A DNA stretch of 64,000 nucleotides, taken from Maricaulis maris. Lineage in GTDB: Bacteria > Pseudomonadota > Alphaproteobacteria > Caulobacterales > Maricaulaceae. Positions 1-64,000 of the stretch are shown here, piece by piece (positions within the stretch are counted from its first letter, which is position 1; each line of letters starts with the position of its first letter). Under the pieces are notes generated by a model. That model searched no databases, had not been told where the DNA came from, and saw only the letters and a list, made by a program, of their open reading frames with translations. The DNA is taken from positions 2,481,501 to 2,545,500 of the forward strand of contig NZ_AP027270.1 in the NCBI RefSeq assembly GCF_036322705.1, in the 5' to 3' direction. The position numbers were made by a program, and so were the translations under genes.

Positions 1-22
1 TCCCTCCGAGATGCAAGCAACT

Positions 23-57
23 GGGCCGCCCCGAGCGATCGGAGCGGCCCTTTTTTT
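23..57 (+). terminator. Intrinsic terminator of a gene upstream of the window
   Basis: A 10-bp stem (arms 23-32 and 41-50, one mismatch) closes an 8-nt loop and is followed by seven T residues at 51-57. The T-run lies on the plus strand, so it should end a plus-strand transcript entering from the left. Only 16 bp separate it from the stop of the convergent thioredoxin gene. Confidence 0.85.
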
Positions 58-73
58 GTCAATTTGGGGGGAG

Positions 74-661
74 TTAGATGCCCCGCCGGATCGCCGCGCG
101 GATAAGATTGTAGGCGTCTTCGCTATTCCATTCGGCGGGCGCCGGTACGCGACCGATTTCGCGGCCCTGCCCGTCATACAGGATAGACATGGGCAGGCCG
201 ATGGCGCGGACCCGGCCGGGACTGGAGAAGGTGCCGTCATGGATGAGCGGCAGGTTGTCCAGATCCATCCGGGTGAGGAAATCGCGCGCATCCTCGATCG
301 AGCGGTCCAGGGTGATCGTGACCACCTGGAAGCGGTCACCGCCCAGCTCGGACTGGAGATCGGAGAGCGCCGGCATTTCCTCGACACAAGGGCCGCACCA
401 GGTGGCCCAGTAGTTCACGAGGATGACCTGTCCGCGATAATCGGCGAGCAGAACCTCATTGCCCTCGCCATCGACATAGGCGAGGTCGGGCTGCGCCGGC
501 GCGTCATCAAGCGTCACAAAGGCCCGCATTTCGCCAGTTGCGTAGCTGTCCAGCGGGCCGGTTTCTCCCTTGTCCATGGCCGAAAACACCACGTATAGAA
601 AAGCCACGATACCGATAACGGGCATGGCAATCAGTCCGGCCTTGAGCGGCGACATTTTCAT
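74..661 (-). CDS. TlpA-like membrane-anchored thiol:disulfide oxidoreductase
   Basis: The 195-aa protein has an N-terminal membrane anchor (about residues 7-28) and a periplasmic thioredoxin fold with the active-site motif WCGPC at residues 88-92, plus the cis-proline segment GLPMSIL further on. This is the TlpA/ResA/CcmG group, which reduces periplasmic disulfides, often for cytochrome c maturation or copper-centre assembly; the exact client cannot be told. I chose ATG 661 because GGAG lies about 6 nt upstream; the reading frame stays open further upstream but would run into argH. It is divergent from argH with 27 bp between the starts, so the two promoters must overlap neighbouring coding sequence. 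Confidence 0.9.
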
Positions 662-688
662 CTCAATCTCCTCAACGGGCATTCCGAC

Positions 689-2107
689 ATGGCTGACGAC
701 ACGAAAGACGACGCGCAGACAAAAACTTCCAGCGCCATGTGGGGCGGCCGGTTCTCGGCCGGGCCCTCCGCGGTCATGGAAGCCATCAACGCGTCGATCG
801 ATGTCGACAAGCGCATGGCGGATCAGGATATTGACGGTTCCCTGGCCCACAGCCAAATGTTGGCCGCAACGGGTGTGATTTCAAGCGAGGATGCTGCATC
901 GATCCAGCGCGGGCTGGAGCAGGTCCGTTCCGAGATCCATGCCGGCAACTTTCCGTGGTCGAAAGCGCTTGAGGACGTTCACATGAATGTCGAGGCGCGG
1001 CTCAAGGACATCATCGGCGAACCGGCTGGCCGGCTGCACACGGCGCGCTCACGCAATGACCAGGTCGCGACCGATTTCCGGCTCTGGCTGCGCGATGCCT
1101 GTGACCGGATTGATGCGATGCTGGCCGCCTACCAGACTGCTCTCGTCAAACAGGCCGAGCAGCATGCCGACCAGGTCATGCCGGGCTTCACCCATCTGCA
1201 AACCGCCCAGCCGGTCTCGCTCGGCCATCATCTTCTGTCCTATGTCGAAGTCGCCCAACGTGACCGTGGCCGCTTCGCCGATGCCCGCAAACGCCTCAAT
1301 GAGAGTCCGCTGGGCTGCGCGGCGCTGGCCGGGACCGCCTTCCCGATTGATCGCGAAATGACCGCGTCCGCGCTCGGGTTTGATCGCCCGATGGCCAATT
1401 CGCTGGACGGAGTGGCGGCGCGTGACTTCGCACTGGAAGTTCTCTCGGCAGCCTCGATCTGCGCCGTGAACCTGTCGCGCTTCGCCGAGGAGATCGTGCT
1501 CTGGTGCACGCGCCGCTTCGGCTTTGCGACCCTCTCGGATGCCTGGTCGACCGGCTCCTCGATCATGCCACAGAAACGCAATCCCGACGCGGCCGAGCTG
1601 GTCCGGGCCAAGCCCGGGCGCATCATCGGGTCGCTGACCGGATTGCTGGTCGTGGTAAAGGGATTGCCCCTCGCCTATTCCAAGGACTTGCAGGAGGACA
1701 AGGCGCCGGTCTTCCAGGCCATTGATGACCTCGAGCTCGCGCTCCTGTCGATGGCTGGCATGGCCGCCGACCTGACCTTCTTTCCGGAGGCGCTCGAAGC
1801 GGCCGCCGGTGAGGCCTATTCCGACGCGACGGACCTGGCCGATTATGTCGTCCGCGAACTGGGCAAGCCATTCCGCGATGCCCACCATATCTCCGGCTCG
1901 ATCGTCAAACTTGCTGAAGCCAAGGGTCTTCCGCTCGCCGCGCTGCCGCTGGCCGACATGCAAAGCGTCGAGCCGGCTATCGACGACGGCGTCTTTTCCG
2001 TGTTGAGTGCCCGGGCGTCGATGATGAGCCGGACCAGTTTCGGCGGCACATCGCCGGTGCGGGTCCGTGAACAGGTGGCGGTCTGGAAGGACCGCCTGGG
2101 TTGCTGA
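689..2107 (+). CDS. argH: Argininosuccinate lyase
   Basis: A 472-aa cytoplasmic enzyme that splits argininosuccinate into arginine and fumarate, the last step of arginine synthesis. The fumarase/aspartase superfamily signature [11 protein letters not shown] lies near residues 288-298, and the N-terminal segment MWGGRFSAG is typical of ArgH. The length matches the usual 460-470 residues. The start at 689 precedes that conserved segment by 17 residues; no strong ribosome binding site is visible, so the exact start is less sure than the identity. It is followed 11 bp later by a small lipoprotein gene on the same strand. Confidence 0.97.
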
Positions 2108-2118
2108 GAGTATTTGCG

Positions 2119-2256
2119 ATGAAACGTCTGGCCACTTTCACCCTCGTCGCGCTCAGCGCTCTCGCCCTCGCCGCCTGCGGCCTGCGGGGCAATCTGGAAC
2201 GTCCAGACCCACTCTGGGGCGATCCGCCGCCCGCCGAAGAGGACGCCGGTACCTAG
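2119..2256 (+). CDS. lptM: Small LptM/YifL-like lipoprotein
   Basis: This 45-aa protein has a signal sequence ending in the lipobox LAAC (Cys at about residue 20), followed directly by GLRGNLERP and a short acidic, proline-rich tail. LptM (YifL) family proteins share this design: lipobox, then CGL-G-L and a Pro-containing tail. In enterobacteria LptM assists maturation of the LptDE lipopolysaccharide translocon at the outer membrane. The gene lies 11 bp after argH, a position this family often holds between argH and lysA. Here lysA does not follow. Family membership is fairly sure; function in this organism is inferred. Confidence 0.8.
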   Translation: MKRLATFTLVALSALALAACGLRGNLERPDPLWGDPPPAEEDAGT

Positions 2257-2337
2257 GGTTTCCGAGCGCGGACTGCTCACTAAAGTGTAATGCAGCGCCC
2301 CCTCGTTATTCCGGACCGCCGTGCTAGGTTTTCCGTC

Positions 2338-4887
2338 ATGCGTCGCACGTCTCTTTTCCTTGCCTGGATTGCGCTCGTCTGGGAGCGGTCGGTTCCGGTC
2401 ATCTGGCCCGGTCTTGCCTGGCTTGTCAGCTTCCTGATCCTGACCCTGCTCGGCAGCTGGGACATGATCGGCGACCCATGGCGGGCGATGTATGCGGCTG
2501 TCACATTCGCCCTCGCAGTCTGGATGACGCGGCCTGGCGTTCGCGGTTTCATCTGGCCGAGCGCCGATGATGTCGCCCGGCGAATCGAGGATGATTCCGG
2601 GATCACCGCCCGCCCGCACGAGGCTCTCACTGACAGGCCCAGCGACAGCGATCCCGTCGCCCAGCGGGTCTGGGCCGAACACCAGACACGTATGGCGGCC
2701 CGGCTGAAAGCCGCACGGGCGCGTCGACCACACGCGGCCTGGGCCCGCCATGACGGGTTTGCAGTCCGCGGCATGCTCGGCCTCGGCCTGATCATCAGCT
2801 GGCTGGTCGCCGGGCCGGCGGCACGCGACCGTGTCGGCGAAGCTTTCTCCCTGACCCCCATTATCGCGGGTGGCGAGACCCTCTCCATTGATGCCTGGAT
2901 TGATCCGCCGACCTATACCGGGCGAGCGCCGATATTTCTCGCGACCGACAGTCGGGACGCCGTTGTGCCAGCCGGCTCGACCTTCGTGGCCCGGATTGCC
3001 GGGTCTCGGCGGCAGCCGAACCTCACCCTGCGAGACAATGACGGGCGCCAACGCACGGCGGGTACCGAGATCGGCGACAGCGTCTGGGAAATCCGCCAGG
3101 CGGTAGACGCCGACGCCACGGTCCGACTGTCCGCGCCCGGAACCCGCGAGACCTGGTCCTTCACCGTAACGCCCGACACACCGCCGCGCGTACGCCTGAC
3201 CGCCGTGCCGGGCTCTACCGCAGCCGGTGAACTCGATATCGATTTCACCGTAACTGATGATTATGGCGCGACCGGCTATGCCCTCGAACTGCGCCCCGAG
3301 GACAGCGACGAGGCTTGGCAGACCCTCGATATCGAGACGTCCGCCGTGACCCCTGGCGGCGAAGACGATGCCATGGCGACCCTGCTGGAGACCGCACGCC
3401 ACCCGCTGGCAGGCTCACGCGTCGACATCCGCATGGTCGCGACCGACGCCGCTGGAAATACAGGTCGCTCGCCGGAGCTGGGCATCACCCTTCCGGCACG
3501 GGTCTTCCTGGACGCCCTGGCGCGCGCTGTGGCCGAGCAGCGCCGCAATGTGATGGCCGCCGATGCCGCCTACGCACCGCTGGAAGAACCCGAACCCCTT
3601 TACGCCGAGGACGTGCCGTCCGGTCCGGCCTATTTCACCGAGAACCCGGCCCGCCGTATCGAGCGCGCGCCGGAGGGGCTGATCCAGGTTGCCCGTGGCC
3701 TTGCCGCCATTTCCGACGCGCCCGAGTATTTCTTCGAGGACCCGATTGTCTATCTCGGCCTGCGTGAAACCCTGCACCGGCTGCGCCGGCAACGCGACCA
3801 GGAGGCGTTGGGGGATCTGGAAGGCGATCTCTGGCACATCGCGCTACGGGCCGAGCTCGGCTCGCTGGCCGATGCCGAGACCGCCCTGCGCGCCGCCGAG
3901 CGTGCACTGATGGAAGCGCTTGCCCGCGGCGCTGATGAAACCGAACTCGCTGCCCTGTTCGAGGCCTATCAGGAGGCCATGCAGAACTATATGGCAGCGA
4001 TGGCCCGCGAAGCCGCCGAAGACGGCAATTTCGCGGAAGGCGGCCAGGGACCGAGCATGAATTCGGAAGGCCTGCAGGAAATGCTCGACGCCCTGCGTGA
4101 CGCCGCAGAGCTCGGCAATACCGCCGATGCGCGCCAGGCGCTCGCGGCCCTGTCGGAGATGCTGCGCAACATGCAGATGCAACTGGGCCAGGGTCAGGGC
4201 GAGGGTCAGCAGGACGACCCGATCTCCGAAGCCATCGCCCGCGCCCTGGAGGAGCTCGGCGAAGTCATCGGCGAGCAACGCGATCTGCAGGACCAGACCT
4301 TTGGTCTCTCCGAGCAGCAGGGCGGCGCCAGCCAGCCACAATCCGGAAACTCATCCGGTCAGCAGCAACAGGGGCAATCGGGCGAGGGTCCGCAAAGCCT
4401 CGCCGAAAACCAGAGCGGCGGCGGACAAAGCGCCCAAGCCCTGGCCGATGCCCAGGGCCAGCTCGCCCAGCGCTTCTCGGAATCAGCCGACGCCCTGCCC
4501 GGACAGGGCGAAGACGCCATGGGCGGTGCCGGTGAAGCCATGCAGCAGGCCGAGAACGCGCTGCGCGAGGGCGACACAGCCGGGGCACTCGCGGCTCAGG
4601 AAGACGCCCTCGCCGAACTCCGGTCGGGCGCCGAACAACTCGCACGCGAACTGCTGGAGCGCATGCAGGAAAACGGCAGCCAGATGGGCGAGGGCGAGGA
4701 CAATCGTGACCCGCTCGGTCGCCCCGCGGAAGGCGCCTTTGCTGATGGCGCTGGCGTCGAGGTCCCCGACGAGATGAGCCGGGCCCGGGCGCGCGACATT
4801 CTCGAGGAATTGCGTCGTCGCGCCGCCGAGGCCGGGCGTCCGCAGGAGGAGCTCGACTATATCGAGCGCTTGCTGGAGCGGTTCTGA
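2338..4887 (+). CDS. TIGR02302 family low-complexity membrane protein
   Basis: A large protein (849 aa from ATG 2338, 865 aa from 2290) with hydrophobic segments near the N-terminus and at about residues 140-160, then a long extracytoplasmic region. The C-terminal third is dominated by Gln, Gly, Ala and Glu, with runs such as GQGQGEGQQ and SGQQQQGQSG. This matches the alphaproteobacterial low-complexity family TIGR02302 (DUF4175), of unknown function and often found near argH/lysA. I prefer 2338 because it starts directly before the first membrane segment; neither candidate start has a good ribosome binding site. An intrinsic terminator follows at 4938-4967. Confidence 0.85.
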   Translation: MRRTSLFLAWIALVWERSVPVIWPGLAWLVSFLILTLLGSWDMIGDPWRAMYAAVTFALAVWMTRPGVRGFIWPSADDVARRIEDDSGITARPHEALTDRPSDSDPVAQRVWAEHQTRMAARLKAARARRPHAAWARHDGFAVRGMLGLGLIISWLVAGPAARDRVGEAFSLTPIIAGGETLSIDAWIDPPTYTGRAPIFLATDSRDAVVPAGSTFVARIAGSRRQPNLTLRDNDGRQRTAGTEIGDSVWEIRQAVDADATVRLSAPGTRETWSFTVTPDTPPRVRLTAVPGSTAAGELDIDFTVTDDYGATGYALELRPEDSDEAWQTLDIETSAVTPGGEDDAMATLLETARHPLAGSRVDIRMVATDAAGNTGRSPELGITLPARVFLDALARAVAEQRRNVMAADAAYAPLEEPEPLYAEDVPSGPAYFTENPARRIERAPEGLIQVARGLAAISDAPEYFFEDPIVYLGLRETLHRLRRQRDQEALGDLEGDLWHIALRAELGSLADAETALRAAERALMEALARGADETELAALFEAYQEAMQNYMAAMAREAAEDGNFAEGGQGPSMNSEGLQEMLDALRDAAELGNTADARQALAALSEMLRNMQMQLGQGQGEGQQDDPISEAIARALEELGEVIGEQRDLQDQTFGLSEQQGGASQPQSGNSSGQQQQGQSGEGPQSLAENQSGGGQSAQALADAQGQLAQRFSESADALPGQGEDAMGGAGEAMQQAENALREGDTAGALAAQEDALAELRSGAEQLARELLERMQENGSQMGEGEDNRDPLGRPAEGAFADGAGVEVPDEMSRARARDILEELRRRAAEAGRPQEELDYIERLLERF

Positions 4888-4937
4888 TCACCGCGGGCGT
4901 GCTATGCTTGCACACCCGACCGAGCCAGACAGACAAA

Positions 4938-4967
4938 GGGTGGCCGATTGATCGGGCCGCCCTTTTT
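4938..4967 (+). terminator. Intrinsic terminator after TIGR02302 gene
   Basis: The arms at 4938-4945 and 4955-4962 form an 8-bp GC-rich stem with one G-T pair, followed by five T residues at 4963-4967. It lies 50 bp after the stop at 4887 and so should end the argH-lptM-TIGR02302 transcript. Confidence 0.8.
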
Positions 4968-5010
4968 GCTTTCAGTCGCAAGGCGCGCCGGCGGCTCCTG
5001 CGTTGCCGGG

Positions 5011-5964
5011 TCAGTGGTGGCCGGCGCTGGCCGGTTCGGCGGCCGCGTGCTGGTCCGCCGGAGCATGGTGCTCCTGGACGGCGGCAGGCGATGGCGCTGC
5101 ATGCAAACCGGATGCTTCACCTCCGTGTTCCGCGGGTGAGGCATGGTCAGCGAGCGTGGTGTGATCTGTGGCGACCGCCTCGGGCATGTGCGCGCCGGGA
5201 GCGGCATGGGTATCGCCTTGCGGCGCGTGATCCGGCGTCTCGTCGTGCGCGCCAGCGGGCACATTGCCGTGTGCCGGCAAATCCATCAGCACCACTTCAA
5301 CTTCGACGGCCTCGGGTGGCGGATCGGAGACGACCGTGCGGAAGTCCTGCCGACGCCCGGCGCCGATCCGGCCGGCCGGCATCGAGATCGTCCATTCGAG
5401 GACGGCTTCGCCACGCTCATCGCGGAGGATCGCGCGAAGTCCGGGGATCGCCCGGGCGCGGCGGTCAAAATTATGGACATCGCCTTCGACAACCAGCAGC
5501 GGCACGCCGTGGTCGACCTCGCGGCTGACCTCGAGCTCACCGACGTCAAAGCCCCATGGATTCACCGAGGTTCCGATCGCTGCATAGGCCGAGGAGGCCC
5601 GCGGCCACAGGGTGACAATATCAACGCGGAAGATCCACGCGCAGACAAAGAGAACGGTACAAGCCGCCAGCAGTCCGCCCCAGGCACCGCCGGCAGCGGC
5701 GGCGGACAGGGTCCGGCGTTTCTTTTCCTGGCGCTCGCGGAAGGCGGTATGGACCTTCTTGTCACCGCCCGGCTCCTCGGTCGGAGCGTCCGGCTTGACC
5801 GGCGGAGCCGGTTGCAGGCTTGGCAGATCGCTGGGATCCTCGACCTCTGCGGTCCAGACATGACCGCAGGATGCGCAGCGCACGCGTCGACCATTCGTGC
5901 CAATCGCATTGGGATTGGCACGGTAACGCGTGGTACATGACGGACAGCTGAGTACTATGCTCAT
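5011..5964 (-). CDS. MJ0042-type zinc-ribbon protein with DUF3426 domain and His-rich tail
   Basis: The 317-aa protein begins with a zinc ribbon: CPSC at residues 7-10 and CASC at about 30-33. A charged linker leads to one membrane helix near residues 95-115, then a DUF3426-like extracytoplasmic domain. The last 80 or so residues are low-complexity, rich in Ala, His, Pro and Glu, with many single and paired histidines and a final HH. Zinc-ribbon/DUF3426 proteins are common in Alphaproteobacteria and often neighbour ftsEX as here; their function is not established. The start is 82 bp from ftsE, in the divergent orientation. The His-rich tail may bind metal, which is inference. Confidence 0.85.
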   Translation of the reverse strand: MSIVLSCPSCTTRYRANPNAIGTNGRRVRCASCGHVWTAEVEDPSDLPSLQPAPPVKPDAPTEEPGGDKKVHTAFRERQEKKRRTLSAAAAGGAWGGLLAACTVLFVCAWIFRVDIVTLWPRASSAYAAIGTSVNPWGFDVGELEVSREVDHGVPLLVVEGDVHNFDRRARAIPGLRAILRDERGEAVLEWTISMPAGRIGAGRRQDFRTVVSDPPPEAVEVEVVLMDLPAHGNVPAGAHDETPDHAPQGDTHAAPGAHMPEAVATDHTTLADHASPAEHGGEASGLHAAPSPAAVQEHHAPADQHAAAEPASAGHH

Positions 5965-6046
5965 ATGAGTCGTCTACACATCTTCTTCGGCTCACCCGGT
6001 TCCATGGAGAATTTCCATCGTTTCGAGTTCATCCCAGTCGCCGCAC

Positions 6047-6892
6047 ATGGACCCGGAGCCGGTTATCCGCTTCGACAATGTCGGTATGCGGTATGGCCGG
6101 GGACCGGAAGTCCTGAGCGATTTGTCTTTTGATTTACCACGCGGTTCTTTCCAATTCCTCACCGGACCGTCCGGAGCCGGCAAAACCTCGCTGCTGCGAC
6201 TGATCTATCTCGCCGCCAAGCCGTCGCGCGGGCTGATCAGCTATTTCGGCCGCGACGCCGCGACCCTGCCGCGCAATGAATTGCCGGATCTGCGTCGCCG
6301 CGTCGGCGTCGTGTTCCAGGAGTTCCGCCTGCTTGGCCACATGAATGTCTTCGACAATGTCGCCCTGCCCCTGCGCGTCGCCGGGCGCAAGCGGCAGGAC
6401 TATGCCGAGGATGTGGCCGAACTGCTGGCCTGGGTCGGCCTGGGCGACAAGATGAATGCCCTGCCGGCGACCCTGTCCGGCGGCGAGCAACAGCGCGTCG
6501 CGATCGCCCGCGCTGTGGTCGGGCAGCCCGAAGTGCTGATCGCGGACGAACCGACCGGCAATGTCGACCCGGAAATGGGCATGCGTCTGCTGCGCCTGTT
6601 CGCCGAGCTCAACAAGCTGGGCACCACCATCATCATAGCGACCCACGACCTGCAACTGGTCCGCATGCTGGATGCGCCGGTGATGACGCTCTCGAACGGA
6701 CATCTCCATATCCGTCCGCCCCGCAGTGAGCGCCTGCGGATGCGTGAAGAAGCGGAAGCGGAGGCCGACCGTGTTGCCGCAGCCCCGGCCGCGGCCGCGC
6801 CGCGCAGCAACGAGACGCGCGACGGTGATGACACAACCCGTCACCCCGTCGCAGAGCCCGGCGACAGCGACAGCGGAGGCGGCGATGACTGA
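6047..6892 (+). CDS. ftsE: Cell division ABC transporter ATP-binding protein FtsE
   Basis: ATPase partner of FtsX at the septum; the complex couples ATP hydrolysis to activation of periplasmic cell-wall hydrolases. Visible motifs are Walker A GPSGAGKT (residues 40-47), the signature LSGGEQQRVAIARA (from about 143) and Walker B VLIADEPTG (from about 163). At 281 aa it is roughly 55 residues longer than typical FtsE. The extra C-terminal part is Arg/Glu/Ala-rich, then Asp/Gly-rich, and lies where the ftsX start overlaps. Its TGA overlaps the ftsX start region, indicating translational coupling. Confidence 0.96.
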   Translation: MDPEPVIRFDNVGMRYGRGPEVLSDLSFDLPRGSFQFLTGPSGAGKTSLLRLIYLAAKPSRGLISYFGRDAATLPRNELPDLRRRVGVVFQEFRLLGHMNVFDNVALPLRVAGRKRQDYAEDVAELLAWVGLGDKMNALPATLSGGEQQRVAIARAVVGQPEVLIADEPTGNVDPEMGMRLLRLFAELNKLGTTIIIATHDLQLVRMLDAPVMTLSNGHLHIRPPRSERLRMREEAEAEADRVAAAPAAAAPRSNETRDGDDTTRHPVAEPGDSDSGGGDD

Positions 6893-7790
6893 CGGCCTGC
6901 CCAAACCGCCCGCGGGTGGCAATGGACGCCTCCTGCCGCCGGATGCCGGACGCGACCGTCCGCTGTTCATCGTTGCGGCGATCCTGGTCTTCCTCGCCTG
7001 TATCGCCGCCCTCGGCGCGCGCGGTGCCTGGCTGCAGGCCCAGCGCTGGACGACCGACCTGGAGACATCCATGACCATCCAGATCCGCCCCGTGGCCGGT
7101 CGCGACGCCGGCGCCGATGCCGCCCGGGCTGCCGAGCTCACGCAAGCCATGCCCGGCGTGGAGCAAGCCACCGCGCGAGGACGCGACTATGCGCTCGCCC
7201 TGCTCACCCCCTGGCTCGGCGAAGGCAATCTGCCCGACGATCTGCCACTTCCGCTACTGGTCGATGTCCGCACCCGCTCGGGCAGTGTGATCGACACGGT
7301 CGCTTTACAGGCACAGTTCGATGCGGAGGGCATGGCGGCGCGAATTGATGATCATGGACGCTGGGCCAATGCCGTCCGCCGCGCTGCCGGCACGGCCCAG
7401 GCGCTCGGCCTGGGGCTTCTTGCCCTGCTGGCCGGAGCGGCGGCGGCGGTTATCGCCTTCGCCGCCCGCGCCAGTCTCGCGGCCCGGATCGACGTCATCG
7501 ACGCCCTCCATCTGTGCGGTGCCGAAGACCGCTTCATCGCGGGTCTCTTCCAGCGCCGCTTTTTCATGCTCGGTCTGAAGGCCGGGGTGGCGGGCGCCGT
7601 CTTCGCCGGCCTGATCTCCATCCTGGTCAGCCTGGGCGACGCCCCGGCCGACATGGCGTTCTTCCTGCCCCAATGGGCGGCGGACCCCTTTGAGTTCGTG
7701 CTGCTTGCGGCGGCCCCCATTCTCGCCGGTCTGACAGCGGCCATTTCTGCCCGTCTCGCGGTGGCCTCCGATCTGAGGGGGCGCTGGTGA
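6885..7790 (+). CDS. ftsX: Cell division protein FtsX
   Basis: The 301-aa membrane subunit has the expected topology: a transmembrane segment near residues 27-47, a periplasmic domain, then three more transmembrane helices in the C-terminal half. FtsX transmits FtsE ATPase activity across the inner membrane to peptidoglycan hydrolase activators. I chose ATG 6885 because GGAGG lies about 5 nt upstream and it overlaps the end of ftsE by 8 bp. An in-frame ATG at 6828 is possible but would deepen the overlap. Sequence conservation in FtsX is low, so the call rests on topology and pairing with ftsE. Confidence 0.93.
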   Translation: MTDGLPKPPAGGNGRLLPPDAGRDRPLFIVAAILVFLACIAALGARGAWLQAQRWTTDLETSMTIQIRPVAGRDAGADAARAAELTQAMPGVEQATARGRDYALALLTPWLGEGNLPDDLPLPLLVDVRTRSGSVIDTVALQAQFDAEGMAARIDDHGRWANAVRRAAGTAQALGLGLLALLAGAAAAVIAFAARASLAARIDVIDALHLCGAEDRFIAGLFQRRFFMLGLKAGVAGAVFAGLISILVSLGDAPADMAFFLPQWAADPFEFVLLAAAPILAGLTAAISARLAVASDLRGRW

Positions 7791-7853
7791 CCGACCATAA
7801 ATCGGCCTGTTTCGAAGGTCAGGCTTGATGACCAGCAACAATCGGATAACTGC

Positions 7854-7869
7854 TCGGAACCTGTTCCGA
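7854..7869. promoter_or_regulatory. Inverted repeat upstream of the YdcF-like gene
   Basis: Arms TCGGAAC and GTTCCGA (7 bp each, perfect) are separated by 2 bp. The element ends 17 bp before the ATG at 7887, just ahead of the GGGAGG ribosome binding site. It could be an operator or a small mRNA hairpin. The spacing does not fit the alphaproteobacterial LexA box. Confidence 0.35.
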
Positions 7870-7886
7870 CGTGGTGGGAGGACCGC

Positions 7887-8474
7887 ATGAACCAGGGCTG
7901 GTTCTGGCTCCGTGGCCTGTGCTTTGTGATCGTGCTCTCGACGGTCGTCGACTTTGCCGCCTACGCCACCAAGGTCGCGAGCTATGCCGAACCCTCTGCG
8001 GACCTGTCGGTCGACGCGATCATCGTCCTGACCGGGGATGCCGGCCGGCTGGCCGCAGGTGGTCAGTTGTTGCAGGACGGCCGGGCGACCCACCTGATGA
8101 TTTCCGGCGTCAATCCGTCCGCCACGACCGCTGATGTCCGTCGCCATACAGGGCTGGATGACGCCGCGTTTGACTGCTGCGTGACCCTTGGCCGCGAAGC
8201 CACGGACACCGTCGGCAATGCGCGCGAGGCGGCTGCCTATGTGCGCGCCAACGGCTATGACCGCTTGATCATCGTCACCTCAGACTATCATCTGCCTCGC
8301 AGCCTTCTGGAGTTCCGCAGCAACATGCCTGGCGTTGACCTCATCCCCTATCCGGTTCGCACACCGGCACCCTGGCAAGACGTTGGCGCACTGCGTCTGT
8401 GGCTTCAGGAATATGCCAAATATACCACGGTGCAGTTGCGCCATTCGCTGATCCAGCCGACGGACGACGCCTGA
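7887..8474 (+). CDS. YdcF/SanA-like (DUF218) membrane-anchored protein
   Basis: A 195-aa protein with one N-terminal membrane helix (about residues 8-28) and a DUF218 domain, shown by the strand-loop DAIIVLTGD near residue 43 and the later segment IIVTSDYHLPRS. The family includes SanA, ElyC and YdcF, implicated in envelope integrity and peptidoglycan or lipid-carrier metabolism; the substrate is unknown. GGGAGG sits 6 nt before the ATG. Its TGA overlaps the ATG of the acyltransferase gene (TGATG), so the two are probably co-translated and may act in the same envelope process. Confidence 0.88.
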   Translation: MNQGWFWLRGLCFVIVLSTVVDFAAYATKVASYAEPSADLSVDAIIVLTGDAGRLAAGGQLLQDGRATHLMISGVNPSATTADVRRHTGLDDAAFDCCVTLGREATDTVGNAREAAAYVRANGYDRLIIVTSDYHLPRSLLEFRSNMPGVDLIPYPVRTPAPWQDVGALRLWLQEYAKYTTVQLRHSLIQPTDDA

Positions 8475-9208
8475 TGCGCACACTGCGATCGATAATTTTC
8501 TACATCTGGATGTACGGATTCATGGTCGTTTTCGGCCTGATCGGAACACCCTTGTTGCTGGGGCCGCGGTCCTGGGCCCGCAAGATCCTGCGGGTCTATC
8601 TCAAGGTGGTCTGGTTCGGCATGCGCTGGATTCTCGGCGTCACATTCGAGGTGCGCGGCCGTGAACACCTGACGAGCGGGGGGGCGCTGGTGGCCTCCAA
8701 GCATATGAGCATGTGGGAGACGCTGGCGTTCTGGGAGATCCTGCCCGACCCCGCGATCATCCTGAAAAAATCGCTGATCTACATGCCGTTCTTTGGCTGG
8801 TTCGCGGTCAAGCTCGGCAATATCTCGATAGACCGCGACGGCGGCGGCAAGGCCCTCAAGGGCATGCTGCGCGATGCCGCCCAGCGCGGCCGGGAGGACC
8901 GACAGGTCCTGATTTTCCCGGAGGGTACCCGCGTCATGCCCGGCGAGTCCCCTGAGCTCAAACCCGGCATTGCCGGCCTCTACAAGTCGATGAACAAGCC
9001 CTGCATCCCGGTCGCGCTGAATTCCGGCGTCCATCTGGAAACCTATTGCGGCCTGCGCAAACCGGGGCTGATTGTGGTCGAGTTCCTCGATCCGATCGAA
9101 CCGGGGCTCGACAAGCCCAGCTTCATGCGTGAACTGCATGCCCGGATAAATCTGGCAACCGACGCGCTTCTCGCGGCCGACCCTGCCGCCGCCCCGAAAG
9201 AGACCTGA
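8474..9208 (+). CDS. plsC: 1-acyl-sn-glycerol-3-phosphate acyltransferase (PlsC type)
   Basis: The 244-aa protein has an N-terminal hydrophobic region and an acyltransferase domain. The catalytic block reads KHMSMWET, the usual H-X4-D with Glu in place of Asp, which also occurs in other family members. The glycerol-phosphate-binding block FPEGTR is present near residue 155. The enzyme is expected to transfer a second acyl chain to lysophosphatidate at the inner membrane. I chose ATG 8474, which overlaps the preceding stop by 1 bp; an upstream in-frame ATG at 8399 would lie deep in the YdcF gene. Confidence 0.9.
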   Translation: MRTLRSIIFYIWMYGFMVVFGLIGTPLLLGPRSWARKILRVYLKVVWFGMRWILGVTFEVRGREHLTSGGALVASKHMSMWETLAFWEILPDPAIILKKSLIYMPFFGWFAVKLGNISIDRDGGGKALKGMLRDAAQRGREDRQVLIFPEGTRVMPGESPELKPGIAGLYKSMNKPCIPVALNSGVHLETYCGLRKPGLIVVEFLDPIEPGLDKPSFMRELHARINLATDALLAADPAAAPKET

Positions 9209-9210
9209 TC

Positions 9211-10221
9211 ATGGCCGGTCGCCTGCGTTTCATTCTGCCGTTTGGCGCCATTGTCTTCGTGCTGGCGCTGTATTCCGCCTACTGGCTCTATGCGAGCACG
9301 CAGATCCGTGCCGCCGTCGAAGCCTGGGTCACCGACCAGGAAGCCGCGGGCTATGTGATTGAGCGGGAAGCCCTGACGGTGTCCGGCTATCCCTACCGGT
9401 TCCAGATCACCTTCCGCGCACCGCATATCACGGCACCGCAGAGCGATGGCGGCTGGCATGCGGAGCTGGCCAGCCTGCAGGCCCATGCCGTTCCCTATGA
9501 CCTGTCGCACTGGATCATCCGCTTTGGCGGCCCGGCTTTCCTCGACGACTTGAGAGGGCCGGGCAGCCGCCTTGAACTGACCGCCAGCGATGCCCGCATC
9601 AGCCTGGTCTACGGCGATGAGGGCGAGACCGAGCGGGTCGGCGCGGAACTGATGGACTTCACGGTTGTCACGCGCGCCGGCGATCCACCCGACGTGGCTT
9701 CGATCGGCGCACTCTATCTCAACGGCATTGTCGAGGAGAGCAATTCACTGCGGGTTCGCGTGATGGCCGAGACGATCGTGACAGCGCCCGGTGCGCTCGA
9801 GCCCGATGTCGCGCGCGCCTTTGGCGACACGCTGGCCCTCGCCCGGATGGACTTCACGGTCACCGAGTGGGCCGCGCTGGCGCGTGATGCTGATGCAATG
9901 GCCTGGCGCGATGCCGGCGGACAACTCGACATCACGGCTGCCGGCCTGCAATGGGGACCGGCAGACCTGACCGCCGTCGGTGAGTTCACCGTCGACCAGA
10001 TGGCCCGGCCCGATGGACGCCTGTCCCTGCGGGTGACGGATCCGGACACGCTGGCCGAGGCGCTTGTCGCGGCCGGCATGATCCCGGAGCAGAACCGGGA
10101 AGCCCTGCGGGTTGCTGCGATGATGGCACCGCGCGGCCCCGAGGGCGTGTCCCTGCCCTTCCGGATCCGCGACGGCGGCGTCTATCTCGGACCGGCCCGC
10201 CTCGGCGGCCTGAACGACTGA
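9211..10221 (+). CDS. DUF2125 domain protein, membrane anchored
   Basis: This 336-aa protein has a single N-terminal membrane helix (about residues 5-27) followed by a long extracytoplasmic beta-rich region. Features such as SGYPYRF near residue 67 and repeated short beta-strand patterns match the alphaproteobacterial DUF2125 family, whose function is unknown. It begins 2 bp after the acyltransferase stop and is probably the third gene of the YdcF-PlsC-DUF2125 operon, suggesting an envelope role. No catalytic motif is visible. Confidence 0.85.
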   Translation: MAGRLRFILPFGAIVFVLALYSAYWLYASTQIRAAVEAWVTDQEAAGYVIEREALTVSGYPYRFQITFRAPHITAPQSDGGWHAELASLQAHAVPYDLSHWIIRFGGPAFLDDLRGPGSRLELTASDARISLVYGDEGETERVGAELMDFTVVTRAGDPPDVASIGALYLNGIVEESNSLRVRVMAETIVTAPGALEPDVARAFGDTLALARMDFTVTEWAALARDADAMAWRDAGGQLDITAAGLQWGPADLTAVGEFTVDQMARPDGRLSLRVTDPDTLAEALVAAGMIPEQNREALRVAAMMAPRGPEGVSLPFRIRDGGVYLGPARLGGLND

Positions 10222-10234
10222 GCCGTGTGCGCAG

Positions 10235-11323
10235 CTAGGCTTTCATGAAATCCGACAGGGCCGCGACAAGACGTCGGTTCTCGTCCTCGGTGCCGACGGT
10301 GGCGCGCAGCGCATTGGGCAGGCCGTAGGCGTCGACAGCGCGGATGATCAGCCCCTTGGATGACAGGTAGGCATCGGCATCAGCAGCCGTCTTGCCCGCC
10401 GTCTCCGGGAAATGGATCAGCACGAAATTGCAGACGCTCGGCGTGACTTCAAGGCCCAGACCGCCGATCTGCTGGCGCAGGAAGGCGACCCATTCCTCAT
10501 TGTGGTCAGCCGACCGCTTCATGAAGTCACGATCCCGGATGGCGGCCGTACCGGCCTCGATCGCCGCCATGTTGACGTTGAACGGCCCGCGCACGCGGTG
10601 CAGCACGTCGATGATCGACTTGTTGCCATAGGCCCAGCCGAGCCGCAGCGCGGCCATGCCGTGGATCTTCGAGAAGGTCCGGGTAACGATGACATCGTCA
10701 CGCTCGCGCGCCAGTTCGATCCCGGCGCTGTAGTCCGCATTGCTGACGAATTCGGCATAGGCCGAATCCAGCACCAGAAGCGTCGAGCTCGGCAGCCCCT
10801 CGCGCAGGCGGCGGACTTCAGCGTCGGAGATATAGGTGCCGGTCGGATTATTCGGGTTGGCGAGGAAGACGATCTTGGTGTCGTCGCCGGCGGTTTCCAG
10901 AATGGCATCGACGTCGGTGCGGTAATCCCGTTCCGGCGCGGAGACGAAATGCGCGCCGCACTGCATCGCCACTAGACGGTAGACGAGGAAACCGTATTGC
11001 GACTGCACGACCTTGTCACCCGGATTGAGATAGGCGCGCCCCAGGAGCTGGAGCAGTTCGTCCGAACCCGTGCCGCAGACGATATTTTCGGCTTCCAGCC
11101 CCTCGGCCTCGGCGATCGCCTCGCGCAGCTTGGTCGCCCCGCCATCGGGATAGAGGTGGAGTTTCGGTGCGATGGCCGTCATCGCGTCGACGGCCTTGGG
11201 CGAACAGCCCAGCGCGTTCTCGTTCGAGGACAGCTTGACCGGATTGGCGATGCCCGGGGCTTCGGACGAGCCCGGCTTGTAGGGGCGGATGTCAAGAATG
11301 CCGGCGCGTGGTTCGATACCCAT
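10235..11323 (-). CDS. hisC: Histidinol-phosphate aminotransferase
   Basis: The 362-aa class I/II aminotransferase carries the N-terminal YKPG segment, SSNENALG, the PNNPTG loop (about residues 157-162) and the PLP Schiff-base lysine in TFSKIHG (Lys219). HisC converts imidazole-acetol phosphate to histidinol phosphate; homologs in this group may also accept aromatic substrates. Length is typical. It is convergent with the DUF2125 gene (13 bp between stops) and follows a methyltransferase gene on the same strand, with no other his genes in the window. Confidence 0.93.
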   Translation of the reverse strand: MGIEPRAGILDIRPYKPGSSEAPGIANPVKLSSNENALGCSPKAVDAMTAIAPKLHLYPDGGATKLREAIAEAEGLEAENIVCGTGSDELLQLLGRAYLNPGDKVVQSQYGFLVYRLVAMQCGAHFVSAPERDYRTDVDAILETAGDDTKIVFLANPNNPTGTYISDAEVRRLREGLPSSTLLVLDSAYAEFVSNADYSAGIELARERDDVIVTRTFSKIHGMAALRLGWAYGNKSIIDVLHRVRGPFNVNMAAIEAGTAAIRDRDFMKRSADHNEEWVAFLRQQIGGLGLEVTPSVCNFVLIHFPETAGKTAADADAYLSSKGLIIRAVDAYGLPNALRATVGTEDENRRLVAALSDFMKA

Positions 11324-11332
11324 GGTAACTCC

Positions 11333-12100
11333 TCAATCCCGTGGCGTCCGGGAGGACACCCGACCGGGAGATAGCGCGGGCCGGCGCTGCCCTTCAAGTG
11401 CCCGCCTGCTGACGCGCGCAGTACGTAGCCCCGGCGTTACGGCAGCGTTGTGCTTCACGGCCTCGACCATGATCAACCCGCCGAGGGCCGGCCAGGCATA
11501 CTCGCCGACCTCCTCCCACAGATTGGCGATGCGCCGATGCGTGCTCCAGCCCCAGGGGGGCGCATAAAGCGCACGGGACCAGGCCGTCGGGACCAACAGC
11601 GCGTCGTCCAGCAGGCGGGCGAGCTGCCCGCGTGAAAACGGACGGCCGTGACCGAACGGGGTTGAATCGACCAGCGCCCAGATCCCGGCGCGCGAGGGCG
11701 ACACGATCATCAGCCGGCCTTCCGGTGCCATCACCCGCCAGACCTCGCGCAGCAGCGCCGGCAGGGATTCGGTCTCCTCCAGCGCGTGGACCAGCAGGAC
11801 CCGGTCAAACAGCGCCTCCTGAAACGGCAGATGCATCTCGTCGCCAAGCGCGGTCGGCACCCCGTCAGGCCCGGGGACGATGGCCCCCTGCGCCGCCGGC
11901 ATCAGGGATACGCAGCGGCGGGCGCTGCCCTGCCAGACGTCCAGATAAGGATTGGCAAAGCCGATGCCGAGCACATCAAGACCACGCACATCGGGCCAGA
12001 TCGGCTGCAGACGTCGCGCAATCATGTGATGCGCGGCCCGTCCTTGGCGGGTGCGATAGAAGCGATCGAGTTCGAGGACGTCACGGCGCACTGGCCACAC
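11333..12100 (-). CDS. SAM-dependent methyltransferase, class I
   Basis: The 255-aa protein has a Rossmann-type methyltransferase core: a degenerate motif I around VLGIGFANPY (from about residue 43), then an acidic strand-loop with FDRVLLVHALEE and the post-motif WRVMAPEGRLMIV. The substrate cannot be predicted. The last 40 or so residues are Arg/Pro-rich and probably disordered. It is divergent from gloB, a pairing I recall in other alphaproteobacteria, and its stop lies 9 bp before the hisC start, so the two may be cotranscribed. The start could also be one or two codons downstream. Confidence 0.82.
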   Translation of the reverse strand: MWPVRRDVLELDRFYRTRQGRAAHHMIARRLQPIWPDVRGLDVLGIGFANPYLDVWQGSARRCVSLMPAAQGAIVPGPDGVPTALGDEMHLPFQEALFDRVLLVHALEETESLPALLREVWRVMAPEGRLMIVSPSRAGIWALVDSTPFGHGRPFSRGQLARLLDDALLVPTAWSRALYAPPWGWSTHRRIANLWEEVGEYAWPALGGLIMVEAVKHNAAVTPGLRTARVSRRALEGQRRPALSPGRVSSRTPRD

Positions 12101-12188
12101 TCCTGCACGATGCTAAGTTCCAGGACCGGCCCCGATGGCCGATACACGAACAACCGGCCCCAGCGTAACGCAAGCGGACATTTGGACA

Positions 12189-12959
12189 ATGAGCGAACTC
12201 CTCATCCGGCAATTTCCCTGCCTCTCTGACAATTACGGCTTTCTGGTGCACGATCCGGATAGCGGCGAGACCGCGACGATTGATACACCGGACGCGGACG
12301 TCATTCTCGCAGAGGCCGAGGCTGCCGGCTGGCGCATCACCCAGATCTGGAACACGCATCACCATTTCGACCATGCCGGCGGCAATGAAGCGATCCAGGC
12401 GGCAACCGGCGCGAAGATCATCGGTCCCCGCTATGACACACATCGCATTCCCGGCATCACCGTTCCGGTTGGTGATGGCGATGTCGTGAGCCTTGGTTCG
12501 CACAAGGCTGACGTCGTCTTCACGCCCGGGCACACGCTGGGCCATATCTGCTATCACTTCGCCGCAGACAAGGTGGCCTTTGTTGGCGACACGCTGTTCG
12601 CCCTCGGCTGCGGCCGCCTGTTTGAAGGCACGCCGGAGCAGATGTGGCACTCCCTGTCGCGGCTGGCCGCCCTGCCTGAGGAGACCAAGGTCTATTGCGC
12701 CCATGAATACACCGCCGCCAATGCCCGCTTCGCGCTGAGCGTGGATCCGGACAATCGCGAGCTGCAGGCCTATGCGGCAATGGTCGAAGCCGAGCGTGCC
12801 CGGGGTGAGGCGACAGTCCCGACCACGATCGGGGCCGAGCTGTCGAGCAATCCCTTCCTGCGCCCGATGGACCAGGCGATCCGGTCCCGGCTCGACCTGG
12901 CGCAAGCCTCGGATGAAGCGGTCTTCGCCGAGATCCGCCATCGCAAGGATGTGTTTTGA
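12189..12959 (+). CDS. gloB: Hydroxyacylglutathione hydrolase (glyoxalase II)
   Basis: A 256-aa metallo-beta-lactamase-fold hydrolase with the dinuclear metal motif THHHFDH at residues 56-62. It hydrolyses S-lactoylglutathione to lactate and glutathione in the methylglyoxal detoxification pathway. Later metal ligands appear in PGHTLGH and in the C-terminal segment with CAHEYT. An upstream in-frame ATG at 12135 would add 18 poorly conserved residues; ATG 12189 gives the usual length. Its stop overlaps the TTG start of the next gene. Confidence 0.95.
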   Translation: MSELLIRQFPCLSDNYGFLVHDPDSGETATIDTPDADVILAEAEAAGWRITQIWNTHHHFDHAGGNEAIQAATGAKIIGPRYDTHRIPGITVPVGDGDVVSLGSHKADVVFTPGHTLGHICYHFAADKVAFVGDTLFALGCGRLFEGTPEQMWHSLSRLAALPEETKVYCAHEYTAANARFALSVDPDNRELQAYAAMVEAERARGEATVPTTIGAELSSNPFLRPMDQAIRSRLDLAQASDEAVFAEIRHRKDVF

Positions 12960-13393
12960 CCCTGCCTGACGACGCTCGCCGCATCATTGAAATGCTGGGA
13001 CTGCAGCCACATCCCGAGGGCGGCTGGTATGCCGAAACCCTGCGCGACCCCGACCCGGCGGGCGGGCGCGACCGTTCGACGGCGATCTATTATCTGCTGG
13101 CCGAGGGCGAACGGTCGCACTGGCACCGGGTCGATGCGGTGGAGATCTGGCACTGGCATGCCGGCGCACCGCTGGAGCTCGGCCTCAGCCACGACAGCCG
13201 CTCCGTCGAATACCTCCGGCTTGGAGCAAACCTGGACCAGGGCGAACGCCCGCAGGGCATCGTTCCAGAAGGCGTCTGGCAGAGTGCCCGCTCGACCGGC
13301 GCATGGACGCTGGTCGGCTGTACGGTGGCACCGGGGTTTCAGTTTGCAGGATTTGAGCTGGCGCCGCCGGGATGTACGCCCGATGCGGACTGA
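12956..13393 (+). CDS. DUF985 (cupin_5) family protein
   Basis: The 145-aa protein has a single cupin barrel of the DUF985 type: LQPHPEGGWYAET near the N-terminus, SHWHRVDAVEIWHWHAG in the centre with clustered histidines, and a C-terminal PGFQFAGFEL block. The family is widespread; its chemistry is unknown, though a metal or sugar ligand in the barrel is likely. The start is TTG, which overlaps the gloB TGA (TTGA), so translation is probably coupled. The stop TGA abuts the stop of the convergent gene to form the palindrome TGATCA at 13391-13396. Confidence 0.87.
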   Translation: MTLPDDARRIIEMLGLQPHPEGGWYAETLRDPDPAGGRDRSTAIYYLLAEGERSHWHRVDAVEIWHWHAGAPLELGLSHDSRSVEYLRLGANLDQGERPQGIVPEGVWQSARSTGAWTLVGCTVAPGFQFAGFELAPPGCTPDAD

Positions 13394-14140
13394 TCAGGTC
13401 GCCCCGGGATCGCTGAGCAGAGCCTCGCTGATAAAGGCCGATGACGGCCGCCCGGCATAGCCGAGCTCCGGCGCGATCACCACGACCAGCGCCGCGTCCT
13501 GGCGGTAGGCAGCCGGGGCGTCACCGAGTTCGATCCGCACATCCTGGACCCCGCGCAGACGACGACGCTCGGCGCGCACTCCGTCAAACGCGATGGCGAT
13601 GATGTGGAGGGTATCGTACTGCACGCCAAGACCGGCACGCGGCGCAGGGGCGTATTCCACCGAGATCGAGCGGTCCAGCGCCGCCGCCATCTCGCCCGCC
13701 AGCAATTCGGCGCGCTGGCGCACCTCTTCCGGCGAGCGCGGCGCCGGGGCCAGTGAACCGGCCGGGCTGGCGAAGTCCGCGATGACACCGTCCGGTGCCG
13801 AGCTGGGGAAATAGGTCGCGCCACCAAGCCCGGTCAGGCGAATGACCTCGCGGCCGGTATCGGTGATGAAAGCGGTTCCGCCGCCGGGTGCGCGGTCCGG
13901 ATACAATACCAGAACCTCACTGTCCGGCGCGTCCCGTTCCCGCAGCAATGCCGCATCGCCGGAGCGATCGAACAGGAAGAACTCGCCGGTATCGGCACGC
14001 TGGAACCAGCCGGAGACCTGCTGCACACGTTCATTGCGCAACAGACGGTCACGCAAGGGATTTTGCATCCCGAGTGCAGCGCCTGCAGCGAGTGCGGCGA
14101 TCAGTATGGCCAAGATCCAACGGGTCATCCCGTCACGCAT
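13394..14140 (-). CDS. Secreted or membrane-anchored protein, possibly DUF4908
   Basis: This protein of about 248 aa has an N-terminal hydrophobic segment (MTRWILAILIAALAAG) that looks like a signal peptide or anchor, then an alpha/beta region with blocks FFLFDRSGDAALLRE, EVLVLYPDRAPGGG and YFPSSAPDGV. It resembles DUF4908 proteins of Caulobacterales, but I make that link from memory only. Starts at GTG 14155, ATG 14140 and ATG 14128 are all possible and none has a clear ribosome binding site. It lies downstream of phbB on the same strand, 45 bp away. Function unknown. Confidence 0.7.
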   Translation of the reverse strand: MRDGMTRWILAILIAALAAGAALGMQNPLRDRLLRNERVQQVSGWFQRADTGEFFLFDRSGDAALLRERDAPDSEVLVLYPDRAPGGGTAFITDTGREVIRLTGLGGATYFPSSAPDGVIADFASPAGSLAPAPRSPEEVRQRAELLAGEMAAALDRSISVEYAPAPRAGLGVQYDTLHIIAIAFDGVRAERRRLRGVQDVRIELGDAPAAYRQDAALVVVIAPELGYAGRPSSAFISEALLSDPGAT

Positions 14141-14185
14141 CTTGCCGACCAACACGGCAAATTTGGGGCAGACTGTGAAATCATC

Positions 14186-14911
14186 TCAGGCGAGATACTG
14201 GCCGCCATTGATGGTCAGGGTCGAGCCGGTCACAAAGCCGGCCTCCTCGCTGGCCAGATAGACGCAGAGCGCTCCGATCTCACCCGCCTCGCCCAGTCGT
14301 CCGACGGGAATGCCTGCAATGATGCTCTCGAGCACTTTCTCCGGCACCGCAGCGACCATCTCGGTATTGATGTAGCCTGGCGTGATGCAATTGACGGTGA
14401 TCCCCTTGCGGGCTGTTTCCTGGGCAAGCGCCTTGGTGAAGCCGATCACGCCGGCCTTGGCGGCCGAGTAATTGACCTGACCCATCTGGCCCTTCTGGCC
14501 ATTGATGGACGAGATATTGATGATCCGGCCCCAGCCACGCTCGCGCAAACCGTCGATCAGCGGGCGGGTCACGTTGAACATCGAGCTGAGGTCGACATTC
14601 ATCACCTCATCCCACTGCGCCTTGCTCATCTTGTGGAACATGGTGTCGCGGGTGATGCCGGCATTATTGACCAGGATATCGATCGGCGCACCAGCCAGGG
14701 TCTCTGCCTCGGCGACACCGGCTGCGCTGGAGTCGAAGTCTCCGACGTCAAATTTCACGACCTTGATGCCGGTCTCATCCGCGAAGGCCCGCGCCTTCTC
14801 ATCATTCCCGGCATAATTGGCAACGACCGTGTGGCCCGCCGATTTGAGCGCGATGCTGATTGCGGCACCGATACCGCGCGTTCCACCTGTGACCAATGCC
14901 GTACGTGTCAT
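14186..14911 (-). CDS. phbB: Acetoacetyl-CoA reductase
   Basis: A 241-aa short-chain dehydrogenase with the NADP(H)-binding motif TGGTRGIG (from about residue 8), NNAGI, and the catalytic YSAAK motif after the SSINGQKGQMGQ block that typifies PhbB. It reduces acetoacetyl-CoA to (R)-3-hydroxybutyryl-CoA for polyhydroxyalkanoate synthesis. The open frame extends upstream, but ATG 14911 gives the family length. It is divergent from the PHA regulator gene phaR, with 165 bp between starts, consistent with shared control. No thiolase or PHA synthase gene is in the window. Confidence 0.94.
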   Translation of the reverse strand: MTRTALVTGGTRGIGAAISIALKSAGHTVVANYAGNDEKARAFADETGIKVVKFDVGDFDSSAAGVAEAETLAGAPIDILVNNAGITRDTMFHKMSKAQWDEVMNVDLSSMFNVTRPLIDGLRERGWGRIINISSINGQKGQMGQVNYSAAKAGVIGFTKALAQETARKGITVNCITPGYINTEMVAAVPEKVLESIIAGIPVGRLGEAGEIGALCVYLASEEAGFVTGSTLTINGGQYLA

Positions 14912-15076
14912 GTCATCCCCCCGGACCCTTGGGTTTCGCTTCGACTTTGACGCCGACAGCGTTCGCGCTTGCAGCAGACCGCCTAGAGCGCGTAAACCCT
15001 TACATGGAATTGCAACGCGCCCAAGTCGAGCGAAAAACAACCTCGATCGTATTTTCTGGCGCGCACAGGGGAGTAT

Positions 15077-15673
15077 GTGGTGACCAAATCCAAGGGCAAG
15101 GCCGACGGTATCGTGATCAAGAAGTACGCGAACCGACGCCTCTACGACACCTCGACCAGCCAGTATGTGACGCTGGATTACCTGCGTGACCTGGTCAAAA
15201 AGGGCACCGACTTCCAGGTCGTTGACGCCAAGAGCGGCGAAGACCTGACCCGCGGCGTCTTGGCGCAGATCATCTTTGAGGAAGAATCACGTGGCGCCAA
15301 TCTCCTGCCCGTCGATTTCCTGCGCCAGCTGATCGGCTTTTATGGCGACAGCCTGCAGAGCGTCGTGCCCGGCTATCTGCAGATGTCGATGAACTCCTTC
15401 TCACAGCAGCAGGGCGAGTTCCGTGACAAGATGTCAGAAGCCATGAGCTCGCCGCAGGCGACCATGGCCATGCTGGAAGAGCAGACCCGTCGCAACATGG
15501 AGCTGTTCGGTCAGACCATGCGCATGTTCACGCCCTTCCAGGCCGGCGCAACACCGGAGGCCGAGTCCGGAGCGGCACCGGAACCGGAGGGCAAGCCGGA
15601 GGACCTGTCGGCACTCCGCGAGGAACTCGACAGCCTGCGCGAGAAAATGGACCAGTTGCTGGACAAGAAGTGA
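15077..15673 (+). CDS. phaR: Polyhydroxyalkanoate synthesis repressor PhaR
   Basis: The 198-aa protein contains the PhaR N-terminal DNA-binding block IKKYANRRLYDT (from about residue 14) and a second conserved block around EESRGANLLPVDFLRQLI, followed by a Gln/Met-rich region and an acidic, coiled-coil-like C-terminus. PhaR senses polyhydroxyalkanoate granules and represses phasin and other pha genes. The start is GTG 15077 or GTG 15080, with GGGGA just upstream. A terminator follows at 15758-15784. Its divergence from phbB suggests direct control of that promoter. Confidence 0.94.
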   Translation: MVTKSKGKADGIVIKKYANRRLYDTSTSQYVTLDYLRDLVKKGTDFQVVDAKSGEDLTRGVLAQIIFEEESRGANLLPVDFLRQLIGFYGDSLQSVVPGYLQMSMNSFSQQQGEFRDKMSEAMSSPQATMAMLEEQTRRNMELFGQTMRMFTPFQAGATPEAESGAAPEPEGKPEDLSALREELDSLREKMDQLLDKK

Positions 15674-15757
15674 TCGACCGCTGACCGACCCTTGATAACG
15701 GGGCAAGCCCCGACCCAACGCGTTGGTAAGGTTAACAAAATCGTACCGAAATGAGCC

Positions 15758-15784
15758 AACCGGTCCGCCTCGCGGGCCGGTTTT
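15758..15784 (+). terminator. Intrinsic terminator after phaR
   Basis: Arms 15758-15767 and 15773-15782 pair over 10 bp with one G-T pair around a 5-nt loop, and T residues run through 15781-15784. It lies 85 bp after the phaR stop and 74 bp before the next gene's CtrA-type box. Confidence 0.8.
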
Positions 15785-15830
15785 GCTTTGCCCGCTGTCC
15801 AAAATGCCGCATTTGCACCCAGAATCGGGG

Positions 15831-15845
15831 TTAACGTCTCATTAA
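15831..15845. promoter_or_regulatory. Perfect CtrA-type box (TTAA-N7-TTAA)
   Basis: TTAA at 15831-15834 and TTAA at 15842-15845 are separated by exactly 7 bp, the full recognition site of the cell-cycle regulator CtrA in Caulobacter and relatives. It ends 31 bp before the ATG at 15877, where a promoter would lie. Binding itself is inferred from the consensus. Confidence 0.65.
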
Positions 15846-15876
15846 GAGTTGGCATCCCGCTTGCGATGGATGAGGC

Positions 15877-16206
15877 ATGACCACGATCCGCAGCGCATAT
15901 TCTGTCCCGACCCCGACCAGCCGGCGTATTGAGCCGGCCGGCCGTGCGCGCGGTTCGCAGGATCGTCCGCCGCGGCAGGAGCGGGCCCTCGTCACTGTCC
16001 CGACCCCGCAATCGAACGAGCGCGATGGCGCCCGCTCCTTTGTACGGGCACGCCCTGCCACGGCGGAAGTCATGGTCCAGATCATCGGCGACGCCCCGCG
16101 TCGCGGCCTCAAGGCCGAGCCGAGCGAGATCGAGCGGTTCCGCCGCACCTATGCCCAGGCCAGCGAAAAGAAGACGCCGCCCCCGATGTGGGAGCGGCGC
16201 GCATGA
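15877..16206 (+). CDS. Conserved small basic protein of unknown function
   Basis: This 109-aa protein is Arg/Pro-rich in its first half and probably disordered there. It ends in a more structured segment containing AEVMVQIIGD, RRGLKAEPSEIERFRRTYAQ and MWERRA. No signal peptide, membrane helix or known domain is visible. The ATG follows a purine-rich GGATGAGG stretch. A perfect CtrA-type box lies just upstream and a 28-aa reading frame overlaps its stop (ATGA), so it may be a cell-cycle-regulated two-gene unit. I recall similar proteins in Caulobacterales but cannot name a family. Confidence 0.72.
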   Translation: MTTIRSAYSVPTPTSRRIEPAGRARGSQDRPPRQERALVTVPTPQSNERDGARSFVRARPATAEVMVQIIGDAPRRGLKAEPSEIERFRRTYAQASEKKTPPPMWERRA

Positions 16207-16289
16207 CAATCGCTGTTGCCAAGGCCCGGCGCCTCGGATTCTGGCTCGATGTGAGCCTGGGCGCCGGCCTTCTCTTCGTTCTTCTCTAG
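16203..16289 (+). CDS. 28-aa membrane microprotein
   Basis: A 28-residue frame starts at the ATG overlapping the preceding TGA (ATGA, 16203-16206). It encodes a basic N-terminus (KARR) followed by one hydrophobic stretch, FWLDVSLGAGLLFVLL, which could span or anchor in the membrane. Its TAG shares the CTAG tetranucleotide with the stop of the convergent membrane-protein gene. Coupled start, positive-inside pattern and exact stop placement support a real product, but there is no independent evidence of translation. Confidence 0.5.
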   Translation: MTIAVAKARRLGFWLDVSLGAGLLFVLL

Positions 16290-16681
16290 CCGTCGCCGCC
16301 GACCGCGAGGTCGCGACGGGCTGCCACGATGGTGACGACGAAACCGGCAACGGTATCCATCAGCGTCATCAGCGTGAGCAGGAAGAAGGTCGAGGTCGCA
16401 AAATGACCGACCAGCAGGAAGAGCGCCATGGCGATCACGAAGATCACCATCGACAGACCATGATTGATGATTGTCGCGGTGCCGGATCCGGCGGCCTTGA
16501 TGAGCTCCATGAAGAGCATGATCATGCCCAGGATGACCAGGAGGTCGCCCTTGGACAGCGGCAGGCTGCCGGACACCATCGGCACCGAGAAGACCTGTGC
16601 GCTCATGTCGGCGCCGGTCGTGTAGGCCACGATGGCGTAGATGATCACCGGAATGATAAGAAGTGGAAATACGTTGAACAT
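16286..16681 (-). CDS. Small multi-pass membrane protein
   Basis: This 131-aa protein has three or four hydrophobic segments: about residues 2-21, 46-64 (DLLVILGMIMLFMELIKAA), 73-93 and 97-118. The C-terminus is short and charged. I chose ATG 16681 because a GGGGGAGG ribosome binding site lies about 5 nt upstream; the open frame extends further but with a Gly/Arg-rich non-conserved look. No known domain is recognised. It follows the GT2 gene on the same strand after 150 bp and is convergent with the microprotein gene. Confidence 0.82.
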   Translation of the reverse strand: MFNVFPLLIIPVIIYAIVAYTTGADMSAQVFSVPMVSGSLPLSKGDLLVILGMIMLFMELIKAAGSGTATIINHGLSMVIFVIAMALFLLVGHFATSTFFLLTLMTLMDTVAGFVVTIVAARRDLAVGGDG

Positions 16682-16831
16682 GGAACCTCCCCCATTGCCG
16701 CGGCCACCCGATCTCCGGGCCTGATTGGCCGCCGTCATCCCTAACAATACGCCGTTATCCCCGCCACCGGCCATACGTCACTCTCCCCGGTTGTGAAGCG
16801 GTCGAAAGACTCGCTTCATTCAAACCATAAA

Positions 16832-17578
16832 TCAGACTTCATCGCTCCCGCGTGAATTGCGGGCGCGTGAATTTAACCACATCACACCCATAATGTCTGT
16901 CAGTGAGGCGAAAAGACGGCCAAAATTCGTGTATTTCGAACTCCCGATCGTGCGGTGACGATGCGTGACCGGCCGAAATTCGCAGCGATAGCCCTCGCGG
17001 ATCATCAGTGCCGGCAGGAAGCGGTGCTGGTGGTCGAAGAAGGGAAGCTCGAGATAGGCCTGACGCCTGAAGGCCTTGAGGCCACACCCGGTGTCATTGC
17101 AGTTATCGTTCAGCATGGCCTTGCGGATCCCGTTGCCGAAACGTGAGGCGAATTTCTTCCAGGCGGTATCCTGCCGATTGGCCGACCGGTCGCCGCCCAC
17201 CAGGGCGAGATCCGCGGGCGCGTCGGCGCGGGTCAGGGCATCGATCACGGTGGGCAGGTTTTCCGGCGGGTTCTGGCCGTCGCCGTCGAGCGTGCAGACG
17301 ATCGCCCCGCGCGCGTGCATGACACCGGTCCGGACCGAGCGCGACTGGCCGGCATTGTGGCGATGGGCAATGACCCGCAGCATCGGCAGCTCGGCCTTGG
17401 CATCGATAAGTTCCTGCCGGGTTGCGTCACGCGAACAATCATCCACGTACAGGATTTCGAAACGGCGTCCATCGAGGGCGACTGCGATCTCGCGCGCCAG
17501 CGGGACGACATTCCCCGCCTCGTTATAGGCAGGGACGACAACGGAGATATCGGGAGGCGTGTCGGTGGATTGGCTCAT
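16832..17578 (-). CDS. Glycosyltransferase family 2, dolichol-phosphate-mannose synthase type
   Basis: The 248-aa enzyme has the GT-A fold: VVVPAYNEAGNV near the N-terminus, the DD pair in ILYVDDCSRD, and the LDGDGQNPPENLP block that carries the metal-binding DxD. The later NDTGCGLKAFRR block is typical of DPM1/ArnC-like enzymes that load a sugar onto undecaprenyl phosphate. No C-terminal membrane helices are present, unlike ArnC. It is divergent from an ArnT-like transferase gene, which probably uses the lipid-linked sugar it makes; that pairing is inference from context. Confidence 0.9.
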   Translation of the reverse strand: MSQSTDTPPDISVVVPAYNEAGNVVPLAREIAVALDGRRFEILYVDDCSRDATRQELIDAKAELPMLRVIAHRHNAGQSRSVRTGVMHARGAIVCTLDGDGQNPPENLPTVIDALTRADAPADLALVGGDRSANRQDTAWKKFASRFGNGIRKAMLNDNCNDTGCGLKAFRRQAYLELPFFDHQHRFLPALMIREGYRCEFRPVTHRHRTIGSSKYTNFGRLFASLTDIMGVMWLNSRARNSRGSDEV

Positions 17579-17686
17579 AGGTGTCTGCTTGAGCTTGCGA
17601 TTATGGGATACCCGTTACATACCGGGTTTCAATGAAGACGCGAGGGATTTCTCAGGCCTCGCTTCCAGGAAGGTGGATCGCAGAGG

Positions 17687-19540
17687 ATGATCAAGGCCGG
17701 TTCCATGACCGAGCTCGCCCGTGGCAGACGGGCCTGGTGGATCATCGGGCTGGTGGCCGCCCTGGCTGCGCTCGCCGGCGTTTTCACCCTGCCGCCGATA
17801 GATCGCGATGAAAGCCGGTACGCCCAGGCGACCGCCCAGATGCTGGAGACCGGTAACTTCGTCGAGATCAACTATCTCGATGAGGCCCGAAACAAGAAGC
17901 CGGTGGGTATTTACTGGCTTCAGGCCGCTGCCGTCTCGCTCGTCTCGGACGCCGAGGACCGCCAGATCTGGGCCTATCGCCTGCCCTCCGTCCTCGGCGC
18001 CATCCTGGCGGCGCTGGCCACTTTCTGGGGCGGACAGAGGATCATCGGGCGCGAGGCCGCTTTCGCCGGTGCCGCCCTGTTCGCCACCACGGTGCTTCTG
18101 GGTATCGAGGGCGGGATCGCCAAGACCGATGCCATGCTGGTCGGCTGCACGACCCTGGCCATGGCTGCACTCGCCAATGCGCGTGGCGGAACAAGTCCGG
18201 GCTGGCGAACCGCACTATTATTCTGGTGTGCGCTCGGAGCTGGAGCGCTGATCAAGGGGCCGGTGACGCCGATGGTGGTCGGACTGACCGCGCTCGCCCT
18301 GATAATCTGGGAAAGAAAGATCGGCTGGTTGAAACCGGTTCTGGTCTGGTGGGGACCACTGCTTGCCGCTGCCATTGTCGCGCCCTGGCTGATTTCGATC
18401 CAGATTGCGACCGAGGGCGGTTTCCTGCGCGAGGCCCTGGGCGATGATCTGGCGCCGAAGCTGATTTCCGCCGACGAACGGCATGGTGGTCTGCCTGGCT
18501 ATCATCTTATGCTTCTTCCCCTGGTCTTCTTCCCGGCGACCCTCTTCCTCATCCCTGGCGCCGGCCGGGTCGTTTCGGCGCTGCGCGGCGATGATGACCG
18601 GAAGGCGGCAACAGCCCGCTTCCTGATCGCCTGGGCGGTGCCGACCTGGCTTGTGTTTGAAATCCTGCCGACCAAGCTGCCGCACTATGTGCTGCCGGTT
18701 TACCCGGCCCTGGCGCTGGCCGCCGGCTTGGGTCTGGTCGAGCTCGCGAAGGCCGCGCCCTGGCAGCGCTGGGCGAGCTGGGCCCTGTTTGCGATCGGAG
18801 CCGCCGCATTTGCGGTCTTCCTGCCCTATGTCTTCATCACCTATGGCAATAATGCCAGCTGGGACGCGATCCGGCTCGTCGGCGCCGGCTTTGAGGGCGG
18901 GTTCCAGCTCGGCTACGACATGAGCGCCATTGCGTGGGTCTTCGCCGGCCTGGCCCTTTTCCTCGCATTCGCAGTGGCCGCCCTGGTCTCCGACCGCCTC
19001 CGGCCCGGCGTTCTGACCCTCATCTTCGCCCTGCTGTCGGGGGTCGGCTGGCATGTCGCGGCCCGAAGCGGCGCCTTAGCCGAGGCCTATGCGGTCCGTC
19101 TCGCTGACCAGGTACGGGCGGCCCGAGCCTATTCGGAAACCATCACCGGCCTGTCGCCGGACGAGATCGTCACCGCCTCGAGCTTTACCGAACCCAGCCT
19201 CGTCTTCTCGCTGGGTACGGACACGGTGCTCGGGACGACCGAAGAGGTTCTGGCCTTCGCCGAGAGCCGCGATGAGCCGATCATGGTGGTCCTGGATTTG
19301 TCGCGGGATGCGGAACTGCGCCGTTATCTTACAGATCCTGCCGCGTTGGCTTGGTCAGACATACAACCCTTTGCCGAGCGCTTCGGCGCATTGCGGATTT
19401 GTTATCAGACACTGGCCGCCGGAACGAATTATGCGCGCGGCTCAGACACCGTCCTCGCGATCGCCTTCACGCATTGCGCAACAGACGAAATTCCCCTCCA
19501 CCCGCTCGACAACGAGGTTTCTGATGACCCGCAAGATTGA
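17687..19540 (+). CDS. ArnT/PMT-family integral membrane glycosyltransferase
   Basis: The 617-aa protein has many transmembrane helices and the GT-C family signature near the N-terminus: PPIDRDESRYAQAT with the catalytic acidic residues, then NKKPVGIYWLQ. The family moves sugars from polyprenyl-phosphate donors onto lipid A or proteins on the periplasmic face. The acceptor here is unknown. ATG 17687 and ATG 17705 are both possible starts. The 3' end overlaps the HMG-CoA lyase-like gene by 17 bp in another frame. It is divergent from the GT2 gene likely to supply its donor. Confidence 0.9.
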   Translation: MIKAGSMTELARGRRAWWIIGLVAALAALAGVFTLPPIDRDESRYAQATAQMLETGNFVEINYLDEARNKKPVGIYWLQAAAVSLVSDAEDRQIWAYRLPSVLGAILAALATFWGGQRIIGREAAFAGAALFATTVLLGIEGGIAKTDAMLVGCTTLAMAALANARGGTSPGWRTALLFWCALGAGALIKGPVTPMVVGLTALALIIWERKIGWLKPVLVWWGPLLAAAIVAPWLISIQIATEGGFLREALGDDLAPKLISADERHGGLPGYHLMLLPLVFFPATLFLIPGAGRVVSALRGDDDRKAATARFLIAWAVPTWLVFEILPTKLPHYVLPVYPALALAAGLGLVELAKAAPWQRWASWALFAIGAAAFAVFLPYVFITYGNNASWDAIRLVGAGFEGGFQLGYDMSAIAWVFAGLALFLAFAVAALVSDRLRPGVLTLIFALLSGVGWHVAARSGALAEAYAVRLADQVRAARAYSETITGLSPDEIVTASSFTEPSLVFSLGTDTVLGTTEEVLAFAESRDEPIMVVLDLSRDAELRRYLTDPAALAWSDIQPFAERFGALRICYQTLAAGTNYARGSDTVLAIAFTHCATDEIPLHPLDNEVSDDPQD

Positions 19541-20435
19541 AATCGTTGAAGTCGGGCCTCGGGACGGTCTGCAGAATGATCCGGCGATGATGTCGACGGA
19601 CACCAAGATCGCGTTCGTCGAGCGCCTGATCGCCGCCGGGGTCCGGCGCATGGAGGCGGCGAGCTTTGTCCATCCCAAGCTGGTACCGGCCATGGCCGAC
19701 AGCGATGCGGTGATGCAGCGCGTGCCGCGTCAGGACGGGGTGAAATATATCGGCCTGGCGCTCAATGAGCGCGGCATGCGGCGGGCACTGGAAAACGGCT
19801 GTGACGAGGTCAATTACGTGATGGTCGCCTCGCCGGGCTTCGGCCTGAAGAACCAGAACGCGACGCCGGACCAGACCGCCGACCTGTTCGACCGGATTGC
19901 GGTTCTGGCCCATGACGAGGGCGTGCCGGTCTCGGTGACGGTTTCGGTCGCCTTTGGTGACCCTTTCGACGGCGAGGTGGACGCGAAAGTCGTAGCCCGT
20001 CTCGCCGGCCGTGCCCGGGCGGCGGGAGCGAGCGAATTTGCCATGGGCGACACGATCGGGGTCGCGGATCCGTGGTCCGTTCGCCGGATGCTGGACCTCG
20101 TCCGCGCGGAAAGCGGCGACATGAAGATTCGCATGCATTTCCACAACACCCGAAATACCGCCATGGCCAACATCTACGCCGCGGTTGAAGCCGGTGTCGA
20201 TGTCATCGACGCCTCGGTCGGCGGAATTGGCGGCTGCCCGTTCGCGCCGGCCGCGACGGGTAATGTGGCGACAGAAGACGTTGTCTACATGCTCGAGCGC
20301 GGTGGATTTGAGACCGGGCTGGATCTGGACAAGCTTATCGAGACGGCGAAATGGCTGGAGAGCGACGGACTGAAACACCCGGTCGACAGCGCCCTGTCTA
20401 GAGCGGGCGGGTTTCCGTCCCCGACGATGGGCTAG
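19524..20435 (+). CDS. mvaB: Hydroxymethylglutaryl-CoA lyase family protein
   Basis: A 303-aa TIM-barrel lyase with the N-terminal metal/substrate block EVGPRDGLQN (from about residue 8) and the C-terminal signature GGCPFAPAATGN containing the catalytic cysteine, with HFHNTR as metal ligands. It should cleave HMG-CoA to acetoacetate and acetyl-CoA in leucine degradation. Close relatives act on other branched acyl-CoA compounds. The start ATG 19524 overlaps the upstream ArnT-like gene by 17 bp; the frame is open further upstream only as a shadow of that gene. Its 3' end overlaps the convergent GT2 gene by 38 bp. Confidence 0.92.
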   Translation: MTRKIEIVEVGPRDGLQNDPAMMSTDTKIAFVERLIAAGVRRMEAASFVHPKLVPAMADSDAVMQRVPRQDGVKYIGLALNERGMRRALENGCDEVNYVMVASPGFGLKNQNATPDQTADLFDRIAVLAHDEGVPVSVTVSVAFGDPFDGEVDAKVVARLAGRARAAGASEFAMGDTIGVADPWSVRRMLDLVRAESGDMKIRMHFHNTRNTAMANIYAAVEAGVDVIDASVGGIGGCPFAPAATGNVATEDVVYMLERGGFETGLDLDKLIETAKWLESDGLKHPVDSALSRAGGFPSPTMG

Positions 20436-21405
20436 CATTTCCGCCGGAAGGAGAGATCGACCGAGTCCGGGCGCGTTGCGCCTCGCGCCGGCGCAGGCGC
20501 GCGAACGCCAATCGCCGACGGCTGAGACGGCGGAGCGTCTTGCGGGCCTCCAGCAGAAGCACCCGTCCCCAGATCGCGGCGAAGATCGGCGGGATCATCG
20601 CCATCGTGGTCAGCCGCTCGAGCGCACCAGGGTAGTATTTCCAGAAATACTTCACAAAGCCGAGGGCCTTGTGGGTCTCCACAAAGAAGGGGCTGGACTG
20701 GCTGGTCCCGCCATAATGGACAATCGACGCGCGCGGCTCGAACCAGACCGTACCGCCACACTCGCGGACCTTGCGGCAGATATCGATATCCTCGACATGC
20801 AGGAAATAGCGCTCGTCAAATCCGCCCATCTGGAGGAAGCCGCGTCGCGGCATCAGCATGGCCGCGCCCGACACCACCGGCACGGGGATGATGGTGTCCG
20901 GAACCTCGTCCTTTTCGAGGTGGAGACTCTTCACGGACGGGAAGAGCCGGTCGATGCCGATAAAGGAGATCATCGCAGACCGGGGCGTCAGCTCACCGCG
21001 GCGACCGCCCCGCTGTTCGGTTCCATCGGAATTGATGATGCGGGCACCAATCGTCCAGATTCCCTCACCCAGCTCACGGGCCGAGGCTTTCAGCCGGCCG
21101 GCCACACCCTTGGCGAGGACGGCGTCGGGATTGAGGAACAGCACGATGTCGCCGCTCGCCCGCTGCGCGCCGATATTGCAGCCCCGGGCAAAGCCCAGAT
21201 TGGCACCGGTTTCGACCAGGACGAAATCGTCCCGCTCCGCCGCCATGGCTCGCAGTGTCTGGATCATCTCAGGCGGGTTGCCGTGATTGACGAGAACAAA
21301 TTCATCAACGCCCGGCGCGGCGAGAATGGACGCCACGGCCTCGATGAGACGCGGTCCGGTCTGCCACGACACAGTGACAACTGACAGTCGCGCAGGCACC
21401 GTCAC
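20398..21405 (-). CDS. Glycosyltransferase family 2, rhamnosyltransferase-like
   Basis: The 335-aa enzyme shows LSVVTVSWQTG at the N-terminus, GANLGFARGCNIG, the DxD-like block LFLNPDAV, and the GGFDERYFLHVEDIDICRK block characteristic of WcaA/rhamnosyltransferase-like GT2 enzymes of polysaccharide synthesis. I chose GTG 21405: GGAAG lies about 6 nt upstream and the codon overlaps the stop of the upstream O-antigen ligase-like gene (GTGA). The C-terminus is basic and low-complexity, in the 38-bp overlap with mvaB. The neighbour suggests a role in surface glycan assembly. Confidence 0.9.
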   Translation of the reverse strand: MTVPARLSVVTVSWQTGPRLIEAVASILAAPGVDEFVLVNHGNPPEMIQTLRAMAAERDDFVLVETGANLGFARGCNIGAQRASGDIVLFLNPDAVLAKGVAGRLKASARELGEGIWTIGARIINSDGTEQRGGRRGELTPRSAMISFIGIDRLFPSVKSLHLEKDEVPDTIIPVPVVSGAAMLMPRRGFLQMGGFDERYFLHVEDIDICRKVRECGGTVWFEPRASIVHYGGTSQSSPFFVETHKALGFVKYFWKYYPGALERLTTMAMIPPIFAAIWGRVLLLEARKTLRRLSRRRLAFARLRRREAQRARTRSISPSGGNASPSSGTETRPL

Positions 21406-22622
21406 GACCGCTTCCGGGCCACCAGGAAAAATACGCTCGTTGCTGCCAACGCCAAGGTCCCTTGGTGCCATTCCTGCCAGACTCCATAGGATAATACAAT
21501 CAGAGACACGTAAACCACGACGATCCACGCCACGCCAACAGCTTGTATCCGTGACAGCTGCTGTGCGGCGGCAATCCGTCCACCCAGAGCGACAAGAACG
21601 CTTGCCAGAAGCGTGGCTCCGACTGCCCCGGTCTCGAGCCATATCTGCAAGGTGGCATTGTGGGGGTGCATCGGCAAGGCCTCCACATTGTGCAGGCTGC
21701 CGAGCGCGAACACTTCCGCCTCACCGTTCAACGGCCGCGACGCGTCGAGACCATAGCCGAACCAGGGCTGCTGCCGGATCAGGTCACCGGTATAGCTCCA
21801 GATCTGCAGGCGCCATTCGAAGGACGGCGGCAGGGCAGCGCGCCAACTCTCCGGCATGGCGTCGATGAGGCCCGGCAGGATGAGCGGCAGGACGATCAAG
21901 ACCCCCGCCAGCAGCCCGAACAGACACGCCAGCATGGGGCGCGGCCACAGCGCCGTGAGGCCGGCCGCTATCGCGCCAAGCACAAAGGCCACCTTGTTGA
22001 CCTCGGTGCCGAAACTGAACGCCGCCACCGCGGCGAGGACAAGAATGCCGACGCTGACAGCCGGCCCGCCCTCGCGCCAGGTCATCAGGGCGACCGGCAT
22101 GCTCATCAGCATGAGGGGAACGGCCGCATGGCCGAGGCTGCGATTGACCAGGATATCGACCCCGAACTCATCGTAGGACGCCCCGTCCTCCTCGGCCAGC
22201 TTGAAGCCGCGGGTGGCAGACCCATCGAACAGGCTCTCCGAGAGCAGAAACAGGCCAAGCGCGACCATTGCGAAAAGCAATGCCGCCTCGACACGCCGCC
22301 GCCAAACGCCCTCAAGCTGGCCGACCCGGACCGCGAACAGGATGTAGAGCGGGACGCCAAGCCCGGTCCGCCACAATTGGCCCGGGTCGTCATGAGGCGA
22401 CCAGAGAAAACTGGTCAGCGCCCAGACAAGAAAAGCGCCAGCCCCGAACAGGGCCCAAGGCGGGCGCTGCCAGCGCCAGAAGCCGGCATGGACCGGCAGG
22501 GCAAAGACCGCGAGCAGTGACACCCAGGGGGCTATCAACAAGGCGCCGGCAACACCAAAGGGAAAGGCAAAGGCGAAGGCGAGAAGGCCGGCCCATCCTG
22601 CCCTGGTATCGCCGCGCTGCAT
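21402..22622 (-). CDS. O-antigen ligase/polymerase-like membrane protein
   Basis: The 406-aa protein has ten or more hydrophobic segments and a large extracytoplasmic loop holding GYGLDASRPLNG and the HPHNATLQIWLETG motif typical of the Wzy/WaaL (Wzy_C) family. Such proteins ligate O-polysaccharide to lipid A-core or polymerise repeat units. Which of the two is not decidable. ATG 22622 follows GGAAGGG with 6-nt spacing; the ATG at 22637 is less likely. It is 17 bp downstream of thrS and overlaps the GT2 gene by 4 bp, forming a transcription unit with them. Confidence 0.88.
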   Translation of the reverse strand: MQRGDTRAGWAGLLAFAFAFPFGVAGALLIAPWVSLLAVFALPVHAGFWRWQRPPWALFGAGAFLVWALTSFLWSPHDDPGQLWRTGLGVPLYILFAVRVGQLEGVWRRRVEAALLFAMVALGLFLLSESLFDGSATRGFKLAEEDGASYDEFGVDILVNRSLGHAAVPLMLMSMPVALMTWREGGPAVSVGILVLAAVAAFSFGTEVNKVAFVLGAIAAGLTALWPRPMLACLFGLLAGVLIVLPLILPGLIDAMPESWRAALPPSFEWRLQIWSYTGDLIRQQPWFGYGLDASRPLNGEAEVFALGSLHNVEALPMHPHNATLQIWLETGAVGATLLASVLVALGGRIAAAQQLSRIQAVGVAWIVVVYVSLIVLSYGVWQEWHQGTLALAATSVFFLVARKRS

Positions 22623-22639
22623 CGCGGTCCCTTCCATCC

Positions 22640-24574
22640 CTAGGCGCGCTTGAGATCGGGCGCCTTGGCGTCCTCGCCCAAGCGGGCAATGGCTTCAGCC
22701 AGTGGCAGGATTTCCTGCGTTTTGCCACCTTCACCCAGGAAGCGCAGGGCGAGCGTGCCCTCTTCCGCTTCCTTGCGGCCGACCACGGCGATCACCGGTA
22801 CCTTGCCGACCGAGTGCTCACGGACCTTGTAGTTGATCTTCTCGTTGCGCAGGTCGGTTTCCGCGTGCAGCCCGGCCTTGAGCATGGCCGCCTTGACCTC
22901 TTCGGCATAGGCGTCGGCATCGGAGGTAATCGTCGCGATCACGACCTGGCGCGGGGCCAGCCAGAACGGCAACTTGCCGGCATAGCTCTCGATCAGGACG
23001 CCGAGGAAACGCTCCAGCGAGCCCAGGATGGCCCGGTGCAGCATGACCGGCCGATGTTTCTCGCTATCATCACCGATGAAGCTGGCATCGAGACGCTCCG
23101 GCAGGTTGAAGTCACACTGGATCGTGCCCGTCTGCCACTCCCGGCCGATCGCGTCCTTGACCACGAAATCGAGCTTGGGACCGTAGAAGGCGCCGTCACC
23201 CGGATTGTACTCATAGTCGAGGCCAGAGGCTTCGGCGGCAGCCTTGAGCGAGGCTTCCGCCTTGTCCCAGACCTCGTCCGAGCCGACCCGCTGCTCCGGG
23301 CGATCGGAAAATTTGATGCGCGGCTCGTCGAAGCCGAAATCGGCATAGACGGATTTCAACAGTTCGCAGAAATCGCTGACCTCGGCCGTGATCTGGTCAC
23401 CGGTGCAGAAGATGTGCGCATCGTCCTGCACGAAGCCGCGAACCCGCATCAGCCCGTGCAGCGAGCCGGACGGCTCATAGCGGTGACAGGAGCCGAACTC
23501 GGCCATGCGCAGCGGCAGGTCGCGATAGGATTTCTGACCCTGGTTGAAGACCTGCACGTGGCACGGGCAGTTCATCGGCTTGACCGCAAGAACCTTCTCT
23601 TCCTGGTCGATGGAGGAGATGAACATGTTCTCGCGATACTTGTCCCAGTGGCCCGAGGCTTCCCAGAACTTCCGGTCCATAAGCTGCGGCGTCTTGATCT
23701 CGACATAGCCGGCCGTTTCCAGGCGGCGACGCATGTAATTCATCACCGTGCGATAGAGGCGCCAGCCATTGGGGTGCCAGAAAACCTGGCCCTGGGCTTC
23801 TTCCTGGAAATGGAACAGCTCCATCTGGCGACCCAGCTTGCGGTGATCGCGCTTCTCCGCTTCTTCCAGACGATGCAGGTGCGCCTTGAGCTGTTTGTCG
23901 TCAGCCCAGGCCGTGCCGTAGATACGCTGCAGCATGGCGTTGCGGTGATCGCCGCGCCAATACGCACCAGCCACCTTCATCAGCTTGAAGGCCTTGCCGA
24001 TCTTGCCCGTCGAGGGCAGGTGCGGCCCGAGGCAGAGATCAAACCAGTCCCCCTGGCGATAGATCGTGATGGTCTCGTCTTCCGGCAGGTCGCGGATCAG
24101 TTCGGCCTTGTAGGCTTCACCCATCGCCTCGAACTTGGCGATCGCGTCCTCGCGGTCCCAGACTTCGCGCTCGAACGGCAGATCGGCATCGACGATCTCG
24201 CCCATGCGCTTTTCGATCGCCTCGAAGTCCTCCGGGCTGAACGGCTCGTCGCGGGCGAAGTCGTAGTAGAACCCGTCCTCGATGGCCGGACCGATGGTGA
24301 CCTGCGTGCCCGGGAAAAGATCCTGCACCGCCTGGGCGAGGATATGGGCGGTGTCGTGGCGGATCACCTCGAGCGCCTTGTCGTCCTTGCGCGTGATGAT
24401 GGCCACATTGGCATCACCGTCGAGCGGGCGTTTCAGGTCCCAGTCCTGACCGTTCACCTGGGCGATGATGGCCGCCTTGGCGAGGGATTTTGAGATATCC
24501 TCAGCCAGATCCAGCGGAGAGGCGCCCTCGGGCAGTTCGCGTACGGATCCGTCGGGAAGCGTCACATTGATCAT
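22640..24574 (-). CDS. thrS: Threonyl-tRNA synthetase
   Basis: The 644-aa class II synthetase starts with a TGS domain ([16 protein letters not shown]), then the editing domain with [11 protein letters not shown], and the catalytic core containing [10 protein letters not shown] (motif 2 region and zinc-binding cysteine) and the C-terminal anticodon-binding domain. It charges tRNA-Thr. ATG 24574 lies 8 nt after AAGGAC; a GTG two codons upstream would overlap the yidD stop. Only 2 bp separate it from yidD, so the genes are probably cotranscribed with the downstream glycan genes. No leader attenuator is visible. Confidence 0.97.
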
Positions 24575-24576
24575 TG

Positions 24577-24945
24577 TCACATGTCCTTGTCGTCGGCGCG
24601 GTTCGCCGGCGGAAGCCTGTCATCCGATACGCGTCCCGGTTTCGATCTGAAACGCCAGACCGCCCACCAGGGCGCATCATTGCGGTCGCGCGGCCCCGGA
24701 TCGAGCCCGAATGTGCCCCCCGGTCGACACCGACCGAGACGCCCCAGCGTGAGCCAGCCGCCGCGCCAGGGTCCCTGGGCGCGGATCGCGTCCATGGCAT
24801 AGTGCGAGCAGGTCGGTTCATGCCGGCATCGGATGCCAAGGGCATAGAAGACCGGTGACAGGCTCAGCTGATAGGCACGAAGCCCGATCAGCATGAGGCC
24901 GGAAACCGGGCTTGCCAGCCCCTGTGTCCGTTCGCGTGAACGCAT
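24577..24945 (-). CDS. yidD: Membrane protein insertion efficiency factor YidD
   Basis: The 122-aa protein has the YidD core: a short amphipathic helix ([14 protein letters not shown]) and the cysteine block [15 protein letters not shown], followed by [15 protein letters not shown]. YidD assists YidC-dependent insertion of inner-membrane proteins. The tail is longer than usual, basic and proline-rich. In many bacteria yidD sits between rnpA and yidC; here it precedes thrS with 2 bp spacing. The start at 24945 is the first ATG; 24894 is an alternative. Confidence 0.92.
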
Positions 24946-25094
24946 ATGTAATCAAGCCTTTTAACGCCGCGGTGCGCGCTGTCCACCATGGACATGAAGC
25001 GCGCTTCGCGGACCGCAGTAAAGTTACGGGGTGAGGTTCGTCGATTTGGCGGACCGTCCACCGCCTCCTGCCGGCGCGGCAGGTGCGGACGGCC

Positions 25095-25559
25095 CTAACC
25101 AGTCAGCGGGGTGGTCTGCGGGGTCGGCGCGCGGCCCCGGGTCGCGCTTTCGGCGGCGTCCACTACGGCTTCAAACGCCAGCATGATCGACTGGTGCCGG
25201 GCGGGATAGGCCCGCGCGCTCTCAAGAACGGCCAGTTCAGCAAACCGTCCGCGGGGCGCTGGCTGACCCTGCTTCAGCATCGCCTTGAGCTGGTCGCGAG
25301 CCAGCACGAGATCTTTCTGCGAGGCGCCGATCACATGCCGACCCAGGATGGCCGCCGAGGCCTGCCCCAGCGCACAGGCCTTCACCCGCAGGGCCAGATC
25401 ACCGACGCGCGTGCCGGCCATCGCGATATCGACCTCGATCTCCGACCCGCACAGGCGGGAGACCTTGCGCGCAGACGCGTGCGGCCGGGCCAGTCGCCCG
25501 ATGCGCGGAATGTCCGCGGCCAGTCGCAAGACGGCATTGGAGTAGAGATCATCGCTCAT
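25095..25559 (-). CDS. IscU/NifU-N-like iron-sulfur scaffold protein
   Basis: This 154-aa protein matches the alphaproteobacterial NifU_N/SufU-like family: two of the three scaffold cysteines are seen in RLCGSEIEVDI and KACALGQASA. At the place of the third cysteine the sequence reads ARHQSIMLAF, with no Cys. That variant may bind or pass a cluster differently; I infer this only from the missing ligand. The C-terminus is basic and disordered. A GC-rich inverted repeat without a T-run lies downstream at about 25053-25090. It may be the first gene of the unit with yidD and thrS, 149 bp away. Confidence 0.85.
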   Translation of the reverse strand: MSDDLYSNAVLRLAADIPRIGRLARPHASARKVSRLCGSEIEVDIAMAGTRVGDLALRVKACALGQASAAILGRHVIGASQKDLVLARDQLKAMLKQGQPAPRGRFAELAVLESARAYPARHQSIMLAFEAVVDAAESATRGRAPTPQTTPLTG

Positions 25560-25627
25560 GATGCCGACAATCTAGGAAGAAACGCGGCCCCGCGCCAGTG
25601 TCTGTCGACCGGGCAGCCCGAACGCGC

Positions 25628-25897
25628 TCAGTCGATATCGAGCTCGCCCTCGTCGAGATAGGTTGGCTCGGTCCGGCCCAGAACCTCGGGAATATCGCCC
25701 AGCGGCTCGTCACCCTCTTCCGGCTCCGGCTCCCACACCTCTTCCACGGCGAGTGACCAGAAACCCTCGGACTGGGCGGCACCCTCAGCAAGGCGTGCCG
25801 CAGCATCCGCATCGGCGGCGACGACGCCATAGGAGACGAAACACTCTCCCACCGCGTCCTCGGCCTGAAGCATCACATTGAAGCCCTTGAGTGCCAT
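25628..25897 (-). CDS. Small acidic hypothetical protein after cysS
   Basis: The 89-aa protein begins MALKGFNVMLQAEDAVGECF and has an alpha/beta-like first half with AADADAAARLAEGAA, then a strongly acidic tail (WEPEPEEGDEPLGD). No known domain is recognised. ATG 25897 lies 4 bp after the cysS stop, so it is probably cotranslated with cysS; a longer upstream frame is only a shadow of cysS. It may serve a house-keeping role conserved near cysS, but the function is unknown. Confidence 0.75.
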   Translation of the reverse strand: MALKGFNVMLQAEDAVGECFVSYGVVAADADAAARLAEGAAQSEGFWSLAVEEVWEPEPEEGDEPLGDIPEVLGRTEPTYLDEGELDID

Positions 25898-25901
25898 CGC
25901 C

Positions 25902-27287
25902 CTAGTCCAGTTTGCGCCAGGTGGAGCCTTCCGGCCCGTCATCGACCTGGACCTTGAGGGCATTGAGCTCGTCACGAACGGCGTCGGCAGTCGGCCAGTC
26001 CTTCTCCTCACGGGCGGTCTGGCGACGGGTGATCAACTCATCAATCCGCGCGCGCTCGGCCGGATCAAGGTCGGTGAGACCAAACCAGGCGTCCGGATCG
26101 CTCTGGCCAAGCCCGAGCAGGCCGGCCGCGGCCAGCAGCTCGCCCTTGGCCTTGGACTTTTCGATATCGCTGACCGCCTTGTTGGCATTGCCGGCGAGCT
26201 GGAACAGCTCGGACAGCGCCTTCGGCGTGTTGAGGTCGTCATGCAGGGCTTCCAGGAAGGCTGCCGGGACATCGCCCTCCATCGCTTCCACATCGCCGAG
26301 GCGACGCAGCACGCCATAGACCCGATCCAGCGACCGCCGGGTCTTGGCCAGCAGGTCTGCCGTCCAGGTCAGCGGCGCGCGGTAATGCGCCGTCAGCAGG
26401 GCATAGCGCAGCACCTCTCCGGGATAATCCTTGATCAGCTCATGCACGAGCTGAACATTGCCCAGCGATTTGGACATCTTGTCGCTGCCCATGGTCAGGA
26501 AGCCGTTGTGCAGCCAGTAATTGGCCATCGGCGCGCCCTTGTGGGCGCAGACCGACTGGGCGATCTCGTTCTCATGATGCGGGAAGACCAGATCGGTGCC
26601 GCCGCCATGAATGTCGATGGTCTTGCCGAGATGCTTCTCGGTCATGGCCGAGCATTCCAGGTGCCAGCCCGGACGACCGCGGCCCCAGGGGCTGTCCCAG
26701 CCCGGCTCGTCGTCCTTGGCCGGCTTCCACAGCACGAAGTCAGCGGGGCTGCGCTTGTAGCTCGCCACCTCGACCCGCGCCCCGGCGATCATCTCGTCGA
26801 GATCGCGATTGGAAAGGCGCCCGTATTTCTCATAGGATGAGACGTCAAAGAGGACGTGGCCATCGGCCTCATAGGCGTGACCGCCATAGACCAGGTTCTG
26901 CACCATGCCGATCATCTCGGGGATGTGGTCGGTGGCGTGCGGCTCGATGGTTGGCAGGGTGACGCCCAGCGCACCCATGTCGGCCCGGTAGATGTCCGCA
27001 TAATGCGTGGTGATCTCATCGATCGGCTGACCACTCTCGCGGGCCGCCTCGATGATCTTGTCGTCCACATCGGTGATGTTGCGGGCATAGATCACCTGCT
27101 CCTCGCCATAGAGGCGGCGCAGGACGCGGAACAGCGTATCGAAAACCACCGCCGGGCGGGCATTGCCGATATGGGCATAGGAATAGACGGTCGGTCCGCA
27201 GACATACATCGTCACCCGGTCCGGATCGGTCGGTTCGAAGTCGCGCTTGCGGCGCGCCATCGTGTCGAAAAGGGTGAGCGAATTCAT
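25902..27287 (-). CDS. cysS: Cysteinyl-tRNA synthetase
   Basis: The 461-aa class I synthetase has the HIGH-type motif AHIGN (about residues 38-42), the KMSKS motif after GSD, and the zinc ligands expected for CysRS: Cys in YVCGPTVY, Cys in WHLECSAM and His in HHENE. It attaches cysteine to tRNA-Cys. Length is typical. It is divergent from folE with 233 bp between starts. A small acidic gene follows 4 bp after its stop. Confidence 0.97.
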   Translation of the reverse strand: MNSLTLFDTMARRKRDFEPTDPDRVTMYVCGPTVYSYAHIGNARPAVVFDTLFRVLRRLYGEEQVIYARNITDVDDKIIEAARESGQPIDEITTHYADIYRADMGALGVTLPTIEPHATDHIPEMIGMVQNLVYGGHAYEADGHVLFDVSSYEKYGRLSNRDLDEMIAGARVEVASYKRSPADFVLWKPAKDDEPGWDSPWGRGRPGWHLECSAMTEKHLGKTIDIHGGGTDLVFPHHENEIAQSVCAHKGAPMANYWLHNGFLTMGSDKMSKSLGNVQLVHELIKDYPGEVLRYALLTAHYRAPLTWTADLLAKTRRSLDRVYGVLRRLGDVEAMEGDVPAAFLEALHDDLNTPKALSELFQLAGNANKAVSDIEKSKAKGELLAAAGLLGLGQSDPDAWFGLTDLDPAERARIDELITRRQTAREEKDWPTADAVRDELNALKVQVDDGPEGSTWRKLD

Positions 27288-27520
27288 AAGGAAACCCGTC
27301 CTTGATTGGGAACGATACTGAAATATTCAGCCACCAATGCGGCCCTGACATTGGAAACCGGCGGCAGACAGCCTAAATACCGCCATGCGCGAGGGCGCAA
27401 TAGCACAGGAATACAGGTCGCGGCAGGTATCATCTGCCATCAATATCCGCGATCCGGAAACCGGCACTACGGTTTGGTCGTATATGCCCAGCCGACCCGT
27501 CAACGAAAGGATCCGCAAGG

Positions 27521-28138
27521 ATGGACGCCATGACACCAGAAGCTGCCCGCCTGGCAGTCGCTGCCAAGACCAAGCCGAGCCGCGAAGAGGCGGAAGCGGC
27601 GGTACGTACCCTGATCTCCTGGGCCGGTGATGATCCGACCCGTGAGGGCCTGCTCGACACGCCGAAACGCGTCGTCAAAGCCTATGAGGAATGGTTCTCG
27701 GGCTATGGTGCCGATCCGCTGAAAGCCCTCGGGAAGACCTTCGAGGACGTGCAGGGCTATGACGACATGGTCATGCTGACCAATATCGACGTCGAGAGCC
27801 ATTGCGAACACCACCTCGCTCCGATCATGGGCGTGGCGCACGTCGCCTACCTGCCGTCCAAGGCCGTGGTCGGGATTTCCAAGATTGCCCGCGTCGTGGA
27901 GATTTTCTCCAAACGCATGCAGACGCAGGAAACCATGACCGCCCAGATCGCCGATGCGCTGACCGAGGCGATGGAACCGCGCGGCGTTGCCGTGCTGGTC
28001 GACGCCAAGCACCAGTGCATGACGACCCGCGGCGTGCACCACCCGAACGTCTCGACCATCACCACCACCTTCACCGGCGAGTTCCGCAATGATCGCGATC
28101 TGAAGGACCGCTTCATGCGCCTGGTCGAACGCGCCTGA
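27521..28138 (+). CDS. folE: GTP cyclohydrolase I
   Basis: The 205-aa enzyme converts GTP to dihydroneopterin triphosphate, the first step of folate synthesis; folP of the same pathway lies 6 kb away in this window. Signature blocks include [15 protein letters not shown], the zinc-binding [10 protein letters not shown] and the second Cys in [13 protein letters not shown] 27521 and ATG 27530 are both plausible; purine-rich AAAGG and AAGG lie upstream. A strong terminator follows at 28166-28194. Confidence 0.97.
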
Positions 28139-28165
28139 TACGATCCAGCTCGTCTGGTCAAGAAA

Positions 28166-28194
28166 AGCCCCGGAGCCCCGCTCCGGGGCTTTTT
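28166..28194 (+). terminator. Intrinsic terminator after folE
   Basis: A perfect 10-bp stem (arms 28166-28175 and 28181-28190) around a 5-nt loop is followed by a T-run through 28194. It lies 27 bp after the folE stop. Confidence 0.92.
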
Positions 28195-28396
28195 CGTTCA
28201 AGCGAGAAATTTCCGTGATCCTGCAATATCGAACATGATTGCTGGCAATAACCGAGATACCACCTGCGTGGATATGAAATATTTCTAACGATTTCAGTGC
28301 GCGCACTGGATTCTCAAAACAAGTCTGATAGGGATGAAGTTTAAGCGTTACCAGAACGCCGACTTGAACCCCCGACATTTCTGATCGCAACAAGGG

Positions 28397-28807
28397 ATGT
28401 TCAACATGCCCAATATTGGAACAACAGCCATCACTGCTGCAGTTACTGCCTTGGCGATGGCCTCCCCCTCACTCAGCCAGGAGACAAACATGACCGACGC
28501 TCAAGCCAGCAATGCCGAAGCTCCGGAACAGTTCGAACTGACTGATGAGCGCGTGACCGCGTTTATCGAAGCCGCCCGCCAGATCAATGGCGTGGTCGAG
28601 AGCATCGGCCCGCAGATCGAAGCCGCCGAAACCGACGAGGCGCGCCAGCAGCTCCAGATGCAGGCACAGACCCAGATGGCCGAGATCGTCACCGGATCCG
28701 GCCTCAGTGTCGACCAATACAACTCGATCGCCAATGCCGCGCAGACCAATGAGGGCATCGCCAACCGCATTCGCGAGACGGCCGAAGCCATGGCCGTGCA
28801 GCAGTAA
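28397..28807 (+). CDS. Secreted DUF4168 family protein
   Basis: The 136-aa protein has a signal peptide-like start (about 27 residues, ending near PSLSQ) followed by a mainly helical, Gln/Ala/Glu-rich region with VTAFIEAARQINGV and the later block VDQYNSIANAAQTNEGIANRI. This matches DUF4168, a periplasmic family of unknown function in proteobacteria and cyanobacteria. The 196-bp region between the folE terminator and the gene is AT-richer than its surroundings and should hold the promoter. A strong two-way terminator separates it from phoD. Confidence 0.85.
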   Translation: MFNMPNIGTTAITAAVTALAMASPSLSQETNMTDAQASNAEAPEQFELTDERVTAFIEAARQINGVVESIGPQIEAAETDEARQQLQMQAQTQMAEIVTGSGLSVDQYNSIANAAQTNEGIANRIRETAEAMAVQQ

Positions 28808-28824
28808 GGCGTCCATTCGCCATG

Positions 28825-28861
28825 AAAAAGGCCGCGCTACCGATCGTGGCGCGGCCTTTTT
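28825..28861. terminator. Bidirectional terminator between DUF4168 gene and phoD
   Basis: A perfect 13-bp stem (arms 28825-28837 and 28849-28861) begins with five A and ends with five T, so it gives a GC-rich hairpin plus T-run on both strands. It lies between the stops of two convergent genes at 28807 and 28865. Confidence 0.93.
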
Positions 28862-28864
28862 CGA

Positions 28865-30565
28865 CTAGCTCACCCGTTCAACCGGCGACACGGCCCCGCC
28901 CGAAGCCGGGCGGATCCGCCACTGGCTCTCCAGGCTGGCGCGATAGTCCTGGCTCAATATGTCGTTGACCCGGATGTATTCCGCGTCGGCGGCCTCCGGG
29001 GTCAGGGTGAGGCGGATATAGCCGTGATCTTCCATGTTGCAGTGAGCAACATCGGCATTGGCCTCGATCATCATCTTTCCATAATCGACGCCCGGGGCGG
29101 CAAATCCCGAAAACGGCGACGGGCTGGTTACCGATGCCCCGACCAGTTCGGTCCCGATCCGGTGGCCGTCGCCGTCAACGAGATCATTGGTCCAGAAGGA
29201 ATGGACATCCCCGGTCAGGGTGATGATGTCGGCATCGACATCGCTCAGGGCCGCGAACAGACGCTCACGCTCCGCCGGATAGCCATCCCACATGTCGAGA
29301 TTGAAGGGGATATCGAAGCGCGTGCTCATGATGAAATTACGCGCAAACTCGCTGTTGCGGGTCGCCCACCAGCGCAGCCAGCCCGGCATCTCTTTGGCAA
29401 AATTCGGGAAATTGACGCGACTCATGATGACCTGGTTGGCCAGGATGCGCCACGGCTTGCCCGCCGCCTTCGACGCCCCGCACGCCGCCTGGATGTCGGC
29501 GATCTGCTCGGCACCCAGCAGGGTGCGATCTTCCGCACCGACCACATCGCGCTTCCAGGTCGCCACCGCTTCCAGATTGGCCGGATCGGTATCATCAGCG
29601 TCGGAGGTGAGCGGGAAGCTATCGAGCGCCACCTGCTCATCGCGGGCGATCAACCGGCTCTCGAGGAGGCACAGCGTGGCCAGGTCACCGATTTCATAGC
29701 TTCCCCGACGCTGACGCAGATCGGTTTCCGGTTCCCGCACCGGCTGCCAGTCATACCAGGCCCGCAAGGCGGCCTGGCGGCGGTCCTGCCAGCTCCCCTC
29801 GCCTTCATTATGGTTCTCGGCTCCCCCACGCCAGGCATCATTGGCGGTCTCGTGATCATCCCAGCTCAGAATCCACGGCGCGGCGGCATGCAGGGCCTGC
29901 AGGTCCGGATCGGACTTGTACTGGGCATGGCGGGCAACATAGTCGGCCTGGGTCAGTAGCTCATGCGCCGGGAACGGCACACGGTTCATGGCCTCTGACT
30001 GTTCGGTCGCGTATTCGCCTGGTCCGTATTCATAGAAATAATCGCCGAGGTGGATGACCAGGTCGAGCTCACCATTGTCGGCAGCCTCGCGGTAGACATT
30101 GAAGTGCCCGGCCGGGAAGTTCGAGCATGAGAACACACCGATCCGGAACTGATCCAGCGCACCTTCCGGCAGGGTCGCGGTCACACCGACCGGTGAATAG
30201 GTGTCATTCAGACGGAAGCGGTAGAAGTAGCGCACGCCCGGCTCCAGGCCGGTGGCGAGAATTTTCAGCGTCCCGAGTGGTTGCATCATCACATAGGTGA
30301 TCTCGCCACCCTGCTCGAAGACAATGTCGGTGAAGGCCGCATCGCGCGCCACTTCGACCCCGCGATAACCGCCGCCATCATTGGTCAGCGCCGTCCACAA
30401 CATGACGCTGGTCTGATCGGGATCGCCCGACGCGACGCCATGGCTGAAGGTCCCGTTATCGACCGGCTGGAAGACGCCCGGCTTCGGGGAGCACGCACCG
30501 ACGGCGAGCCCGGCACCGGCAGCGCCGATCAGGGCGCTCCGGCGTGTCAGATTGGTCTTGGTCAT
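28865..30565 (-). CDS. phoD: Alkaline phosphatase D, Tat-exported
   Basis: The 566-aa PhoD-family phosphatase starts with a Tat signal: TRRSALIG followed by a hydrophobic stretch and the lipobox-like VGAC (Cys at about residue 24), so it may be a Tat lipoprotein. The catalytic core shows the metal-ligand blocks HLGDYFYEY, WDDHETANDAW and LTGDVHSFW. PhoD enzymes hydrolyse phosphodiesters and phosphomonoesters outside the cytoplasm, often under phosphate limitation. ATG 30565 follows GGGAG by a few bases. No pho box was identified in the 245 bp upstream. Confidence 0.94.
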   Translation of the reverse strand: MTKTNLTRRSALIGAAGAGLAVGACSPKPGVFQPVDNGTFSHGVASGDPDQTSVMLWTALTNDGGGYRGVEVARDAAFTDIVFEQGGEITYVMMQPLGTLKILATGLEPGVRYFYRFRLNDTYSPVGVTATLPEGALDQFRIGVFSCSNFPAGHFNVYREAADNGELDLVIHLGDYFYEYGPGEYATEQSEAMNRVPFPAHELLTQADYVARHAQYKSDPDLQALHAAAPWILSWDDHETANDAWRGGAENHNEGEGSWQDRRQAALRAWYDWQPVREPETDLRQRRGSYEIGDLATLCLLESRLIARDEQVALDSFPLTSDADDTDPANLEAVATWKRDVVGAEDRTLLGAEQIADIQAACGASKAAGKPWRILANQVIMSRVNFPNFAKEMPGWLRWWATRNSEFARNFIMSTRFDIPFNLDMWDGYPAERERLFAALSDVDADIITLTGDVHSFWTNDLVDGDGHRIGTELVGASVTSPSPFSGFAAPGVDYGKMMIEANADVAHCNMEDHGYIRLTLTPEAADAEYIRVNDILSQDYRASLESQWRIRPASGGAVSPVERVS

Positions 30566-30810
30566 GATACTCCCTCGCCGCAAACCTCGCAGGCCAGACT
30601 GATGGTTCCGTCCCGCGGTATTGTCTCAAACCACCTGTAGCGTGGTTTTGCGTCTGTTTCATCATGGCGTACACGCCCCACACGCCCGCAATCAATTTCT
30701 GCACGGCACTGGCGATACGCCTTTGCCTCGTCGAACGAGATCGTTAGACCCCTCCAGCAGCGATCATCCCGCGCGTTGCAATCCGCTATCGGCTGGGAGA
30801 TTGTCGAGAC

Positions 30811-31818
30811 ATGATGGATATCGCTGAAACGCTCACCTTCGAGGCTGATGAAGACGCCGCCGGCCAGCGGCTCGACCGGTGGCTCGCTGCGACCGTTGAA
30901 AGCCTCTCCCGCTCACGCCTGAAAGCCCTGATCGAGGGCGGGCAGGTCACCGTCGATGCTGTGCCGGCGACAGACCCGTCGGCCAAGGTCGTCGCGGGAG
31001 CGGTCTACGCCGTGTCGGTCCCGACGCCGCGCCCCGACGCGCCAACGCCGGAACCGATGGACCTCGACGTCCTGCATGAGGATGCGGACCTCATCGTCCT
31101 CGTGAAGCCGGCCGGCCTCTCTGTACACCCGGCCGCCGGTCACTGGACCGGAACTCTGGTGCACGGCCTGCTGCACCATTGCGCGGGATCGCTGTCCGGC
31201 ATTGGCGGCGTCGAACGGCCCGGCATCGTGCACCGGCTCGACAAGGAGACCTCCGGCGTGATGGTGGTGGCCAAGTCGGATGCCGCGCACAAGGGCCTCA
31301 GCGCCCAGTTCGCGAAGCATACGGTCGAGCGCGCCTATATCGCCTTCACCCGCAATGCGCCGCGGGCGAAGTCCGGCCGGATCGAAACCCAGCTGGCCCG
31401 ATCCTCGCGCGACCGCAAGAAGTTCGAGGTCCCGCATGACCCCAATTCCCTGGCCGGCAAACACGCCATCACGAATTACACGACCCTGAAACGCTTCGGA
31501 CAGACTGAAGGCGCGGCCATCGGTACCGGCATGGCGGCCAAGGTCGAATGTCGTCTCGAGACCGGTCGGACCCACCAGATCCGGGTACACATGGCGCACA
31601 TCAACTGCCCCCTGCTGGGAGATCCGGTCTACGGCCAGAAACGCGGTCGCCTGCTCGAATTTGATGATGAAAGCGGCACACTGCGCGCCTTCCGGCGCCA
31701 GGCCCTTCACGCGGCCATCCTCGGCTTTGATCATCCGGTGACCGGCGAGGCCCTGCGTTTCCAGACCGAGCTGCCCGACGACATGAAGCGGGTCGAAGCG
31801 ATCCTGGAGACGCTGTGA
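30811..31818 (+). CDS. rluD: RluD-type 23S rRNA pseudouridine synthase
   Basis: A 335-aa RluA-family enzyme with an N-terminal S4 RNA-binding domain (about residues 16-75) and a catalytic domain with the signature HRLDKETSG that holds the catalytic aspartate, plus GRTHQIRVHM near the C-terminus. RluD-type enzymes modify the helix 69 loop of 23S rRNA; the exact target is inferred from overall similarity. A methionine directly after the first is an equal start. Its stop overlaps the start of the M24 peptidase gene (TGATG). Confidence 0.92.
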   Translation: MMDIAETLTFEADEDAAGQRLDRWLAATVESLSRSRLKALIEGGQVTVDAVPATDPSAKVVAGAVYAVSVPTPRPDAPTPEPMDLDVLHEDADLIVLVKPAGLSVHPAAGHWTGTLVHGLLHHCAGSLSGIGGVERPGIVHRLDKETSGVMVVAKSDAAHKGLSAQFAKHTVERAYIAFTRNAPRAKSGRIETQLARSSRDRKKFEVPHDPNSLAGKHAITNYTTLKRFGQTEGAAIGTGMAAKVECRLETGRTHQIRVHMAHINCPLLGDPVYGQKRGRLLEFDDESGTLRAFRRQALHAAILGFDHPVTGEALRFQTELPDDMKRVEAILETL

Positions 31819-33026
31819 TGCCTGACAACAGGATGACCCGCGGCGTAGGCGGATCAGACGCCGAGGCAGAACTGGCAAAGCTCACCGACCGTCTCAGCCA
31901 TTGCCATCCCATCCCCGTCGAACGCCTCAGCGAACGCCTCGACGCGCTGCGCGCCCGTATGAAAAGCGCTGGTCTCGACGCCGTCTGGCTCAATGCCGGG
32001 ACCAACCTCACCTATTATACCGGCCTGCGCTGGCGGGCGTCAGAACGCCTGGTCGGGGCGCTTGTCACCGTAGACGGTGGTCTCACCTATCTGGGTCCGG
32101 CTTTCGAGACCGGTACGCTGGAAGGCTTCATGCAGCTTCATGCGCCGCTGGCGACGTGGGAGGAGCACGAGGATCCGCATGCCCTGCTCGCCAGCCTGGA
32201 CGGTGCGTCCGGCGTGCTGGGCCTTGACCCGGCGACCCCACTGGTAACCGCCCATGCGATCGTGCGGGCCGGGACCGGGTCAACGGGCGACGCGACCGAC
32301 ATCATCCTGTCAGCCCGCAAGACCAAGGATGCCGACGAAATCGCGCTCATGCAGGCGACCAAGACCGCGACGCTGGAAGTCCATGCAGCGGCGGCCCGCA
32401 TTCTGCGTCCGGGGATCTCGACCGGTGATGTCACCGAATTCATCCACGCCGCCCACAAGGCGATCGGCGCGCCGGGCGGCTCGACCTTCTGCATTGTCCT
32501 GTTTGGCCCGGACACCGCTTTCCCGCACGGGGTTGCCCAGCCCAAGACGCTCGATGAAGGCGATATGGTGCTGATCGATACCGGGTGCGCGATCCATGGC
32601 TACCAGTCCGACATCACCCGCTCCTACGTATTCGGGACGCCAACCGACAAGCAGCGGGAGATCTGGGAGGCGGAGAAAGCCTGCCAGCTCGCCGCCTTCC
32701 AGGCTGCACAGATCGGCACAGCCTGCAGCGCGGTGGATGCCGCCGCGCGCGCCGAAGCCGAACGCCGCGGGCTGGGGCCGGGCTACGCCCTGCCCGGCAT
32801 TCCCCACCGCACCGGTCACGGCATCGGTCTCGATATCCACGAGGCGCCCTATCTGGTCGGCGGCGATGACACGACACTGGAGGCCGGGATGTGCTTTTCC
32901 AACGAGCCCATGATCTGCGTTCCGGGCGAGTTCGGCATCCGGCTGGAGGACCATTTCTACATGACCGAGACCGGACCGCGCTGGTTCACCGAACCCTCCC
33001 ACACGATTGACGACCCGTTCGGCTAG
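31818..33026 (+). CDS. M24 family metallopeptidase (Xaa-Pro aminopeptidase-like)
   Basis: The 402-aa protein has a creatinase-type N-terminal domain and a C-terminal pita-bread domain with the dinuclear metal ligands in LIDTGCAIHGYQSD, HRTGHGIGLDIHE, SNEPMI and the final LEDHFY. It resembles PepQ/PepP-type Xaa-Pro peptidases; the precise specificity cannot be read from sequence. ATG 31818 overlaps the rluD stop by 1 bp, suggesting coupling. Its TAG shares the CTAG tetranucleotide (33023-33026) with the stop of the convergent exporter gene. Confidence 0.92.
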   Translation: MPDNRMTRGVGGSDAEAELAKLTDRLSHCHPIPVERLSERLDALRARMKSAGLDAVWLNAGTNLTYYTGLRWRASERLVGALVTVDGGLTYLGPAFETGTLEGFMQLHAPLATWEEHEDPHALLASLDGASGVLGLDPATPLVTAHAIVRAGTGSTGDATDIILSARKTKDADEIALMQATKTATLEVHAAAARILRPGISTGDVTEFIHAAHKAIGAPGGSTFCIVLFGPDTAFPHGVAQPKTLDEGDMVLIDTGCAIHGYQSDITRSYVFGTPTDKQREIWEAEKACQLAAFQAAQIGTACSAVDAAARAEAERRGLGPGYALPGIPHRTGHGIGLDIHEAPYLVGGDDTTLEAGMCFSNEPMICVPGEFGIRLEDHFYMTETGPRWFTEPSHTIDDPFG

Positions 33027-33364
33027 GTCTCGCTGCTGACCAGCTTGAGGCCGATGATCCCGACCAGGATGAGGGCCAGGAAGAAGATCCGCAGATGGGT
33101 TGCCGGCTCGTTGAAGACGAGGATGCCGATTGTGGCAACGCCGAGCGCGCCGATCCCGGTCCAGACCGCATAGGCAGTGCCCGCGGGTAACGACTTCATG
33201 GCCACCCACAATAGACCCATCGAGGCAGCCAGGACGGCGAAGACTGCCGCGTGCTGCCACCAGGGCGCATCGCTACGAACATATTTGAAGCCCAGCGCCC
33301 AGCCCATCTCGCATAGCCCGCCGGCAACCAGGAGCGTCCAGGGATTGGTCAGGAAAGCGCCCAA
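33023..33364 (-). CDS. sugE: SMR exporter, Gdx/SugE-type (probable guanidinium exporter)
   Basis: The 113-aa protein has four transmembrane helices and the essential glutamate at position 19 (GLCEMGWALGFKY). The block MKSLPAGTAYAVWTGIGALG closely follows the SugE/Gdx subtype, which exports guanidinium rather than bulky drugs. No guanidine riboswitch is visible upstream, where the GST gene ends 3 bp before. The start is TTG 33364, supported by GGAGG 7 nt upstream inside the end of the GST gene. The two genes are therefore probably cotranslated. Confidence 0.9.
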   Translation of the reverse strand: MGAFLTNPWTLLVAGGLCEMGWALGFKYVRSDAPWWQHAAVFAVLAASMGLLWVAMKSLPAGTAYAVWTGIGALGVATIGILVFNEPATHLRIFFLALILVGIIGLKLVSSET

Positions 33365-33367
33365 GGC

Positions 33368-34009
33368 TCAGCCTCCGGTGCGAAAGTTGCGGGCCCAGAC
33401 CGCCGCGACCACCGGATCCGCCTCGGTCGCCTCGACCGCCGGCAGGAGCGCCGGACACTGGTCCACAAAGTCAGCCCGACCCGGATCCCAGCGGCTCATC
33501 ATGGCGACATAGACATCGAGCAGGCTCATCGTCTCACCGAGCAGAAAAGGTCCGGGTGCGCCATCAAAGGCATCATTCATCAGCACCCACATGTCGGCAC
33601 GGCGCTGATTGGCCCCGTCGAGCAGCGTCGGGTGTGTGGCCGGATCGGGATGAAAGCGTTCCGGACCGTCCGATATCGAAAAGGTGGAATAGATGCTGGC
33701 CGAGAGGAAGAGCATCCAGCGCAGGTATTCAGCGCGCTCGGGGGCGTCGATGGCGGGTGCGAGCCCGGCTTCGGGATAGCGATCCCCGAGCCAGATCAGA
33801 ATGGCCGCGCTCTCGGTCATGACGCTTTCATCGGGCAGGATAAGGGTCGGAACCTGGCCGACCGGATTGATCGTGCGCAGGCGGCGTTGCTCAGCGGCCT
33901 CGCCCAGCGGATCGAGCTCGACGAACTCATAGGCCGCACCGACCAGTTCCAGGGCCGCCTCGACACAAACCGACCCGAAACCCGCCTTACCATAGAGCGT
34001 GTAGGCCAT
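33368..34009 (-). CDS. Glutathione S-transferase family protein
   Basis: The 213-aa protein has a thioredoxin-fold N-terminal domain with NPVGQVPTL (cis-Pro) and the glutathione-binding TESAAI pair, followed by an all-helical C-terminal domain with a conserved LLDVYVAMMSRW segment. The catalytic residue near the N-terminus is not obvious (TLYGKAGFGSV), so subclass and substrate are open. ATG 34009 directly abuts the folP stop, and the TTG start of the exporter gene lies 3 bp after its own stop. The folP-GST-sugE genes look like one operon. Confidence 0.88.
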   Translation of the reverse strand: MAYTLYGKAGFGSVCVEAALELVGAAYEFVELDPLGEAAEQRRLRTINPVGQVPTLILPDESVMTESAAILIWLGDRYPEAGLAPAIDAPERAEYLRWMLFLSASIYSTFSISDGPERFHPDPATHPTLLDGANQRRADMWVLMNDAFDGAPGPFLLGETMSLLDVYVAMMSRWDPGRADFVDQCPALLPAVEATEADPVVAAVWARNFRTGG

Positions 34010-34840
34010 CTAGGCGCGCCCCTTGCCGATCGCCGCCTGGACCTTCAGGGCCTGGACCGTCATGCGAACATCATGGACCCGCACCATGGCCGCTCCGGCC
34101 GACGCGGCGCGCAGCGCCGCGGCAAGCGAGCCGCCAAGCCGTTCGGTCTCGTTGGCCCCATCATCAATGGCCGCGATGAAGCGTTTGCGTGAGGCGCCAA
34201 ACAGCACCGGATAACCGAGACCGATCACCTGATCGAGATCCCGCATGAGTGCCAGATTATGGTCAAGCGACTTGCCGAAGCCGATGCCGGGGTCGAGCCA
34301 GATACTGTCAGCACTGACGCCCTTGGCCATGGCAATGTCCGCGCGCTCGGTCAGGAAGTCACAGACCTCCGAGACGACGTCCTCGTATTGCGGATTGGCC
34401 TGCATGGTTTGCGGCGTGCCGGACATGTGCATCAGGATGACCGGGACACCCAGCTCGGCCGCTGTTTCCACCGCGCCCTCGGCTCTCAGGGCCATGACAT
34501 CATTCCAGATGTCCGCGCCGGCCTCGATGGCCTTGCGGGCGACCGAGGGCTTGAAAGTGTCGATCGAGATCCGCGCACCACTGGTCTCGCGGAGCGCCTT
34601 GATGACCGGGATGACACGCCGCAACTCCTCGGCTTCGGAGACCGGATCGGCGCCGGGCCGGGTCGACTCGCCGCCGACATCGATCACATCTGCGCCATTG
34701 CGGAGCATCTCAAGCCCTCGCGCAACGGCCGCCGCCTGGTCGATGAAGTCGCCACCATCGGAAAAACTGTCCGGCGTTACATTGAGCACGCCCATCACGA
34801 AAGGCAGATCGGATTGGCGACGGGAGCGGAATTTGGGCAT
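34010..34840 (-). CDS. folP: Dihydropteroate synthase
   Basis: The 276-aa TIM-barrel enzyme shows the pterin-binding block GVLNVTPDSFSDGG (about residues 17-30), GGESTRPGA, and the C-terminal GASRKRF. It joins pterin pyrophosphate and p-aminobenzoate in folate synthesis and is the sulfonamide target. Length is typical. It lies downstream of ftsH by synteny in many alphaproteobacteria, but here chrA sits between them. Its stop directly touches the GST start. Confidence 0.96.
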   Translation of the reverse strand: MPKFRSRRQSDLPFVMGVLNVTPDSFSDGGDFIDQAAAVARGLEMLRNGADVIDVGGESTRPGADPVSEAEELRRVIPVIKALRETSGARISIDTFKPSVARKAIEAGADIWNDVMALRAEGAVETAAELGVPVILMHMSGTPQTMQANPQYEDVVSEVCDFLTERADIAMAKGVSADSIWLDPGIGFGKSLDHNLALMRDLDQVIGLGYPVLFGASRKRFIAAIDDGANETERLGGSLAAALRAASAGAAMVRVHDVRMTVQALKVQAAIGKGRA

Positions 34841-34968
34841 GAGGGTCCATCTTCTGGTGACAGGCGCGTGGGCTGCCTCGCCTTGGTATTAGCGGCACCG
34901 GTTTGCCGCGACAATGGCAAAGCCATCCCGTGCTCATCGGCCGCCTTCCCGTCGCCCGCCCGGCCAGC

Positions 34969-36180
34969 TCAGAGAATGGCCAGCAAGCCGCCACCGGCCG
35001 CCCCCAACAGGACAACCAACCAAGGCGGGCACTTCCAGGAGACAAGCAATACGAAACAGGAGAGCGCCAGGGTAAATTCAGGAAAACCGGTCACGGCGCT
35101 GGTAAAGACCGGATCGTACAGGGCAGCCCCGAGAATGCCGACAACAGCCGCATTGGCGCCGGCCATGATCGCCCGCGCCCGCGCATGTCGTCTGAACCCG
35201 GCCCAGAAGGGCAAGGTGCCGACCAGCAGCAGAAAACCCGGCGCGAACAGTGAGAGCATGGCGATCAACGCGCCGGCGAGGCCGCTTGGGCCGCTCTCCA
35301 TGATGGCACCGAGATAGGCGCCGAAGGTGAAGAGCGGACCTGGCACGGCCTGGGCGGCGCCATATCCGGCCAGGAAGGCATCAAGACTGACCTGTCCCGC
35401 CTCCACCACTTCGACCTGCAGGAGCGGCAACACGACATGGCCACCGCCGAACACCAGCATGCCGGATCGATAGAAACTGTCGGCCAGTGCAACGACGGGG
35501 CTGTGGGACGCGAAGATCGGCAGGGCGATGAAGACAGTAGCGGCCAGACCGAGGCTGATCACGCCAGCGGTCCGCGATACCGGAACCGCTATTGCGGCGC
35601 CCGTGGCGACCGGCCCCTCGCCGCGCCACAGGCCGAGACTGGCCCCCGCGAGGATGGCGAGCGGCATGCCGTATACGGCGGGCAGCACCGCGAGGATGAT
35701 CACGGCGAGTACCGCAATGCTCGCGCGCAATCGATCGGGGCAAAGCGTGCGGGCCATGCCCAGAACGGCATGGGCAATGATCGCCACGGCCACAAGCTTC
35801 AGGCCGGCGACAATGCCTGAGCTCAGGTCTCCCGAGAGCCGACTGCCAGTCAGAGCGACAATAAAAAGGATCACCGCCGACGGCAGCGTAAATCCAACAA
35901 AGGCGGCAAGGCCGCCAAGCCATCCGGCGCGCATCAAACCGAGTGCCAACCCGACCTGGCTTGACGCCGGGCCCGGCAGAAATTGGCACAGGGCGACCAG
36001 GTCGGCGAAGGCGGCATCATCCATCCAACGGCGGCGAACGACGAATTCGTCGCGAAAAAAGCCGATATGGGCGATCGGGCCACCAAAGGCGGTCAAGCCC
36101 AGCTTCAAGAAGGCCAGGAAGACCTCAGCGATCGCGGTGACCGGCGCGCGGCGTTGATGACTTGGCGACGGATCATCCAT
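34969..36180 (-). CDS. chrA: Chromate efflux transporter ChrA
   Basis: The 403-aa CHR-family protein has two homologous membrane halves. The first carries FGGPIAHIGFF and QFLPGPASSQ; the second carries FGGGHVVLPLL and QAVPGPLFTF, the repeated GG-P and PGP motifs of long-chain ChrA. The family exports chromate or, in some members, moves other oxyanions. The position between ftsH and folP, genes that are usually closer together, suggests it was inserted into the cluster. Its codon use looks like its neighbours by eye. Confidence 0.92.
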   Translation of the reverse strand: MDDPSPSHQRRAPVTAIAEVFLAFLKLGLTAFGGPIAHIGFFRDEFVVRRRWMDDAAFADLVALCQFLPGPASSQVGLALGLMRAGWLGGLAAFVGFTLPSAVILFIVALTGSRLSGDLSSGIVAGLKLVAVAIIAHAVLGMARTLCPDRLRASIAVLAVIILAVLPAVYGMPLAILAGASLGLWRGEGPVATGAAIAVPVSRTAGVISLGLAATVFIALPIFASHSPVVALADSFYRSGMLVFGGGHVVLPLLQVEVVEAGQVSLDAFLAGYGAAQAVPGPLFTFGAYLGAIMESGPSGLAGALIAMLSLFAPGFLLLVGTLPFWAGFRRHARARAIMAGANAAVVGILGAALYDPVFTSAVTGFPEFTLALSCFVLLVSWKCPPWLVVLLGAAGGGLLAIL

Positions 36181-36291
36181 GCCGCAATCCTGCTTTTGGA
36201 ACCGGATATGGACCTAGCGGCATTGGAGCTGCCGTTCAATCCCGCTTGGAGCGGCTCCGACAAGCCAGGCCCCGGTCCTGGTCGCACCCAC

Positions 36292-36322
36292 GAAAAAGCC
36301 CCGAACCATGTGGCCCGGGGCT
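36292..36322 (-). terminator. Intrinsic terminator after ftsH
   Basis: Arms 36297-36303 and 36316-36322 form a 7-bp GC-rich stem; on the minus strand it is followed by a T-run (AAAAA at 36293-36297 on the plus strand). It lies 26 bp beyond the ftsH stop. Confidence 0.78.
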
Positions 36323-36347
36323 TTCTCGTTTGACGATGTCGTGCAGG

Positions 36348-38261
<1,914 letters not shown>

Positions 38262-38364
38262 GCGTTTATCCGTTCAATCATTCGGTCATTCCCGACCAGA
38301 TATGGGCATTCCATCGCCCCGGCGCCAGTCATCCAAGCAGCCCTGCGGCAAAACACCCTAAGCC

Positions 38365-39723
38365 TCAGGCCCGTTCGGTCTCAGCAAACCATCTGGCCGC
38401 ACCGTGCGAAAGCAGACGCCTGCAAAATCTGTGCTCGATCAACGAGCGCACCTCGGTCGCCCCGCGAACGGCAACGTCGCCTTCGGCGGAAACCGGGTTT
38501 CCCAAACCGGCGATCACCACGACCTCTCCGGCTGCGCGACCGACCAGCAGTCCGGACCGGGCCGAACCGGGAACAGCGTCGAGTATAGCGCGATCAGCCA
38601 GTCCTTCATACGTATCTCCGAGCAGGTGCCATTCAAGTTCACGCGCGCGGCCGTCGATCACGAAGCGGCCATCGAACACCGCCGTGCCGGCCTCCTCCTC
38701 GATCCAAGGACTGGGCGGCTCGCGGTCGACCCGGCCACTGACAGCGCCGCCGTCCCGGATCATCCAGACCCGCGCGCCCGGCCGCACCAGAACGCCGCAA
38801 CCCGAGGCCGGACGCCCTGCCCGGATCGCCTCGTCCAAGGGAATGAGACGCGCCCGCGACGGACTCGCCGGCTGCCCCGAGACCGCCATCACGGCCGCCT
38901 CGAGCAAGGTGAGGCGAAGCACGGTCGGCAAACGGCTCCAGTTTTCAGGCGCGAGGTCAATCGCCCCCCAGGGGTGAAGGCGCAGACAGGTTCTGGCTGC
39001 CTGCCATGCGGCGAGACGTTCGGCGTCCAGCACCGCCCGCAAGTCGGTCGCCAATGCAGCAAACCGTCCCGTATCGAAGCCCCTATCATCCAGCTGCGCG
39101 AAGGTCTGCCTCATGCGGATACGGGCATAGTGCGTGTCCTGGTTGGACGGATCCTCGATCCAGGCGGCCCCGTCAGCCTCCAGACTGGCGCGCAGATCGG
39201 CCCGGCTGACAGCGAGACAGGGCCGCACCAGCATCACCTCCCGCCCCTCCGGCCAGGCGGGGGATGGCACCCGCTCGCCCATCGCTGCTGCACTGCGCCA
39301 GCTGCCGCCGGCGGCCAGCCTCATACAGACAGTTTCAGCCTGGTCGTCGCGGGTATGTGCCAGCATGATGGCAGTCAATCGGAGCCGACGGGCTGCGCTC
39401 GCCAGAAGACGGTGGCGCGCTCGACGGGCGCGGGCCTGCAGTCCGCCCCCCCCGCGCGCCTGATCCCAGCGCAGGATGTCGCATGGCCAGCCGAGGCGGG
39501 CAGCGGTCTCCGCGACAAAGCGGGCTTCGCCCGCACTCTCCGGACGCAAACAATGATCGACGGTCAGTATGTGCAGGGCACGACCGGACTGGCGGGCCCA
39601 GCGGTTCGCGATGAGCAAGAGGGCCAGACTGTCTCCGCCGCCCGAACAGGCCAGTCCGAGCGGACCTTCGCCCGCAAGCCGGTCGAGCGCCGATGTGACG
39701 ATGTCAATGGCTGGTGCCGACAC
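38365..39723 (-). CDS. tilS: tRNA(Ile)-lysidine synthetase
   Basis: The 452-aa enzyme has the PP-loop motif SGGGDS (about residues 27-32), the AHTRDDQAETV block, and further N-type ATPase features. It modifies the wobble cytidine of tRNA-Ile(CAU) to lysidine, which is essential for reading AUA. The start is GTG 39723, 2 bp after the cpoB stop, so translation is probably coupled. Alignment of the C-terminal half with TilS_C is not clear by eye. Position between cpoB and ftsH supports the call. Confidence 0.92.
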   Translation of the reverse strand: MSAPAIDIVTSALDRLAGEGPLGLACSGGGDSLALLLIANRWARQSGRALHILTVDHCLRPESAGEARFVAETAARLGWPCDILRWDQARGGGGLQARARRARHRLLASAARRLRLTAIMLAHTRDDQAETVCMRLAAGGSWRSAAAMGERVPSPAWPEGREVMLVRPCLAVSRADLRASLEADGAAWIEDPSNQDTHYARIRMRQTFAQLDDRGFDTGRFAALATDLRAVLDAERLAAWQAARTCLRLHPWGAIDLAPENWSRLPTVLRLTLLEAAVMAVSGQPASPSRARLIPLDEAIRAGRPASGCGVLVRPGARVWMIRDGGAVSGRVDREPPSPWIEEEAGTAVFDGRFVIDGRARELEWHLLGDTYEGLADRAILDAVPGSARSGLLVGRAAGEVVVIAGLGNPVSAEGDVAVRGATEVRSLIEHRFCRRLLSHGAARWFAETERA

Positions 39724-39725
39724 GC

Positions 39726-40622
39726 CTACCGGCAGTTGGCACGAACCGATTCCCGGGCCGCGCGGGCCTGCGATGCAGGGGCGGCATCCGGGAATTGGCG
39801 ACCAAAGCGGGCCAGTGTGGCGCAGGCATCCTCGGTCCGGCCCATCCCGTGCAGCGATGCCGCCAGCCGAACCAGTGCATCGGGGGCCTTGTCGCCCTCG
39901 GGCTGGAGCCGCAACGAGGCGATATAGGCATCGGCTGCAGCGGTGAAATCGCTCCGGACATAGAAAGTCTCACCAAGCCAGTAATGGGCCTGGGCGGTCA
40001 GCGGGTGATCAGGATTGTCGGCAACAAACGTCTCGAAACCGGCCTGGGCGCCATCGAAATCGCCATCGAGCAGTCGCGCCCGGGCGGCCTCATAGACAAG
40101 GCCCGGATCAGCCGAAGCGCTGGTGGCTGCGTCGGTGGGCGTCGTCGGAGCACCACCCAGAACCCCGGTCGCGGCCGCGCGGGCCGCCGCATGGGGGTCG
40201 TTCGGGTCTGTAATGGCAAGGGCGGCGCCGTCTTCACCGGCTGCAGCGGCCGCCGGATCGATATCGTCCAAGCCTTCGCTCATCCAGGCGACGGCTTCGT
40301 CGTCGAGTGAAGGTGCCTCTGACTGACGCGCCATGGCTCGTTCATTTTCCAGCGTCTCCAGCTGCTGACGCAGCTGGCGGTTTTCAAAGCTCAGCCGCTC
40401 GGCTTCGCCGGTCAGGGCCTGGACCTGGTATTCCAGCTCATCCATGCGGCGCATCAGGGCCTCGGCGACCGGGTCGCCGGCCATGAACTGGTCTTCCAGA
40501 TTGCCGATACGCACTTCGGTGGCATCGATGCGTTCGGAAAGTTCGCGGCGCGACTGGGCCTCGGCAGGCGCGATGGCGACCAGCGAGGTAACGAGGACGG
40601 AGAGACAAATATATCTGATCAT
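39726..40622 (-). CDS. cpoB: Cell division coordinator CpoB (YbgF), tetratricopeptide protein
   Basis: The 298-aa protein has a signal peptide (cleavage near AEAQ, about residue 23), a coiled-coil region rich in Glu/Leu/Arg (about residues 25-95), an Ala/Asp-rich linker, and three C-terminal TPR units starting near AARARLLDGDFDGAQAGFETF. CpoB links the Tol-Pal system to septal peptidoglycan synthesis in the periplasm. ATG 40622 is chosen; a GTG at 40631 is possible. It follows pal after 110 bp. Confidence 0.92.
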   Translation of the reverse strand: MIRYICLSVLVTSLVAIAPAEAQSRRELSERIDATEVRIGNLEDQFMAGDPVAEALMRRMDELEYQVQALTGEAERLSFENRQLRQQLETLENERAMARQSEAPSLDDEAVAWMSEGLDDIDPAAAAAGEDGAALAITDPNDPHAAARAAATGVLGGAPTTPTDAATSASADPGLVYEAARARLLDGDFDGAQAGFETFVADNPDHPLTAQAHYWLGETFYVRSDFTAAADAYIASLRLQPEGDKAPDALVRLAASLHGMGRTEDACATLARFGRQFPDAAPASQARAARESVRANCR

Positions 40623-40676
40623 GACACCCACCTAGCGGACGAGGACGGCGAAAATACGGCCTTGCGACCGGAGAAT

Positions 40677-40713
40677 GGAAAACGCCCGCGACGGGTTTGT
40701 CACGGGCGTTTCC
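40677..40713 (-). terminator. Possible weak terminator between pal and cpoB
   Basis: Arms 40677-40688 and 40703-40713 pair almost fully (GGAAA-A-CGCCCG with CGGGCGTTTCC). On the minus strand the stem ends in a TTTT stretch inside the stem rather than after it, so it may attenuate pal transcription instead of ending it. Confidence 0.5.
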
Positions 40714-40732
40714 TGTCACAAATGCGAACGGC

Positions 40733-41257
40733 CTAGTTGGTGTAGCCGCCCACGAGCGTGGTAGTCGCATTGCGGTTGACCGCCCAGCAGGTTTCCGACG
40801 ACTGCATGCAGGTCGGACGTTCCTTGCCGTAGGAGGTCGTCGAGATCCGCGACGGATCAACGCCCTGGCTGATCAGGTAGGTGCGTGCCGCATTGGCACG
40901 ACGGGCACCAAGCGCGAGGTTGTATTCACGCGTGCCGCGCTCATCGCAATTTCCGGCGACGAGAATGCGGGTTCCCGGGTAGGAGGCGAGCCAGGCCGCC
41001 TGGCGACGCAGGGTGGCGCGGGCCTCGTCCGACAGGTCATGACGGTCCAGTCCGTAGAACACACGGTCGCCCGCAGTCGCCACAAAATGATCCGCGGAAC
41101 CGGCCATCGGCCCGGTTTCGACCGGCGGCGGGGTCTCGTCAGGCCGCTCGACCGGACGGGTATCCTGTACCGGCGGCGTATCGTCCACCGGCGGGGTCGA
41201 AGCACAAGCGGTCGCAAACGCCCCAAGCGCCGCAATAGCAAAAAGTTTGATTTTCAT
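40733..41257 (-). CDS. pal: Peptidoglycan-associated lipoprotein Pal
   Basis: The 174-aa outer-membrane lipoprotein has a lipobox ending ATAC (Cys at about residue 18), a Pro/Thr-rich linker, and an OmpA-like peptidoglycan-binding domain with the block AGNCDERGTREYNLALGARRA. It anchors the outer membrane to peptidoglycan and works with TolB. The position tolB-pal-cpoB is the usual order. The 133-bp gap to tolB is long enough for its own promoter. Confidence 0.97.
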   Translation of the reverse strand: MKIKLFAIAALGAFATACASTPPVDDTPPVQDTRPVERPDETPPPVETGPMAGSADHFVATAGDRVFYGLDRHDLSDEARATLRRQAAWLASYPGTRILVAGNCDERGTREYNLALGARRANAARTYLISQGVDPSRISTTSYGKERPTCMQSSETCWAVNRNATTTLVGGYTN

Positions 41258-41390
41258 AATGTTACACCCTCATCCAGCCCAAGCGCACACGGCCTGCGGC
41301 TTACTCCCGATCACGCAAGACGTGACGTTGTACCGACGACGGCCCCCCCAATGGTGCCGCTCACAAGACAAAACGTTACGCAGAAATTTT

Positions 41391-42752
41391 CTATTCAATC
41401 AAGGGCGACCATGCCGGATCGGAAGCCATTCCGCCGGTTGCCAGCCGCCTGAGATTGAAGCCGGCAAGGTCGACACTCCAGATTTCATATCGCGTCCCGT
41501 TCGTCCGGGACTCGCCGCGCGTGAAAAGCAGGACCCGGCCATTGGGCGACCAGGCCGGCGTATCGACGAAATACCCCTCATAGAGGATGCGCTCGATGCC
41601 GGAGCCATCTGCCCGCACGACGCCGAGCGCAAACTGGTTGCCGATCTGTTTGGTGAAGGCAATGAGGTCGCCGCGCGGAGACCAGACCGGTGTCGTATAG
41701 CGACCGGAGCCGAACGTGACCCGCTGCACATCGCTACCGTCCCGGTTCATCACATAGAGCTGCGAACCGCCGCCACGGGCCGAAGAGAACACGATCCGCT
41801 CGCCATCCGGGGCGAAAGACGGTTCGACATCATCGGCCGGGTGCTGCGTCAAGCGTTGGAGGTTTCGCGTCCGCAGGTCGAACAGGTGAATATCGTGGCC
41901 GGAGCGCGTCTCGATCGACACTGCGAGCTCGGATCCGTCAGGTGAGAAACGCGCCGACAGGCTTTGCCCCTCCGGATCGACCTGGCTGGCCGCGCCAGCA
42001 CCACCGGACGCAAACAGGGCTTCCTGGCGGCCGGTTTCTAGATTGTAGAGATAGGTCGTCGCCTGGCCATCGAGGAAGGAGACGTAGGTGATTTCCTGGG
42101 CGCTCGGGGAGTAGTTCGGCAATAGCGCCATATAGGAGCGATCGGTCAGAAAGGACGGGTTGGCGCCGTCCTGGTCCATCAGGGCCAGCTGACGGATCGG
42201 CTCACCGTCGATGCCACGACCTTCCGAGACATAGACGATACGTGTGTTGAAATAACCGGTCTCACCGGTGAGGCGCTCATAGACCGCATCGGCCAGACGG
42301 TGCGCGACCCGGCGCCAGTTCTCCGGCGCGGTGCGATATTGCAGGCCTAGCAGTTGCTCTTCCAGTCGTGTGTCCCAGAGCCGGAAACCGACCACCAGCC
42401 GTCCATCTTCCTGGATCGTGACACTGCCGACCAGCAGGGCCGATGCGTTGATCACGCGCCAGTCGGAAAACCGCGGACGCAGATCGATATTGGCGATGTC
42501 CTCGATGAAGGCGTCCTGGTCCACCGGTGCAAACAGGCCGGAGCTTGCAAGGTCATTGGCGACCACGCGAGTGATGTCCGCGCCCCGGCGAAGGGCCTCG
42601 TCGGAGGCGCCGACGAAATCGGGGACCGCGATTGGCATCGGATCGAGATTGCCCTGGGTCACATCGACCCGCAGCGGTTCCTGGGCATCAGACGCGCCGG
42701 TCCATCCAACAAGGGCGAGGACGGCAGCAAGGAGCACGAGAAGTCGGGTCAT
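41391..42752 (-). CDS. tolB: Tol-Pal system protein TolB
   Basis: The 453-aa periplasmic protein has a signal peptide (about 23 residues, ending DAQ), an N-terminal alpha/beta domain, and a C-terminal beta-propeller built of WD40-like TolB repeats (for example ARFSPDGSELAVSIETRSG, PSFAPDGERIVFSSARGG and PVWSPRGDLIAFTK). TolB shuttles between Pal and the TolQRA motor during division. Length is typical. It follows tolA after 27 bp. Confidence 0.97.
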   Translation of the reverse strand: MTRLLVLLAAVLALVGWTGASDAQEPLRVDVTQGNLDPMPIAVPDFVGASDEALRRGADITRVVANDLASSGLFAPVDQDAFIEDIANIDLRPRFSDWRVINASALLVGSVTIQEDGRLVVGFRLWDTRLEEQLLGLQYRTAPENWRRVAHRLADAVYERLTGETGYFNTRIVYVSEGRGIDGEPIRQLALMDQDGANPSFLTDRSYMALLPNYSPSAQEITYVSFLDGQATTYLYNLETGRQEALFASGGAGAASQVDPEGQSLSARFSPDGSELAVSIETRSGHDIHLFDLRTRNLQRLTQHPADDVEPSFAPDGERIVFSSARGGGSQLYVMNRDGSDVQRVTFGSGRYTTPVWSPRGDLIAFTKQIGNQFALGVVRADGSGIERILYEGYFVDTPAWSPNGRVLLFTRGESRTNGTRYEIWSVDLAGFNLRRLATGGMASDPAWSPLIE

Positions 42753-42779
42753 GGAACAGGGTCTCCGGGACGGGTGTGA

Positions 42780-43598
42780 CTAGCGACCGTATAAGGACGG
42801 CGAAAAATTGACCTCAATTTGACGCCATTGAGAATAGGCTTCCGGTGGCAGCGGGTAAGGCTGACACTCGACTGCCGCGCGCAGCGCCCGTTCGCCGGCG
42901 ACACGCAGATACGGATTGGGCGAATTGAGCACGCGTGATTGATCGACCAAACGCGGCGGCCCCGTGAGCTCGCCATTGCGGTCGAGATCGAGCACCAGTT
43001 CAACCGCCAGCTCGTCCGGCTCGGGCGCATCCAGCGACGCGCGCCAGCAGCGCGCCAGGTGCGACCGTATCAGATCCTGCAGGGTCGCGGTCATCGCCTC
43101 GCCATCGCCAACCGGGTCACGACGCGGACCCTGCTCGGAGGCCTGACCGTCGCGGGTTTCCGACACGCTGCGGGACAAATCACCCAGCAGATCATTCAGG
43201 GACGGTTCGGCGGGTTGAGCCGGTTCACGTGGACGCTCGGGACGTTGGGGTGGGACGTCCGGCGTTGTCTCGGGTTCCGGCTCGGCAGGCACGACTTCCG
43301 GCTCTTCCGGTGTCTCGGCGGGCGTCTCGACCACCTCCGGCTCGGGCTGCACCGGCTCGGGCACCGGGGCGGACTGGGTCTCGGGCTCTTCGATGAGCTC
43401 GTCAATCGTCTCGTCCGGCTCGTCTTCGACCACCGGCTCCGGTGCGGCGGCGCGGATGCTGTTTCGCTCACCCAGCGTCACCAGTTCAATCGGAACGATC
43501 GGCGACGTTTCCAGCACGGAGGCGACACGGGGCAAATAGATCAGCCCCGCGGCGATCATGCCGCCGTGAATGATGAGGGAGAGGACAAGACCACGCAC
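42780..43598 (-). CDS. tolA: TolA-like energy transducer
   Basis: The 272-aa protein has an N-terminal membrane helix (about residues 5-23), a long Pro/Glu-rich linker in place of the helical domain of enterobacterial TolA (about residues 50-135), and a C-terminal TonB/TolA-like domain with GDGEAMTATLQDLIRSHLARCW. It should carry force from TolQR to TolB/Pal. The call rests on the design and on its place between tolR and tolB; the sequence is divergent, as usual for TolA in this class. Confidence 0.88.
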   Translation of the reverse strand: MRGLVLSLIIHGGMIAAGLIYLPRVASVLETSPIVPIELVTLGERNSIRAAAPEPVVEDEPDETIDELIEEPETQSAPVPEPVQPEPEVVETPAETPEEPEVVPAEPEPETTPDVPPQRPERPREPAQPAEPSLNDLLGDLSRSVSETRDGQASEQGPRRDPVGDGEAMTATLQDLIRSHLARCWRASLDAPEPDELAVELVLDLDRNGELTGPPRLVDQSRVLNSPNPYLRVAGERALRAAVECQPYPLPPEAYSQWRQIEVNFSPSLYGR

Positions 43599-43611
43599 AG
43601 TAGAACCGCCG

Positions 43612-44046
43612 CTACCGTTCGATCGGATCGGTTACGAGACCAAGATTGGAGAAGCCGGCTGCGTTGATATTGGCCATCACCCGCGCGACATCCCCATAAG
43701 CCGCGCCGTCATCAGCCCGGATATAGATCCGCGCGTCAAAGCCCGTGCCGGCGATGGCGCGCAGGCGCGGCACAAGGTCTGACAGCGGGACTTCCGTCTC
43801 CTGCAGGTAGATCACGCCATCGGCATTCACTGTCACGGTGAGCGGCTCCTCGCCGGCCGGCAGGTTGCGGGCTTCGGTTTCCGGCAAGTTGACCGGAACA
43901 CCAACCGTCAGCAACGGCGCGGTGATCATGAACACGATCAGCAGGACCAGCATCACGTCGACGAAGGGCGTGACATTGATCTCGGCCTTCGGCTTCCAGC
44001 GGGCGCGGCCGCGACCGGATCCGCCACTATCGAGGGAAGCACCCAT
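43612..44046 (-). CDS. tolR: TolR biopolymer transport protein
   Basis: The 144-aa protein has one transmembrane helix after the block AEINVTPFVDVMLVLLIVFM, where the conserved aspartate of the ExbD/TolR proton channel lies, and a periplasmic domain. With TolQ it forms the proton-driven motor of the Tol-Pal system. ATG 44046 gives the family length; an upstream frame extension is a shadow of tolQ. It lies 4 bp after the tolQ stop. Confidence 0.96.
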   Translation of the reverse strand: MGASLDSGGSGRGRARWKPKAEINVTPFVDVMLVLLIVFMITAPLLTVGVPVNLPETEARNLPAGEEPLTVTVNADGVIYLQETEVPLSDLVPRLRAIAGTGFDARIYIRADDGAAYGDVARVMANINAAGFSNLGLVTDPIER

Positions 44047-44050
44047 CGCC

Positions 44051-44719
44051 CTAGAGCCCGTCGCGGTCGGCAAGCGCCGACAGCTCGTCAACGAAACCGT
44101 CGAGGCGCGCACCATATTTGGCGAGATTGGCGGACAAGGCATTGAAGAAGATCACTGCCGGAATGGCGGCAAGGAGGCCGAGCGCGGTAGCAAACAGGGC
44201 CTCGGCAATGCCGGGCGCGACCACTGCCAGATTGGTGTCCTGGGACGCCGCGATGGAGCGGAAGGCATTCATGATGCCCCAGACGGTCCCGAACAGGCCG
44301 ACGAAGGGGGCGGCCGACGCGATCGTGGCGAGAATGCCCAGGCCGCCCTCGGTGTTGGTCATCTGACGACCGGCTTCGGCACCGGCCGCCTTGGAGACGC
44401 GTCCGCCGGCATTGTCACCATTCCATTCCCGCAGGCCGGCAGCGAAGACACGGGAGAACGGCTCCCGCGCCGACTTGGCGAATTGGTCCGCAAGCGCATC
44501 GAGTGAGCGGCCGGACCAGAATTCACGTTCGAAATGCTTGGCCTTGCCATGCAGGCTGCGCATGTGCAGCGATTTGTCGATGGCGATGGCCCAGGACCAG
44601 ATCGACATGAAGGCGAGAATGCCCATCACGCCCTTGACCACCCAGTCCGCGCGCATGAACAGGGCATAGAAGGAGAATCCTTCCACGACTTGTGCGACCT
44701 CGACGACAGAAGACTCCAT
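44051..44719 (-). CDS. tolQ: TolQ proton channel subunit
   Basis: The 222-aa protein has three transmembrane helices, with the MotA/TolQ/ExbB core in GLFGTVWGIMNAF and AGIAEALFATALGLLAAIPAVIFFN-like segments. With TolR it converts proton flow into force on TolA for outer-membrane constriction during division. ATG 44719 fits the family start; the purine-rich AAGGGTGAG lies upstream. Here it is separated from ybgC by a SnoaL-like gene, which breaks the common ybgC-tolQ adjacency. Confidence 0.95.
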   Translation of the reverse strand: MESSVVEVAQVVEGFSFYALFMRADWVVKGVMGILAFMSIWSWAIAIDKSLHMRSLHGKAKHFEREFWSGRSLDALADQFAKSAREPFSRVFAAGLREWNGDNAGGRVSKAAGAEAGRQMTNTEGGLGILATIASAAPFVGLFGTVWGIMNAFRSIAASQDTNLAVVAPGIAEALFATALGLLAAIPAVIFFNALSANLAKYGARLDGFVDELSALADRDGL

Positions 44720-44892
44720 AACGCTCACCCTTGCGCTTCGGCGCGGCCTTTCGGCCGCCCCGATCGTGTGTTTCACAATCCGTCAAACGCCATGCAGGCT
44801 TCATGCCTGACGCGACGCGTTCCATCGCTGACAGATCCTTGACTACCGAATACGGCAAATTTCAGGAGGTGATAACCGCAAAAACTGCGCTC

Positions 44893-45561
44893 TCATCTCT
44901 CGTCATTGTGCGCGACCAGATGAGGCGCGACTTCCTCGACGACATCCCAGTGTTCGACGATCCGTCCATCTGCCAGACGAAAGAGGTCGCAGGCGCGATA
45001 GGTCACGCCATCCATCTCGAAGCATGAGAAGACGGCCACGTGCTGGCCTTCACCGACGATCTCATCGACCCCGTGATAGGTGAGGCCCGGTCGCGGGCGC
45101 CGCCGCGCGAGCAGGACGTCGTAACCCTGGGGACGACAACAGCTGCCCGGCGTGTGGCTGACGAAACGTCCCCGGTCGATGAACGCATCCGTGTGTTCAC
45201 TGCCCCCGTCGCGCACCACCATCTGGATGAAGGCATTGACCTGGGCCTTGTTCAGCCCCCCCTCCTCGGCCAGCATCCGGTCGGGCTCGCCGGATGTGGA
45301 CACGGCGCAATAGGGGCCATCCGGTTCAAAACGGGCAGACACCTGACGCTTGACGGCCATGAGACCCGCCTTGTCGCGGCGAACCATACTCATGGTCACC
45401 CAGACTTCACCACCCGCTTCAGGCTCGTGAACGACATGCATGAACATGTCGCCGCCATCCTGCAGCACGCGCGCGACATTAAAGCCGAAATTGGGAGGCG
45501 GAACCGCCGCACCGGCGGGACGCAAGCTCCGATCTTTCGGCGACTTTGAACGATGGGACAA
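44893..45561 (-). CDS. SnoaL/NTF2-like fold protein, function unknown
   Basis: The protein (222 aa from TTG 45561) ends in an NTF2-like fold of the SnoaL-type: FIDRGRFVSHTPG, the loop HGVDEIVGEGQHVAV and DLFRLADGRIVEHWDVVEEV. The first 90 residues contain a second segment (NVARVLQDGGDMFMHVVHEP) like the back half of the same fold, so it may be a partial tandem. TTG 45561 is chosen because GGGGAGGG lies 5 nt upstream; codons at 45612 and 45603 are in frame too. It interrupts the usual ybgC-tolQ order. Ligand or enzyme activity cannot be inferred. Confidence 0.72.
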   Translation of the reverse strand: MSHRSKSPKDRSLRPAGAAVPPPNFGFNVARVLQDGGDMFMHVVHEPEAGGEVWVTMSMVRRDKAGLMAVKRQVSARFEPDGPYCAVSTSGEPDRMLAEEGGLNKAQVNAFIQMVVRDGGSEHTDAFIDRGRFVSHTPGSCCRPQGYDVLLARRRPRPGLTYHGVDEIVGEGQHVAVFSCFEMDGVTYRACDLFRLADGRIVEHWDVVEEVAPHLVAHNDER

Positions 45562-45655
45562 TGACACCCTCCCCTGCAAAACAGGGGTAAAGGCCACAAA
45601 CATTACAAGCAAGTCACCTTATCGACCGGGCCGCGACTATTGCTGCGAATGCGGG

Positions 45656-46120
45656 TCATTCCTGATTGGGGCTGACCACACGACCACCCCACTTCGCCTG
45701 CATCCATGACGGCGGGCGTTTGGCCCGTCCATTTCCGTCGATACACACAGCCTGAACCGAGGCCGTTGCAACAAGATCAGAGCCCCGAAACAGCCGCTGT
45801 TCCATCATCAGCCGGGCGCCCGCCTGGGGTCTGAACTCGGTCTCGATCACCAGAACGTCGTCAACATGCGCGGCGCGGACGAACTCCACGCCCATCCGCC
45901 GGACGGCAAAGGCAAGCGGCGGCTCCATGCGCGACAACTCGGAATGATGAATGCCGCAGGCCCGCAGGCTTTCCGTACGGCCGCGCTCGAAGAAGTGCAG
46001 ATAGCGCGCATGGTAGACGACCCCGGAAAAATCAGTGTCCTCATAGTAGACACGCACCGGCAGACGATGGATGTGATCAGCGCCGAACGCGCCGGCGGCT
46101 GGCTGCAAGGCATCGGTCAT
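45656..46120 (-). CDS. ybgC: Tol-Pal associated acyl-CoA thioesterase YbgC
   Basis: The 154-aa hotdog-fold protein carries [26 protein letters not shown] with the catalytic aspartate (about residue 29), typical of YbgC. The family hydrolyses short acyl-CoA thioesters and is usually the first gene of the tol-pal cluster. ATG 46120 overlaps the ruvB stop (ATGA). This couples the recombination and tol-pal blocks in one transcription unit. Confidence 0.95.
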
Positions 46121-47187
46121 TTTCCGAACAGACCTCCCGGGGCCGGAGCGCTGGCAGCCTGCGCACCGGTCTGAGGCGGCGTCAGCCCGAGATGCTGCCA
46201 GGCCCGCGCCGCCGCCAGACGGCCACGGGGCGTTCTCTGAATGAAGCCCTGCTGGATCAGGAAGGGCTCAACCACATCCTCGAGCGCATCGCGCGCCTCG
46301 GCGAGCGCGGCCGCGAGGGTTTCAACGCCGACCGGCCCGCCGCCAAAGCTTTCTGTCAGGGCTTTGAGATAGCGACGATCAAGGCTGTCGAGACCAATCT
46401 CATCAACCTCAAGGCGCTTCAAAGCCCGGTCGGCCACCGCGTCATTGATCTCCACTGCGTCCTCGGCCTCGGCAAAGTCGCGCACGCGGCGCAGCAGACG
46501 ACCCGCCACCCGGGGCGTTCCACGCGCTCGCCGCGCAATCTCTCGGGCGCCGTCCGGGGTCGCCTCGATCCCGAACTTCGCCGCCGCGCGCGTGACAATG
46601 AAACCGAGCTCGGCCTCGTCATAGAATTCGAGCCGGACCGGCACCCCGAAGCGGTCACGCAGAGGCGTCGCCAGGAGCCCCGCCCGCGTGGTTGCCCCGA
46701 CAAGGGTAAAAGGCGGCAATTCGATCCGGACCGTCCGCGCGGACGGCCCTTCCCCGATCACCAGATCAAGGCAGAAGTCCTCCATCGCCGGATAGAGGAT
46801 CTCCTCGACAGCCGGCGCGAGGCGATGGATTTCATCGATAAAGAGGACGTCGCGGGGTTCGAGATTGGTGAGGATTGCGGCCAGGTCCCCCGCCTTCGCA
46901 ATCACGGGCCCCGATGTGGCCCGGAAACCGACACCCATTTCACGGGCAACAATCTGCGCCAGTGTCGTCTTGCCAAGACCCGGCGGGCCGGACAGCAGAA
47001 CGTGATCCAGCGACTCGCCGCGCCGCCGTGCCGCTTCGACAAAGACCTTAAGGTTGGCGATTGCCGCCTTTTGGCCAACAAAGTCCGAGAAGGACAGCGG
47101 TCGCAGGGCGCGGTCACGCCCGTCGCCGGGTTGCATGTCCTGGTCAACCAGGCGGCCGCCATCTATCGGATCGAGCGCATCAGTCAT
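46117..47187 (-). CDS. ruvB: Holliday junction helicase motor RuvB
   Basis: The 356-aa AAA+ ATPase has Walker [12 protein letters not shown] (about residues 65-75), Walker B in [10 protein letters not shown], and sensor blocks ending in GATTRAGLL. It drives branch migration of Holliday junctions with RuvA. The length is typical. It overlaps ybgC by 4 bp and lies 54 bp after ruvA. Expression is probably SOS-controlled through the box upstream of ruvC. Confidence 0.98.
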
Positions 47188-47241
47188 GATGGCTTGGGTC
47201 TATCGTGATCCGCTCGCCCGCGTCCACGCGGATCGTCGCCA

Positions 47242-47883
47242 TCACGGTGCGAGTTCCTTCAAGGCGAGGCGAATGACATCGCTCAGTGGCGCGTCATTAC
47301 CGCGCTCACGCAGCACCGAGGCGACCGCCTGGCGTGCCTGTCCCTCATTATAGCCGAGATTGATCAGCGCGGAGACCGCATCCTCGCGGGCGTGACTATC
47401 ACCGCCGGAGATCGGTGCAGGGGTCGCCGCGCCCTCACTGTCGAGGCCGTGGACCGGCAATCCGATCGAGAAGCTGCGTCCGACCGGCGGCGCCTTGTCT
47501 TTCAGCTCGGTTGCGATCCGAGTCGCCAACTTCGGGCCGACACCCTTGGCGCGGGCAAAGGTCGACTTGTCGCCCAGCGCCGCCGCATTGACGATCTCGC
47601 TGACCGGCACGGTATCCAGCACCGCAAACGCGGCCTTGGCACCGACACCCTGGATATTCTGGAGATGGACGAACCAGGCCCGATCAATGTCCTCGAGGAA
47701 GCCGAATAGCTTGAACGCATCCTCGCGGACATGGGTTTCGATATGCAGCACCACGTCCTGCCCGGGCTCCAGGCGGGACAATGTACGCGCACCTGCACCG
47801 ACCAGATAGCCGACGCCATTGACATCCAGAACCAGTTCATCGGCCCCGATCGCCTCGACCCGGCCCTTGAGTATACCGATCAT
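47242..47883 (-). CDS. ruvA: Holliday junction DNA-binding protein RuvA
   Basis: The 213-aa protein has an N-terminal OB-fold (MIGILKGRVEAIGADELVLDVNGVGYLV), two helix-hairpin-helix motifs (IQGVGAKAAFAVLD and AKGVGPKLATRIATEL), and a C-terminal domain III with ALINLGYNEGQARQAV that contacts RuvB. It binds four-way junctions and loads RuvB. ATG 47883 overlaps the ruvC stop (ATGA). The linker before domain III is slightly long. Confidence 0.97.
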   Translation of the reverse strand: MIGILKGRVEAIGADELVLDVNGVGYLVGAGARTLSRLEPGQDVVLHIETHVREDAFKLFGFLEDIDRAWFVHLQNIQGVGAKAAFAVLDTVPVSEIVNAAALGDKSTFARAKGVGPKLATRIATELKDKAPPVGRSFSIGLPVHGLDSEGAATPAPISGGDSHAREDAVSALINLGYNEGQARQAVASVLRERGNDAPLSDVIRLALKELAP

Positions 47884-48380
47884 GCGGCACTCCCGAGGGT
47901 GACGGCCCGGCGATGGTGGGCGTGGCAAATGGCGATTGCAAGCGCGTCGGCGGCGTCAGCGGTTGCTTTGGTGCCGGGCAGAAGGACGCCGACCATGGCG
48001 GCGATCTGTGCCTTGTCCGCCGCACCGGTTCCGACCACGGACTTTTTAACGAGGCGTGCCGCATACTCGGCGACCGGCAAGCCGGCTTGAGCCGGCGCCA
48101 GCAGCGCCGCGGCACGGGCGTGTCCCAGTTTTAGGGCCGACGAGGCGTTGGCGGCCATGAAGGCCTCCTCGATGGCGGCCTCATCAGGTCGATGCTCGCG
48201 AACGAGCGCGCCCACAGCGTCAAAAATATGGATAAGCCGCTGGGAGAGAGGCGCGTTTGTCGGCGGGGTCACAACACCATGCCCGAGCGCACTGATCCGA
48301 CTGCCCTCGACCCGGATCATGCCCCAGCCCATTCGTCTGAGACCGGGATCAATCCCCAGAATTCGCACGGATAACGCCAT
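47880..48380 (-). CDS. ruvC: Holliday junction resolvase RuvC
   Basis: The 166-aa RNase H-fold nuclease shows the first catalytic aspartate in ILGIDPGLRRMGWG (Asp11), the glutamate in AIEEAFMAANASS, and the C-terminal DAADALAIAICHAHH. It cuts Holliday junctions after branch migration by RuvAB. The start at 48380 is followed by all motifs in normal spacing. A LexA-type box lies 46-60 bp upstream, and ruvC is the first gene of this block. Confidence 0.97.
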   Translation of the reverse strand: MALSVRILGIDPGLRRMGWGMIRVEGSRISALGHGVVTPPTNAPLSQRLIHIFDAVGALVREHRPDEAAIEEAFMAANASSALKLGHARAAALLAPAQAGLPVAEYAARLVKKSVVGTGAADKAQIAAMVGVLLPGTKATADAADALAIAICHAHHRRAVTLGSAA

Positions 48381-48425
48381 TCAACCCTCCCGGTCCGGAT
48401 CTACATAGCACCAGCTGCGCGGTTG

Positions 48426-48440
48426 GAACAAGACGAGAAC
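48426..48440. promoter_or_regulatory. LexA/SOS box upstream of ruvC
   Basis: GAAC at 48426-48429 and GAAC at 48437-48440 are separated by 7 bp; on the minus strand this reads GTTC-N7-GTTC, the established LexA-binding direct repeat in Alphaproteobacteria. It lies 46-60 bp before the ruvC start. Control of the ruvCAB block by LexA is inferred from this perfect match. Confidence 0.78.
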
Positions 48441-48479
48441 GACATCGGGGACAGCCTATACCAAGCCCACCTGTCAGCC

Positions 48480-48529
48480 ATGAGAATGGATTGCATTGTC
48501 ACAATATACCATCTGCACATCATTCTCAT
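48480..48529. promoter_or_regulatory. Long-spaced inverted repeat, possible operator pair
   Basis: ATGAGAATG at 48480-48488 and its exact reverse complement CATTCTCAT at 48521-48529 are 32 bp apart. Each arm resembles half of a Fur-type iron box (ATGAGAATGAT-like), so this could be two oppositely facing operator half-sites. It lies in the AT-rich region between ruvC and the repeat-protein genes. The regulator is a guess. Confidence 0.4.
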
Positions 48530-48696
48530 AGTCATAGCTAATAAGAATTACTCTCAATATCTCCCGCAACCCGCTGATTAAAAAGCGAAAAAAAATAGCC
48601 CGAATTGTTTGCCAGTCATCCGACCGCCGCATAAGCTAAACGTAATTCTGGCAGAGCTACATTGTGTAGCGCGCATTCTAAGGGGGAATTTGACAC

Positions 48697-49038
48697 ATGG
48701 CCAAAAAAGGCAAGCTGAGCCGCCGCTCCTTCCTGACCCGCGTCGCGGGCGGAACGATTGCTGCAGGTGCTGTGGCAACGGTCGCTGGCGCGGCAGTCAT
48801 TCAGCGGAACTCGGACGCAGACCCGGCCGATAGCGGCGGTCGCGCCCGTACGGGCAACACGGATAGCGATCCGAACGATTACGCGAACCACGGCGTTCGC
48901 CGCACCGGTCGCACTGACAGCGACAGCGGCTCCTGCGCCGACCAGGCGGGTTATGGCCGCGGCAACACCGGCTACACCGACAGCGACAGCTCCGGCTGTT
49001 CCGACCCCGGTGGTCGTGGTCGCGGACCGAGCCTCTAA
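48697..49038 (+). CDS. Tat-exported TDSD-repeat protein A (shortest paralog)
   Basis: The 113-aa protein starts with a Tat signal: GKLSRRSFLTRVAG (residues 5-18) followed by a moderately hydrophobic Ala/Gly stretch to about residue 35, with a possible cleavage site near AAVIQ. The mature part is hydrophilic and holds three repeats beginning with TDSD at residues 55, 73 and 94, each followed by a Gly-Arg-rich stretch, plus a degenerate Asp-rich lead-in. Two cysteines (80 and 101) lie at equivalent places inside the second and third repeats. It is the first of three tandem paralogs. I recognise no family beyond the signal peptide. Confidence 0.82.
   Translation: MAKKGKLSRRSFLTRVAGGTIAAGAVATVAGAAVIQRNSDADPADSGGRARTGNTDSDPNDYANHGVRRTGRTDSDSGSCADQAGYGRGNTGYTDSDSSGCSDPGGRGRGPSL
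48850..49026 (+). repeat. Three TDSD repeats of paralog A
   Basis: About 54-63 bp per unit, encoding TGNTDSDPNDYANHG, TGRTDSDSGSCADQAGYGRG and TGYTDSDSSGCSDPGGRGRG. The first unit is degenerate. Units align with those of the two neighbouring genes. Confidence 0.85.
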
Positions 49039-49046
49039 GACTTCAG

Positions 49047-49070
49047 CGACGGCGCCTTCGGGCGCCGTCG
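49047..49070 (+). other. Perfect hairpin with TTCG tetraloop between paralogs A and B
   Basis: Arms 49047-49056 and 49061-49070 form a perfect 10-bp GC-rich stem closed by TTCG, a very stable RNA tetraloop. No T-run follows, so it is more likely an mRNA-stability element or partial terminator 8 bp after the first gene than a full intrinsic terminator. Confidence 0.7.
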
Positions 49071-49096
49071 TCATATCTCGAGCGTGAGGGACGACA

Positions 49097-49117
49097 GGTA
49101 ATTCTTGGGGGATTACC
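49097..49117. promoter_or_regulatory. Inverted repeat in the leader of paralog B
   Basis: GGTAAT (49097-49102) and ATTACC (49112-49117) are separated by 9 bp including a G-run. It lies 23-43 bp before the ATG at 49140 and may be a small operator or leader hairpin for the second repeat gene. Confidence 0.35.
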
Positions 49118-49139
49118 GACACGACTATGAGGTAGTTAC

Positions 49140-49700
49140 ATGGCCAAAAAGGGCAAACTCAGCCGGCGCTCCTTTCTGACTCGCGTCGCGGGAACCGCGA
49201 TTGCGACCGGCGCAGCCGCCACTGTCACGGGCGGCGCTATCGCCCAGAACTATACGGGCCGAACAGATAGCGACACAGGCAGCTATGCAGACCGCAGCGG
49301 CTATGGCCGCACGGGCGCAACAGATAGCGATTCAGGCCGCAATTCGGACCGCGCCGGCTATGGCCGGGGCAGCACAGGCGTGACCGACAGCGACACCGGC
49401 TCCTATGCAGACCGGGCTGGCAATGGTCGCGGGCGCTCGGGCATCACTGACAGCGACACGGGCACATATTCCGATCCAGCCGGCAATGGCCGCGGACGCC
49501 GCACCACGGGTATCACCGACAGCGATACCGGCTCCTATGCCGATGCCGTCGGCAATGGGCGCGGGCGTTCCGGCATTACCGACAGCGATACCGGCGCCTA
49601 TGCCGACCCGGCCGGCAATGGCCGTGGTCGTCGCTCATGCACAGACAGCGACACCGGTGCCTATGCTGACGCCGTAGGCCGTGGCGATCGCTGCCGCTGA
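49140..49700 (+). CDS. Tat-exported TDSD-repeat protein B
   Basis: The 186-aa paralog has the same Tat start as A (MAKKGKLSRRSFLTRVAG, residues 1-18) and a predicted cleavage site near GAIA-Q (about residue 36). The mature protein is seven repeats with TDSD at residues 42, 61, 82, 103, 127, 147 and 168; the usual unit is TDSDTGxYAD-x-x-G-x-GRGR. The last unit differs: it is bounded by Cys167 and Cys185 and ends the protein. There is almost no hydrophobic residue and no lysine after the signal. GAGGT lies 6 nt before the ATG. The regular Asp spacing suggests metal, perhaps calcium, binding, which is inference. No known family is recognised. Confidence 0.85.
   Translation: MAKKGKLSRRSFLTRVAGTAIATGAAATVTGGAIAQNYTGRTDSDTGSYADRSGYGRTGATDSDSGRNSDRAGYGRGSTGVTDSDTGSYADRAGNGRGRSGITDSDTGTYSDPAGNGRGRRTTGITDSDTGSYADAVGNGRGRSGITDSDTGAYADPAGNGRGRRSCTDSDTGAYADAVGRGDRCR
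49254..49697 (+). repeat. Seven TDSD repeats of paralog B
   Basis: Units of 57-72 bp (mostly 63) encode the consensus G-[ATIV]-T-D-S-D-T-G-x-Y-A-D-x-x-G-x-G-R-G. Synonymous differences between units show they are not a very recent expansion. The last unit is the Cys-flanked cap. Confidence 0.9.
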
Positions 49701-49758
49701 CACCAGGCCCGATAGTCGGTCGTCTCGGCCGACATCGCCCCTGCACATGGAGGCCTGA

Positions 49759-50322
49759 ATGGCCCAACGCGGAAAACTCTCCCGTCGTTCTTTTTTGACC
49801 CGGGTCGCCGGCGCGGCGGTTGTGACCGGCGCTGCCGGCACAGTCGCCGGGTGCGCGACAACCGGCTACACTGATAGTGATATTGGTCGCTATGCGGACC
49901 CGACCGGTGCCGGCCGCGGCGGCAGCGGCGGATATGGCAGTACCGGCGCGACCGACAGTGATACCGGTCGCTATGCCGACCCCGTCGGCAACGGGCGTGG
50001 CGGCGGCTATACCGATGCTGATTCCGGTCGCTATGCCGACCCGGTCGGCGGTGGACGCGGCGGCGGCATCACCGATGCTGATACTGGGGCCTACTCTGAC
50101 CCGGCCGGGCGCGGCCGCGGCAGCTCTGGCATTACGGACAGCGACACCGGATCCTACTCCGACCCTGTCGGGCGCGGCCGCGGTGGTAGCCGCCGAGGCG
50201 CAACGGATAGTGACAGTGGCCGCTATGCGGACCCGGTTGGCGGGGGGCGCGGCAGCCGGTCCTGCACCGACAGCGATACCGGCAGCTATGCCGATCCCGT
50301 CGGTGGCGGCCGGCGCTGCTGA
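49759..50322 (+). CDS. Tat-exported TDSD-repeat lipoprotein C
   Basis: The 187-aa paralog begins MAQRGKLSRRSFLTRVAG and ends its signal with a lipobox VAGC (Cys32), so it is predicted to be a Tat-exported lipoprotein, unlike B. Seven repeats start at residues 38, 65, 85, 105, 126, 149 and 170, most reading TDSDTGRYADPVGxGRGG; two carry TDAD. The last unit is bounded by Cys169 and Cys187 and is almost the same as the terminal unit of B. GGAGG lies 5 nt before the ATG. An intrinsic terminator follows at 50355-50384. Function unknown; the lipid anchor may tether the family to the membrane. Confidence 0.85.
   Translation: MAQRGKLSRRSFLTRVAGAAVVTGAAGTVAGCATTGYTDSDIGRYADPTGAGRGGSGGYGSTGATDSDTGRYADPVGNGRGGGYTDADSGRYADPVGGGRGGGITDADTGAYSDPAGRGRGSSGITDSDTGSYSDPVGRGRGGSRRGATDSDSGRYADPVGGGRGSRSCTDSDTGSYADPVGGGRRC
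49864..50319 (+). repeat. Seven TDSD repeats of paralog C
   Basis: Units of 60-81 bp encode the same consensus as in paralog B but are Pro-Val-richer (YADPVGxGRGG). The first unit has a longer Gly/Ser linker. The terminal unit is Cys-flanked. Confidence 0.9.
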
Positions 50323-50354
50323 GCCTCACCCGCCGGCGCGGTTCCAGACTGAAC

Positions 50355-50384
50355 AAACCCCTGCGACCCGTCGTGGGGGTTTTT
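50355..50384 (+). terminator. Intrinsic terminator after the repeat-protein genes
   Basis: A stem pairs 50355-50366 with 50371-50382 (two G-T pairs) and ends in five T at 50380-50384. It lies 33 bp after the stop of paralog C and should separate that transcript from the oxygenase gene. Confidence 0.85.
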
Positions 50385-50475
50385 CATCGACCATGTGCAG
50401 TTGAGCACGCTCGGACAGGCGACAAGCCGCCCCTGTCTCGCTAACGTTTCCAGTACACTAGGGGAGAGACACCAC

Positions 50476-51660
50476 ATGACTGAACCGCTCTGGCTGACCG
50501 ATCCATTTCGCGCAATGATCGACCCGATCGACCGCGAGACCTTCTTTCGGGACTACCACGAGAAAAAGCCGCTGATCGTCCATCGCGAGGATCCGTCCCG
50601 GTATGCGGGCCTGCTGTCCATCGCCCGGATCGACGACATCGTTTCCAGCATCGACCTGCGTGAGGGATCGCTTGACATGGCTCGCTCGGAGCCGCCGGTT
50701 CAGCGCGAGGACTACATGTTCGACACAGGCTATGTCGATCGTGGCGGTGTGGCCAACCAGTATCGCCAGGGCGCGACCATTATCCTTCCCCAACTGCACA
50801 TGGTGGACGCCACACTTGGCGAGTTCTGTCGCTCCGTGGAGTCGATCCTGAGCTGTCATGTCCAGACCAATATCTACCTCACGCCGCCGGACAATCAGGG
50901 TTTCAATACCCACTATGATGACCACGATGTCTTCGTGATGCAGATAGAAGGCGAGAAGCTCTGGCGTTTCTACGCAACCCCGGTCGAGAACCCCTACCGA
51001 GGAGAAGGTTTCCGCCCCGAGGCCCACGAAGCCGGAGAGCCGGTCGCTGAATTCGTCCTGAAGGCAGGTGAGTGCATCTATGTCCCGCGCGGCCTCATGC
51101 ATGATGCCCAGACCCACGGGACCGAGGCCTCGCTCCACATCACCCTGGGCCTGATCGTCAAGACCTGGGCCGATCTCATGCTGGAAGCGGTCTCGGAAGT
51201 CGCCTTGCGCACGCCCGCCATGCGCCGCTCACTGCCCACCGGCTTTGCCCAGCCCGACTTTGACCGGGCTGACGCGGCCGCGCAGTTCAAGGCGCTCACT
51301 GATACGCTCGCTCAGGAAATGAGCCTCGACGGCGCCATGGACTTCTTTGTCGACAGTTTCATCCGCTCCCGCGTGCCCAACACGCGCGGCACGATCAGCA
51401 GTTATCGTGCAGCGTCGAGCCCGGATCAGGCCTTCCGCCTGCGTCCCTTCGTGCCATGGCGCTTTGCTGGCGATGACAAGGAGAACGTCCTCATCACGGC
51501 TGGTGGTGAAGTCCGTTTTCCGGCCGAGGCGGAAGCCGGCCTTCATACGCTGCTTGATGGCGGCACCGTGACCGCGGCCAGCTTTGTCGGTCAGGACGAG
51601 GCCGCGGCGGTAGAAACCCTCGGCAAGCTGCATGCCTTCGGTCTTGTGGTCCCGGTCTGA
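50476..51660 (+). CDS. JmjC/cupin-4 2-oxoglutarate oxygenase (ribosomal-oxygenase-like)
   Basis: The 394-aa protein has a cupin-4/JmjC core with the iron ligands HYD at residues 146-148 and the distal histidine in PRGLMHDA (His209). A helical region and a winged-helix-like C-terminus (GEVRFPAEAEAGLHTLLDG onward) give the architecture of YcfD/RoxA and NO66/MINA53, which hydroxylate ribosomal protein residues. ATG 50476 follows GGGGAGAG; the open frame upstream is not conserved. It lies 154 bp after the repeat-protein genes with a terminator between. The known family role is ribosomal protein hydroxylation; modification of the Asp/Arg-rich neighbours is a hypothesis. Confidence 0.88.
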   Translation: MTEPLWLTDPFRAMIDPIDRETFFRDYHEKKPLIVHREDPSRYAGLLSIARIDDIVSSIDLREGSLDMARSEPPVQREDYMFDTGYVDRGGVANQYRQGATIILPQLHMVDATLGEFCRSVESILSCHVQTNIYLTPPDNQGFNTHYDDHDVFVMQIEGEKLWRFYATPVENPYRGEGFRPEAHEAGEPVAEFVLKAGECIYVPRGLMHDAQTHGTEASLHITLGLIVKTWADLMLEAVSEVALRTPAMRRSLPTGFAQPDFDRADAAAQFKALTDTLAQEMSLDGAMDFFVDSFIRSRVPNTRGTISSYRAASSPDQAFRLRPFVPWRFAGDDKENVLITAGGEVRFPAEAEAGLHTLLDGGTVTAASFVGQDEAAAVETLGKLHAFGLVVPV

Positions 51661-51696
51661 GCGACCGACCACACCATCTCAACAACACGCATACCA

Positions 51697-51736
51697 AAAG
51701 AAAGCGGCCCGGTCATACCGGGCCGCTCGCTCTTTT
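51697..51736. terminator. Bidirectional terminator between oxygenase gene and tkt
   Basis: A perfect 11-bp stem (arms 51703-51713 and 51717-51727) with a 3-nt loop has AAAAGAA on its left and a CTCTTTT stretch on its right. It lies between two convergent genes and can act on both strands. Confidence 0.8.
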
Positions 51737-51770
51737 CTGGATACGCTGAAACGGCGGCCTGAGGAACGCT

Positions 51771-53753
51771 CTAGCCGAGCAGAGCGTCGGCCTGGGCGAC
51801 GATGGCCTCGGCGGTGATCCCGAAATGGTCATAGAGCACCTCGGCCGGCGCACTGGCGCCAAACCCCGTCATGCCAACAAAGCCACCCTTGCGCCCGATA
51901 ATCTCGTCCCAACCAAACCGCAGGGCCGCCTCACAGGCGATGATCGGGGTGCCGGTCGGGAACAGGCTTTCAAAATAGGCATCACCCTGCTCGAGCAACA
52001 ATTCCAGACACGGTGCCGAAACCACCCGAACCGAAAACCCCTTGGCCCGCAGGGTTGCCGCAGCGTCGACCGCCAGACTGACCTCGGAACCGGTCGCGAC
52101 GAGAACGATATCAGCGGCTCCATCGCTCTCTTGCAGCGTATAAGCGCCACGAGCCGAGCGGTTTTCGCTGCCGTCATCATCGCGCAGGAAAGCCAGTTTC
52201 TGACGCGACAGGGCGAGGACCGACGGCCCGTCAATCCTGCGCAGCGCCAGATCCCAGGCTTCAGCCGTTTCCAGCGCGTCGGCCGGACGGAAGACATGCA
52301 TGTTGGGGATTGCCCGCAAGGAGGCCAGCGTCTCGACCGGCTGGTGGGTCGGACCATCCTCGCCCAGACCGATCGAGTCATGGGTCATCACATAGATGAC
52401 CGGTTGCTGCATCAACGACGAAAGACGCATCGACGGCCGGCAATAGTCAGCGAAGACGAGGAAGGTCGCAACGTGCGGACGGAAGCCGCCATGCAGCGAC
52501 ATGCCGTTGGCGCAGGCAGCCATGCCGTGCTCACGGACCCCGAAATGCAGATACTGGCCAGCATAGTCACCGGCCTTCACAACGCCGACATTCGGCGTTT
52601 TGGTCAGGTTCGAACCCGCGAGGTCGGCCGACCCCCCGGCGAGGCTCGGCCAGTCACCGATGATCGCGGCCAGGGTCTGGCCAGACGCCGCCCGGCTCGC
52701 CAGATCCGGCTTGTCGATGGCAACCTGGCGCCGCCAGGCATCCAGCGCAGCGAGCTCTTCCGGTCCCGGCTCGCCGGAAATACGGGCAACAAAGTCGTCG
52801 GCCTTGTCTGAACCGGCCAGTCGATCCTGCCAGGCCTGATGGGTATCTGCCGAGCCCGTAGCGCGCCAGGCATCGAGAATGTCTGCAGGCACCTCGAACG
52901 GTGCGGCATCCCAACCCAGCGCCGCGCGGGTACCGGCGATCTCCTCAGCCCCAAGCGGGGCCCCATGGCTGCCAGCGGTTCCCGCCTTGGTCGGTGCGCC
53001 GAAACCAATGGTCGTCCGGCACGCGATCAACACCGGCTTGTCCGAAGACCGAGCCGCCTGGAGGGCCGCGTCAATCGCGGCGTGATCATGCCCGTCAATT
53101 CGCGACACCGCCCAGCCGGCGGCCTCGAAACGCTTGAGAACATCAGTGCTTTCGGAGAGGTGGGTCGGGCCGTCGATCGAGATTTCGTTATCGTCCCAGA
53201 GCACGCATAGACGGTTGAGGCCGAGATGGCCGGCCAGCGAGATCGCCTCGTGGGAGATGCCTTCCTGGAGGTCACCGTCGGACGCGATCACCCAGGTGCG
53301 GTGATCGACCAGCTCGTCGCCGAAGTGTGCGTTCATCATGCGCTCGGCGAGCGCCATGCCGACGGACATCGAAATTCCCTGGCCAAGCGGACCGGTCGTC
53401 GCCTCGACACCCGGCGTATGACCATACTCCGGATGGCCTGCAGTCAGGCTGTCGAGTTGACGGAAATCCTTCAGCTCATCCATCGTCATGCCCTCGAAGC
53501 CCGTGAGGTGAAGGATGGAATAGAGCAACATCGAGCCGTGCCCGGCCGACAGCACAAAGCGGTCGCGATCGGCCCAACCGGGGGCCGCCGGATCGAACTT
53601 CATATGCTTGGCCCACAAGACCGTCGCCACATCGGCCATGCCCATCGGCATTCCGGGATGGCCGGAATTGGCCTTCTGGACCGCATCCATGGACAGGGCC
53701 CGAATGGCGTTTGCCATGCTGGACATCGAAACGGAGTTGGAAGGCGTGGTCAT
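51771..53753 (-). CDS. tkt: Transketolase
   Basis: The 660-aa thiamine-diphosphate enzyme shows GHPGMPMGMAD, the cofactor-binding ASDGDLQEGISHEA block, and the pyrimidine-domain blocks ending in HDSIGLGEDGPTHQP. It moves two-carbon units among sugar phosphates in the pentose phosphate pathway. Length is typical. It lies 28 bp after pgi, with the GC-rich terminator at 51697-51736 just downstream. The pair may supply hexose and pentose phosphates together. Confidence 0.97.
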   Translation of the reverse strand: MTTPSNSVSMSSMANAIRALSMDAVQKANSGHPGMPMGMADVATVLWAKHMKFDPAAPGWADRDRFVLSAGHGSMLLYSILHLTGFEGMTMDELKDFRQLDSLTAGHPEYGHTPGVEATTGPLGQGISMSVGMALAERMMNAHFGDELVDHRTWVIASDGDLQEGISHEAISLAGHLGLNRLCVLWDDNEISIDGPTHLSESTDVLKRFEAAGWAVSRIDGHDHAAIDAALQAARSSDKPVLIACRTTIGFGAPTKAGTAGSHGAPLGAEEIAGTRAALGWDAAPFEVPADILDAWRATGSADTHQAWQDRLAGSDKADDFVARISGEPGPEELAALDAWRRQVAIDKPDLASRAASGQTLAAIIGDWPSLAGGSADLAGSNLTKTPNVGVVKAGDYAGQYLHFGVREHGMAACANGMSLHGGFRPHVATFLVFADYCRPSMRLSSLMQQPVIYVMTHDSIGLGEDGPTHQPVETLASLRAIPNMHVFRPADALETAEAWDLALRRIDGPSVLALSRQKLAFLRDDDGSENRSARGAYTLQESDGAADIVLVATGSEVSLAVDAAATLRAKGFSVRVVSAPCLELLLEQGDAYFESLFPTGTPIIACEAALRFGWDEIIGRKGGFVGMTGFGASAPAEVLYDHFGITAEAIVAQADALLG

Positions 53754-53781
53754 GAGAGCGTCTCCATGGGCCGGGCAGTGG

Positions 53782-55335
53782 CTAGCCGGGGGTCAGACCG
53801 GTCCTTGCGAGCAAGGCTCGTGTCGAGGCGTCATAGCTGGATATATCGCCGTCCAAAATGCCTTTGGTCAGCACCTTGCCCAGCTCCACGCCCCACTGAT
53901 CGAAGGGATTGATGTCGTAGAGTACGCTTTCAACAAAAACCTTGTGTTCATGCAAGGCGATAAGCGCGCCCAGGCTGGCCGGGTTCAGATCATCGAGGAG
54001 CAGGGTTGCCGACGGACGACCACCCGGCATGGATTTGTGGCTGGCGAGTTCGGGCTCGACTGCCGGATCGACCTTGCGTCCATCCAGAAGGGCCGCACCC
54101 TGGGCCGCCATGTTCGCGGCCAGCGCCCGCTCGCGCGGATCATCGCTGGCGAAATGCCGGGCAATGCCGATGAAGTCGACCGGGACGACATCACCGCCCT
54201 GGTGCAGCCACTGGAAGAATGAGTGCTGGATCTCGGTGCCATTCCCACCCCAGACCAGCGCGCCGCCCGGCGTCTTGCCCGGCCTGCCGTCAACGGTCAC
54301 TGACTTGCCGAGCGATTCCATTTCCAGTTGCTGGAAATAATCCGCCAGCTTGCCCATCCGGGCCGAATAAGCGGCGACACAGCGGGCGGGATAGCCAAGG
54401 CCGATGCGGTTCCAGACATCGATCAGCCCCTTGAGGACCGGCATGTTGCGCTCCAGCGGTGCGGTCGCGAAATGGGTGTCCATCGCCTTGGCACCATCGC
54501 GGAAGGCCTGGAAGACATGCGGGCCGAGCCCGATCTCCAGGGCCAGACCGACCGCGCTCCATACCGAGTAGCGCCCGCCAACCCAGTCGGGGAAGTCAAA
54601 GACCAGGGTCGGGTCGATGCCGAACGCCTTGGCCTTTTCCGGCGCTGCCGAAGCGGCGGCAAAATGCGCGCCGGCGCGGTCGGCACCAACATGGCCGGCG
54701 AGCCAGTCGCGGGCGGCCTCACCCGACATGAGGGTTTCCTGGGTCGAGAAGGATTTTGATGCGATGATGAAGAGGATGGATGCCGGATCCGCGCCCGCAA
54801 CCGCATGCCTCAGATCACTCGGGTCGAGGCTGGCGACAAAGCGCAGCTCCGGCCCGCCCTCAGCCTGATCGGCCAGCGCATCTGCGACAAGGCGCGGCCC
54901 GAGATCCGAGCCGCCGATGCCGATATTCACGACCCGACCGATCCGCACGCCGGATGGGGCATAGGCACCGGAGCGAACCCGCTCGGCGAACTCACGGGTT
55001 TCAGCCTGGGTCCGTTTGACGAGAATTGCGGCATCGCTGCCCGCCAGATTGCCGCCCTCGCGATAGGCCATGTGCAGGGCCGGACGGTTTTCGGTAGCGT
55101 TCACAATTCCACCCGAAAGAAGCGAATCACGCTTGCTTTCAAGCCCACTTGCGCGCGCGTGCGAAAGCAGGGTTGCCAGCGCCTCGAGGTCAAGACGCTG
55201 CTTGGTCGCATCAAATTCAAGCCCGGCCGCGGTCAGGATTAGCGCCTCGTCGCGCCCGTCGCCCGCCTCGGCAAGCTCCCGCAGAGACAGGCCGGACAGG
55301 CGCTCGGCATGGGCCTTCAGTTCAATGTCGGACAC
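53782..55335 (-). CDS. pgi: Glucose-6-phosphate isomerase
   Basis: The 517-aa enzyme has the family blocks VNIGIGGSDLGP (about residue 141), the central GGRYSVWSAVGL, and the C-terminal HEHKVFVESVLYDINPFDQWGVELGK. It interconverts glucose-6-phosphate and fructose-6-phosphate. Gene order manC-yebC-AGE epimerase-pgi-tkt on the minus strand suggests a shared supply of mannose and hexose phosphates. Length is slightly short of the E. coli enzyme but typical for this class. Confidence 0.97.
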   Translation of the reverse strand: MSDIELKAHAERLSGLSLRELAEAGDGRDEALILTAAGLEFDATKQRLDLEALATLLSHARASGLESKRDSLLSGGIVNATENRPALHMAYREGGNLAGSDAAILVKRTQAETREFAERVRSGAYAPSGVRIGRVVNIGIGGSDLGPRLVADALADQAEGGPELRFVASLDPSDLRHAVAGADPASILFIIASKSFSTQETLMSGEAARDWLAGHVGADRAGAHFAAASAAPEKAKAFGIDPTLVFDFPDWVGGRYSVWSAVGLALEIGLGPHVFQAFRDGAKAMDTHFATAPLERNMPVLKGLIDVWNRIGLGYPARCVAAYSARMGKLADYFQQLEMESLGKSVTVDGRPGKTPGGALVWGGNGTEIQHSFFQWLHQGGDVVPVDFIGIARHFASDDPRERALAANMAAQGAALLDGRKVDPAVEPELASHKSMPGGRPSATLLLDDLNPASLGALIALHEHKVFVESVLYDINPFDQWGVELGKVLTKGILDGDISSYDASTRALLARTGLTPG

Positions 55336-55413
55336 GGGACCTCCTGTGGATGACGCGTCGTCGAGCAGACTATTGGGAGGGGCACCGCTTCACAAGGCGT
55401 TCAGGGCGTGGCG

Positions 55414-56547
55414 TCAGGATTCACGGGTCGCATCTGCAGCGTCGAGCGCGGCACCGAATAAATGATAAAGCGTACTCGCAGGGATCCGATCAACAGCTCG
55501 GTGTCCGATCTCATCAACATGATCAATCCAGCCGCCCGTGCCTGCGGGATCTACATGCCACCTCAACAGCTCTGCAGCAGCGGTTTCCGCCTCACTCAAG
55601 TTCGCGGAGCTTCCCTGGCGATAACGGGCCAGCGCGGCCCGAAGCCATTCAGTCTGGACCCAGGTCCGGCTGCCGCCCTGCAAAGCCCTGCCATCCCGCG
55701 AAATAGCACTCATCATGAAACCGGTGGCAGGGTTCACACCAAACATCTGAGCATGGTGATACAGGCGCTTGGCAATCTGGTCCGGAACCGGGCCACCAGC
55801 TCGCTGATACGAATCGAGGAGCCACACCCACTCCATCTCATGACCCGGTTCGACAACATCCCCGACCGTCGACGGATCAGGACGCCACTGATCATCGAAA
55901 AATTCCATCAGACACCCGCTGGCAGAATCGATGAAGCGCGTCACAAGCAAGCCAAGCACCTCGCTCGCCCGATCCAACCACATCCGATCGCCGGTCACGG
56001 CGTGCCAAGCCAGCATACACTCGAAAAAATGCATGTGTGGATTTTGCCGGCGCGTCAGTGTTGGGGCCCCGACACTCTCTGCGTACCCGCCATGGACATG
56101 TCGCAAATCAGCATCAAGAAACGCCAGAATGGCCTCAGCCTCACGCCGATATCGCGGATCATGCGTCAACCGATACAGCCAAGCCAGAGCCAGGAGGATG
56201 AAGGTATGGTCGTATAAGTCGCGGGTCGAATCTTCGACCCCTCCGGAATCAGTCAGGCGATGCACCCAGCCCCCGGATCCGTCCGGGGCTTTTGCGCGCT
56301 GTTCCAGAAGTTCATATCCATCGATCGCCAGATCGGCACTGTCACACCAACCCGCAATATGGGCTCGCGCGAAGACATATACCTGTCGAGCCTGTGTACG
56401 GACGCGCCGGGAATCGCCGGTGACCGGTCTACCGTCAAGGCTCAATGCCTCAAGAAAACCACCCGACCGACGGTCCCATGCGTGCTCCGCCCAGTAGGGG
56501 AGCGCAATATGCCTGCACCAATCGGCGTATCGCTGAACCGAGTTCAT
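55414..56547 (-). CDS. AGE-family sugar epimerase/isomerase (possible mannose-6-phosphate isomerase)
   Basis: The 377-aa protein is an (alpha/alpha)6-barrel of the N-acylglucosamine 2-epimerase family: RVRTQARQVYVFARAH near residue 50, the block YDHTFILLALAWLY, NPHMHFFECMLAW, and the C-terminal WVQTEWLRA, with the conserved histidines in the barrel. Members are renin-binding-protein-like epimerases or type II mannose-6-phosphate isomerases. With pgi downstream and a mannose-1-phosphate guanylyltransferase upstream, the second role is likely, but that is inferred from context. ATG 56547 follows GGGGGCGGCGG; TTG 56562 is less likely. Confidence 0.85.
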   Translation of the reverse strand: MNSVQRYADWCRHIALPYWAEHAWDRRSGGFLEALSLDGRPVTGDSRRVRTQARQVYVFARAHIAGWCDSADLAIDGYELLEQRAKAPDGSGGWVHRLTDSGGVEDSTRDLYDHTFILLALAWLYRLTHDPRYRREAEAILAFLDADLRHVHGGYAESVGAPTLTRRQNPHMHFFECMLAWHAVTGDRMWLDRASEVLGLLVTRFIDSASGCLMEFFDDQWRPDPSTVGDVVEPGHEMEWVWLLDSYQRAGGPVPDQIAKRLYHHAQMFGVNPATGFMMSAISRDGRALQGGSRTWVQTEWLRAALARYRQGSSANLSEAETAAAELLRWHVDPAGTGGWIDHVDEIGHRAVDRIPASTLYHLFGAALDAADATRES

Positions 56548-56571
56548 AACCGCCGCCCCCAATGGCGCTCG

Positions 56572-57330
56572 TCAGAGTTGCGCCATATCCTCGTCGGAAA
56601 TGTCGAAATTGGCGTAAACGTTTTGCACGTCATCGCTATCTTCCAGCATTTCCATCATCTTCATCAAAGATCCGACCTTGTCGCCGGTGACTTCGATGAG
56701 GTTCTGCGGCTTCCATATCAGCTTGGCAGAGGAGGGATCCTCGAACGTCTCCGACAGATTGCCGACGACTTCCATGAGATCCTCGCGCGCCGTGTAAATG
56801 ACGTGCTCACCTTCATTGTCCTCGTCGCCGGGCTCAGACGTGACATCCTCGGCACCGGCTTCAATCGCCGCTTCCATCATGGCGTCTTCATCGGCCTTCG
56901 ACAGCGGGTAGCGGATTTCTCCGACATTATCGAACATGAAAGCGACAGACCCGGTCTCGCCCAGATTACCGCCATTCTTGGCAAAGGCGGTGCGGACTTC
57001 GGCCGCCGCACGATTACGGTTGTCCGTCGAGACTTCAACGATCACACCGATCCCGGCGGGACCGAAACCTTCATAGCGAATGTCTTCATAGGACTCGTCA
57101 TCGCCCCCCGACGCCTTGTCGATCGCGCGCTGTATATTGTCCTTGGGCATGGACTGGCCCTTGGCATTGGCGATGGCCAGACGCAGGCGCGGATTGGCAT
57201 CCGGGTCCGGGCCGCCCATCTTGGCAGCGATGGAAATTTCCTTGGACAGGCGCGAGAACAGCTTGGAACGCAGCTTGTCCTGGCGCCCCTTGCGGTGCTG
57301 GATATTGGCCCATTTGGAGTGTCCGGCCAT
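56572..57330 (-). CDS. yebC: YebC/PmpR family protein
   Basis: The 252-aa protein starts [17 protein letters not shown] and shows the three-domain YebC pattern with a strongly acidic last third. YebC proteins are reported as transcription regulators and, more recently, as factors relieving ribosome stalling at proline stretches. In related genomes yebC usually neighbours ruvC; here about 8 kb separates them. ATG 57330 is the only good start. It lies between manC and the AGE-family gene. Confidence 0.96.
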
Positions 57331-57420
57331 GATCGGCTTCCCTATTCCTGCGGATTCGAGGCGACTTCCTTACCCAGAATGGCGCCCCAACGCTACTGCT
57401 CGCGCCACATGCAAGCGGTC

Positions 57421-58506
57421 TCAGAGCAAATCCGTCCGCCCCTCTTCTTTCAGCGCATCGACCAATGCCTTCACATCCTGGGATCGACCGGCGTCGCTTA
57501 CGAGAACAGCATCGTCCGTCACGACAATCACGACATTCCGGACCCCGACGACCCCAACCCGGGGGCCCGTCGACATGACGTATGAATCGCGGGTCTCAAC
57601 GAAATGCACATCGCCCCGGGCAACATTGCCATCGGCTGTCTTGTCAGACGCTATTTCCCAAAGCGCCTGCCAGGCGCCGATATCGGACCAGCCAATATCA
57701 GCCGGCACGACGACCGCCTTGTCGGTCTTCTCCATGACCGCGTAATCAAACGAGTTCGACGGGCAGTTTGCGAAGCTATCCACGCACAAATTGACTTCAT
57801 CGCCATTATTGCTGGCGTTTTCCAGAGCCAGGAAAGACGCACTGGCGATCTCCGGGCAATGTCGGTTCATCTCGGAGATGACCGCGCCTGAACCGAAAAG
57901 AAAGATGCCGGCATTCCAATAATAGGCCCCGGTATCAATAAACCGCTGGGCAGCTTCACGATCCGGCTTTTCCGTGAAGCGCCTGACCCGGTACCCCTGA
58001 CCCAGCTTCTCGCCGCGCTCGATATACCCGTAACCGGTCTCGGGCCCGGTAGGCTGCACGCCGAACGTGATGATCGAACCCGCCGTCGCGAGTTCAGCGG
58101 CCGCCTCGATCGCCGTGTGGAATCCATCGACATCGCGAATGTGGTGATCGGCCGGCAGCAACAGGACAAAGGCGTCGGGTCCATACTCGCGCGCCACCAA
58201 ATGAGCCGCGACCGCAGCCACCGCGGCCGTGTTTCGCGCCACGGGTTCGATCACATAATGAGAGGTCGGAACGCTCATCGCTTCGAGCTGAAGCCGCGCC
58301 AAAGCATGCTGGCGCTCATTCAGCACGATCATCGGGCGGGCAAAAGAAAAATCCCGCCGCGTGTCACTCACGCGCGCTACAGTCTCCTGAACCATCGTCA
58401 GCTCGGAAACCAGTGCATGCAGCTGCTTCGGATGGGCAGTCCGCGAGAGCGGCCACAGACGAGTTCCGGAGCCTCCCGACATGATGACCGGCACTACCTG
58501 TCTCAC
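57421..58506 (-). CDS. manC: Mannose-1-phosphate guanylyltransferase
   Basis: The 361-aa nucleotidyltransferase has the signature MSGGSGTRLWPLSR near the N-terminus, then the sugar-nucleotide blocks LPADHHI, FTEKPD and YWNAGIFLF. It makes GDP-mannose from mannose-1-phosphate for surface glycans. The C-terminal isomerase domain of bifunctional ManC/AlgA is absent, so mannose-6-phosphate must be made by another enzyme, perhaps the AGE-family gene nearby. The start is GTG 58506 with a GGGGGA site just upstream. Confidence 0.94.
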   Translation of the reverse strand: MRQVVPVIMSGGSGTRLWPLSRTAHPKQLHALVSELTMVQETVARVSDTRRDFSFARPMIVLNERQHALARLQLEAMSVPTSHYVIEPVARNTAAVAAVAAHLVAREYGPDAFVLLLPADHHIRDVDGFHTAIEAAAELATAGSIITFGVQPTGPETGYGYIERGEKLGQGYRVRRFTEKPDREAAQRFIDTGAYYWNAGIFLFGSGAVISEMNRHCPEIASASFLALENASNNGDEVNLCVDSFANCPSNSFDYAVMEKTDKAVVVPADIGWSDIGAWQALWEIASDKTADGNVARGDVHFVETRDSYVMSTGPRVGVVGVRNVVIVVTDDAVLVSDAGRSQDVKALVDALKEEGRTDLL

Positions 58507-58617
58507 GACATCCCCCTATCCGTCAGAACCGCGCCCACATGAACCATATCGGCGCTGGAACGCAATATCATTGGGCGAAGCATTGGCAAAAGCGACAGAG
58601 CGACAAGGCCGCAAGCG

Positions 58618-58887
58618 CTAATGGTCGGCCAAGGCGTAGGGTTTGTGCGCCGGGGTTGCCGGGGGGAAATCACGCGCCGCGAGGTAAGCCAGCAAGCGCC
58701 CGAGAAAATCTGCGCAATCTGTCTGAACAACCCGCAGGTGGGCGTTTCCTTCGAGGCTGCTCGATGTAAAAACGCAGGGCGTCTCGGCGGTCTTTTCAGC
58801 ATCCATCGAGCGTAAAAACGCTGCCAGGTGCTCATCGAATTCATGGGCCGCGCGCACATCATCAAACCTGATCGTTTGCTTGAACAC
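58618..58887 (-). CDS. Small hypothetical protein upstream of manC
   Basis: The 89-aa soluble protein starts FKQTIRFDDVRAAHEFDEHLAAFLRS and has mixed alpha/beta character with one cysteine in CVFTSSS and one in DCADFLG. No known family is recognised. The GTG start at 58887 has a strong purine-rich site (GGGGGAAGGGA) just upstream, which supports translation. It lies 111 bp before manC on the same strand; a 205-bp spacer with no gene separates it from ymdB. Confidence 0.68.
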   Translation of the reverse strand: MFKQTIRFDDVRAAHEFDEHLAAFLRSMDAEKTAETPCVFTSSSLEGNAHLRVVQTDCADFLGRLLAYLAARDFPPATPAHKPYALADH

Positions 58888-59092
58888 GTCCCTTCCCCCT
58901 TTGCCCTGCGCTGAACACGGCCACCATTTCTAAGCCGGGAAGCACCGCTCCTAGCGTGATGGCCATCACGCGCGCCTCACACTTAAACCTAGCAAGTCCT
59001 CTGCCAACACGCTAGCGGCACACCAAAGGCGATCAACCGGTTGCAGCTGCGCACCGACCGTATTGCGCTGCATCGCAGCAAATTTGTCACAT

Positions 59093-59908
59093 TCAGACGG
59101 GAAGCGTCTCGGACAGCTGGCCACCAAGGCGGATCGGTTCACAGCGGAGCGCCAGACCGGTGGAATCATCGGTCTCCACGAAGACGCCACACAGTGTCGC
59201 CTCACCCGTCGCCGGCTCGAAACGGGCCGACCGCATGCGCGTGGTGAAGCGGCGCAGCGGCTCTTCCTTGTCCATGCCGATCACACTGTCATAGTCACCA
59301 CACATGCCGGCATCCGTCTGGTAGGCGGTTCCGCCCGGCAAGACGCGGGCATCTGCGGTCGGGACATGTGTGTGCGTACCGACAACCAGGCTGGCGCGGC
59401 CGTCACAGAACACACCCATCGCCATTTTCTCGCTCGTCGCCTCACCGTGAAAGTCCACGATGGCCGCATCGGCGACCATGCCAAGGGGTGCGGCGGCGAG
59501 TTCGCGTTCAACGGCCGTGAACGGATCGTCCAGGGTCTCCATGAACAGGCTGCCCATGACATTCATGACAAAGACACGGCGTCCGTCGGGAAGGTCATAC
59601 AGATTGGCTCCCGCACCCGGCGTTGAGCCAACCGGGTAATTGGCGGGCCGGAGAAGACGGGGCTCACGATCAATGAAAGTGAGCGTCTCGCGCTGGTCCC
59701 AGGCATGATTGCCCAGGGTCAGCACGTCGGCTCCAAGATCGAAAAGCTGATTGCAGATCCGCTCTGTGACGCCAAATCCGGCGGCTGCGTTCTCGGCATT
59801 GATGACGACAAAGTCGAGTTGCAGAGCCTTCCGGACCCGCGGCAGGTGGTCCTCGATCGCGCGGCGGCCGGTCTTGCCGACAATGTCTCCAAAAAAGGCC
59901 AGGCGCAT
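59093..59908 (-). CDS. ymdB: YmdB-type metallophosphoesterase
   Basis: The 271-aa protein matches the TIGR00282 family: FFGDIVGKTGR at the N-terminus, NAENAAAGFG, TLGNHAWD, DFHGEATSEK and VVGTHTHVPTAD, which supply the ligands for a dinuclear metal site. In Bacillus YmdB hydrolyses 2',3'-cyclic nucleotides and affects biofilm choice; function in alphaproteobacteria is not settled. ATG 59908 follows GGAG by 8 nt. It is downstream of metH on the same strand and, in related genomes, lies directly before yebC. Confidence 0.93.
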   Translation of the reverse strand: MRLAFFGDIVGKTGRRAIEDHLPRVRKALQLDFVVINAENAAAGFGVTERICNQLFDLGADVLTLGNHAWDQRETLTFIDREPRLLRPANYPVGSTPGAGANLYDLPDGRRVFVMNVMGSLFMETLDDPFTAVERELAAAPLGMVADAAIVDFHGEATSEKMAMGVFCDGRASLVVGTHTHVPTADARVLPGGTAYQTDAGMCGDYDSVIGMDKEEPLRRFTTRMRSARFEPATGEATLCGVFVETDDSTGLALRCEPIRLGGQLSETLPV

Positions 59909-59990
59909 GAAAAAGGCTCCGTCAGCGGTCAGGCCGACGGATATGGCGCATCAGACGTGGAAAGTCCAAGTCATCGCTGATGCAGCCTGC

Positions 59991-62648
<2,658 letters not shown>

Positions 62649-62660
62649 GTCAGAATGGCC

Positions 62661-63719
62661 TCAGGATGCCAGCTCAAAGGGTTCCAGGCCGGACAGGCGC
62701 ATAGCACGCTTGTGTTTGGCCGGACGACGAGGGGCCGCTGAACCGGCAGCCGCGGCAATGGCCCGGATATGATCCGGCGTGGTGCCGCAGCAGCCACCCA
62801 GAATGTTGACCAGGCCGGACTCCGCCCATTCGCCGAGATGGGAGGCGGTCTGGTCCGGCGTTTCGTCATACTCGCCCATATCGTTCGGCAGGCCGGCATT
62901 GGGGTAGGCGATGATGCGGGTATCAGCGACACGGGACAGCTCGCTGATATAGGGCCGCATCTCATCGGCACCCAGCGCACAATTCAGCCCGACCGCCCAA
63001 GGCCGGGCATGCCGGACCGAGTACCAGAAGGCTTCGGCCGTCTGGCCCGACAGGGTTCGTCCTGATCGATCAGTGATTGTTCCGGAGATAATGATGGGAA
63101 CAGTGTTGCCGGTCTGGGCGCGCAGATCGAGCAGGGCCTTGATCGCCGCCTTCGCATTGAGGGTATCGAAGATGGTTTCGATCAGAAAGAAATCGACGAA
63201 AGCTTCCATCGCCTCCGCCTGTTCGAGATAGGCCGCGCGAACGGTCTCGAAATCGACATCGCGAAAGCCCGGATCGTTCACATCCGGCGAGATGGACAGT
63301 GTCTTATTGGTCGGACCGATCGCGCCGGCCACTGCCCGGATACTACCCGTCTCAGACGTGACCTGGTCCGCAGCCTCGCGGGCAAGTCGCGCACCTTCAC
63401 GGGCGATTTCCGGCGCCAATGCCTGCATCTCGTAATCGGCCTGTGCGATCGAGGTGGCCGAGAATGTGTTGGTTTCAACAATGTCCGCGCCAGCCTCGAA
63501 ATAGGCCCTGTGTATTGCTTTCACAGCGTCCGGCGCCGAAAGGTTGAGAATGTCATTATTGCCCTTGATCGACACGCCCCAGTCAGAAAACCGCATTGCC
63601 CGGTAGCCGTCTTCATCAAGCTTGAGATCCTGGATCTGCGTCCCCATGGCCCCATCAAGAATGAGTACCCGCTCCGCTCCTTTGGCCTCTATAGCCTTGA
63701 TACGGTTTTCTCGCGTCAT
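62661..63719 (-). CDS. metH: Methionine synthase, homocysteine-binding polypeptide
   Basis: The 352-aa protein is the N-terminal homocysteine methyltransferase domain of MetH as its own chain: [12 protein letters not shown] at the start, the substrate block [15 protein letters not shown], and the zinc-binding GLNCALG and [11 protein letters not shown] cysteines. It presents zinc-activated homocysteine to the larger subunit encoded 12 bp downstream. ATG 63719 overlaps the stop of the upstream metF gene (ATGA), so translation is coupled along metF-metH1-metH2. Confidence 0.95.
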
Positions 63720-64000
63720 GATGCCGCCGCCACCCGTGCTCGATCCCCGGATCTGACACCCAGCAGCTGACAGGTCGAGAGTGCCAGCTCGGCTCGATTG
63801 AGCGTATAAAAATGGAACCCGTCCACCCCGCCATTCCGCAGATTACTGCACAGCTTCGCCGCGACATGAGCTGTGACCAATTGGCGGGTGACAGGATCAT
63901 CGTCGAGTCCGTCATAGGCCTCGTGCAACCATTTCGGCAAGCTGGTGCCACAAAGCCCTGCGATCCGCTTCAGTCCGTTGAAATTAGGTTGCAACATAAC
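63716..64000 (-). CDS. metF: Methylenetetrahydrofolate reductase, 3' part (cut by the window edge)
   Basis: Only the last 94 codons lie in the window; the 5' part continues past position 64000. The C-terminal sequence includes PKWLHEAYDGLDDDP and GVDGFHFYTLNRAELAL, typical of bacterial MetF, which reduces methylene-tetrahydrofolate to methyl-tetrahydrofolate for methionine synthase. Its TGA overlaps the start of the first metH gene by 4 bp, forming a metF-metH operon. Confidence 0.93.
   Translation of the reverse strand, partial: VMLQPNFNGLKRIAGLCGTSLPKWLHEAYDGLDDDPVTRQLVTAHVAAKLCSNLRNGGVDGFHFYTLNRAELALSTCQLLGVRSGDRARVAAAS

Follow-up and report, generated by a model that had tools for sequence, protein, structure and literature searches.

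A two-gene unit of the Caulobacterales with a CtrA-type box adjoining a putative sigma-54 promoter and a distribution that follows FlbD

Introduction

The described genes closest to the locus reported here are those controlled by CtrA, by sigma-54 with FlbD, and by sigma-54 with TacA; spmX is a TacA/sigma-54 gene. With genes such as spmX the present gene has a predicted sigma-54 promoter in common, and a TacA-like activator is encoded in its genome; unlike them, it is absent from the sampled genomes of its family that bear TacA and lack FlbD. Full-motif CtrA targets of Caulobacter crescentus carry TTAA-N7-TTAA upstream of the start, as the present gene does, and in the available excerpts of PMC4287350 they are described with a box near -35 and with activation, whereas the present box touches the -24 element of a putative sigma-54 promoter. 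The same excerpts give the Caulobacter RpoN motif as GGCNC-N4-CTTGC. This consensus is shared by the class III-IV flagellar promoters of Caulobacter that depend on sigma-54 and FlbD (PMC3096577, PMC4287350) and by the present gene, which likewise tracks FlbD; unlike those promoters, it has no ftr-like repeat, is predicted to be leaderless and has an abutting CtrA box. The gene lies far from flbD in its genome. According to PMC12700997, most members of Acaudatibacter as well as Phenylobacterium immobile have lost flagella, and 25 uncharacterised genes were lost alongside. The present gene has the same pattern of loss as those 25 genes absent from non-flagellated Caulobacteraceae, and may be one of them.

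Literature on CtrA together with sigma-54, RpoN or FlbD, on leaderless sigma-54 transcripts, on CtrA in Maricaulis, and on TacA, PhaR and small membrane proteins contained, at the level of titles and abstract openings, no description of this gene or of a -24 element directly adjoined by a CtrA box; supplementary tables of start sites or gene losses may list the gene.

To our knowledge, parts are still missing from the account of flagellar ejection and of the swimming-to-stalked shift. The gene described below belongs to an unannotated, order-wide family whose occurrence is linked to the Caulobacter-type flagellum. At the promoter of the gene two global regulators, CtrA and sigma-54, would meet on neighbouring sites, and a conserved microprotein is encoded in addition. 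The gene is newly proposed as a candidate component of the swimmer-to-stalk life cycle in stalk-forming marine bacteria, and these claims can be tested with standard genetics in Maricaulis maris or Caulobacter. We give slightly better than an even chance to the reading that the two genes form a unit of the programme for the Caulobacter-type flagellum and the dimorphic life cycle, expressed from a CtrA-gated sigma-54 promoter.

The whole stretch of DNA that was analysed (64,000 nt) is referred to as the window. The features considered are:

15812..15830, no strand assigned: partly conserved block, T-rich and then CC-N-GAATC-N-TGG (column conservation, 25 genomes)
15831..15845, no strand assigned: full CtrA-type box TTAACGTCTCATTAA with conserved half-sites, at -45 to -31 relative to the predicted +1
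15850..15864, + strand: putative sigma-54 -24/-12 promoter element TGGCATCCCGCTTGC, GG-N10-GC, found in 54 of 55 orthologs; RpoN gene present
15876..15876, + strand: predicted start of transcription, one base ahead of the ATG, placed from the -12 position (15864)
15877..16206, + strand: 109-aa basic, probably largely disordered protein of a Caulobacterales family, with the C-terminal core RRGLKAEPSEIERFRRTYA; pN/pS 0.30, orthologs in 69 of 137 genomes
16203..16289, + strand: 28-aa single-span membrane microprotein, in ATGA overlap with the 109-codon gene; pN/pS 0.35

A CtrA-type box adjoining a sigma-54 element

Exact TTAA-N7-TTAA occurs once in the window, at 15831-15845, with 0.03 matches expected from dinucleotide shuffles. 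As the sequence-only reading of this DNA had stated, it ends 31 bp ahead of the 109-aa gene (box end 15845, ATG 15877). The motif by itself was unconvincing as proof, since the whole genome holds 13 such boxes and 9 matches to the reversed pattern, and conservation was used instead. Both TTAA half-sites were invariant, at a constant distance to the ATG, in all 25 genomes compared (17 Maricaulis and 8 of a second genus), as for a direct CtrA target, while the seven spacer bases varied. Exact boxes were also present upstream of ftsZ (65 bp), flgI (184 bp) and a flagellin gene of the same genome, and the use of this motif by CtrA is therefore plausible here. The partly conserved block just before the box is possibly a second protein site. 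It contains GAATC (15822-15826), a GANTC site of the CcrM type that precedes the box by a few bases; a role of methylation was considered, but the site was present in only 14 of the 25 genomes.

The sequence TGGCATCCCGCTTGC starts four bases past the box, spans -26 to -12 and has the GG-N10-GC form of a -24/-12 element close to consensus. One RpoN gene was found in the genome, together with genes for enhancer-binding proteins of the GAFTGA type. Exact sites of the form GGCNC-N4-CTTGC numbered 12 genome-wide versus 7 for the reversed pattern, and others of them precede a flagellin gene and an open frame read as FliK-like (a putative name). An exact sigma-54 site (G000:C1:1111002-1111016, L047) was located 56 bp before a gene for a short secreted protein, a putative holdfast protein of the CsgA/HfaA type.

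Because the predicted +1 sits one base before the ATG, the mRNA of the 109-aa gene should be leaderless. The columns invariant in the 25 genomes were G-TTAA-N7-TTAA-N4-TGGC, TTGCGA and N10-ATG. Matches to a composite pattern of box plus promoter were found in 25 of the 137 genomes of the family, once in each and always directly upstream of an ortholog of the 109-aa gene, and its reversed control had no match in the 137 genomes; in one genome (G136) the pattern revealed a homolog that the single-sequence protein search had missed. For the wider scan we used 55 orthologs, a set that excludes six Caulobacteraceae loci (L095-L100) as well as two weak matches judged unrelated and dropped from all promoter counts (L125, L126), and accepted an element at a score of at least 9 of 11. 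By this threshold a sigma-54 element with the ATG 1-4 nt past the predicted +1 was present in 54 of the 55 (exactly 1 nt in 47), and the reversed control gave eight hits, none of them at the sigma-54 position. Sigma-54 RNA polymerase would be remodelled here by a FlbD-like or TacA-like GAFTGA activator to give a leaderless mRNA, on which translation would start at the first ATG.

In 28 of the 55 orthologs a gap of 3-4 nt separates a full CtrA box from the sigma-54 element downstream, and in 19 the box has one or two mismatches. CtrA (-45 to -31) and the sigma-54 polymerase (-26 to -12) would occupy adjoining DNA, and phosphorylated CtrA on the box would set the time of firing. The likeliest action, which we hold at about an even chance, is that CtrA delays firing because it and the polymerase compete for the -24 side. 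A protein bound against the -24 element should hinder the polymerase, and the abutment of the box on that element speaks for such hindrance rather than for a co-activating or architectural role in which CtrA aids formation of the sigma-54 complex. This second role is a strong contender, though less probable than delay: it would fit the constant gap of 3-4 bp between box and -24 element and the shift of the box by 29-30 bp, near three helical turns, in one genus; that genus, however, has a -10-like element after the box and maybe a separate promoter there. That the box has no present role is improbable in our estimate.

The sequence-only reading had proposed a cell-cycle-regulated two-protein unit. 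The sequence gives good support to a conserved two-protein unit downstream of a CtrA-type box. The putative sigma-54 promoter, the predicted leaderless start and the co-occurrence with FlbD had been missed; we infer that the two genes may be under cell-cycle regulation.

Distribution with FlbD and choice of activator

A family profile search detected the gene in 69 of the 137 genomes of the window's family (in G042 at 9e-4 only). FlbD, called by a clear score gap (5e-86 or better versus 2e-66 or worse), was present in 71 of them. Both were found in 68 genomes, FlbD only in 3, the gene only in 1 (a genome 73% complete) and neither in 65. For the second family, Caulobacteraceae (199 genomes), the corresponding numbers were 175, 3, 6 and 15, so that the gene follows FlbD in both families. 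Fisher p values were 3e-34 (137 genomes) and 3e-15 (199 genomes); they ignore shared ancestry and overstate independence, because the gene-less genomes cluster on the tree. Six FlbD-less genomes of the second family retain the gene; four of them are more than 90% complete and speak against FlbD as the activator. One genus of this family has the gene in 2 of 16 genomes, and FlbD in just the same two; the gene was also absent from one FlbD-less genome of another genus. These FlbD-less, gene-less lineages presumably correspond to Acaudatibacter and Phenylobacterium immobile of PMC12700997.

Twenty genomes of the window's family with divergent FlhA only had the gene in no case (0/20), and the link is therefore to the Caulobacter-type flagellum and not to flagella generally. 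The one genome read for gene context (G126) carried phaR and the gene as a block within a cluster of flbD-flhA-fliJ-fliI-ctrA-cheR-cheB-cheW-cheA-chpT, in which cheB, cheW and cheA were named by our own reading of the sequence only. Another (G081:C1:1914055-1914834) had a partial flhA match with a stop codon, though the gene and FlbD were both present.

Of the four strongest or longest activator matches in the window's genome, two carry a GAFTGA loop, the first resembling FlbD and the second TacA; four weak activator matches (L181-L184) were excluded from this reading. Perfect CGGCA-N5-TGCCG repeats, which may be FlbD (ftr) sites, occur at flgI and at the flagellin gene of the same genome (L190, L191). 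In these two upstream regions a CtrA box lies 149-173 bp before a sigma-54-like site. When the ftr-like repeat, as defined from flgI and flagellin, was sought at the 109-aa gene and its relatives, it was absent here and none was conserved, which argues against direct activation by FlbD; a site for an enhancer-binding protein may lie in the partly conserved block at 15812-15830.

It is rather unlikely, but worth considering, that TacA rather than FlbD drives the promoter, with CtrA repressing it in swarmers and releasing it at the swarmer-to-stalked transition; the unit would then act at the time of flagellum shedding. Such an arrangement would agree with the lack of a repeat at a gene whose genome has perfect copies at flgI and flagellin, with the TacA-like GAFTGA activator encoded there and with four FlbD-less, gene-bearing Caulobacteraceae whose best activator hit (~1e-56 to 1e-59) is as expected for TacA. 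In the excerpts of PMC4287350, moreover, Caulobacter sigma-54 starts are divided into two classes, swarmer-to-stalk and flagellar. Against TacA, six genera of the window's family were sampled with one FlbD-less genome each, and all six genomes have a full-length TacA ortholog (64-67% identity) and lack the gene. Taken together, FlbD or its programme is somewhat favoured as the activator.

Promoter types among relatives

Five of the 55 orthologs, all of one genus, have the CtrA box displaced 29-30 bp further upstream, and three have no box. Downstream of the displaced box there is a CTAA-type element that by our own reading could be a sigma-70 -10. Of the loci L127-L176, four yielded no core with the search expression used and were left out. 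One genus of Caulobacteraceae keeps the sigma-54 element and a near-leaderless start, without the box. Genomes of Caulobacter size have instead a TTAAC ... CTAG-type sequence just before the ATG, without the sigma-54 element, and most of the Caulobacteraceae relatives read have no such element at the gene; sigma-54 control is therefore not universal. The gene seems to have switched promoter type across relatives while a leaderless start was retained.

These relatives bear on whether CtrA might activate an ordinary sigma-70 promoter at the present gene, the resemblance to a sigma-54 element being incidental. The TTAAC ... CTAG-type leaderless promoter of the Caulobacter-size relatives points that way, as do the genus in which a CTAA-type element follows a box displaced upstream by 30 bp, and the position of the box itself, whose 5' end at -45 is near the -35 region reported for CtrA activation in the excerpts of PMC4287350. 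We nevertheless regard this reading as quite improbable: all 25 genomes share TGGC and TTGCGA unchanged, 54 of 55 orthologs keep the -24/-12 spacing together with the start rule, and inspection of the 25-genome alignment by eye revealed no -10-like element at the right distance from the box for the placement of a sigma-70 activator, the sigma-54 element being there instead.

A more detailed extension of the favoured reading, that of a CtrA-gated sigma-54 promoter, can be drawn. Competition between CtrA and the sigma-54 polymerase for one site would itself be the cell-cycle gate, the leaderless message for the disordered adaptor and the membrane microprotein would be made only in a narrow swarmer-to-stalked interval, and the pair would assist assembly or shedding of the polar flagellum, with the promoter type varying across the order and the leaderless start kept. 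We consider it unlikely that all of this holds together.

The encoded proteins

The nearest named relatives of the 109-aa protein were from Maricaulis maris and other Maricaulis (73-93% identity). A pN/pS of 0.30 over seven equal-length sequences indicated purifying selection. Six columns were invariant in an alignment of 18 sequences, and the C-terminal core contains five of these (R76, G77, E84, R87 and Y92). Searches of Pfam, NCBIfam and PDB with the protein family gave no profile or sequence match. The AlphaFold model was of low confidence (mean pLDDT 56.6, pTM 0.21) and had one helix at 82-97, as would fit a protein that is disordered apart from a single helical motif.

The second frame begins where the first ends: the TGA of 15877-16206, within ...GCATGACA, overlaps the ATG of the 28-codon frame, and translation of the microprotein would proceed by stop-start coupling at ATGA. 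This overlap had been pointed out from the sequence alone, as had a basic start with a single hydrophobic stretch, and both were confirmed (3 K/R among the first 12 residues, one stretch). Stop codons in close relatives had been named as evidence that would count against the frame; the 17 Maricaulis genomes in which the gene was found all have an uninterrupted frame of 26-28 codons. Among the 55 orthologs the microprotein starts with ATG in 44 (21-31 aa) and with GTG in 3, and is absent in 8, including every one of the 6 read in one genus. By eye, the hydrophobic stretch opens with Asp in 43 of the 44 ATG-started copies.

Ten of the 17 Maricaulis sequences, those of exactly 28 codons, were used for pN/pS, which was 0.35 with zero stops; six 28-codon sequences of the second genus gave 0.51. 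The other two forward frames over the same ten sequences gave 1.05 and 3.74 with 18 and 2 stops, respectively, and the reverse frames gave 1.44, 0.69 and 2.27 with 2, 4 and 7 stops. The frame thus has the properties of a membrane microprotein, namely purifying selection on a short frame with one hydrophobic span. That it is untranslated, its conservation reflecting an overlapping 3' end or an RNA element, is very unlikely: absence from 8 of 55 orthologs would suit this, but the codon-position bias, the pN/pS (0.35 versus 1.05 and 3.74), the 18 and 2 stops of the other forward frames (ten sequences; one reverse frame had 0.69 with 4 stops), the length changes that preserve the frame and a convergent gene that covers just the last 4 nt all tell against it.

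By inference only, the 109-aa protein, probably disordered but for a short helix near the C-terminus, would most likely serve at the flagellar pole as a regulator or an adaptor, and the microprotein would be its partner in the membrane.

The convergent gene (16286-16774, - strand) encodes a 162-aa membrane protein with no Pfam match, its stop region overlapping the microprotein by 4 nt. Two other genera have a similar protein in the same convergent arrangement with the gene (L185 16972-17448, L187 14572-15150). On the other side, a DUF4908 protein is encoded at 13394-14155 (- strand), two genes before the phaR-side genes of the window, and a DUF4908 gene (L185 14825-15616) neighbours phaR and the ortholog of the 109-aa gene in G126.

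Follow-up and report, generated by a model that had tools for sequence, protein, structure and literature searches.

Introduction

Known JmjC_2 (PF08007) relatives whose substrates have been tested modify His or Arg (PMC6006756). NO66 (RIOX1) and MINA53 (RIOX2), which are the best full-length sequence and fold matches of the PF08007 enzyme described here and share its Fe and 2OG ligands, have the ribosomal proteins uL2 and uL15 as substrates (PMC6006756), whereas the partners linked to the Maricaulis oxygenase are exported repeat proteins. The arginyl hydroxylase YcfD/RoxA, of the same family and overall architecture (Z about 19) but merely 13-15% identical to our enzyme, hydroxylates Arg81 of L16 (PMC4295552). 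JmjC-type hydroxylases of ribosomal peptides are also known already, since BipG (PMC12707348) and PbsQ (PMC12257519), both JmjC or cupin-like enzymes, hydroxylate RiPPs of the biphenomycin type, and a 2025 survey describes bacterial JmjC relatives of PF08007 proteins in RiPP-like contexts (PMC12710340). BipG and PbsQ resemble the present case in that a JmjC-type hydroxylase is paired with a ribosomal peptide encoded nearby (here a proposed substrate), but they differ in having an ornithine target, a short core and several other enzymes, with neither Tat export nor repeat arrays. Bufferins are reportedly metallophores of ribosomal origin that MNIO enzymes modify (Leprevost et al. 2024, cited in PMC12710340). 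They share with our proposal the idea of an oxidised, exported ribosomal chain that binds metal, metal binding by the chains described here being itself proposed; the enzyme family and the chain sequence differ.

Here we analyse a locus within a 64,000-nucleotide stretch of a Maricaulis genome (the window), where three genes for putative Tat-exported repeat proteins are linked to the gene of a JmjC_2 oxygenase. A literature search for the TDxD motif and for JmjC enzymes with Tat repeats, covering mainly journals open without subscription, found no description of such a system, and the Tat-exported repeat-chain partner of JmjC_2 is apparently new.

Three tandem genes encode repeat proteins with a putative Tat signal

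The host genome is a single contig of 3.14 Mb whose nearest named relatives are Maricaulis. Three tandem open reading frames on the + strand (Table 1) encode proteins with identical Tat signal cores (GKLSRRSFLTRVAG) followed by three, seven and seven TDxD units, and this three-gene pattern is far beyond chance. Reading of the frames and counting of the units thus agreed with the preliminary description, which had reported three adjacent paralogs with a shared core and these copy numbers. Its statement that the mature regions have almost no hydrophobic residues was likewise borne out by composition: the mature parts lack Glu, Lys, Phe, Met and Trp and hold one Leu altogether, and the charged residues of the repeat region are Asp and Arg. 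The repeat unit of about 21 residues that it proposed is a real form but not a fixed one, because either 5 or 2 residues separate the second Asp from the third; the typical distance between repeats is 19-26 residues. Comparison of the 15 full-length units gave 934 differences at third codon positions, 380 at first and 334 at second positions, the pattern of genes under selection at the protein level, and this excess together with orthologues in dozens of genomes shows that the frames are coding.

All three proteins carry SRRSFL ahead of a hydrophobic stretch, and RRx[FLIVM] lies close to the N-terminus in 132 of the 139 unique relatives. The NCBIfam Tat profiles matched the window proteins weakly and under their cut-off. 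The conserved motif supports the Tat signal proposed earlier and, with it, export of the repeat proteins by Tat. The lipobox Cys of protein 3 (VAGC) is present in its aligned orthologues, which suggests that this protein is a putative Tat lipoprotein. At one related locus (L131), the otherwise typical Tat signals of two repeat proteins read KRSFL instead of RRSFL.

Table 1. Coordinates of the features discussed (window positions unless a locus is named)
Feature	Position	Strand	Remarks
Fur-like half-sites, weaker	about 48481-48495, 48514-48528		read by eye
Fur-like box TAAGAATTACTCTCA	48542..48556	+	141 bp upstream of first repeat gene
Repeat protein 1, 113 aa	48697..49038	+	Tat signal, 3 TDxD units
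Strong hairpin (GCGACGGCGCC-UUCG-GGCGCCGUCGU)	49046..49071	+	after gene 1; z -2.9
Repeat protein 2, 186 aa	49140..49700	+	Tat signal, AIA-Q type cleavage region (by eye), 7 units
Repeat protein 3, 187 aa	49759..50322	+	Tat signal, lipobox VAGC, 7 units; two Cys frame last unit
Terminator-like hairpin, then U run	50355..50384	+	between gene 3 and oxygenase; z -2.0
JmjC_2 Fe(II)/2OG oxygenase, 394 aa	50476..51660	+	PF08007; 153 bp after repeat gene 3
Small peptides beside remote JmjC_2	L150:2050-2199, L154:2295-2432, L156:2288-2425, L157:2027-2167, L087:3240-3455		

Three aspartates define the repeat unit across relatives

The 139 unique repeat proteins contain 879 units, in arrays of 2-18 copies, with the consensus [TS]-D-x-D, a gap, and D-x-x-G-x-G, followed by Arg in 822 units. 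Second and third Asp are separated by 5 residues in 718 units and by 2 in 159, and Tyr occurs in just 475 of the gaps. In the 744 units retrieved with a search pattern that demanded GxGR, Asp was kept at the three positions in 742, 743 and 744 cases; homologues with conserved Asp, whose lack would have counted against the preliminary description, thus exist. The repeats of the relatives are rich in Gly, Arg, Tyr and Ser, with 0.18% Glu and 0.10% Lys. Shorter unit variants, such as TDSDPTDAPGQGR (L110) and TDNDSTDRSGQGRN (L076), also adjoin JmjC genes of the repeat-linked group described below, and the putative substrate beside the JmjC gene of locus L093, SDYDPNDPIGGGSDTDPVDPIGEG, has neither Arg nor Tyr, so that its unit SDYDPNDPIGGGS lacks the Arg after GxG.

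In scans of the three repeat proteins, Pfam gave no match at E up to 1, and no repeat family of NCBIfam was matched. At the same Pfam threshold no profile of the calcium-binding EF-hand, RTX or TSP3 repeats was matched, and the TDxD units, with a gap of 5 or 2, depart from the constant spacing of metal ligands in such families, which argues against a single rigid site of the EF-hand or RTX kind. As far as the databases and the literature could be searched, the family is therefore undescribed, as the preliminary description had supposed. A match of the L076 variant to suprabasin (E 1.2e-6) lay under the family cut-off and was taken as low-complexity noise. AlphaFold modelled a repeat protein with a pLDDT of 39; small beta bridges recur at TDxD in this model, with very low confidence.

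A JmjC_2 oxygenase gene is linked to the repeat genes

The operon extends past the three-gene family: the preliminary description had recognised the repeats but overlooked an oxygenase gene that follows the third of them after 153 bp. The genome encodes no JmjC_2 other than this protein, which scored 97.9 bits against PF08007 (curated cut-off, 22). By alignment with NO66, its Fe ligands are H146, D148 and H209 and its 2OG-binding residue is K161, all four invariant in 28 of 28 relatives. NO66 and MINA53 are its closest solved relatives: the AlphaFold model (pLDDT 93) matched NO66 with Z 31, MINA53 with Z 30 and YcfD with Z 19, and aligned to NO66 across residues 3-394, thereby comprising the double-stranded beta-helix, dimerisation and winged-helix domains.

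Among 84,980 species genomes searched, relatives of the repeats were retrieved at 46 loci, and a JmjC_2 gene adjoins the repeats in 40 of them; five of the six remaining genomes carry a JmjC of the same group elsewhere, beside other repeat genes. These loci are phylogenetically related, so that the counts of linkage are not independent. In an even sample of 337 Alphaproteobacteria, repeats were present in 10 genomes and any JmjC_2 in 61, and all ten repeat-bearing genomes had a JmjC_2 no more than about 1 kb away from a repeat gene; the chance of this co-occurrence, calculated by hand, is ~2e-8 under an independence of genomes that does not hold. A sample of the phylum gave matches in Alphaproteobacteria only, adding three genomes, in each of which the one JmjC_2 present adjoins a repeat gene. 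Among the 98 JmjC_2 sequences placed in a tree, repeats adjoin 79 of the 81 members of one group (support 97/95), the two exceptions lying at contig ends, but none of the 17 sequences outside it. Among 23 diverse loci only the repeats and JmjC were common to nearly all, the next most frequent being ruv genes and their neighbours (8/23), and no further widely conserved neighbour was seen; the pair persists in varied gene order with varied neighbours. No transporter, protease or receptor gene was linked to the repeat-JmjC loci, and where a repeat gene has no JmjC close by, its neighbours offered no clue to function. All in all, repeats and oxygenase form a linked pair, arranged like a RiPP precursor gene beside the gene of its modifying enzyme.

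Fur-like boxes precede the operon in Maricaulaceae

The Fur-like box upstream of the first repeat gene is one of seven places in the genome within 2 mismatches of TGAGAATNATTCTCA; the reversed control has none. Of the remaining places, two are located between a TonB receptor gene and a DUF6607 gene and one precedes a solute-binding-protein ABC transporter; the genome encodes a Fur protein, so that the operon shares a box-like palindrome with iron-uptake genes in a host that has the regulator. The region before the operon was enriched in Fur-like boxes in 23 Maricaulaceae-type loci compared with shuffles, with a combined p-value that overstates the effect because a second consensus was picked after the data had been seen and because the loci share ancestry. 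The Hyphobacterium-type loci L012, L014 and L017 have a perfect Fur box of the classical form, TGATAATGATTATCA. These findings suggest that the Maricaulaceae operon is probably repressed by Fur, and point to a role in iron or metal handling. No Fur-like box was found upstream of the sphingomonad and rhodobacterial loci, which indicates that iron control is not universal. Two hairpins may adjust expression within the operon: the strong one after gene 1 is a possible attenuator or mRNA stabiliser, and the terminator-like one after gene 3 could lower the amount of enzyme relative to its putative substrates.

Discussion

We consider it likely that the locus is a substrate-modifier pair, in which the JmjC_2 enzyme oxidises the repeats before these are exported by Tat. 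In Maricaulaceae the operon would be transcribed under Fur control, so that the chains are made when iron is scarce. Low-complexity and probably disordered chains of the form [TS]DxD-(2 or 5)-DxxGxGR would be synthesised in the cytoplasm, where the NO66-like enzyme would oxidise each unit with Fe(II), 2OG and O2, most likely by beta-hydroxylation of one Asp per unit. The finished chains would then leave via Tat, proteins 1 and 2 being released or kept in the periplasm and protein 3 anchored by lipid, and may bind iron or another metal. Gene linkage, conservation and upstream boxes lead us to infer an action of the enzyme on the repeats, Asp as its target, modification ahead of export and an involvement of iron or metal. 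The linked oxygenase offers a better reason for the use of Tat than the preliminary description had, namely that the chain must remain in the cytoplasm until it is modified; because the repeat region is not confidently folded, Tat may serve here to permit modification in the cytoplasm and not for the transport of a folded domain.

Since the DxD...D element is common to all putative substrates, Asp is favoured as the residue most likely oxidised. The main alternative is Arg, which follows GxG in most units and is, along with His, the residue modified by those family members whose activity has been tested. With that change, the same pair would produce beta-hydroxy-arginine at GxGR, and the exported chains would make up a surface matrix, elastic or adhesive, instead of binding metal. 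Such a role would suit the composition of the chains, which resembles that of phase-separating or resilin-like proteins, their poorly predicted structure, and the activity of YcfD on an Arg. We nevertheless regard it as a minority possibility, albeit a substantial one, because the L093 protein has no Arg after GxG, a remote Streptomyces peptide has neither Arg nor GxG in its core, and a matrix protein would not be expected under Fur-like control. Oxidative cross-linking in place of hydroxylation is possible as well; a JACS paper of 2025 is said to describe 2OG-dependent macrocyclisation in RiPPs. A more specific version of the Asp proposal, in which the Asp of every unit becomes beta-hydroxyaspartate and the Fur-controlled, Tat-exported chains are polymeric, ribosomally made iron binders, partly anchored as lipoproteins, is speculative and on balance rather unlikely. 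If true, the chains would be a protein counterpart of a siderophore, beta-hydroxyaspartate being a siderophore ligand.

Three other explanations set aside either the intact chain or the modification. Arrays of 2-18 units might be multi-core precursors, cut after export into small modified peptides that act in signalling or as antibacterials; remote JmjC_2 relatives in Streptomyces and Nostoc do adjoin precursor-like peptides of 45-49 aa, but the linkage of neither a protease nor a peptide transporter, and the kept lipobox of protein 3, which suggests an intact anchored chain, make this improbable. On the idea of the preliminary description, the spaced Asp would stay unmodified and take up a divalent ion (Ca2+ or another) while the chain is still in the cytoplasm, the loaded array then being exported. 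The invariance of D-x-D and of the third Asp, and the tentative beta bridges at TDxD, would fit this. The variable spacing of the third Asp and the missing Pfam repeat match argue against it, however, as does the low concentration of free Ca2+ in the cytoplasm, and it leaves the oxygenase unexplained; we give it little credence. Least credible is that the enzyme, as an ordinary ribosomal oxygenase, has a ribosomal protein for its substrate and that its place beside the repeats is functionless inherited synteny. It is the sole JmjC_2 of its genome and has the fold of the ribosomal oxygenases, but the pair is kept in different orders with different neighbours, at distances where gene order is mostly lost, and the other JmjC_2 proteins of the same class never accompany repeats. 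Genome linkage thus points to a substrate other than a ribosomal protein.

The substrate-modifier reading would provide a likely non-ribosomal substrate for a bacterial branch of the NO66/MINA53/YcfD family, and hints at a reason for the use of Tat by some small hydrophilic chains, namely a need for prior oxidation in the cytoplasm. The repeats themselves define an undescribed family of exported, Asp-rich proteins in many Alphaproteobacteria. If the Fur link holds, a protein-based route of iron or metal handling would be added for marine and freshwater bacteria.

Related genes elsewhere

A remote JmjC protein of Streptomyces clavuligerus (35% identical) is preceded by a 48-aa peptide that ends in IADNDPSDPPIAIADPDPFDPVI and contains two DxDPxDP motifs (ADNDPSDP and ADPDPFDP), with a motif core free of Arg, Tyr and Gly and little else in common with the repeat units. 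Remote JmjC_2 genes of Streptomyces, Nostoc and one alphaproteobacterium adjoin peptides of 45-71 aa (Table 1), those of Streptomyces ending in SDGND and adjoining an aldo/keto reductase gene. These loci look like an undescribed RiPP-like group.

One contig filed as an Anaerolineae MAG (L045, JANQQD010000318.1) carries repeats near-identical to those of the alphaproteobacterial locus L046 and is probably misbinned. A repeat gene of a rhodobacterial genome is preceded by a reading frame rich in His and Asp (L161:1-1300) that contains TDSDAAPAHSTDSDTSHPAPAHDRD; this frame may represent a relative with His or else a shadow frame. The host genome holds two further repeat genes outside the window. 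One, with a Tat signal (G000:C1:984963-985295; locus L004, and L007 at about 5964-6296 on the - strand), has an in-frame TAG within its first unit and may be a pseudogene or reflect a sequencing error. The other (L008:5884-6432, - strand), distant from any JmjC gene, encodes a fifth repeat protein, of 182 aa, with a charged, coiled-coil-like C-terminal tail, ENARIRAENRRVEEENRRIRAMERQRDQLETEMQ.
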